Positions 1 through 28,458 of a DNA stretch of 28,458 nucleotides are shown here, in pieces (position 1 is the first letter of the stretch; each line of letters begins with the position of its first letter). The notes below the pieces were generated by a model. It saw only the letters and a list, made by a program, of their open reading frames with translations, was not told where the DNA came from and searched no databases. The translations under genes were made by a program, and so were the position numbers. The DNA is from a virus, in IMG/VR virus record IMGVR_UViG_3300030329_000695, positions 1-28,458 of that record. One strand, written 5' to 3'.

Positions 1-20
1 AATCTTAGGTTTTATACCAC

Positions 21-45
21 AATATCCACATCAAATATGGATATT
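21..45. promoter_or_regulatory. Operator-like inverted repeat upstream of the HTH gene
   Basis: AATATCCA (21-28) and TGGATATT (38-45) form a perfect 8-bp inverted repeat with a 9-bp spacer. The right half lies within a second, tighter dyad, AAATAT-GG-ATATTT (33-46). The same core (ATAT-CC/GG-ATAT) occurs at 65-74, 3725-3736, 4263-4274 and 4823-4834, three of these next to good promoters. A binding site for a phage regulator is the simplest reading, and the HTH protein encoded at 83 is the obvious candidate. The assignment of protein to site is inference. Confidence 0.55.
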
Positions 46-48
46 TAC

Positions 49-76
49 TTGTCAAATTGGTAATTATCCATATAAG
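49..76 (+). promoter_or_regulatory. Sigma70-type promoter for the HTH gene, likely leaderless
   Basis: TTGTCA (49-54) and TATAAG (71-76) are separated by 16 bp. A start site 6-8 bp after the -10 box would fall on or next to the ATG at 83, so the mRNA would have little or no 5' leader. In agreement, no Shine-Dalgarno sequence precedes that ATG. A copy of the dyad motif (TATCCATATA, 65-74) overlaps the -10 box and another lies just upstream of the -35 box, which suggests autoregulation. Lambda cI from PRM is a known leaderless precedent. Confidence 0.5.
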
Positions 77-82
77 AAAATC

Positions 83-280
83 ATGCAATTAGAAACATTT
101 AGAAAATCAAAAAATCTATCACATAAAAAGCTAGCTGAATTTTTAGGAATTAAAGGCACATCTCCTGGATCAACAGTATTTCGTTGGTGCAATAAGGAGA
201 GAATACCTAGACCAGAGTTTATGAAACTGATCTCCCAAAAGACAAAAGGAAAAGTCAAACCTTCTAGCTTTTATGAGTAG
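83..280 (+). CDS. Small Cro/XRE-type helix-turn-helix regulator
   Basis: This 65-residue protein is Cro-sized. Residues 1-21 (FRKSKNLSHKKLAEFLGI region) look like the first helices of an XRE/Cro HTH. Residues 29-40 (GSTVFRWCNKER) fit a recognition helix with the S-x-V-x-R-W pattern common in phage Cro-like proteins, and the rest is a short basic tail. It probably binds DNA and regulates early transcription. Dyad motifs flank its own promoter and recur at two promoters near 3.7 and 4.3 kb, so it may control those too. No Shine-Dalgarno precedes the start, and the promoter position suggests a leaderless message. Its stop overlaps the next start by 8 nt. The fold is fairly clear; the target sites are inferred. 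Confidence 0.7.
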   Translation: MQLETFRKSKNLSHKKLAEFLGIKGTSPGSTVFRWCNKERIPRPEFMKLISQKTKGKVKPSSFYE

Positions 281-560
281 AAAGAAAAAGAAACTAACAG
301 GAACCATTGATGATTATCCGTTTGTTGAAGTTAAGTGGCTTGATTGTTTGGCTAGCAACGAGTGGATGTCAATCTCTAAAGCAATACGAATTAAACCCGC
401 TGTCTGCTATAGTAAAGGTTATCAATTACTCAAAACAAGAGAAAAAATCACAATCTTTGCCGACTATTCCATAGATGATGATGGAACGCTTGAAGTAGGA
501 AATCTAAATACAATTCCTGGTGCTTGGGTTCAAGAGGTTACGGAGATAGTGATTAAATGA
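273..560 (+). CDS. Conserved phage hypothetical protein (YPxVEVxWxDC type)
   Basis: This 95-residue protein has the pattern D-Y-P-F-V-E-V-K-W-L-D-C near residue 14, a middle 'ISKAIRIKPAVCYSKGYQLL' type segment, and a C-terminal 'TIPGAWVQEV' stretch. I recognise this as a widespread small phage protein of unknown function (a region near W-x-D-C, then a G-Y-L/Q-L-x-K core, then I-P-x-x-x-x-x-E-I). No catalytic motif or membrane segment is visible. It starts inside the HTH gene (8-nt overlap) and ends in a 4-nt ATGA overlap with the methyltransferase, so all three are probably translated from one message. Function unknown. Confidence 0.7.
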   Translation: MSRKKKKLTGTIDDYPFVEVKWLDCLASNEWMSISKAIRIKPAVCYSKGYQLLKTREKITIFADYSIDDDGTLEVGNLNTIPGAWVQEVTEIVIK

Positions 561-1093
561 AAACAAGCTCTGCTTTAGCTTATGTTGGACACAACTCAAA
601 AGGAAATAGGGTAAAAAATGACTTTTATCCAACTCCTCCAGAGGCGACTCAATCTTTATTAGATAGAGAAAATTTTAATGGAAATATTTGGGAATGCGCT
701 TGCGGGGATGGCTCTATGTCTAAAGTTATGATTGATAAAGGTTATGAAGTTTATAGCTCTGATTTAATAGATAGAGGTTATGGGGAAACTGGTATTGATT
801 TTTTAAAATCTGATAAAAAGTTTGATAACATTATTACAAATCCACCATTTAATCTTTCAACTGAATTTACAATAAGAGCGTTAAAACAAGCCAATAATCA
901 AGTGGCTATGCTTAATAAATTATCTTTTTTAGAAGGATTAAAAAGAAAAGAATTGGTTTTTTTTCAAAAAAAATTAAAAAAAATTTGGATATTTTCTAGA
1001 AGAATTAAATTTGGTGGAAATGGATTAATGGCTTTTGCCTGGTTTATTTTTGATAAAAATTATAACGGATTACCCGAGGTTGATTGGATATGA
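557..1093 (+). CDS. SAM-dependent DNA methyltransferase, adenine-N6 type
   Basis: This 178-residue protein carries three hallmarks. DFYPTPPEAT (22-31) is a substrate-side motif usual in small phage methyltransferases. IWECACGDGSMS (44-55) is SAM-binding motif I with E46 and the G-D-G turn. NPPF (95-98) is catalytic motif IV, the N/D-PP-Y/F signature of amino-methyltransferases. It probably methylates adenines in phage DNA to evade restriction or regulate packaging; no cognate endonuclease is adjacent, so it looks like an orphan phage enzyme. The segment at 957-983 contains three 8-nt homopolymers (T, A, A), but the reading frame continues with family-like residues (FSRRIKFGG), so I see no frameshift. 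It overlaps both neighbours by 4 nt. Confidence 0.85.
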   Translation: MKTSSALAYVGHNSKGNRVKNDFYPTPPEATQSLLDRENFNGNIWECACGDGSMSKVMIDKGYEVYSSDLIDRGYGETGIDFLKSDKKFDNIITNPPFNLSTEFTIRALKQANNQVAMLNKLSFLEGLKRKELVFFQKKLKKIWIFSRRIKFGGNGLMAFAWFIFDKNYNGLPEVDWI

Positions 1094-1350
1094 AATATTT
1101 ATTTTTATTTATTGTTGTAGCTTTAATTTTATTTCCAAAGGAAACACAAAATCAAACAATAGATATTTATAAGGTTGAGTGGGATAAATTTTGTAAAACT
1201 TATATGAAGTGGGTTAATAAATATCCAAAAGCTCTAAGTGCTGGTTGTTGCGATATAGATCATCCAAGTAATGATATTTTAAAGGAAGGTTGGGAAGGAG
1301 AGAGTTTATTGCTTTGTGGTTATTGCGATGGGGAGTTTTGTTATGGCTGA
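1090..1350 (+). CDS. Small exported or membrane-anchored protein
   Basis: I take the ATG at 1090 (ATGA overlap with the methyltransferase stop); an in-frame ATG at 1084 would only add M-D. Of 86 residues, 3-17 are strongly hydrophobic (YLFLFIVVALILF), giving a signal peptide or N-terminal anchor. The remainder is soluble with paired cysteines (a CC pair and C-x-x-C-x-x-x-x-C near the end) that could form disulfides or bind metal. There is no lipobox. I do not recognise the family. Location in the envelope is inferred from the hydrophobic N-terminus. Confidence 0.6.
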   Translation: MKYLFLFIVVALILFPKETQNQTIDIYKVEWDKFCKTYMKWVNKYPKALSAGCCDIDHPSNDILKEGWEGESLLLCGYCDGEFCYG

Positions 1351-1567
1351 TATTTTAGATAAAAAAGATCAAGAAATTAAAAAACTTAATGAAGCTAATA
1401 AAAGATTAGTTGAAGAAAACTCTAACTTTCAAATAATTAGCAAGTCTCATAAGGAACTAAATGGGGATTTGCAAAAGAAGTTATCTGCTGCCGAATTTAG
1501 AATTAAGGAATTAGAAGTTAAATTAAAAGAACAACTTAATCAATTTAGGAATAAGGGAGAGCTTTAA
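1343..1567 (+). CDS. Small coiled-coil protein
   Basis: I choose the ATG at 1343 because GGGGAG lies 8 nt upstream; the ATG at 1316 in the same frame has no comparable site. The 74-residue product is almost entirely heptad-like and charged (KKDQEIKKLNEANKRLVEEN region, then LQKKLSAAEFRIKELEVKLKEQL), so it should form a coiled coil. No membrane segment or known motif is visible. It overlaps the upstream gene by 8 nt and shares one base with the following microprotein start (TAATG). Because it is immediately followed by a single-span membrane peptide, the pair resembles a two-component spanin or membrane-scaffold arrangement, but that is speculation. Confidence 0.6.
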   Translation: MADILDKKDQEIKKLNEANKRLVEENSNFQIISKSHKELNGDLQKKLSAAEFRIKELEVKLKEQLNQFRNKGEL

Positions 1568-1650
1568 TGGATAAAATTTTTATCATTATCTTTTCTGGTT
1601 TATCTTTCATAGTTTTTTTATCAATTTATATGCTGGTGGTTAATGGCTAG
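1567..1650 (+). CDS. 27-residue single-span membrane microprotein
   Basis: ATG 1567 to TAG 1650 encodes M-D-K-I followed by about 20 hydrophobic residues (IFIIIFSGLSFIVFLSIYML) and V-V-N-G. GGGAGAG lies 5-6 nt upstream of the ATG. The start overlaps the previous stop (TAATG) and the next gene starts 8 nt before this stop, so it fits exactly into the operon and without it an 75-nt gap would be left in an otherwise overlapping operon. It is probably a membrane peptide. Similar tiny membrane proteins in phages can act as holin-like, toxin-like or inhibitor peptides; nothing here decides between them. Confidence 0.55.
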   Translation: MDKIFIIIFSGLSFIVFLSIYMLVVNG

Positions 1651-2029
1651 GGATATTTATTATAAGGATGTAAAGTTTTCAGCTTATTCTTTATGGCATA
1701 GAGCTTTACCGCAAAAGCTCGGAATGATTGACATTGATGGATGCGGAACTTGTTTAAAATGTAAAACTCCTTTGTATCTAGCTGAAACTGCTTTTGACGT
1801 TGGACAAACTTATAAAACAACTACAACTACAAAGAAATTAGCCGAATTAGCTGGTCTGCCAAGTTTCCTGGTTTTTTATAAGGTTGATGGCTCGTCTATT
1901 ACGTCATTTAGAATTAAGCAGCTAACACCTTATAAGTCTGAGGAAATGTTTATGATGCCGGATGGTTGGTTGCAAGTGATGCAATTACTCCAGGAACGGC
2001 ACGATTTAATTTGTGAGGGGAAGAGATGA
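1643..2029 (+). CDS. Phage protein with CxxC zinc-ribbon-like motif, nuclease-like pattern
   Basis: The product has 128 residues. Residues 29-42 hold D-I-D-G-C-G-T-C-L-K-C, a cluster of cysteines that could bind zinc, followed by P-L-Y-L-A-E-T-A and then a conserved-looking K-L-A-E-L-A-G-L-P-S-F-L-V-F-Y-K-V segment. The order D...E-x-A...K with a following helix and strand recalls a degenerate PD-(D/E)XK/VRR-type fold seen in small phage proteins, but the catalytic ExK is not intact. It could be a non-catalytic nucleic-acid binding protein. The gene sits between a membrane microprotein and the replication-type HTH protein, overlapping both. Confidence 0.6.
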   Translation: MARDIYYKDVKFSAYSLWHRALPQKLGMIDIDGCGTCLKCKTPLYLAETAFDVGQTYKTTTTTKKLAELAGLPSFLVFYKVDGSSITSFRIKQLTPYKSEEMFMMPDGWLQVMQLLQERHDLICEGKR

Positions 2030-2601
2030 GTTTATATTTCGTTGGCGATATAAATATCCTGGCTGATAAACGTCTTAGTTCCATAGATGTTAGGGTTTAT
2101 TTTGCGCTAGTCTCATTTATGAATAAGGCGGATGGTAAATGTTACCCAAGATATGCCACAATTCAAAAGCGAACTGGGTTATCAAGACGTTCCATACAAA
2201 GATCAGTTAAACACCTTGCCAAGCTAAAGTTGATTAGTACGAAACGGCTAAGTTCTAGCAATTTATACCTATTAACACGGCAGAAAATATTACAAGAAAA
2301 CATACAGAAAAGAGTGAGGAGACTCGTTGGCTCTTCTGATGAGCCAAATAGTCGTATATTAATAAAACCATCTTACTTAACTAAGAATAGGTTTAATAAT
2401 AGGAATAACTATAATAGAGCATCTTCCTACACCCCAGTTGCTAAACATTCTATAGAATATGAAGGGGAAACATACATAGAATGTGGAAAAGAGGGTCATT
2501 ATATTGAATATAGAAACAAAAAAGGGAATTTAATCCGCAAACATACATTTAAAAAGGATGAGCCAATAAAAAAGTTTAGTGCCATCGAGAAGGTGGCATG
2601 A
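2026..2601 (+). CDS. Winged-HTH protein, replication-initiator-like (HTH_36 type)
   Basis: The product has 191 residues. Residues 14-75 fit an HTH_36 winged helix: a helix beginning LSSIDVRVYFALVSF, the signature C-Y-P-R-Y-A-T-I-Q, then T-G-L-S-R-R-S-I-Q-R-S-V-K-H-L as recognition helix and L-I-S-T-K-R as the wing. This domain is typical of phage O-type replication initiators and plasmid Rep proteins. The C-terminal half is basic, Asn-rich and contains an E-C-G-K-E-G-H-Y-I-E-Y segment without a known motif. No helicase or primase is present in the window. A strong GAGGGGAAG precedes the ATG, which overlaps the previous stop by 4 nt. Role in replication is inferred from the domain type. Confidence 0.7.
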   Translation: MSLYFVGDINILADKRLSSIDVRVYFALVSFMNKADGKCYPRYATIQKRTGLSRRSIQRSVKHLAKLKLISTKRLSSSNLYLLTRQKILQENIQKRVRRLVGSSDEPNSRILIKPSYLTKNRFNNRNNYNRASSYTPVAKHSIEYEGETYIECGKEGHYIEYRNKKGNLIRKHTFKKDEPIKKFSAIEKVA

Positions 2602-3005
2602 AGTTAAGAGCTGGAAAGATAATAGAAATCTTTGAGGTTGCTGGTACAACTGAACGTTTAATGCCTGGTTTAAACGCTATAAAACCTAAAACTCCTAAAA
2701 TGTATGATATTTTAAAGATGAGCCATGATCCAAAGGATCTTGGGTTTTGGCAGAAAAAGGGTTTAAAACTTAGAGCAAACTCAAAGCAAATAGCTTGCTG
2801 GGAATTAGCCATAGACTTATTAGGAAAAGCTAAACCTAACGATAGGAAGTTGATTTGGAAGAGAGCAAGACGTTATTCCTGGGTTGCTCTTGCTAGGATG
2901 TTTGGTTGTCATAGAGTTACAATCAAAAGACGATATAAACAAGCTATTTTAGATTTAGAGTTTAACCTAGATAAATCTTTACTAGACAGAATTGATTTAA
3001 TTTAA
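2598..3005 (+). CDS. DUF6362-like phage DNA-binding protein
   Basis: The product has 135 residues. The order E-R-L-M-P-G-L (19-25), a central 'W/F-L-x-L-R-A-x-S' segment, then W-E-L-A-I-D-L-L and R-K-L-I-W-K-R-A-R-R-Y-S-W-V-A-L-A-R-M-F-G-C-H-R-V-T-I-K-R-R is the layout of DUF6362 phage proteins. The last part is a helix-turn-helix (S-W-x-x-L-A-x-x-x-G-C-H-R-x-T-I-K-R). It probably binds DNA. Its position just before the HGG protein and the small terminase matches where this family is often seen in phages. AAGGTGG precedes the ATG, which overlaps the upstream stop by 4 nt. Confidence 0.7.
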   Translation: MKLRAGKIIEIFEVAGTTERLMPGLNAIKPKTPKMYDILKMSHDPKDLGFWQKKGLKLRANSKQIACWELAIDLLGKAKPNDRKLIWKRARRYSWVALARMFGCHRVTIKRRYKQAILDLEFNLDKSLLDRIDLI

Positions 3006-3023
3006 TAATAGGAACTATATACT

Positions 3024-3305
3024 GTGGTTGGTAGACCCTTAAAAAAAATACAATGCGAGAGTTACACAAGGGGAAGTAAATTTACAAAACAATGTCTCTG
3101 CAAAGGTTATTTTCAAAAAACTTCAGGTAAGTATCGCTGCAAGTTTCACGGAGGTTTTTCTACTGGACCAACATCACTTGAAGGCAGAATAAAGGCATTA
3201 AGGAATTTAAAATTTTTAAAGAACAAAACTGAAGAAGAAATACAACAATGGATCAAAAGCAAAATAAACGAAGTCTCATACCGGAAGAAACCCTCAACAA
3301 AATAA
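3024..3305 (+). CDS. HGG-motif phage protein with possible zinc site
   Basis: The product has 93 residues starting at GTG 3024; TAGGAA lies about 9 nt upstream. Cysteines C11, C24 and C26 and then Y-R-C-K-F-H-G-G-F-S-T-G-P-T-S-L-E-G-R form the C...C...C-x-x-H-G-G-x-S-T-G-P-x-T-x-E-G-R signature seen in many small phage proteins that lie just before the terminase genes. Cysteines and histidine may bind zinc. The family function is not established; proximity to packaging genes suggests a role in DNA handling. The 3' end overlaps the small terminase gene by 58 nt. Confidence 0.75.
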   Translation: MVGRPLKKIQCESYTRGSKFTKQCLCKGYFQKTSGKYRCKFHGGFSTGPTSLEGRIKALRNLKFLKNKTEEEIQQWIKSKINEVSYRKKPSTK

Positions 3306-3718
3306 TAGAACGAATTGAATTAGGAGAACCATTAACTAAAATTTGTAAGGATAAGTCAATGCCATCTTTATCTGTATTTTATAGATATATGAGAAATGAC
3401 GAGAAATTACAAAACAAGATCCGACAAGCAAGAGAAACTGGTTGCTTTACCATTATTGACAAAATTAACGAAGAATTAGAAACACCCCAAGACAATCAAC
3501 ATATGATGTGGGTAAGGGAAAAATTAGCGATGAGCCGCTGGCTCGCTTCTAAACTGGCTTCTGGTGTATTTGGCGATAAAATTAAGCAAGAGGTTAAGCA
3601 AGATACAAAATTAATCATTCAATGGGATATTCCTGAAAATGAGAACAATCTTATTCAAGCTAAAGAAATTGTGGAAGAAGTACCTAAAACACCTATACAA
3701 GAGCTATCAAATAAATAG
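3248..3718 (+). CDS. terS: Probable terminase small subunit
   Basis: The product has 156 residues. The N-terminal half has a small-terminase HTH pattern: E-E-T-L-N-K-I-I-E-R-I-E-L-G-E-P-L-T-K-I-C-K, then M-P-S-L-S-V-F-Y-R-Y-M as recognition helix. A central helical part follows, with M-M-W-V-R-E-K-L-A-M-S-R-W-L-A-S-K-L (oligomerisation) and F-G-D-K-I-K-Q-E-V. The R-W-x-x-x-K-x...Y/F-G-x-K pattern is common in small terminases of this type (Terminase_5/P22-like). It would recognise the packaging site and activate the large subunit. It overlaps the upstream gene by 58 nt and has no strong ribosome site, so translation is probably coupled. Unusually, about 1.57 kb with small genes separates it from the large subunit. 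Confidence 0.7.
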   Translation: MDQKQNKRSLIPEETLNKIIERIELGEPLTKICKDKSMPSLSVFYRYMRNDEKLQNKIRQARETGCFTIIDKINEELETPQDNQHMMWVREKLAMSRWLASKLASGVFGDKIKQEVKQDTKLIIQWDIPENENNLIQAKEIVEEVPKTPIQELSNK

Positions 3719-3724
3719 TTGACG

Positions 3725-3771
3725 TATATCCATATTAGGTGTTGACAGATTGTCAATCTTAATGATATAAG
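3725..3771 (+). promoter_or_regulatory. Promoter with upstream dyad and overlapping palindrome
   Basis: TTGACA (3742-3747) and TATAAG (3766-3771) are 18 bp apart and form a good sigma70-type promoter 20 bp before the ribosome site of the 3792 gene. The dyad motif TATAT-CC-ATATT (3725-3736) ends 5 bp before the -35 box. The -35 box itself is half of a palindrome, TTGACA-GAT-TGTCAA (3742-3756), a second likely protein-binding site. The arrangement resembles the promoters at 4264-4308 and 34-76. Either repression or activation is possible; an activator bound at the dyad would sit immediately upstream of the -35 box. Confidence 0.65.
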
Positions 3772-3791
3772 CAAATCATTAGGAGGTACTT

Positions 3792-3980
3792 ATGAAAAAA
3801 ACAAAAGTACAATATAAGATAACTGCTTTGGTTGATTTGTTTTATACTACTGGAGCTGTTAAAATCGAGAAGGTTGCTGAGCTTGGAAAGTTAGCAGACA
3901 CAAAACAAAGTTTGCTTAATGAGTTTCCTTTCGCTTACAACTTTAATATCTCTACTGATAGAGTGGAGGTGTCTCAATGA
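3792..3980 (+). CDS. Small hypothetical protein, first gene of cassette 1
   Basis: The product has 62 residues, with a near-perfect AGGAGGT 5-6 nt before the ATG. Mixed composition, no membrane segment, no signal peptide, no recognised domain. The layout (VQYKITALVDLFYTTGAVKIEKVAELG then LLNEFPFAYNFNISTDRVEV) suggests a small alpha/beta fold. It lies directly behind its own promoter and its stop overlaps the start of the next gene (ATGA), so both are co-transcribed and end at the terminator at 4171. I do not recognise the family. Confidence 0.65.
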   Translation: MKKTKVQYKITALVDLFYTTGAVKIEKVAELGKLADTKQSLLNEFPFAYNFNISTDRVEVSQ

Positions 3981-4156
3981 CAGATAAATCTAATAAATTA
4001 GTACAAGCAACAAACATATTAGAAATGGTTTTGTCAGGTGCTAGTGATTTAACTGATGAAATTACAAAACAAAACCTAAAAGATGAAGATTATAAAAGAA
4101 TAAAAAGACATATTAAAATTGGTTATAAATTTTTAAAGGAATATTACAAAAGATAA
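3977..4156 (+). CDS. Small hypothetical helical protein (59 residues), second gene of cassette 1
   Basis: ATG 3977 overlaps the previous stop (ATGA) and has GGAGGT 7 nt upstream, a strong start. The 59-residue product begins MTDKSNKLVQATNILEMVLS, then a short acidic helix (LTDEITKQNLKDEDY) and a lysine/tyrosine-rich C-terminal helix (RIKRHIKIGYKFLKEYYKR). It is helical and basic at the end, so nucleic-acid or protein binding is possible. The stop at 4156 lies 14 nt before a rho-independent terminator, completing a promoter-two genes-terminator unit. No family recognised. Confidence 0.65.
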   Translation: MTDKSNKLVQATNILEMVLSGASDLTDEITKQNLKDEDYKRIKRHIKIGYKFLKEYYKR

Positions 4157-4170
4157 TTAAAAGATAATTA

Positions 4171-4206
4171 ACCCCAGTTGAGTTTAACGCTTACTGGGGT
4201 TTTTTA
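4171..4206 (+). terminator. Rho-independent terminator of cassette 1
   Basis: ACCCCAGT (4171-4178) pairs perfectly with ACTGGGGT (4193-4200) across a 14-nt loop and is followed directly by a T run (4200-4206). It ends the transcript that starts near 3780, so the two small genes form their own transcription unit. Confidence 0.9.
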
Positions 4207-4262
4207 TTAGCATAAAAAACAATTAAAAAGGTTATTTTATTAGCTAAAATAAAAATATGTAT

Positions 4263-4308
4263 TTATCCATATTTAAGGTTGACAAACGAGCAACGTCTAT
4301 GTTATTGA
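4263..4308 (+). promoter_or_regulatory. Promoter of cassette 2 with the shared upstream dyad
   Basis: TTGACA (4279-4284) is a consensus -35 box; the -10 box is weaker, TATTGA (4303-4308, 18-bp spacer) or TTATTG (17-bp spacer). The dyad core TATCCATATT (4264-4273) ends 5 bp before the -35 box, exactly as at 3727-3736 before 3742. A weak -10 next to a consensus upstream element would suit activation by a bound regulator. Confidence 0.6.
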
Positions 4309-4337
4309 TCCTTATTAACTAAATAAGGAGCAATAAA

Positions 4338-4613
4338 ATGAAACAATATAAAATATGGAATGACGTTTATGCGCCAAGTTATAAGAGTGGTAGAGCTTAC
4401 GGAACAAACGAGACAACACACACAACTATATATATTGGCACAAGTTCAAAAAATAGTTTTGAATTTTTAAAGCATAAAACAAAACACACAGAGCAAAAAG
4501 ATGGAACTAGATTGTATGAGTTTTTTGTAGATGGTGTTTGTGTTAAGTCTGCAACGTACAATCCAAAAAATAAAACTTGTATAGCTGCAACACATACAAA
4601 AGAATTAAATTAA
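4338..4613 (+). CDS. Small hypothetical protein of cassette 2
   Basis: The product has 91 residues, with AAGGAG 8 nt before the ATG. Sequence is Thr/Lys/Tyr-rich, with N-E-T-T-H-T-T-I-Y-I-G-T-S-S-K-N-S-F-E-F and E-F-F-V-D-G-V-C-V-K-S-A-T-Y-N-P; a mostly beta structure is likely. No signal peptide, membrane span or known motif. It is a single-gene transcription unit with its own promoter (4279) and terminator (4629), inserted between the two terminase genes. This is a moron-like layout; function unknown. Confidence 0.65.
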   Translation: MKQYKIWNDVYAPSYKSGRAYGTNETTHTTIYIGTSSKNSFEFLKHKTKHTEQKDGTRLYEFFVDGVCVKSATYNPKNKTCIAATHTKELN

Positions 4614-4628
4614 TAATAAAATCAATTA

Positions 4629-4662
4629 ACCTGGGAGAGAGTGATCTCTCCTGGGTTTTTTT
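4629..4662 (+). terminator. Rho-independent terminator of cassette 2
   Basis: CCTGGGAGAGA (4630-4640) pairs with TCTCTCCTGGG (4645-4655) through G-U wobbles and a GTGA tetraloop, followed by seven T residues (4656-4662). It closes the 4338-4613 unit and separates it from the structured region downstream. Confidence 0.9.
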
Positions 4663-4691
4663 ATGCCTATCATATTGGTTGAGCTATCTGG

Positions 4692-4800
4692 TTGGAGTGG
4701 GTGGATTGTTCGTATCTGTATGCGAGTGGCACGCTCTCGCACCCGCGTTATGCAGTTCTGGTAGTGTGAGCTATACCGGATTACACTTGGACCACTCTAA
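4692..4800 (+). ncRNA. GC-rich foldable segment: candidate structured RNA or packaging site
   Basis: Positions 4681-4800 contain 62 G+C in 120 by hand count, far above the surrounding AT-rich sequence. TTGGAGTGG (4692-4700) pairs with CCACTCTAA (4792-4800) as a 9-bp stem with one G-U. Inside, TGCGAG/CTCGCA (4721-4726/4736-4741) makes a 6-bp hairpin, and AGTGTGA/TTACACT (4763-4769/4781-4787) makes a 7-bp hairpin with one G-U. That is a branched fold. It does not fit a tRNA (no TTC-loop arm next to the closing stem). No convincing protein is encoded here. It could be a small RNA, a leader element, or a DNA site (cos/pac) recognised by the terminases that flank it. Strand and existence as a transcript are not established. 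Confidence 0.35.
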
Positions 4801-4980
4801 AATTATTGAATAAGTATTGATGTATATGGATATTCTGTAGGTATTGTACCTAAGACCCATTAAAAACGTAGAAAAAAAGTTAGTTTTCAGTTTGCAAGAC
4901 CCCCATATACACCAAAAACGAGGCGCATAAATTATAAATATATATATCGGGACTTCAAGACACAAACACACACAAACACT
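4801..4980. other. Non-coding stretch before the 4981 gene: dyad, direct repeats, AT run
   Basis: No gene is supported here. It holds another copy of the regulatory dyad (TATAT-GG-ATATT, 4823-4834) without an obvious TTGACA at the usual distance. It also holds a pair of related direct repeats: AAGACCCAT...AAAAACG (4852-4868) and AAGACCCCCAT...AAAAACG (4896-4920). An alternating A/T run (4928-4947) is followed by CGGGAC. The start of the late (packaging and head) operon must lie here or upstream because two terminators precede it, but I cannot assign a confident -35/-10 pair. A phage-specific promoter is possible. Confidence 0.4.
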
Positions 4981-5172
4981 ATGGATAACATTAAAAACAA
5001 ATTAATAACAGCAATGGTATTTACCGCAGAGGAGACGGGGGGATTAATAATCCACCTAAACGGATTTGAGGATAAAACCCATGCTGATAAGTTTTTAAAA
5101 AGATTAATGAAGAATAGCGGCATAGACTATAAATCAATACACGAGATGTTTGATTTACCAACAATTCACTAA
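4981..5172 (+). CDS. Small hypothetical protein at the head of the packaging operon
   Basis: The product has 63 residues (MDNIKNKLITAMVFTAEETGG start). There is no Shine-Dalgarno sequence; the 30 nt upstream are A/C-rich (CACAAACACACACAAACACT). No membrane segment; the middle H-L-N-G-F-E-D-K-T-H-A-D-K-F-L-K-R-L-M and C-terminal I-H-E-M-F-D-L-P suggest a small alpha/beta protein. It is the first gene of a block that continues tightly through the membrane microprotein into the large terminase. Family not recognised. Confidence 0.55.
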   Translation: MDNIKNKLITAMVFTAEETGGLIIHLNGFEDKTHADKFLKRLMKNSGIDYKSIHEMFDLPTIH

Positions 5173-5181
5173 GGAGGGATA

Positions 5182-5286
5182 ATGGATATAAATTTACTTA
5201 TTCATGAAGCTAAACATTATTGGAGAGATCACAAAAAAGTGGTTATAGGTGTTGCAGCTTTAATAGTAATATTAGCGATTTTATAA
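5182..5286 (+). CDS. 34-residue membrane microprotein coupled to the large terminase
   Basis: ATG 5182 has a perfect AAGGAGG 5 nt upstream. The product begins MDINLLIHEAKHYWRDHKK, an amphipathic/basic N-terminus, and ends in one hydrophobic segment, VVIGVAALIVILAIL. The stop overlaps the terminase start (TAATG at 5284-5288), and the terminase start has no ribosome site of its own, so terminase translation should depend on this small gene. A one-span peptide with a positively charged flank suggests a membrane protein with the N-terminus inside. It might be holin-like or pinholin-like, or help dock packaging at the membrane; neither is shown. Confidence 0.65.
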   Translation: MDINLLIHEAKHYWRDHKKVVIGVAALIVILAIL

Positions 5287-6566
5287 TGCACGTAAAAATA
5301 CCCTATACCCCAAGACCCTTACAGGCAAAACTGCATAAGGAATTAGATCGATATAGGTTTGCGGTATTATCGTGCCATCGTAGGTTTGGCAAAAGTGTGG
5401 CAATTATTAATCATTTAATAAAAGCTGCACTTACAAACAAACTTAAAAACCCTAGGTTCGCATATATAGCACCTACTTATAAGCAAGCTAAAAGTATCGC
5501 TTGGGATTATATGAAGATGTTTGCCGGAGGAATACCAGGGGTTAGGTTTCACGAAACGGAACTTAGATGTGATTTGCCGAATGGCAGCAGAATAACCTTG
5601 TTATCTTCTGAACAGCCAGATTCACTAAGGGGATTATTCCTTGACGGAGTTTGTATAGATGAGGTAGCGCAAATAGATCCGAGGTTATGGAACGAAATTA
5701 TTAGACCAGCGTTATCTGATAGGAAGGGTTTTTGTTATTTTATAGGAACCCCAGCGGGTATGAGTAATATTTTTTATGAATTATACCAGCACGCTTTATC
5801 AGATGATAAGTGGTTAGCTTATACGGCTAAAGCGAGTGAGACTAAAGTTATCGACCAGGAAGAGCTAGATGCGGCAAAAGCTCAAATGGGAGAATCAAAG
5901 TATAAGCAAGAGTTTGAATGCGATTGGATTGCAAACATTGAAGGTGCAATCTATGGAGAAATTATTAAGAATTTAGAAGAGAAAAAGCAATTAACCAGAG
6001 TGGGTTACGATCCAGCGTTAGTGGTTAATACCGCTTGGGATATTGGCGTAGATGACAGCACGGCTATTATTTTTTTTCAACAATTAGGAAATCAAATAAT
6101 GGTTATTGATTATTATGAAAATAATCGAGAGGGGTTGCCACATTACGTTCAAATGATAAAAGATAAAGATTATGTTTATGGAGAACATTTTGCTCCCCAT
6201 GACATAGAAGTTACCGAATTTTCCTCTGGTAAAACCAGAAGGGAAGTTGCTTACCAGCTTGGAGTAAGATTTAAAATCTTACCTAAGATACCTTTAGAAG
6301 ATGGTATCCACAGTTTAAAAATGGTTCTGCCAAAATGCTGGTTTGATATAGAAAGTACAAAACCATTAATTAATGCTTTACGACATCATCATCGTAAGTA
6401 TAACGAAAAGATGAAGATGTTTAGTAATAAACCAGTTAAGGATTGGTCTAGCCATGCTTGCGATAGCGCAAGATACATGGCTTTAGCAATAACCGAACTA
6501 CCAAGAGAAAAAGTTGCAGCGCAGAAAACCGCTGTCAATGATTATTTAATACACGGAGAAATATAA
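5286..6566 (+). CDS. terL: Terminase large subunit, ATPase and nuclease
   Basis: The product has 426 residues starting at ATG 5286; an upstream in-frame start at 5220 would lie inside the microprotein and lacks family residues. Residues 30-37 C-H-R-R-F-G-K-S are the Walker A motif of phage terminases. L-F-L-D-G-V-C-I-D-E (117-126) is Walker B with catalytic E126. G-T-P-A-G (154-158) is the coupling motif. In the C-terminal RNase H-like nuclease, D252 and D256/D257 (W-D-I-G-V-D-D-S) and a late D (H-A-C-D-S-A-R-Y) are the expected metal ligands. It cuts concatemeric DNA and pumps it through the portal. It lacks a ribosome site and is coupled to the 5182 microprotein by TAATG. The family is clear. 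Confidence 0.95.
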   Translation: MHVKIPYTPRPLQAKLHKELDRYRFAVLSCHRRFGKSVAIINHLIKAALTNKLKNPRFAYIAPTYKQAKSIAWDYMKMFAGGIPGVRFHETELRCDLPNGSRITLLSSEQPDSLRGLFLDGVCIDEVAQIDPRLWNEIIRPALSDRKGFCYFIGTPAGMSNIFYELYQHALSDDKWLAYTAKASETKVIDQEELDAAKAQMGESKYKQEFECDWIANIEGAIYGEIIKNLEEKKQLTRVGYDPALVVNTAWDIGVDDSTAIIFFQQLGNQIMVIDYYENNREGLPHYVQMIKDKDYVYGEHFAPHDIEVTEFSSGKTRREVAYQLGVRFKILPKIPLEDGIHSLKMVLPKCWFDIESTKPLINALRHHHRKYNEKMKMFSNKPVKDWSSHACDSARYMALAITELPREKVAAQKTAVNDYLIHGEI

Positions 6567-6567
6567 T

Positions 6568-6795
6568 ATGGGATTTTTAATGCCAAAAGTATCGATGCCG
6601 GCTTTACCGCCAGCACCAGCACCTATGCCTGACCCACCTTCTTACGAAGATGCGGATAGAAAAGCAGCCATAGCAGAAAAGGAAAGAAAAATAAGAGCTG
6701 CGAGAACGGGAAGAGCATCTACTATTTTAACATCAGCTAAAGGTTTAGAAGATGATGAAACATCAACAAAGAAAACTTTATTAGGAGGATATTAG
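6568..6795 (+). CDS. Small virion-type protein A (R-x-S-T-I-L-T motif)
   Basis: The product has 75 residues. The N-terminal part is proline/alanine-rich (A-L-P-P-A-P-A-P-M-P-D-P-P-S), the centre is charged (E-K-E-R-K-I-R-A-A-R), and the end carries G-R-A-S-T-I-L-T-S-A-K-G-L then K-K-T-L-L-G-G-Y. The R-x-S-T-I-L-T...K-T-L-L-G signature occurs in small proteins between the large terminase and the portal in many podoviruses. Function not established; a virion or assembly role is likely. It is a paralogue of the next gene. GGAGA precedes the start; only one base separates it from terL. Confidence 0.75.
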   Translation: MGFLMPKVSMPALPPAPAPMPDPPSYEDADRKAAIAEKERKIRAARTGRASTILTSAKGLEDDETSTKKTLLGGY

Positions 6796-6796
6796 T

Positions 6797-7012
6797 ATGG
6801 GAGGAGTAGCAAGAAAAATATTACCAAAACCACCAGCACCCGCACCAGTTTATACACCAGCTCCAACTAAAGCTGAAGTATCACAAGCAACAACAACTGA
6901 TGCTACGGGTATTATGCGAGGCAAAGGTAGATCATCGACAATATTAACTGGAGCAAAAGGTTTAGGCGACAACGCATTAACAACAACTAAGAAATCATTA
7001 CTCGGAGGATAG
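6797..7012 (+). CDS. Small virion-type protein B, paralogue of the preceding gene
   Basis: The product has 71 residues. Same design as the upstream gene: a P/A-rich segment (P-K-P-P-A-P-A-P-V-Y-T-P-A-P), then G-K-G-R-S-S-T-I-L-T-G-A-K-G-L and T-K-K-S-L-L-G-G. The pair therefore arose by tandem duplication or has been kept as a two-copy set. AGGAGG lies 8 nt before the ATG. The portal gene follows at once, with GGAGG overlapping the end of this gene's last codons. Confidence 0.75.
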   Translation: MGGVARKILPKPPAPAPVYTPAPTKAEVSQATTTDATGIMRGKGRSSTILTGAKGLGDNALTTTKKSLLGG

Positions 7013-8614
7013 ATGGCAGTAGAACCAAAAGCAAAAATGGTTATTGAGAGATATAAAACTCTCAAAGCACAAAGGGTTACTTGGGAAGATCATTGGCAAG
7101 ATATTGCTGATTATTTCTTACCAAGAAAAGCAAACATAACTATTAAACATACAAAAGGCGATAAAAGGCACGACCAAGTTTATGATGGTACAGCCACACA
7201 CGCATTAGAATTATTATCAGCTAGTTTAAATGGTATGCTAACCAATACTGTTTCCCCTTGGTTTATATTAAAATTTAGAAATGAAATTATAAGTCAAGAT
7301 GACGAAGCTAACGAATGGTTAGAAAGCTGTGCAAAAGTTATGCAGCAAGTCTTTGCTAGATCAAACTTCCAACAAGAAATATTTGAATTATACCACGAAC
7401 TATTAGCGTTTGGTACGTCTGCGATGTTTATTACGGATGATCCTAAAGATGATTTAAGATTTAAAACAATTCACATTTCAGAAATATTTATTACTGAAAA
7501 TGAAAAAGGATTAGTGGATAGCTTAACTAGAAGATTTCATATTAAAAATAAAAACATTCCATTAATGTATCCAGATGCGCAATTACCAAGATCTATAATA
7601 ACAGATATTGAAAAAGCACCTTATGATGATGCTGTTATATTACATTCAGTTTATCCTAATGAAGTTAAGATGGGATATGACAATAGTAAAAATATGGATT
7701 GGGTATCTTGCCATGTTCACGAAAAAACAAGTACATTGTTAAGAGAAAGTGGATTTAAAGAATTTCCTTATGTCGTTCCAAGATATTTAAAATCTTCTTC
7801 AAACGAAGTGTATGGCAGATCGCCAGCGATGAATGCTTTACCTGATACTAAGATGTTAAACACGATGTCTAAGGTATCTATTAAAGCAGCTCAAAAACAA
7901 ATTGACCCACCTTTAATGGTTCCTGATGATGGTTTTATTTTACCAATTAGAACTGTTCCTGGTGGATTAAATTTCTATAGATCTGGAACTAGAGAAAGAA
8001 TTGAACCATTAAATATTGGTAGCAACCAACCTTTAGGTTTGCAAATGGAAGAACAAAGAAGAAAAGCAATTAGAGAAAATTTCTTTGTCGACCAATTAAT
8101 GACAGTACAAGGTGTTAATATGACGGCAACTGAAGTTATGCAAAGAACTGAAGAAAAGATGAGATTGTTGGGTCCAGTATTAGGAAGATTACAATCTGAA
8201 TTATTACAACCATTAATTACTAGAGCTTTTAATTTATTACTTAAAAATAATAAATTACCTCAAATGCCAGAAATGTTAGGAGAACAAGACGTTGAAATAG
8301 AATATGTTTCTCCTTTAGCCAAAGCTCAAAAGACACAAGAGCTTTCATCTATCATGAGAGGAATAGAAATATTTGGTTCAATGCAAAACATTGCACCAGT
8401 ATTTGATTACATAGACATAGATGGTTTAGTTAATCATGTTCAAGATGTTTTAGGATTACCAGCTAAAATTATGAGATCAAAAGCAGAGGTACAACAAATC
8501 CAACAACAAAAACAACAAGCCGAAATGGAGCAAATGCAATTACAACAAGCACAGCAAGTCGCTGAAGCAGCTGGTAAAGTAGCACCCGCTCTAAAGGTGG
8601 CTAATGAACAATAA
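7013..8614 (+). CDS. Portal protein (head-tail connector), T7 gp8-like
   Basis: The product has 533 residues, close to T7 gp8 (536). Early motif W-E-D-H-W-Q-D-I-A-D-Y-F-L-P-R, then H-A-L-E-L-L-S-A-S-L-N-G-M-L-T-N and S-P-W-F-I-L, followed by 'F-G-T-S-A-M-F' are typical of podovirus head-tail connectors. Further on come K-A-A-Q-K-Q-I-D-P-P-L-M-V-P and M-T-A-T-E-V-M-Q-R-T-E-E. The C-terminal 60 residues are Gln-rich (QQIQQQKQQAEMEQMQLQQA). It forms the dodecameric ring through which DNA enters and leaves. It starts directly after the small paralogue pair and its end overlaps the Bbp19-like gene by 11 nt. Confidence 0.93.
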   Translation: MAVEPKAKMVIERYKTLKAQRVTWEDHWQDIADYFLPRKANITIKHTKGDKRHDQVYDGTATHALELLSASLNGMLTNTVSPWFILKFRNEIISQDDEANEWLESCAKVMQQVFARSNFQQEIFELYHELLAFGTSAMFITDDPKDDLRFKTIHISEIFITENEKGLVDSLTRRFHIKNKNIPLMYPDAQLPRSIITDIEKAPYDDAVILHSVYPNEVKMGYDNSKNMDWVSCHVHEKTSTLLRESGFKEFPYVVPRYLKSSSNEVYGRSPAMNALPDTKMLNTMSKVSIKAAQKQIDPPLMVPDDGFILPIRTVPGGLNFYRSGTRERIEPLNIGSNQPLGLQMEEQRRKAIRENFFVDQLMTVQGVNMTATEVMQRTEEKMRLLGPVLGRLQSELLQPLITRAFNLLLKNNKLPQMPEMLGEQDVEIEYVSPLAKAQKTQELSSIMRGIEIFGSMQNIAPVFDYIDIDGLVNHVQDVLGLPAKIMRSKAEVQQIQQQKQQAEMEQMQLQQAQQVAEAAGKVAPALKVANEQ

Positions 8615-8816
8615 TGATTTAAAGCAATTAACTATTGCTTACAAACAAGTTTTTGAATCTGACAATGGTAAAAAAGTATTGGAAGATTTAGAAAAGAGAT
8701 GCAGCTATCATAGCACTACTCACATTAAAGGAGATAGTCATGAAAGCGCATTTTTAGAAGGAACAAGATCAGTAGTCTTGTTCATTAAAAATATGCTTAA
8801 CAAAAAAGGAGAATAA
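8604..8816 (+). CDS. Bbp19-like phage protein
   Basis: The product has 70 residues. Pattern A-Y-K-Q-V-F-E-S-D-N-G-K-K-V-L-E-D-L-E, a histidine-rich middle (Y-H-S-T-T-H-I) and F-L-E-G-T-R-S-V-V-L-F-I fits the Bbp19-like phage family, which is usually found next to portal and scaffold genes. Function unknown; the position suggests a head assembly role. AAGGTGG lies 4 nt before the ATG inside the portal gene. Confidence 0.65.
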   Translation: MNNNDLKQLTIAYKQVFESDNGKKVLEDLEKRCSYHSTTHIKGDSHESAFLEGTRSVVLFIKNMLNKKGE

Positions 8817-8818
8817 AA

Positions 8819-9655
8819 ATGTCAAGCGAAAATCAAGAGGTAGCAGCACCGGTTGAACAACCATCGGTACTGTCTGGAGACCCTAAAACAGAAACTCCAC
8901 AAGCAACTACAGATTGGAAAGCTAGTCTTTCTGAAGAAATAAGATCTGATAAATCTTTAGAGAATATTAAAGATATAGAAGGTTTAGCAAAGTCTTATGT
9001 CCACGCACAAAAAATGGTTGGATCGGATAAAATTCCAGTTCCAAACAAATATGCAACAGATAAGGATTGGGATGCAGTTTATGAAAAACTAGGTAGACCA
9101 AAATCTGCTGATGGATATAAATATGACTTACCACAAGACAAACAAGTGGATGAAGCATCATTAAAAGAATTTTCAAACCAAGCGCATAAGTTGGGATTAT
9201 TACCAACACAAGCTAATGGTGTTGTTAAATTTTATAATGAAATGACAGCTAAGTCTATACAAGATGCTGACAGTAAAGCTCTTGCTGCTAGAGAAAATAG
9301 CACAAAGGAACTTAAACAAGAGTGGGGTCAAGCATTCGATCAAAAAATTAACCAAGCAGCAACTTTAGCAAAATCAGTTGGTGCTACTGAGCTTTTTGAT
9401 ACTAATTTAGCAGATGGAACTAAACTGGGAGATCATCCGGTTATGATTAAAGCATTTGCAGAATTAGCAAGTAAAATGGGAGAAGATACTATAACACAAG
9501 CATCTGGACCAGCTTATTTGACACCAAACCAAATTGAAAAGCAAATTGGAGAACTAACGCAAGTTGGTTCAGCTTATTGGGATAAAAACCATATAAACCA
9601 TCAGGCAGCGGTTGAAGAAGTTTTGGCTTTACGAGAAAAGAAAAATCAAGTATAG
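8819..9655 (+). CDS. Capsid scaffolding protein
   Basis: The product has 278 residues, mostly helical, acidic and Gln/Lys-rich, as usual for podovirus scaffolds (T7 gp9 has about 307). A disordered N-terminus (VEQPSVLSGDPKTETPQATT) is followed by a G-L-A-K-S-Y-V-H-A-Q-K-M-V-G segment that is a good marker of this scaffold family and by I-P-V-P-N-K-Y-A-T-D-K-D-W. The C-terminal helix is A-A-V-E-E-V-L-A-L-R-E-K-K. It lies between portal and major capsid genes. It guides capsid assembly and is removed before maturation; no protease is seen. Confidence 0.85.
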   Translation: MSSENQEVAAPVEQPSVLSGDPKTETPQATTDWKASLSEEIRSDKSLENIKDIEGLAKSYVHAQKMVGSDKIPVPNKYATDKDWDAVYEKLGRPKSADGYKYDLPQDKQVDEASLKEFSNQAHKLGLLPTQANGVVKFYNEMTAKSIQDADSKALAARENSTKELKQEWGQAFDQKINQAATLAKSVGATELFDTNLADGTKLGDHPVMIKAFAELASKMGEDTITQASGPAYLTPNQIEKQIGELTQVGSAYWDKNHINHQAAVEEVLALREKKNQV

Positions 9656-9684
9656 CTGAAAATAATTAGGATAATCGAAAGACC

Positions 9685-9761
9685 CTAGTTGACACTATGA
9701 AAGTATAGGTTCCAGGAGAACTAAAATCGAGGAGCGACCCGTAAGGATAATCATCCGATTT
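9685..9761 (+). promoter_or_regulatory. Capsid-gene 5' leader with potential hairpins
   Basis: The 141-nt gap between scaffold and capsid genes can form several short stems. CTAT/ATAG (9695-9698/9705-9708) has a GAAAGT loop. GTTC/GAAC (9709-9712/9718-9721) has the AGGA of a ribosome-site-like sequence in its loop. GGAT/ATCC (9745-9748/9753-9756) lies within AAATC/GATTT (9724-9728/9757-9761). AGGATAATC occurs twice (9668-9676 and 9744-9752). These may stabilise or regulate the capsid message. Each stem is short and could be chance. Confidence 0.3.
9686..9703 (+). promoter_or_regulatory. SP6-like phage promoter candidate before the capsid gene
   Basis: TAGTTGACACTATGAAAG matches 15 of 18 positions of the SP6 RNA polymerase promoter (TAGGTGACACTATAGAAG, compared from memory by hand). 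It contains TTGACA but no -10 box at 16-18 bp, so a sigma70 reading is poor. The place, just before the major capsid gene, is where T7-type phages put a strong late promoter. No phage RNA polymerase gene lies in the window, so the call depends on one elsewhere. Confidence 0.4.
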
Positions 9762-9796
9762 AACATTAACATAAACAATAACGGGAGGAACTTATT

Positions 9797-10672
9797 ATGA
9801 GTTCACAAATAACTACTTCTTTCGTTGAGCAGTATAGCTCTAATGTTGCTATGCTTTCTCAACAAATGGGAAGTAAATTAAGATCTTCTGTTGATGTGGA
9901 AAAAATAACTGGGAAAAACGCTTTCTTCGATCAAGTCGGAGTTACTGCTGCTCAATTAAGAACGAGTAGACATGGCGATACACCTCAGATCGACACTCCT
10001 CATAGCAGAAGAAGATTGAGCTTGGCTGACTACGAATGGGCTGACTTAGTTGACGATGTTGACAAAGTTAGAATGCTTGTAGACCCAACTAGCTCATACG
10101 CTAGAGCGGCTGCGGCAGCTATGAACAGAGCAATGGATGATGTAATTATTACAGCGTTCAACGCTTCTGCGAATACTGGTGTAGCTGGTGGTACATCTAC
10201 AGCTCTACCTTCTGGACAAAAAACAGCAACTTCAGATCAATCAGATGGTTTGACTATTGCTAAACTTTTGGCTGCGAAGAAAATCTTAGATGATAACGAT
10301 GTTGACCCTTCATTGAAGAGATACATTGTTTGCGGACCACAACAAATATCAGATCTATTAGGAACAACTCAGGTTACAAGTTCGGATTACAACGTAGTTC
10401 GTGCTTTAGCAACTGGAGCTATCAATTCCTACTTAGGATTTGAGTTTATAATGTCAACTAGATTGAACAAGGATGCAACTAACACTACTGACAGATTAGT
10501 TTTTGCATATACTGAAGATGCTATTAAATTAGGTATCGGTAAGGATATTTCTGCAAAAATTTCTGAAAGAGCTGACAAGTCTTACTCAACTCAGGTTTAT
10601 TACTCAATGAGTTTGGGAGCAGTTCGTATGGAAGAAGAAAAAGTTGTTCAAATTCCTTGTCATGAAGCATAA
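9797..10672 (+). CDS. Major capsid protein
   Basis: The product has 291 residues. The gene follows the scaffold, has a strong GGGAGG site and a long leader, and encodes an HK97-fold type podovirus capsid subunit. Clues are the N-terminal helix F-V-E-Q-Y-S-S-N-V-A-M-L-S-Q-Q-M-G-S-K-L-R, V-T-A-A-Q-L-R-T-S-R-H-G-D-T, the acidic D-Y-E-W-A-D-L-V-D-D-V-D segment and S-Y-A-R-A-A-A-A-A-M-N-R-A-M-D-D-V-I. The C-terminal part, Q-V-Y-Y-S-M-S-L-G-A-V-R-M-E-E-E-K-V-V-Q-I, is typical of this marine podovirus capsid family. It builds the shell. Length is shorter than T7 gp10A (345) but usual for this group. The assignment rests on motifs plus context. Confidence 0.9.
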   Translation: MSSQITTSFVEQYSSNVAMLSQQMGSKLRSSVDVEKITGKNAFFDQVGVTAAQLRTSRHGDTPQIDTPHSRRRLSLADYEWADLVDDVDKVRMLVDPTSSYARAAAAAMNRAMDDVIITAFNASANTGVAGGTSTALPSGQKTATSDQSDGLTIAKLLAAKKILDDNDVDPSLKRYIVCGPQQISDLLGTTQVTSSDYNVVRALATGAINSYLGFEFIMSTRLNKDATNTTDRLVFAYTEDAIKLGIGKDISAKISERADKSYSTQVYYSMSLGAVRMEEEKVVQIPCHEA

Positions 10673-10696
10673 TCAATAGAATAGGAGAAAATCACA

Positions 10697-11176
10697 ATGG
10701 GAACTAAAAACTCAGACTTAGTAGCAAATTTTGAAGCTACGCCACCAGTTCTTACAGATAGTGGTCTTTTACACGGAGTTCTTCGTGTTGCACAAGGCAC
10801 TATAGTTGTAGCAGCTGGCGATAGTGATGATGACGATATTGTTATGCTTGCACCGATACCAAGTAATGCGATTGTACCTCAAATATGGGTAGGATCAGAT
10901 ACATTTGGCGGTTCATGTACTTTCAATGTTGGAATTTATCAAAGTAATGGAACAGTAGTAGACGAAGATTACTTCGCAACTGCGGTAGCTGATGCTGCTG
11001 CAATGGCAGATGTAAGACACGAAGCTGCTGACATTAATACTGCTGGTAAAGCAATGTGGGAAATGGCTGGAGCAAGTTCAGATCCTGGAGGTTTCTACTA
11101 CATAGCGGCTACTATGGCTGCTGCGGGTGGAACTGAAGGCGATATGTCTTTCTGCATACACTACGTTGTTAACTAG
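10697..11176 (+). CDS. Probable capsid decoration or minor head protein
   Basis: The product has 159 residues, Ala/Gly/Asp-rich. Features are H-G-V-L-R-V-A-Q-G-T-I-V-V-A-A-G-D-S-D-D-D-D-I-V (an acidic D4 run), I-P-S-N-A-I-V-P-Q-I-W-V-G, a central T-F-N-V-G-I-Y and G-G-F-Y-Y-I-A-A-T-M-A-A-A-G-G. It looks like a beta-sandwich. It lies directly behind the capsid gene (24-nt gap, AGGAGA site). Genes with this position and composition in marine podoviruses are usually called decoration or structural proteins. No signature proves it. Confidence 0.6.
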   Translation: MGTKNSDLVANFEATPPVLTDSGLLHGVLRVAQGTIVVAAGDSDDDDIVMLAPIPSNAIVPQIWVGSDTFGGSCTFNVGIYQSNGTVVDEDYFATAVADAAAMADVRHEAADINTAGKAMWEMAGASSDPGGFYYIAATMAAAGGTEGDMSFCIHYVVN

Positions 11177-11189
11177 AAAAAAAGAATTT

Positions 11190-11221
11190 TAGGCGGGGAA
11201 AGCGAGAGTGGAACCCGCCTA
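11190..11221 (+). promoter_or_regulatory. Stem-loop between head and tail genes
   Basis: TAGGCGGG (11190-11197) pairs perfectly with CCCGCCTA (11214-11221) around a 16-nt purine-rich loop (GAAAGCGAGAGTGGAA). No T run follows, so it is not a standard rho-independent terminator. The AGGA ribosome site of the next gene begins on the last base of the stem. It could attenuate translation, protect or process the message after the abundant capsid transcript, or lower downstream expression. Confidence 0.5.
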
Positions 11222-11228
11222 GGATGCA

Positions 11229-11435
11229 ATGATAAAAAAGTTAGATAAACCAAAACTTGTCTTACATTTTAAAAGTGGAAATCATATTTATAGATACGTT
11301 TTGGTAGACAGATTTAAAAACGATAACAAGTATCATTATGGTTTTGATACTAAAGAAGAATTAACAGAAGCAGAAATATTTGCTTTAACAAAACCAAGAA
11401 CATTAAGAAGAAAATATATAATTAAAAAGGATTAA
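11229..11435 (+). CDS. Small hypothetical protein between head and tail genes
   Basis: The product has 68 residues, basic (start MIKKLDKPKLVLHFKSGNHI, end T-L-R-R-K-Y-I-I-K-K-D). Two beta-strand-like stretches (H-I-Y-R-Y-V-L-V-D-R-F) and F-D-T-K-E-E-L-T-E-A-E-I-F-A-L-T are visible. AGGA precedes the ATG right after a stem-loop. Its place just before tail tube A suggests an assembly or head-completion role, but I do not recognise the family. Confidence 0.6.
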   Translation: MIKKLDKPKLVLHFKSGNHIYRYVLVDRFKNDNKYHYGFDTKEELTEAEIFALTKPRTLRRKYIIKKD

Positions 11436-11436
11436 T

Positions 11437-12018
11437 ATGGCATCAGTAGTACAAATTTGTAATTCAGCATTAAATCAATTAGGAGCTAGTTCTATTACAG
11501 CTCTTACTGAAAATTCTAAAAATGCAAGAATATGCAACGAAAGATATGAAACAGTTAGAGATGCGGTTTATAGATCTCATCCTTGGAACTGTTTAGTTAA
11601 GAGAGTTCAATTAGCGCAAGACAGCGATACTCCAGCTTGGGGTTTTTCTTATCAATATACTTTACCAAGTGATTGCTTGCGTGTTTTACAAATTAAAGAT
11701 TACAATTCAGATTACAAAATTGAGGGTAGAAAATTATTAATAGAAGAAAGTGAAGTCTATTTAATTTATCTAGCCATGGAATCAGATGTTAATCAATTAG
11801 ATGTTTTATTAAGAGAAACTATATCAGCTTGTTTAGCACAAGATATAGCTTATGCCATAACATCAAATCTGCAAGTTGCAAAACTTATGGCAGAAAAATA
11901 CCAAGCAAAATTATCTGAAGCAAGACATACAGACGCAAGTGAAGGATATAATACTGATCCTAATCTTGCACCAACAGATCAAATAATAACAGAAGATTTT
12001 ATAAACAGTAGATACTAA
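11437..12018 (+). CDS. Tail tubular protein A, T7 gp11-like
   Basis: The product has 193 residues, close to T7 gp11 (196). The start V-V-Q-I-C-N-S-A-L-N-Q-L-G-A, then A-R-I-C-N-E-R-Y-E-T-V-R-D-A-V-Y-R-S-H-P-W-N-C, and Y-T-L-P-S-D-C-L-R-V are diagnostic motifs of the gp11 family. It binds under the portal as the adaptor ring connecting head and nozzle. AAGGA site; one base separates it from the preceding stop. Confidence 0.93.
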   Translation: MASVVQICNSALNQLGASSITALTENSKNARICNERYETVRDAVYRSHPWNCLVKRVQLAQDSDTPAWGFSYQYTLPSDCLRVLQIKDYNSDYKIEGRKLLIEESEVYLIYLAMESDVNQLDVLLRETISACLAQDIAYAITSNLQVAKLMAEKYQAKLSEARHTDASEGYNTDPNLAPTDQIITEDFINSRY

Positions 12019-12020
12019 AT

Positions 12021-14789
12021 ATGCCTAAACAACTTTTAAGCATACCGAGCTTTACGGCTGGGGAGCTTTCATCCTCTATGGAGGGTAGAACAGATTTTGC
12101 CAAATACTTTAATGGCGCAAGCAACATTGAAAATTTTGTTGTATTACCACATGGTCCAGTAACGAGACGACCAGGTACTTATTTTGTTTCTGAAGTTAAA
12201 ACATCTGCTAATTCAACAAGATTAATTCCATTTTCATTTTCAACTGAACAAACTTACGTTTTAGAATTTGGTAATCAATATATTCGTTTCTTTAAAGACA
12301 ACGGACAAATTACAGAAGGTAATAAAACTATTACTGCAATAACTTCTGCTAATCCAGCCGTGGTTACATCTAGCTCGCATGGTTATTCTAATGGAGATTT
12401 TGTAAATATTTCTGGCGTTGTAGGAATGACGGAAGTAAATGGTAAAACATTTAAAGTAGCTGACAAAACTACTAACACCTTTGAATTACAAGACGTTGAT
12501 GGTAATGATATTAATTCATCTGGCTACACATCTTATTCATCTGGTGGAGTTGCCAATAAAATTTATCAAATAACAACTGAATATACGACAGCTCAACTTT
12601 TCGATTTAAAATTCGCACAATCCGCAGACGTTATGTATATCTGCCACAACTCTCACGAAGTAATGAAACTTTCAAGAACGGGTCATACTTCCTGGACATT
12701 AACAGAAGTAGATTTTGGAACTAAGGGACCCTACATGGATGCCAATACTACGGCAACTACTTTAACTCCAGCATCATCAGGTACGGGAACGGGTGTTAAT
12801 ATTACAGCTAGTGCTATAGTTGGTATTAATGGTGGTACAGGATTTCAAACTACAGATGTTGGCAGAATAATAAAATTTAATGGTGGCGAAGCAAAGATAA
12901 CGGCTAGAACAAATACTACAGTTGTAGTCTGTACGATTACAGATGCTTTTACCAATACCGATGCCACAGCATCTTTTCAACTTGGTTCCTTTTCAGATAC
13001 CACGGGTCATCCAGCTTGCGTTTCTTTCTTTGAACAAAGATTAGTATTTGCTGCAACAACCGATCAACCCCAAACAATGTTTTTCTCAAAATCTGGAGAT
13101 TATGAGAATATGACATCTGGTACAGACGCTGACGATGCTATGGTTTATACTATTGCATCAAATCAAGTTAATGCGATTAAATCTTTAAAAGCAACAAGAA
13201 CTTTAATTTGTATGACAACCGGTGGCGAATATGCCGTTAGTTCTGGTTCTTCACAAGATGCTATTACTCCAACAAATATAAATATTAGAAAACAATCAAA
13301 CTATGGTTCAGCGGGAGTGGATGCTTTATCTATTGGTAACGCAACTATTTTCTTACAACGTGCTAAAAGGAAAGTGAGAGAGCTTGCTTATAACTTTGAT
13401 ACTGATGGTTATGTTGCACCAGACTTAACAATTTTGGCGGATCATATAACAGAAAGTGGCGTTGTGCAAATGGATTATCAACAAGAACCATATTCTGTTG
13501 TTTGGGGAGTTAGAACAGATGGAGTATTATCTGGTTTAACTTATAATAGATTAGAAAATGTTGTTGCCTGGCACAGACATATTATTGGTGGTAAATCAGA
13601 CACAACAAAAAACATTATTCATCAACAAATTTCTTTTACATCAAATACAACAATAGTTAATACAACTAACAACACCATAACTTTAACATCACACGGATTA
13701 TCTACTGGCGATCCAGTTTATTATTACGCAGCTAGTAATGCGATTGGTGGTTTAAATAATTCAACATTATATTTTGCTATCGCATCTGATAGTAATACAA
13801 TCAAATTAGCAACAACCGCATCTAACGCTACTGCGGGAACTGCCATATCTTTTACATCTGCTCCTAGTTCAGACACAACTCAATACATTTATCAAGGTGT
13901 TAATATTTCATCTAATTTTATTTATTCAGCTTCTCATGGTTTTACTACTGGGGATATTTTTTATTATGATAACACGGGAACTGCTATTGGTGGTTTGTCT
14001 GAAAATACAAAATACTACATTGAAAAAATAGACGACAATCAATTTAAACTTTATACAAATAAAACTTTATCTACTGTTGTTAGTTTAACTTCAGCTCATA
14101 CATCAGAGCAAACAGATAATATTTTAACTCATGCTAAAGTAGAAAGTGTTGCTGTTATTGATGGCGATGCAGATGAAGATCAAGTTTGGGTTATTGTTAA
14201 AAGATGGATTAATGGTGCTGTAAGAAGATATGTGGAATATTTTACACCATTTGATTTCAATGAAGATTTAACTGCATTTCATTATTTAGATAGTGGTTTA
14301 AGTTATACGGGAGATTTAACTTCAAGTCTTTCTGGTTTAGATCATTTAGAAGGAGAAGTAGTTGACATCATTGGCGAAGGTTCAGCACAAAACTCAAAAA
14401 CAGTTTCAAGTGGAGCCATTACAATAACCAATGCTACTGAACAAGCTAAAGTTGGATTGTTATATACATCTGATTTACAAACAATGAGATTAGACGAAGG
14501 TTATACAGAAACAACTCAAACTAAGACTAAAAGAATTTACGACTTATCAGTTAGATTTCAAAATACAGTTGGCGCAAGCGTTGGACCCAATGCTGCCAAT
14601 CTAACTTCTATAGATTTCAGATCTAGTGGATCTCCTATGGATTTACCCATTCCATTATTTACTGGAGATAAATCTGTTGAATTTGATACCGGATATGGAA
14701 CTGAAGGATTAGTTTATATCCAACAACCACAAGCATTACCTATGACGATCCTAGGAATATATCCAAGATTGGAGACAGAAAGTGTCTAA
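12021..14789 (+). CDS. Tail tubular protein B (nozzle), T7 gp12-like, with beta inserts
   Basis: The product has 922 residues against 794 in T7 gp12. Family motifs are F-T-A-G-E-L-S-S-S (11-19), G-P-V-T-R-R-P-G-T (45-53), F-F-E-Q-R-L-V-F (336-343), and late V-W-V-I-V-K-R-W-I-N-G-A-V-R-R-Y-V-E (722-739). Residues about 103-178 look like an inserted FCCH-like beta domain (S-H-G-Y-S-N-G-D-F...N-G-K-T-F-K-V). Residues about 545-615 and 625-693 are two further copies of a related module (H-G-x-S/T-T-G-D-x-x-Y-Y...A-I-G-G-L). The extra length is explained by these inserts. The protein forms the tail nozzle; inserts may contact receptors or the fibre. No Shine-Dalgarno is visible. Confidence 0.9.
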   Translation: MPKQLLSIPSFTAGELSSSMEGRTDFAKYFNGASNIENFVVLPHGPVTRRPGTYFVSEVKTSANSTRLIPFSFSTEQTYVLEFGNQYIRFFKDNGQITEGNKTITAITSANPAVVTSSSHGYSNGDFVNISGVVGMTEVNGKTFKVADKTTNTFELQDVDGNDINSSGYTSYSSGGVANKIYQITTEYTTAQLFDLKFAQSADVMYICHNSHEVMKLSRTGHTSWTLTEVDFGTKGPYMDANTTATTLTPASSGTGTGVNITASAIVGINGGTGFQTTDVGRIIKFNGGEAKITARTNTTVVVCTITDAFTNTDATASFQLGSFSDTTGHPACVSFFEQRLVFAATTDQPQTMFFSKSGDYENMTSGTDADDAMVYTIASNQVNAIKSLKATRTLICMTTGGEYAVSSGSSQDAITPTNINIRKQSNYGSAGVDALSIGNATIFLQRAKRKVRELAYNFDTDGYVAPDLTILADHITESGVVQMDYQQEPYSVVWGVRTDGVLSGLTYNRLENVVAWHRHIIGGKSDTTKNIIHQQISFTSNTTIVNTTNNTITLTSHGLSTGDPVYYYAASNAIGGLNNSTLYFAIASDSNTIKLATTASNATAGTAISFTSAPSSDTTQYIYQGVNISSNFIYSASHGFTTGDIFYYDNTGTAIGGLSENTKYYIEKIDDNQFKLYTNKTLSTVVSLTSAHTSEQTDNILTHAKVESVAVIDGDADEDQVWVIVKRWINGAVRRYVEYFTPFDFNEDLTAFHYLDSGLSYTGDLTSSLSGLDHLEGEVVDIIGEGSAQNSKTVSSGAITITNATEQAKVGLLYTSDLQTMRLDEGYTETTQTKTKRIYDLSVRFQNTVGASVGPNAANLTSIDFRSSGSPMDLPIPLFTGDKSVEFDTGYGTEGLVYIQQPQALPMTILGIYPRLETESV

Positions 14790-15234
14790 AGTTGAGATAA
14801 TTCCTTTTGAAAATGAACACGCACATTACATTTTAAGTCAACCCTTAAATAGTAAGTTTTTAGAATTAAGACCAGAACATAAAAAGTATGGTTATTTTTT
14901 AAAAGAAGTTGGGATGTCGTTCACGGGTATTGTCAATAACAAACCCATAGCGGCTGGAGGAGTGTTTCCACTCTGGGATGGCGTTGCCGAAGGGTGGGTC
15001 TTGGCAACAGAAGAAATAAATAACTATCCAATAACGTTTGCAAGAGTTATGAAGCAAAGAACTGACATGATGATAAAAAATAATTTAATTAAAAGATTAC
15101 AAACTAGCGTTAAAGCAGATTGCGATTTGGCAATCCGTTTTGCTAAGTGGTTAGGTTTAAAAGAAGAAGGTTTAATGAAAGGTTATGGTCCAGACGGATC
15201 GGACTTTTATAGATTTGCGAGGATTATAGTATGA
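14782..15234 (+). CDS. gp13-like internal virion/assembly protein with GNAT-type fold
   Basis: The product has 150 residues starting at GTG 14782 (GGAGA 6 nt upstream), overlapping tail tube B by 8 nt. Motifs are E-N-E-H-A-H-Y-I-L-S-Q-P at the start, then S-F-T-G-I-V-N-N-K-P-I-A-A-G-G-V-F-P-L-W-D-G-V-A-E-G-W-V-L, and F-A-K-W-L-G-L-K-E-E-G-L-M-K-G-Y-G-P-D-G-S-D-F-Y-R-F-A-R. This is the T7 gp13/DUF2833-type protein with an acetyltransferase-like layout, including the W-L-G-F-x-x-E-G-x-x-x-x-Y-G-x-D-G-x-D-Y pattern. Most of these are thought to help assemble the internal core; enzymatic activity is not shown. Confidence 0.8.
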   Translation: MSKVEIIPFENEHAHYILSQPLNSKFLELRPEHKKYGYFLKEVGMSFTGIVNNKPIAAGGVFPLWDGVAEGWVLATEEINNYPITFARVMKQRTDMMIKNNLIKRLQTSVKADCDLAIRFAKWLGLKEEGLMKGYGPDGSDFYRFARIIV

Positions 15235-15671
15235 GTTTTTTTGGTGCATTAATTGGTGGAAAAGCTGCTCAAGCAGCAGCAAATTATAATGCAGCTCTTA
15301 TGGAAAGAGATGCACAGATTAAAGAACAAGAAGCAAAAGCTGGTTATGCTGTTTATACCAAATTTGATTTACCAAGATTTAACGATAACGCAGAAAAATT
15401 AAGGGGTCAAATCGTTACAAATTATGCAACATCTGGCGTTGCTTATTCTGGTTCTGTTTTAGAAACTTTAATGGAGAATGAATTAAATTTAGAAAGAGAC
15501 AGAGACATGATGAAATATAATGCTGAAGTTGCTAGAGATCAAAAATACAACGAAGCAATTAATCAAAGAGCAGAAGCAAACATAGAAAGATACAGAGGTG
15601 CTGTTGCAAGAAAAGTATCTTACTACCAAGCTGGACAAAGTTTATTATCAACTGCTGGAATGTTCGTATAG
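15231..15671 (+). CDS. Internal virion protein, T7 gp14-like
   Basis: The product has 146 residues (T7 gp14 has 196). Start MSFFGALIGGKAAQAAANYN, a Gly/Ala-rich hydrophobic segment, then helical A-L-M-E-R-D-A-Q-I-K-E-Q-E-A, T-S-G-V-A-Y-S-G-S-V-L-E-T-L and a long amphipathic helix (E-L-N-L-E-R-D-R-D-M-M-K-Y-N-A-E-V-A). This layout is typical of the smallest ejection protein, which forms the outer-membrane pore during DNA delivery. It overlaps the previous gene by 4 nt. Confidence 0.75.
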   Translation: MSFFGALIGGKAAQAAANYNAALMERDAQIKEQEAKAGYAVYTKFDLPRFNDNAEKLRGQIVTNYATSGVAYSGSVLETLMENELNLERDRDMMKYNAEVARDQKYNEAINQRAEANIERYRGAVARKVSYYQAGQSLLSTAGMFV

Positions 15672-15678
15672 GAGAAAC

Positions 15679-17871
15679 ATGGCAATAAAAATATATCAAA
15701 CACAAATTAGACCAACAACTGAAGTTAAGGAAAGAGCATCAACTCCTGGTATGAAAATATCATTAGATACTGCTGCCGCTCCTGGCAGAGCTTTTGGTAA
15801 TATGATGGCTGCTGGCGAAAAACTTTATGTAAAATACGAACAACAAAAATCTGAAAATGAAGTTATTGAAGCTGGTAAAAATATAGATGAAAATATTATT
15901 TCAGATCATCCAACTGGAGGATCTTCTTATTCTAAAAAAGGATTAGGTACTACTGTTAATGAATTGTCTGAAAGTACAAAACCTGATGAAGCATTAACAT
16001 CATATAAATTAGCTTGGCAAGCAGAATACGATAGAATTTTACCAACTCTTAAAGGTAAATTTTCTAAACAATTATTTAAAAATTATATGAATAAAAGATT
16101 TATTAGTGAATCTGGTTCCATAAGAGATAAGACTTTTGTTAATTTTAGAAATGAATCAAGAGTTTTAAAAATAAATGAATTAGATAATATTACAAAAAGA
16201 TTATCAAATAATGAAAAAGGCACATTACCTCATAATCAAGCATTAATTGACTTTAATGCTTTTTTTTCATCACAAAGTAATTATGATTTATTTGGCGATA
16301 AATTTAAACAATTAGAATTTCAAACTTTAAATAATATTGATGTTTTAAAAATTCAAGCTGATTTAAGTAAAGATGCTAAAGCAACTTTAAAAAAATTTAA
16401 TGCTGGAGAATATAAAAATTTAGATACAGAAAATCATACAAGGTTAAAAAATAAAATTACTTTAGCTGCACAACAACAAGCTTTAGGAGAAATAGGTAGT
16501 GATGAAGAAAGAGCTAAATTAGGATTGGAAAGTAAAGTTGATTTATCAGAAAATTTAAAATTATTTGAGGGATATGAAACTTATAAAGATGTTAAATTAG
16601 CTGTTGATGTAAATAATTATGTTAGAGGAGCAGTATCACAAGTACATACCTCAAAACAATCTGATTTAGCACAAATTAAATTATACGAATTAAAGGGTAC
16701 TGGAGACGAAATTGCAGCAAAAAGAAAAGCTAATGTAGTTATACAAAATGCTATTTCAGAAAGAATAAAAGCAGTTAAAGAAAATGATATAGTTGGTTAT
16801 ATAAATAAGATTGATCCAGAATTAGCAGACTTAGATAATAGAATCCAAAATTCAAATGACGAAGAAACTATAAAATCTTTAATCAAAGAAAAAAAATTAT
16901 TATTAGATCAAAAATTTATTGAACTTGATATAGAAGAAAGCAAACAATTTTATTTAAGTAAATCAGAAGTTCAAGCAGCTGTCTTAACAATTACATCTCC
17001 AGACAAAATATGGCAAGAAAAGAAAGCAACCTTATTAAATTTTGGAGAATTGTATGGCAAGGAGAACTTACCTCAAATTATGAAACAAATGGCTGGAGAA
17101 AACTTACCAGAGCATTTTGTTATAGCAATGAGTACCAATAGTTCTGCTTTAAACCAGGATATTTTACAATCTCATGACATTAAAGATTTAGAAAAAAATG
17201 CTTTAAATGAAACATCTGCATCAAAAAAAGATATTACAAAAAGAATAGCAAACAATCTTGAAAAATGGGAAGAGGTTATTGAAAATCAAAATTTAGGAAC
17301 TGAGGATGCTATTAAATATAAAGCAATGGTAGAAAAAACTTTATATAGAGTAGCTCTTTTAAGAATAGATAATGATAAAAATAATGATTGGAATAAAGCA
17401 GTTGATAGTGCAACAGATCAATTTTTAAGTGATTATTCAATAGCTCCAGAAAAAACTTATTTTATTCCCCAAGATGTAAATGGAAAATTTGTTAATCAAG
17501 GAATTGTTCAAACAAAATCTGAAGCAATTAAATTAGATGTTGAAGAAGGAAGTTATTTAGATAATTTTATGGGAAAAGATGGTTATCAACATTATGCAAG
17601 TAATAGCGATATTGATGGAGTATCAAAAGAAGATATAGATATTAGAGTTAAAAGTGCAATTCAAAATAATAATATGTGGTTATTAAATGATACTTCTACT
17701 GGTTTAGTTTTACATTTTACTTGGTTTGATGGAACTAAAGTTCCAGTAGTAAATAGCTCTGGACAAAAAATTGAATTTAATTTTTTAGATACAGATTACA
17801 ATGCACCAGGTACAAAAACTCCTTTAACTGTCATTGAAACTTACGATGTATTTGAGGAGCCAAGCGCATAA
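15679..17871 (+). CDS. Internal virion protein, T7 gp15-like
   Basis: The product has 730 residues, matching T7 gp15 (747) in length and place. I use ATG 15679 with AGGAGA upstream; an in-frame start at 15598 lies inside the preceding gene. The N-terminus has R-P-T-T-E-V-K-E-R-A-S-T-P-G-M and a Gly/Ala stretch (A-A-A-P-G-R-A-F-G-N-M-M-A-A-G). The middle is long, helical and Lys/Glu/Asn-rich. No enzymatic motif is visible. It is probably part of the internal core that forms the DNA conduit. Assignment rests mainly on order, length and helical composition. Confidence 0.7.
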   Translation: MAIKIYQTQIRPTTEVKERASTPGMKISLDTAAAPGRAFGNMMAAGEKLYVKYEQQKSENEVIEAGKNIDENIISDHPTGGSSYSKKGLGTTVNELSESTKPDEALTSYKLAWQAEYDRILPTLKGKFSKQLFKNYMNKRFISESGSIRDKTFVNFRNESRVLKINELDNITKRLSNNEKGTLPHNQALIDFNAFFSSQSNYDLFGDKFKQLEFQTLNNIDVLKIQADLSKDAKATLKKFNAGEYKNLDTENHTRLKNKITLAAQQQALGEIGSDEERAKLGLESKVDLSENLKLFEGYETYKDVKLAVDVNNYVRGAVSQVHTSKQSDLAQIKLYELKGTGDEIAAKRKANVVIQNAISERIKAVKENDIVGYINKIDPELADLDNRIQNSNDEETIKSLIKEKKLLLDQKFIELDIEESKQFYLSKSEVQAAVLTITSPDKIWQEKKATLLNFGELYGKENLPQIMKQMAGENLPEHFVIAMSTNSSALNQDILQSHDIKDLEKNALNETSASKKDITKRIANNLEKWEEVIENQNLGTEDAIKYKAMVEKTLYRVALLRIDNDKNNDWNKAVDSATDQFLSDYSIAPEKTYFIPQDVNGKFVNQGIVQTKSEAIKLDVEEGSYLDNFMGKDGYQHYASNSDIDGVSKEDIDIRVKSAIQNNNMWLLNDTSTGLVLHFTWFDGTKVPVVNSSGQKIEFNFLDTDYNAPGTKTPLTVIETYDVFEEPSA

Positions 17872-19157
17872 TGATTAATGTTGGTTTCGGACAATTTGAA
17901 AAATCAAAAGAAGAGATAGGAGCTACATTTAATAATTTATCTGTAGGTTTTTTTGAGGCACAAAAATCAAATATAGTTAATACTTGGAATTACAATCCTA
18001 CTTATTCTTTATGGAGAAAAGGAGAAGAGTTATCAGCTTATAATCAAGATAACACTTTAGTTGATAGAAATGAATTAAACGAAAAATATGGAAAACTTGG
18101 TTTAAATTTTAAAGAAGATACTAGACAATCTGTTGTTGATTATTTAGTTAAAAGAAAAGAATTAGAAATAGAAAGAGCTAATAAAGTTGCTAGGGGACCA
18201 CAAAATTTGTGGGCTAAAGGTTCTTATTTTTTAACTTCTTTAGCAACAAGTTTTGCAGATCCCATTAACATTGGTGCATCTTTCGTTCCTGTAATCGGTC
18301 AAGGAAAATTTGCAGCTATGGTTGCAAAATCTGGAAAAAATATAGCAAGATTAAAAAAAGGTGCAGTAGAGGGTTTCGTTGGAAACTTAGCTGTTGAGCC
18401 AATAGTTTATGGAGTACATAGATCTCAACAATCCGATTACGATCAATACGATGCTTTTATAAATGTTGCAGCTGGTGGATTAATTGGTGCTAAATTTCAT
18501 TTTGCCTTTGGTAGATTAGGAGATTATATGGCAAAAGTACAAGGTAAGCCAAATATTTACCAAAGATTAGCTGCAATTTCTCCAGAGCATCAACAAGCTT
18601 TATTAAAATATACTGTTGGCAAACATATTAGAGGAGAAAAAGTAGATACTGGAGATTTAATTGTAAATAAATCAAGAACAGGAGATAAACAATTAAATCA
18701 ATTAGACGATCAAATTTCAGAATTTAAAACTTTATATGCAAATGCTATTAAAAAAGGAGATAGAAAATCTGCTAAAATTTATTTACAAAATTTAAGAAAT
18801 TTACAAAGAACAGAAAGACAAATATTTGAAGCTAAGAAAAAAGCAAACGATCAAGCATTAGAAAAAGAAAGAGCAAATTTAAAAGTTAGAGATGATACAA
18901 CAAACATAGCAAGGGAAGAGTTAAACCTTAAAGAAAAAAATACTACTGAACTTGAAGCAGAAGCAGAAAATTTAAATCAAAGACAAAAATTACATCAAAA
19001 ACAATTAGACGTTAAAGATGAAGATTTAGACGAAATAGATATTGGTTTAAAAAGTGATAGAGCGGAAATAGATAAAATAGATAATAACATTAAAAATAAA
19101 ACAACAATTAGAAACGCAATAAAAGCTGGAGCTAATTGTGTCAAAAGAGGAACTTAA
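17871..19157 (+). CDS. Internal virion protein, N-terminal gp16-like part
   Basis: The product has 428 residues. Residues 105-217 hold hydrophobic/amphipathic segments (L-A-T-S-F-A-D-P-I-N-I-G-A-S-F-V-P-V-I-G, then F-V-G-N-L-A-V-E-P-I-V-Y and I-N-V-A-A-G-G-L-I-G-A). The A-D-P-x-N-x-x-x-x-x-V-P element is common in the large ejection proteins of podoviruses. Residues about 275-420 are a strongly charged coiled coil. No transglycosylase motif is visible. With the next gene it adds to 1256 residues, near T7 gp16 (1318), so gp16 may be split in two. GAGGAG precedes the start, which shares a base with the previous stop. Confidence 0.7.
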   Translation: MINVGFGQFEKSKEEIGATFNNLSVGFFEAQKSNIVNTWNYNPTYSLWRKGEELSAYNQDNTLVDRNELNEKYGKLGLNFKEDTRQSVVDYLVKRKELEIERANKVARGPQNLWAKGSYFLTSLATSFADPINIGASFVPVIGQGKFAAMVAKSGKNIARLKKGAVEGFVGNLAVEPIVYGVHRSQQSDYDQYDAFINVAAGGLIGAKFHFAFGRLGDYMAKVQGKPNIYQRLAAISPEHQQALLKYTVGKHIRGEKVDTGDLIVNKSRTGDKQLNQLDDQISEFKTLYANAIKKGDRKSAKIYLQNLRNLQRTERQIFEAKKKANDQALEKERANLKVRDDTTNIAREELNLKEKNTTELEAEAENLNQRQKLHQKQLDVKDEDLDEIDIGLKSDRAEIDKIDNNIKNKTTIRNAIKAGANCVKRGT

Positions 19158-21643
19158 TGGCTAAAAAAAATCCTACAGTTAAAACAATAAGCAAATGTTT
19201 TAAAGAAGTTAAAAGATTAACTGGAGATTTATTACCAGATGAACAAATAAATAATATTCTTGATGAAGTTAAAATTAAAATTAACGAAAGAAAATTTCAA
19301 AGTTTAGAAGAGCAAACGGAAGATTTAATTGCCGATGGTGTAGCAAGTAAATTAGAATATGAACAAGCTCTTAAAAAAAGAAATTTAGCTGAAAATAATA
19401 TTAAAGCTTTAGAGATTGCAGAAAAAGTAATTGATGCAGTAGCATTATCAGAGGGAAAATTAACACCTAAAAAAGCATTAATGGGAATACTTGTTGGTAT
19501 TCAAGAATTTTCTACTTTAGCCAGAAATTCCATTGGTTCAAAACAAGATACTATCGAGGTAGTTGAATTAACAAGATTATATCAAGCCATAAAAGATTTA
19601 GGCGATAATGTGTGGGATGATTTTACCGATGGAATTTTTGATTTAGAGATAAAACAAGCAATGTTAGGAGAAACAGTTGTAAATGAAAATGCTTTAGTAA
19701 TTTCTAAAATTTTAAAAAAATTTCAAAATGATTGGCGAACAAGGTTAAATGATTTAGGAGCCAACATTGCAGAGCTTGACGATTGGATTACGAGACAATG
19801 GCATAATACAGAAAAAATGGCTAATGCAAGCAAACGTCTAAAAACTGTAGGGGAAAACAGAGTAGCTTGGAGAGAATATATTAAACCAAGATTAGATATT
19901 GAAAGAACTTTTCCCGATGTTGGAGATCCAGGAAAAGTAGATGAAATTTTAGATGGTATCTATAACAGTTTAATGGCTAACGATCATTTAAAACATGGAG
20001 GAACTAACAGTATTTATGGAACTAGAAATGTTGCAAATAGATTAAACGCATCAAGAGTTTTACATTTTAAAGATGCAACGGCTAGACACGAATACGATTT
20101 AGAATTTGGAGAACCATCATTAAAAGAAAGCGTAATGGCAGTTTTAAGTAATTCTGCAAGAAACATAGCTTTAATGCAAGAGCTTGGAACTAACCCACAA
20201 GCTACTTTTGAAAAAGCTTTAGCAATTTTAAGAAAAACATACAAAAATCAAGATCATAAAATAACTAAAGATTTAAATTTTCATATTTTTAAAAATGAAT
20301 TTTCAGAAATTGATGGTTCAATTAATGGTGTAGGAAATGCTGTTATGGCAAAAGTCGGTATGACAGTTAGAGCTATACAAACAATGGGTAAATTAGGTTT
20401 TGCGGCTCCAACATCTATAGCAGATTTGGGTCAGTATATGAGTACCTCTAATTTCCAAGGTAGAGGTTTTTTACATGGTTTATTTGAAGCAATGGGTGCT
20501 TTATTTAAAACACAAGATAAAGCTGCAATGGAATCTTTAGGAGTTATGAGTAATTCCATACACTCTTTTATGGGTAATAAATTTGGTTCAAGTAGCGATA
20601 CCTGGGGAGCGATGGGAAAACTACAAAATATGTTTTTTAAATACAATAGTTTGAACAGATGGATTTCAAGTTTAAAATCTGGAATGACGATTGGTTTAGC
20701 TCGTCATTATGGAATGTTAGCTGATACTAAATGGGGTAGTTTAAAAGTTAGAGAAAGAAATTTATTAAAACTTTATGGTTTTGATGAGGGTAAATGGGAT
20801 ATGTTGCGTTCCATTAAAACTTTAGATGTTGAAGATAGAAGATATATGACAGCTGAAATGGTTAATGAAATTTCAGATGAATCAATTATTAATTATACTG
20901 GAAAAAAATTAAGTCAAAGAGAAATTAGAAATTTTAAAAGAGATTTAGAAATGACTTGGCGTAATGTTTTAGTAGATCAAGCTATGCACGGAACACCAGA
21001 ACCAGATACAGCAGTTAGATCTATTATGAACCAAGGATTAAGAAAAGGAACTGGAATGGGAGAGGTAATAAGATTTATCGGTCAATTTAAAGCTTTTCCA
21101 GTTTCTATTTGGAAAAAGGTAGTGGGTAGAGAATTAAAATCTTATGGTCCCGATGATAGCGGTTTATCAAGATTTACTGGTCTAGGTGCTAATTTAATTT
21201 TAGCAACCATGTTTGGTTATATTGCAATGTCAGTTAAAGATATGCTTAAAGGAAGATCCCCAAGAGATCCATCAAATCCAGGCGTTGTTAAACAAGCTTT
21301 ATTGCAAGGTGGAGGTTTAGGTATTTATGGAGATTTTATTGTTGGAAATTTAAAAAATGAGTATGGCGGTGGAAAATGGGATAGTATTATGGGACCCACA
21401 GCTGGAGATATTTCTAAAATTATAGGAATTGTAGAAAATGTAAATAAACCACAAAAAGCTGGTAAGAAATTTTTGCAATTTGCCGAAGGAAATATACCTT
21501 TTTTAAATATGTATTATTCGAAAGCTGCCTACGACTACTTAATAGGTTACCAAATCAAAGAAATGCTAGATCCTGGTTTCTTTGAGAGAATGAGGGATAG
21601 ACATGAGGAACAACGGGGTCAAACTTATTATTTTAAACCATAA
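19157..21643 (+). CDS. Internal virion protein, C-terminal gp16-like part
   Basis: The product has 828 residues. I take ATG 19157 (AGAGGAA 5-6 nt upstream; TAATG overlap with the previous stop) rather than the TTG at 19136. The N-terminal third is helical. Residues about 400-520 (M-T-V-R-A-I-Q-T-M-G-K-L-G-F-A-A-P-T-S-I-A-D-L-G) and later R-F-I-G-Q-F-K-A-F-P-V-S-I-W-K-K-V, L-I-L-A-T-M-F-G-Y-I-A-M-S-V-K-D-M-L-K-G-R match the conserved C-terminal part of large podovirus ejection proteins. It likely forms the inner-membrane part of the conduit. It is followed by a 98-nt gap before the tail fibre. Confidence 0.75.
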   Translation: MAKKNPTVKTISKCFKEVKRLTGDLLPDEQINNILDEVKIKINERKFQSLEEQTEDLIADGVASKLEYEQALKKRNLAENNIKALEIAEKVIDAVALSEGKLTPKKALMGILVGIQEFSTLARNSIGSKQDTIEVVELTRLYQAIKDLGDNVWDDFTDGIFDLEIKQAMLGETVVNENALVISKILKKFQNDWRTRLNDLGANIAELDDWITRQWHNTEKMANASKRLKTVGENRVAWREYIKPRLDIERTFPDVGDPGKVDEILDGIYNSLMANDHLKHGGTNSIYGTRNVANRLNASRVLHFKDATARHEYDLEFGEPSLKESVMAVLSNSARNIALMQELGTNPQATFEKALAILRKTYKNQDHKITKDLNFHIFKNEFSEIDGSINGVGNAVMAKVGMTVRAIQTMGKLGFAAPTSIADLGQYMSTSNFQGRGFLHGLFEAMGALFKTQDKAAMESLGVMSNSIHSFMGNKFGSSSDTWGAMGKLQNMFFKYNSLNRWISSLKSGMTIGLARHYGMLADTKWGSLKVRERNLLKLYGFDEGKWDMLRSIKTLDVEDRRYMTAEMVNEISDESIINYTGKKLSQREIRNFKRDLEMTWRNVLVDQAMHGTPEPDTAVRSIMNQGLRKGTGMGEVIRFIGQFKAFPVSIWKKVVGRELKSYGPDDSGLSRFTGLGANLILATMFGYIAMSVKDMLKGRSPRDPSNPGVVKQALLQGGGLGIYGDFIVGNLKNEYGGGKWDSIMGPTAGDISKIIGIVENVNKPQKAGKKFLQFAEGNIPFLNMYYSKAAYDYLIGYQIKEMLDPGFFERMRDRHEEQRGQTYYFKP

Positions 21644-21649
21644 AAAAGG

Positions 21650-21720
21650 ATAGACAGTATAGACATTTTTAAATATAGAGAAACATATAGTAGGATTATA
21701 ACGCCTACAAAATACATTTC
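21650..21720 (+). promoter_or_regulatory. Tail-fibre leader: promoter-like sequence and stem-loop
   Basis: The gap 21644-21741 carries GACAGTATAGACA (21653-21665), which resembles the SP6-like core GACACTATAGAAG (first 11 bases differ at one position) and contains the direct repeat TAGACA-GTA-TAGACA. Downstream, GTAGG/CCTAC form a 5-bp stem enclosed by GAGAAA/TTTCTC. No Shine-Dalgarno precedes the fibre start at 21742. It may hold a phage late promoter and leader structure. Each element alone is weak. Confidence 0.35.
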
Positions 21721-21741
21721 TCACAACAACTTATAAAAATT

Positions 21742-24072
21742 ATGACAGTAACAACAACAACAATTAAGAATAGTTATTCGGGTAATGGCTCTACTACAGA
21801 GTTTGCTTATACATTTCCTATTAATTCTACATCTGAAATAACAGTAATTGAAAGATCGGCTACTGGAACTGAAACAGTTAAATCTGAAGGTTCTGGTTCT
21901 ACTAATTATTCTATTTCTGATAACGGAGCTAGTGGTGGAACTGTAACTATGGTTACGGCTCCGGCATCAGGTACAACTTTAGTTATAAGACGTAATACTG
22001 CTTTAACGCAAGAAACAGATTATGTAGCAAACGATCCGTTTCCAGCTGAAACGCATGAAGACGCTCTTGATAAACTTAATATGCAGACACAAGAGCTGCA
22101 AGAAGAATTAGATAGATCATTTAAAGTTTCAAGAACAAATACAATTACTTCAGCTGAATTTACTACGTCTGCAACAGACAGAGCTAGTAAAACTTTAGGA
22201 TTTGACAGCGATGGCAATCTAACGACAGTAAGTGATTTCTTACCGGCTGGTGGAGATGCAGCACAATTTACTTATTCAACAACTACAAGTGATGCAGATC
22301 CAGGAAGTGGATTTATAAGATTTAATAACGCAACTCTTTCATCTGCAACCATTGCTTATGTGGATGATGATGAAGCTAATGGAACTGATGTTTCTGCTTG
22401 GGTGCAAAGTTTTGATGATGTAACTGGTAATGCGACTAACAGAGGAAGAATAAGAGTTACAAAATCTAATACCTTAGATGTTTGGCACGTCTGGAAAATT
22501 TCGGGAGCTGTTACTGACGCATCTGGTTATACTAAATTAGCTTTAACTTATATTGATGGTGCTGGAGCTTTAGCAAATAATGATAAGGTATTTTTATCTT
22601 TTGTTCCTTCTGGAGAAGATGGTGCAATTCCTGGTTATTATTATAAATTTGCAACATCAACAACGGATAGTGATCCTGGAGGCGGATATTTAAGATTTAA
22701 TAATGGTACTTATGCAAGTGCTACAGCAATCTATATTGATGATGATGATGCTAATGGAGCAACTGTTTCTACAGATGTTTTGGCTTGGGATGATAGCACA
22801 TCAACAATTAGAGGATTTGTTCATATCGTAGATATTAATGACAGTACCACTTATGCAAGATTTAAAATAACTGGAGCTTCAACAGATGCTTCGGGTTATA
22901 ATAAGTTAGCAGTAGCTCACTTATCATCTAATAATACTTTTTCTGCTGATGATGAACTTTCAGTTCATTTCACAATGACTGGTTTAAAAGGAGATACTGG
23001 AGCAACTGGTTCTACTGGTAGTACGGGTTCAACAGGAAGTACGGGAGCTTCGGGAACGAACTCTCAACTTTCAATGACTTGGAGTTCATCAACTTCTGAT
23101 GCTGATCCAGGTGCTGGAAAAATTGCTTTTAATAATGGTACTGTTGGTTCAGTTTCAATTTTATATGTAGATGATGCTGATGACGCATCTGCTGATATTT
23201 CTGGTTTTGTTCAATCTTGGGATGATGTATCTAATTCAACAGCAAGAGGATATGTTTCTGTTACCAAAGAAGGAACTGCATCAACTTATGCTATTTTTAA
23301 AGTTACTGGTGCTGTAACGGATGCTTCTGGTTATACTAAAGTTCCAGTTACACACATTGTTTCAAATGGTTCATTTTCAAATACTGATGGAGTAGGAGTT
23401 CACTTTACACCTTCTGGAGCTGATGGAACTGGAGATATGTCTGATCTTACAGATGATAGTTCTCCTCAACTTGCTGGAGATTTAGATGTTGTTACTTATG
23501 ATATAGTTTCAACTTCAAACAGAGATATTGACATTATTCCAAATGGAACTGGAGATGTAAATCTTGGAGCAGATACAGTTCAAGTTGGCGATAATAATGC
23601 TGATGCTACAATTACCACACAAGGAACTGGAGACTTAACATTAAATACAAATAATGGAACAAACTCTGGCTCTATTGTAATTGCAGACGGAGCAAACGGT
23701 CATATAGACATTACCACAAATGGAACAGGAACAATTAAATTTAATGATTTAGCTTATATTCCACAACAAGCAATTACTTCATCATCGAATGCTGTTGCCT
23801 GGGATGCACAAGCTAAACCAAACGCATATCATCAGACATCAGAAAATACTACTTTCTCTGCACCAAGTAATGCAACAGAAGGTGCGTTTATTTGTTTAGA
23901 ATTAAATTATAATGGTTCTCATACTATTGGTTGGAATACAGTATTTGAATTTTCAGCATCAACAGAACCAACTGAAACTGCAACGGATGGAAAAACTGAC
24001 ATCCATATCTTTAGATACAACGGAGCAGTTTGGCAAGAAGTTGGTAGAACAATGAATTTAAGTGAAAGTTAA
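21742..24072 (+). CDS. Tail fibre with T7-type N-terminus, three repeats and collagen-like segment
   Basis: The product has 776 residues. Residues 1-130 match the T7 gp17-type fibre N-terminus (S-Y-S-G-N-G-S-T-T-E-F-A-Y-T-F-P, then V-I-R-R-N-T-A-L-T-Q-E-T-D-Y and E-D-A-L-D-K-L-N-M-Q-T-Q-E-L), which fixes the fibre to the tail. Residues about 176-290, 301-413 and 443-558 are three copies of a beta-rich repeat (T-S-D-A-D-P-G-x-G...F-N-N...Y-V-D-D...G-A-x-T-D-A-S-G-Y). Residues 414-440 are nine Gly-X-Y triplets. Residues 580-776 form the shaft end and a tip (I-N/F-R-Y-N-G-A-V-W-Q-E-V-G-R). No Shine-Dalgarno. Role: adhesion to the host. N-terminus clear; tip specificity unknown. Confidence 0.88.
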   Translation: MTVTTTTIKNSYSGNGSTTEFAYTFPINSTSEITVIERSATGTETVKSEGSGSTNYSISDNGASGGTVTMVTAPASGTTLVIRRNTALTQETDYVANDPFPAETHEDALDKLNMQTQELQEELDRSFKVSRTNTITSAEFTTSATDRASKTLGFDSDGNLTTVSDFLPAGGDAAQFTYSTTTSDADPGSGFIRFNNATLSSATIAYVDDDEANGTDVSAWVQSFDDVTGNATNRGRIRVTKSNTLDVWHVWKISGAVTDASGYTKLALTYIDGAGALANNDKVFLSFVPSGEDGAIPGYYYKFATSTTDSDPGGGYLRFNNGTYASATAIYIDDDDANGATVSTDVLAWDDSTSTIRGFVHIVDINDSTTYARFKITGASTDASGYNKLAVAHLSSNNTFSADDELSVHFTMTGLKGDTGATGSTGSTGSTGSTGASGTNSQLSMTWSSSTSDADPGAGKIAFNNGTVGSVSILYVDDADDASADISGFVQSWDDVSNSTARGYVSVTKEGTASTYAIFKVTGAVTDASGYTKVPVTHIVSNGSFSNTDGVGVHFTPSGADGTGDMSDLTDDSSPQLAGDLDVVTYDIVSTSNRDIDIIPNGTGDVNLGADTVQVGDNNADATITTQGTGDLTLNTNNGTNSGSIVIADGANGHIDITTNGTGTIKFNDLAYIPQQAITSSSNAVAWDAQAKPNAYHQTSENTTFSAPSNATEGAFICLELNYNGSHTIGWNTVFEFSASTEPTETATDGKTDIHIFRYNGAVWQEVGRTMNLSES

Positions 24073-24083
24073 TAGGAGATAAT

Positions 24084-24716
24084 ATGTGGGGATTAGTAGA
24101 ATCAGGATCAATTACAAAAATAATAAATAAACCAAAAGGTATGGTTATTGGCGATGTTCGTTATTCAAGAAAAATATTTGAATTATGGAGCAAGTCTGAA
24201 CTAGAAGCTAAAGGTATTTATGAAGTAGAATTTGATAACACTAATAAAAAAGATGAGAAATGGTATATCAATACTAATCAATCATTTGCTTTTGCTGGTG
24301 GAAAAATTACAGCAAGTTATGGCTCAGCTACACCTAAAAAACACGCAGATACTTTATGGACATCACAAGATAAAACAGATGGTAAAATACCAGATGGTAA
24401 AGATGTTGGCGATGTTGCTGTTGAAGGATTAAAAACAAAATTAATTAGAACAGTTAAACAACAAGCTGCTGGAATATTACAAGATACGGATTGGTACATA
24501 ACTAGAAAAGCAGATGCTGGAACAGCAGTACCATCATCAATCACAACTCATAGAGCAGCAGTAAGAACAAAAGCTGCTGAACAAGAAACAGCAATTACAA
24601 ACGCTGCTGATACACCAGCTCTTGAAACTTTATATACTTATGTCAATACAGCGGATGAAGGAGATCCAGTTGTAATGGAAAGACCATTAGGCGAACTGCC
24701 AACATTGGAGAGTTAA
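24084..24716 (+). CDS. Tail-associated protein with DUF4376-like C-terminus
   Basis: The product has 210 residues. The N-terminus M-W-G-L-V-E-S-G-S-I-T-K-I-I-N-K-P-K-G and Y-S-R-K-I-F-E-L-W-S is seen in many marine phage proteins next to fibres. The C-terminal R-T-V-K-Q-Q-A-A-G-I-L-Q-D-T-D-W-Y-I-T-R-K-A-D-A-G-T-A-V-P-S-S-I-T-T-H-R-A-A-V-R matches the L-x-x-T-D-W-x-x-x-R...I-P-x-x-I-x-x-Y-R-x-x-L-R pattern of DUF4376-like proteins. Such proteins are often tail-fibre assembly or tail-attached proteins. AGGAGA precedes the ATG. It overlaps the next start by one base. Confidence 0.65.
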   Translation: MWGLVESGSITKIINKPKGMVIGDVRYSRKIFELWSKSELEAKGIYEVEFDNTNKKDEKWYINTNQSFAFAGGKITASYGSATPKKHADTLWTSQDKTDGKIPDGKDVGDVAVEGLKTKLIRTVKQQAAGILQDTDWYITRKADAGTAVPSSITTHRAAVRTKAAEQETAITNAADTPALETLYTYVNTADEGDPVVMERPLGELPTLES

Positions 24717-26149
24717 TGATACCAATTTTATCAGGTAATGTAGCAACAGCTTTAGGTGGTGCTTACGAAGTAGCCAACTCTTGTAGGTTTAATGATGATT
24801 CAACAGATCATTTAACAAGATCACAAACTGCTGGAGATCAAAGACAAGGTACTTTTTCTGCTTGGGTTAAAAGAGCTAATTTAGGTTATCAATATTTAAT
24901 TTCATGGAATACTACAACTTCAGGAACATCATTAGGAGATTGGATTAGATTTAATGGAGAAAGATTAGATGTAATAAGATATACAGGCTCTGTTATTTAC
25001 AGAAAACAAACAAATAGATTATTTAGAGATAGTTCAGCTTGGTATCATATTTGCGTTGCTTTTGACAGCGATCAAGGAACAGCAGATAATAGAATTAAAA
25101 TTTATGTTAATGGAATACAAGAAACATCTTTTGAAACAAATACTGCACCATCACAAAATTTAGATTTTAATTTTAATAGTAATGGTGTTGTTGCTTGTAT
25201 AGGTAGAAATTATGATACTGAAGCAAATTTTGATGGTTATATGTCAGAGGTTTGTTGGATAGATGGCACACAAAACGCAGTTACAGATTTCGGAGAATTT
25301 GACGAAGATAGTCCGACAATTTGGAAACCAAAAAATGTATCAGGATTAACATTTGGTACAAATGGATTTTATTTAGATTTTGAAAACTCTGGTAGTCTAG
25401 GTGCAGATGTATCTGGAAATGGAAATAACTTTACTGTAAATAATTTAACAAGTGTAGATCAAGCTACAGATACACCGACTAATAATTTTGCAACATTAAA
25501 TTCTTTAGACACATATATAGGTGGAACTCAAGCTACCTTTTCAAATGGTAATACTGAATGGAGTTCAGCTGGTAATTCATCATCAAATGGTGGAACAAGA
25601 ATGACATTTGGTTTATCAACTGGTAAATGGTATTTTGAAGCAAAACTTTTACAAGCAACTGAAACAGTTATTGCCTACTCTTTAGACAGTGTTACTCCTT
25701 GGTTCACTGTTACTGGTTATACATTAGATAGTTCTGCTACTTATGGTTTATATATAAATGGTAGCGATAATTTATATGCTATTGTTGGTGGTACAAATCA
25801 AAATAATAATTTAGGTTCAGTAAGTAATAATGATATTATAGGAGTTGCTTTTGATTTTGATAATGGTAAATTTTATTTTTCTAAAAATGGAAGTTGGTTA
25901 AATAGTGGCGATCCAACATCAGGCTCAACAGGAACAGGCTCATTTGGTAATTTACCTAGTGGAACTTATCTTCCATCAATAAGTAATGCTAGTTGGTCTA
26001 TTTCTTCAAGCACTTCATTTAATTTCGGCAACCCATCATTTAGTATCTCATCAGGAAACGCAGATGGAGCTGGTTATGGCAATTTTGAATACGCAGTACC
26101 TAGTGGATATTACGCATTATGTTCAAAGAATTTAGCGGAGTTTGGATAA
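24716..26149 (+). CDS. LamG plus SPRY-like tail protein (receptor-binding candidate)
   Basis: The product has 477 residues. Residues about 21-190 fit a LamG/concanavalin-like sandwich: G-T-F-S-A-W-V-K-R, W-Y-H-I-C-V-A-F-D-S, I-K-I-Y-V-N-G-I-Q-E, I-G-R-N-Y-D and F-D-G-Y-M-S-E-V-C-W-I-D-G. A bridge follows (D-V-S-G-N-G-N-N-F-T-V-N-N-L). Residues about 300-440 look like SPRY/B30.2: G-K-W-Y-F-E-A-K, I-G-V-A-F-D-F-D-N-G-K-F-Y-F-S-K-N-G-S-W, Y-L-P-S-I-S. Two carbohydrate/protein-binding folds and the fibre-gene context suggest host-surface recognition. It overlaps its neighbours by one base each (TAATG). Confidence 0.8.
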   Translation: MIPILSGNVATALGGAYEVANSCRFNDDSTDHLTRSQTAGDQRQGTFSAWVKRANLGYQYLISWNTTTSGTSLGDWIRFNGERLDVIRYTGSVIYRKQTNRLFRDSSAWYHICVAFDSDQGTADNRIKIYVNGIQETSFETNTAPSQNLDFNFNSNGVVACIGRNYDTEANFDGYMSEVCWIDGTQNAVTDFGEFDEDSPTIWKPKNVSGLTFGTNGFYLDFENSGSLGADVSGNGNNFTVNNLTSVDQATDTPTNNFATLNSLDTYIGGTQATFSNGNTEWSSAGNSSSNGGTRMTFGLSTGKWYFEAKLLQATETVIAYSLDSVTPWFTVTGYTLDSSATYGLYINGSDNLYAIVGGTNQNNNLGSVSNNDIIGVAFDFDNGKFYFSKNGSWLNSGDPTSGSTGTGSFGNLPSGTYLPSISNASWSISSSTSFNFGNPSFSISSGNADGAGYGNFEYAVPSGYYALCSKNLAEFG

Positions 26150-27246
26150 TGGCTTATACAACAATAGACAATCCAGAATTATATTTTCAGTCAGTTCTCT
26201 GGACTGGAAATGGCTCAAATCCAAGAACAATAACTTTTGGTGGCGATGAAAATATGCAACCAGATTTACTCTGGTATAAATGCAGATCACATGCTGTTCC
26301 ACATATTCTTTTAGATAGTGTTAGAGGTGCTGGTAATGATAAAGAATTACAACCAGACGACACTACATTAGAAGGTGGAACTTCAGCAGAAACAGATGGT
26401 TATATTTCTGCATTCACTTCTAATGGTTTTACTCTAGCTGCTGGTAGTTCTGGTGGCGACCATTATACGAATGAAGGTAGCAGAACTTTTGTAGCTTGGT
26501 GCTGGAAAGCTGGTGGTTCAACAGCTTCAAATAGTAGTGGAGATATAACTTCTACTGTAAGTGTAGATACTACAGCTGGTTTTTCAATCACATCTTATAC
26601 AGGAAATAACAGTAACGATCAAACAGTTGGTCATTCACTTTCAGCAGTTCCTCATTTAATGATTATTAAAAATAGAGATGATACTAATGGTTGGATTGTT
26701 TATCATCACAAAAATACATCAGCACCAGAAACAGATTACTTGGGTTTAAATGGTAATAGTGTAACAACAGATGATGATGGTATATTCAATGATACTGCAC
26801 CAACAAGCACTCTTTTTACTATTGGAGATGAGAGTGATGTAGGTGCTGGAACTGGTGGTAATACAGAAAAAATAATTGCTTATCTATGGAGTGAAAAACA
26901 AGGTTTCAGCAAGTTTGGCTCATACACAGGAAATGGAAATGCTGATGGTACATTTGTTTATACAGGATTTCGACCAGCTATGATTATTTTAAAAAATACT
27001 GAAACTGCAAAAGATTGGAATATTTGGGATACCAAAAGAGATCCATATAATGGTGCGAACCATTTGTTATATCCTAGTTTAAATAATGCTGAAGGATCAG
27101 GCACAGTCTATCTTGATCTTTTAAGTAATGGTTTTAAATTAAGAAATAGTAATAATAAATGGAACTCAACAGAAACATTTATCTACATAGCCTTCGCAGA
27201 AGCACCATTCGTAAATTCTAATGGAGTACCTTGCAATGCTCGTTAA
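26149..27246 (+). CDS. DUF7483-like tail protein
   Basis: The product has 365 residues starting at ATG 26149 (GGAG 10 nt upstream; TAATG overlap); the in-frame ATG at 26119 lies inside the upstream gene. Pattern N-P-E-L-Y-F-Q-S-V-L-W-T-G-N-G, D-L-L-W-Y-K-C-R, H-I-L-L-D-S-V-R-G-A-G, D-G-Y-I-S-A-F-T-S-N-G-F-T-L, S-R-T-F-V-A-W-C-W-K-A-G-G and a second set with N-G-W-I-V-Y-H and G-N-G-N-A-D-G-T-F-V-Y-T-G-F-R-P-A-M matches the two-part DUF7483 proteins found near fibres in marine phages. The end A-F-A-E-A-P-F-V-N-S-N-G-V-P is usual. Function is probably adhesion or tail decoration. Confidence 0.75.
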   Translation: MAYTTIDNPELYFQSVLWTGNGSNPRTITFGGDENMQPDLLWYKCRSHAVPHILLDSVRGAGNDKELQPDDTTLEGGTSAETDGYISAFTSNGFTLAAGSSGGDHYTNEGSRTFVAWCWKAGGSTASNSSGDITSTVSVDTTAGFSITSYTGNNSNDQTVGHSLSAVPHLMIIKNRDDTNGWIVYHHKNTSAPETDYLGLNGNSVTTDDDGIFNDTAPTSTLFTIGDESDVGAGTGGNTEKIIAYLWSEKQGFSKFGSYTGNGNADGTFVYTGFRPAMIILKNTETAKDWNIWDTKRDPYNGANHLLYPSLNNAEGSGTVYLDLLSNGFKLRNSNNKWNSTETFIYIAFAEAPFVNSNGVPCNAR

Positions 27247-27301
27247 TAAATTAACGAGAAGCTAACGCAGCTAGGTAACAAGTTACCAGAAGCTACGCAG
27301 C
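27239..27301 (+). repeat. Hairpins and direct repeats after the last tail gene
   Basis: CTCGTTAAT (27239-27247) and ATTAACGAG (27250-27258) are a perfect 9-bp inverted repeat spanning the stop codon. GGTAAC/GTTACC (27274-27279/27282-27287) is a 6-bp inverted repeat. GAAGCTAACGCAGC (27258-27271) and GAAGCTACGCAGC (27289-27301) are direct repeats, each with a GCT...AGC mini-stem. No T run follows, so this is not a classic terminator. It may mark transcript processing or a recombination joint at the edge of the tail cassette. Confidence 0.5.
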
Positions 27302-27348
27302 AAGATAATTAAATAAAATAACAAAATTAATAAGAGGAGAAGTACACT

Positions 27349-27561
27349 ATGAAGGTGCTACTAATTATGATTATGTGTAGCGCAGTTCAAGGAGATTGCT
27401 TAACTCCACATCAAATGCCTACTACTTATGACAACTACTATGATTGCTTACAAGCTGGTTATAAGGAGGCAATAAAAAAACAAACTGAAATAGGAAAAGT
27501 AGATACTAATGAACATAAGATATTCATTAGGTTCACTTGTAAGAGTAGTTATGAAACGTAA
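27349..27561 (+). CDS. Small exported cysteine-containing protein
   Basis: The product has 70 residues. M-K-V-L-L-I-M-I-M-C-S-A-V-Q-G resembles a signal peptide with cleavage after A-V-Q-G. The mature part has C17, C33 and C64, and the pattern D-C-L-T-P-H-Q-M-P-T-T-Y-D-N-Y-Y-D-C-L-Q-A-G-Y is common in small proteins near the lysis genes of marine phages. Function unknown; the envelope location suggests a spanin-like or periplasmic accessory role. GAGGAG lies before the ATG. Overlaps the next gene by 11 nt. Confidence 0.65.
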   Translation: MKVLLIMIMCSAVQGDCLTPHQMPTTYDNYYDCLQAGYKEAIKKQTEIGKVDTNEHKIFIRFTCKSSYET

Positions 27562-27790
27562 AAAAAGAAAATCTGTATTATCTAATGTTGAAGATCGTAA
27601 TGGAATAAGAATATCTTACCATGAAAAGGTTTGTGCAGAGAGGATGAAAACAATTTTTAAACTGCTAGACGAAATGAGAAAAGACATTAGAGAATTAAAA
27701 ACTTTTATGAATGTAGGAAAAGGTGCTGCCGCAATAATAATCTTTATTGGGGGTTTGCTTGGCTCAATCTTCTACTTCTTCACGAAATAG
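27551..27790 (+). CDS. Holin-like small membrane protein
   Basis: I use ATG 27551; an upstream in-frame ATG at 27509 has no ribosome site, and no strong one precedes 27551 either. The 79-residue product starts very basic (M-K-R-K-K-R-K-S-V), has a charged helical middle (A-E-R-M-K-T-I-F-K-L-L-D-E-M-R-K-D-I-R-E-L) and one membrane span near the end (A-A-A-I-I-I-F-I-G-G-L-L-G-S-I-F-Y-F). That is the XhlA-type layout (coiled coil, then C-terminal span). With the endolysin two genes away, holin or lysis accessory is likely. Confidence 0.6.
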   Translation: MKRKKRKSVLSNVEDRNGIRISYHEKVCAERMKTIFKLLDEMRKDIRELKTFMNVGKGAAAIIIFIGGLLGSIFYFFTK

Positions 27791-28052
27791 GATTACAGCT
27801 GCTAAAGGTTTATCTAATGAACTATTAGCTGCTGCTAAATTTGCAAAGGATCCAAACTTAATTGTCTTTAAACCAATAGGAGCTGGTCCAGTAGACATAT
27901 TAACTTTGAATATAAAAACGGGGGAGTACAGAAGTTATGATGTCAAGACAAGAAACTACCGCAAAGATGGGTCTAAGATTAATAGACCAAGAACTAAAGA
28001 ACAAAAAAGACTAGGTGTTAAAATTATTAATTTTAACCCAGAAAAGGATTGA
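27759..28052 (+). CDS. PD-(D/E)XK-like nuclease-family protein in the lysis region
   Basis: No ATG start is available. I prefer TTG 27759 (GGGGG 5-6 nt upstream); TTG 27747 is the alternative. The product has 97 residues. A helix with S-N-E-L-L-A-A-A-K-F (the usual first conserved E), then G-A-G-P-V-D-I-L-T-L-N (conserved D) and Y-R-S-Y-D-V-K-T-R-N-Y-R (the D-x-K catalytic pair) give the E...D...(D/E)xK order. C-terminal I-N-R-P-R-T-K-E-Q-K-R-L-G-V-K-I-I matches. It overlaps the holin-like gene by 32 nt. Family activity is DNA cleavage; why it sits beside the lysis genes is unclear. Confidence 0.6.
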   Translation: MAQSSTSSRNRITAAKGLSNELLAAAKFAKDPNLIVFKPIGAGPVDILTLNIKTGEYRSYDVKTRNYRKDGSKINRPRTKEQKRLGVKIINFNPEKD

Positions 28053-28058
28053 AGAATT

Positions 28059-28458
28059 ATGGCAGATTATACTGAACTCAAAGAAAGCATTAAAGAACAC
28101 GAAGGGTATAGAGATCATATTTACAGGGATAGCTTGGGTATTCCTACTATCTTTTGGGGTCATATGGTTTTGGATACCGATGACTATGTTGAAGGTGTTA
28201 ATTATTCCATTGAAGATGCTGAGAAGTGTTTTGATAAAGATTTTAATATTGCTTTACAAAGTGCTGAGAAATTAATTGGCGATATAGAAGTTAATCATAT
28301 TCAAAAATGCGTAATCATTGAATGCGTGTATCAACTTGGTGGACCAAGGTTTTCTAAGTTTAAAAAGTTTTGGCAAGCTATGAGAGATGGCGATATGGAA
28401 AAAGCTGCCGATGAAATGATAGATAGCAGATGGCATAAGCAAACACCTGGTAGGTGTG
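28059..28458 (+). CDS. Endolysin, T4-lysozyme-type (GH24), cut by the window end
   Basis: ATG 28059 runs open to the window end: 133 codons visible and no stop. The N-terminus has E15-G-Y-R-D-H-I-Y-R-D24-S-L-G-I-P-T30, with exactly the T4 lysozyme spacing (E11, D20, T26: eight residues, then five). The following segment is T-I-F-W-G-H instead of the usual T-I-G-x-G-H. Later Q-L-G-G-P-R-F-S-K-F-K-K-F-W-Q-A-M-R and D-S-R-W-H-K-Q-T-P-G-R are the normal C-terminal GH24 landmarks (W-x-x-Q-x-P-x-R). It cleaves peptidoglycan. No signal peptide is visible, so export would need a holin. Confidence 0.92.
   Translation, partial: MADYTELKESIKEHEGYRDHIYRDSLGIPTIFWGHMVLDTDDYVEGVNYSIEDAEKCFDKDFNIALQSAEKLIGDIEVNHIQKCVIIECVYQLGGPRFSKFKKFWQAMRDGDMEKAADEMIDSRWHKQTPGRC

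Follow-up and report, generated by a model that had tools for sequence, protein, structure and literature searches.

A conserved DNA core between the terminase genes of an HTVC010P-like pelagiphage relative as a likely packaging-initiation site

A GC-rich stretch between the genes for the small and large terminase subunits of an uncultivated virus most likely serves as a double-stranded DNA signal, namely a terminase recognition and packaging-initiation cut site, and not as a folded RNA. We base this reading on three properties: a DNA element present in single copy near terS, contig ends of relatives that converge on it, and downstream repeats spaced at about one helical turn. The window (the whole stretch of DNA that was analysed, 28,458 nucleotides) comprises bases 1-28458 of a 39,085-base IMG/VR virus record. 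The end of this record overlaps its own start, with mismatches, indicating that the assembly had circularised the genome. The source phage is a relative of the HTVC010P-like pelagiphages (proposed Ubiqueviridae), a group that ranks among the most abundant marine viruses. The genes and the hairpin that frame the site are given here by their positions in the window.

3248..3718, plus strand: terS, an Sf6-like terminase small subunit, an HTH protein (phrog_1482, E=8.6e-24; Pfam PF20901 Sf6_terminase, E=1.4e-21)
4628..4666, plus strand: intrinsic-terminator-like hairpin followed by a T run (read off the sequence; a counterpart stands at the equivalent place in close relatives)
4981..5172, plus strand: conserved small ORF of 63 aa, just 5' of terL (an ORF of similar size occupies the equivalent place in annotated isolates)
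5286..6566, plus strand: terL, terminase large subunit (TerL ~65% identical to that of HTVC010P and other cultured pelagiphages; Terminase_6N)

The terS profile also matches PDB 4dyc/3hef (Sf6 gp1; E ~9e-10), and its product is the presumed binder of the packaging site. Homologues of this TerS in cultured pelagiphages are annotated as DNA-binding or hypothetical proteins (for example, MW273921.1:13-423 and KC465898.1:32560-32949); judging from their similarity, they probably represent the small terminase of HTVC010P-type phages, hitherto unrecognised as such. Pfam and PHROG searches with the 63-aa ORF returned no match, and the terminator-like hairpin may close a transcript 5' of the GC-rich site.

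The first-pass annotation had described the island as GC-rich, non-coding, devoid of a tRNA and located between terS and terL, and was right on each of these points. GC content over 4681-4800 is 51.7%, compared to 33.3% for the whole window, and is the highest among 2834 sliding 120-nt windows; ARAGORN found no tRNA in the island, and stops interrupt all six frames of its conserved core across relatives, which shows that the core encodes no protein. The helices that the annotation had reported are present as well, with a 9-bp closing stem formed by TTGGAGTGG (4692-4700) and CCACTCTAA (4792-4800), including one G-U pair, and two inner hairpins, one of 6 bp (4721-4726/4736-4741) and one of 7 bp (4757-4763/4774-4780). 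Such helices would be expected if the 109-nt segment were transcribed into a structured small RNA with a multi-branched fold that the 9-bp stem closes; indeed, across the eight closest relatives, five of the nine pairs of this stem do not vary. However, the claim that the segment folds beyond chance failed. The predicted energy of the 109-nt RNA was that of shuffled sequence (z = -0.35, with 67 of 200 shuffles equally stable), as were those of the RNA with its flanks (z = +0.96), of the segment folded as DNA (z = -0.09) and of the minus strand with flanks (z = -0.15), whereas a 9-bp stem of equal span arose in 36% of dinucleotide shuffles.

Comparative evidence also speaks against the RNA. Pair counting and RNAalifold on the eight closest homologues detected no covariation in the closing stem, which showed one-sided changes or breaks but never a compensatory change. 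The first hairpin likewise lacked compensatory changes, although it is nearly invariant in these sequences and thus uninformative, and two pairs of the second inner hairpin (the third helix) were disrupted, one in 4 and the other in 6 of the 8 sequences. RNAalifold proposed a different structure for the same alignment (covariation term -0.42, no double change). Rfam returned no family at either gathering or relaxed thresholds, the terminator-like hairpin precedes the island instead of following it, and the sequences flanking the closing stem are missing in most relatives even though the core between them is retained. A structured RNA is therefore very improbable here, and the 9-bp stem is probably incidental.

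What relatives do keep is a shorter DNA element. Relatives were gathered via TerL, TerS and motif searches (80 kept of 284 matching terL loci and 80 kept of 143 matching TerS loci), and the core was delimited by an iterated nucleotide profile (nhmmer).

4708..4758, plus strand: conserved core of the candidate packaging site, GTTC^GTATCTG...CTCTCGCACCCGCGTTATGCAGTTC (iterative nhmmer family; E=3.4e-7 in the window)
4711^4712 (plus or minus 1 nt), no strand assigned: predicted terminase cut (left ends of four contigs, L046, L056, L069 and L078; right end of L282 1 nt short)

This core of ~51 bp was found between terS and terL in ~80 distinct sequences among the relatives gathered, and occurs once in the window and the remaining 10.7 kb of the record. 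The 109-nt segment did not survive as a unit, in that relatives share only these ~51 bp within it and the flanks are unrelated between subfamilies. The core is retained even where the TerS of a relative is only 56-57% identical to that of the window. Two classes can be distinguished: the first, GTT(G/C)^...CATTATGGAGTTC, includes the window, and the second, TCC^GTGYTTT - 22 nt - CTCG...GTATGAGTTCG, occupies the equivalent place in other relatives. In cultured isolates, in which TerS is only 28-40% identical to that of the window, the core was undetectable, which would fit co-evolution of TerS with its site; the isolates could for this reason supply no mapped end. The cultured records break at various spots near the gap, and the junctions we inspected revealed no terminus.

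The cut position was instead approached by placing the true contig ends of relatives on a common coordinate, with contig ends serving as a proxy for read starts. Four left ends (L046, L056, L069 and L078), which stem from as many metagenomes and represent different subfamilies, fall on one aligned position, GTT(G/C)^, 22 nt 5' of the CTC block; L056 carries a 1-nt deletion, and its end was placed by hand, to within 1 nt. The region contains 20 ends over 521 bp, of which three lie at the site in addition to the hand-placed L056, and in simulations a pile of four ends had a chance of ~1e-4 anywhere in the region and ~9e-8 at a given base. The remaining ends are scattered, and most contigs read straight through the site. 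On the other side, the right-hand end of L282, placed on spanning relatives, lies 1 nt before the pile position and that of L103 ~12 nt before it. Left ends at the site outnumber right ends. A pattern search for further right-hand ends in one subfamily yielded none, with 9 of 9 contigs spanning the site; matches in L128, L137 and L184 that resembled contig ends proved to be unrelated sequences. From these data we infer that the cut in the window phage would fall at 4711^4712.

Contigs from mixed metagenomes often end at conservation boundaries, and only four of many contigs stop at the pile position, so the convergence might be an assembly artefact at a conserved/variable boundary and the core some other conserved DNA element. 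We consider this unlikely. Conservation extends past the cut for a few bases in the 5' direction, as GTTG/GTTC in one group and as TCC in the other, and thus the cut is not the edge of the homology; moreover, the four contigs span divergent subfamilies as well as different metagenomes.

Downstream of the core, several further modules precede the next gene.

4778..4799, plus strand: two weak 11-bp tandem copies, GGATTACACTT / GGACCACTCTA (7/11 identical in the window, counted by eye)
4803..4814, plus strand: AT-rich conserved box TTATTGAATAAG, adjoining the repeats (from alignments)
4838..4852, no strand assigned: inverted repeat TAGGTA-TTG-TACCTA, a conserved downstream module (followed by GACCC in relatives)
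4896..4976, plus strand: conserved non-coding modules before the next gene, consisting of a C-rich block, the AT tract TATATATATCGGGACTTCAAGACAC and CA repeats (alignments by eye); possibly a promoter or accessory site

A tandem repeat of 11-12 bp was detected in 68 of 98 non-redundant relatives (p<=0.05 each), mostly ~55-115 nt 3' of the predicted cut, as exemplified by ACTCCCTGGTT-ACTCTCTGGTTT. Strong in relatives, these are candidate TerS-binding repeats. The right arm of the 9-bp closing stem sits in the second tandem unit of the window. In relatives, the inverted repeat takes the form GTAGGT...ACCTAC-GACCC and follows the AT-rich box. The C-rich block and TATATATATCGGGACTTCAAGACACAAACACAC of the 4896-4976 module are recognisable in cultured isolates too (ACCCC..TATATATATACATGGGA), and the conservation of this module reaches further than that of the core. 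In some close relatives (L003, L006 and L009), the CA-repeat tract is separated from the 63-aa ORF by an additional small ORF, whose product starts with MTRPKCSKC and contains zinc-ribbon-like CxxC pairs. A further member of the group, IMGVR_UViG_3300030098_000945, has 69,712 bases, ~2x the usual genome length, and may represent either a concatemer produced in assembly or a larger relative.

That several conserved modules, AT-rich tracts included, run on to the next gene would also suit a replication origin or a late promoter/regulatory region bound by initiator or transcription factors, and inspection by eye revealed a DnaA-box-like TTATACACA near the AT tract in some cultured relatives. Such a region would, however, leave unexplained both the convergence of contig ends on one base and the strict placement between terS and terL. 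We thus regard it as quite unlikely to account for the island as a whole; origin or promoter roles are quite plausible for the downstream modules but less so for the core.

A tyrosine integrase is encoded at ~33.2-34.4 kb of the record (Phage_integrase, E=1.3e-9; record G000, locus L214:4833-5978), and genes for HTH repressor-like and LexA-like proteins lie nearby. HTVC010P is pictured as lytic; given the integrase and the HTH repressor-like proteins, this relative may be temperate. The same genes would give a use to an attP, or to a fossil tRNA used by the phage integrase, at the island. Yet attP usually adjoins int, whereas here the integrase gene lies ~10 kb from the site around the circular map. 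ARAGORN found no tRNA in the window or the rest of the genome, and a search of 84,980 genomes with the core motif gave no SAR11 match, only 12 scattered matches in unrelated taxa. An attachment site is accordingly among the least credible readings, with hardly any probability left to it. The annotation had left open a packaging (cos/pac) site, a novel small RNA and a fossil tRNA/att piece; the first is the one best supported, by the conserved core between terS and terL, the contig-end pile at one base, the downstream tandem repeats and the Sf6-like TerS, and the other two gained no support.

How the candidate site compares with known packaging systems depends on the system. Packaging initiation in Sf6 is spread over a broad region, whereas the contig ends of the relatives studied here fall on one base. 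As in the pac sites of P22, Sf6 and SPP1, the element is near the terminase genes, the initiating cut would lie near the TerS recognition sequence, and TerS is itself Sf6-like. Sf6 has been described as a pac headful packager, pac of P22 lies inside the TerS gene, and in SPP1 several contact points flank the cut (PMC9611059). The site considered here differs from that of P22 in occupying the gap between terS and terL.

In lambda, cosB measures 120 bp and contains three R sites, while cosB of N15 is simpler and has no IHF site (PMC4669245). The cosQ-cosN-cosB order of these phages, in which a TerS-binding segment comes after the cut, in the part of the DNA that is first to enter the capsid, resembles the succession of cut, core and candidate repeats described above. 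Unlike in lambda, the repeats are in tandem with a spacing of 11-12 bp, an Sf6-type TerS stands in place of gpNu1, and there is no sign of staggered 12-nt ends. The IHF consensus was found in 1 of 98 relatives, against 2.3 expected, so that this mark of a lambda-type cos is lacking. The HTH-ring TerS of the Pseudomonas podovirus PaP3 binds a GC-rich cos and recognises it as a 20-bp oligo (PMC7672466). A GC-rich site and an HTH TerS are common to both phages, with binding shown for PaP3 and putative here; the right contig ends in our set carry no 20-nt overlap.

For HTVC010P-like phages, we found one packaging claim in the literature, a 125-bp direct terminal repeat reported for the cultured Skadi isolates, which had been assembled as circles with high coverage at contig ends (PMC10504331). 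Among the records of these isolates (OP131293-OP131302), two lengths, 35,392 and 35,267, are 125 apart, exactly the size of the reported repeat, and the end of the Skadi-1 record falls within terL. Given this length difference and the end inside terL, the repeat looks like an assembly overlap.

Taken together, the comparisons suggest a scheme in which a ring of the Sf6-like TerS would bind concatemeric DNA at the core, at the downstream tandem repeats or at both and, once bound, would position TerL. TerL would then cut at the core's left edge, which in the window corresponds to 4711^4712, and the cut end would be threaded into the procapsid with the terL side first, such that packaging would proceed rightward. 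Each of these steps, from TerS binding and TerL cutting to the direction of packaging and the use of this cut in the window phage, is predicted from sequence comparison. As to the type of packaging, we lean slightly towards a headful site of the pac type at which the initiation cut is precise, because the nearest solved relative of TerS, that of Sf6, belongs to a pac headful packager and cultured relatives assemble as circles. A cos site, for which the precise end, the lambda-like order of cut and then repeats, and the L282 end argue, is a serious but lesser contender. The edge of a direct terminal repeat has only a small share of the probability: with whole contigs tested, there was no pile of right ends further downstream (only single ends at +238, +468 and +507 within 600 nt), which is a weak argument against such a repeat.

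A more specific proposal, which we put forward tentatively and hold to be rather doubtful, is that of a modular site in which a cos-like layout, with a precise cut, fixed spacing and tandem repeats at helical-turn distance, goes together with an Sf6-type TerS, and in which the core switches, across relatives, between TCC^GTGYTT...GTATGAGTTCG and GTT(G/C)^...CATTATGGAGTTC. If this is true, the two classes would form a series of natural variants from which the TerS-DNA recognition code could be read.

Packaging sites are a known kind of element; we found none described for this phage group, although an earlier account of its genome ends may exist. A located packaging site would provide a rational start for these genomes and make their ends and packaging type predictable from sequence. 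It would also yield an extensive natural alignment in which TerS proteins are paired with their DNA sites, and thereby bear on the unsettled question of how a TerS ring recognises its DNA.
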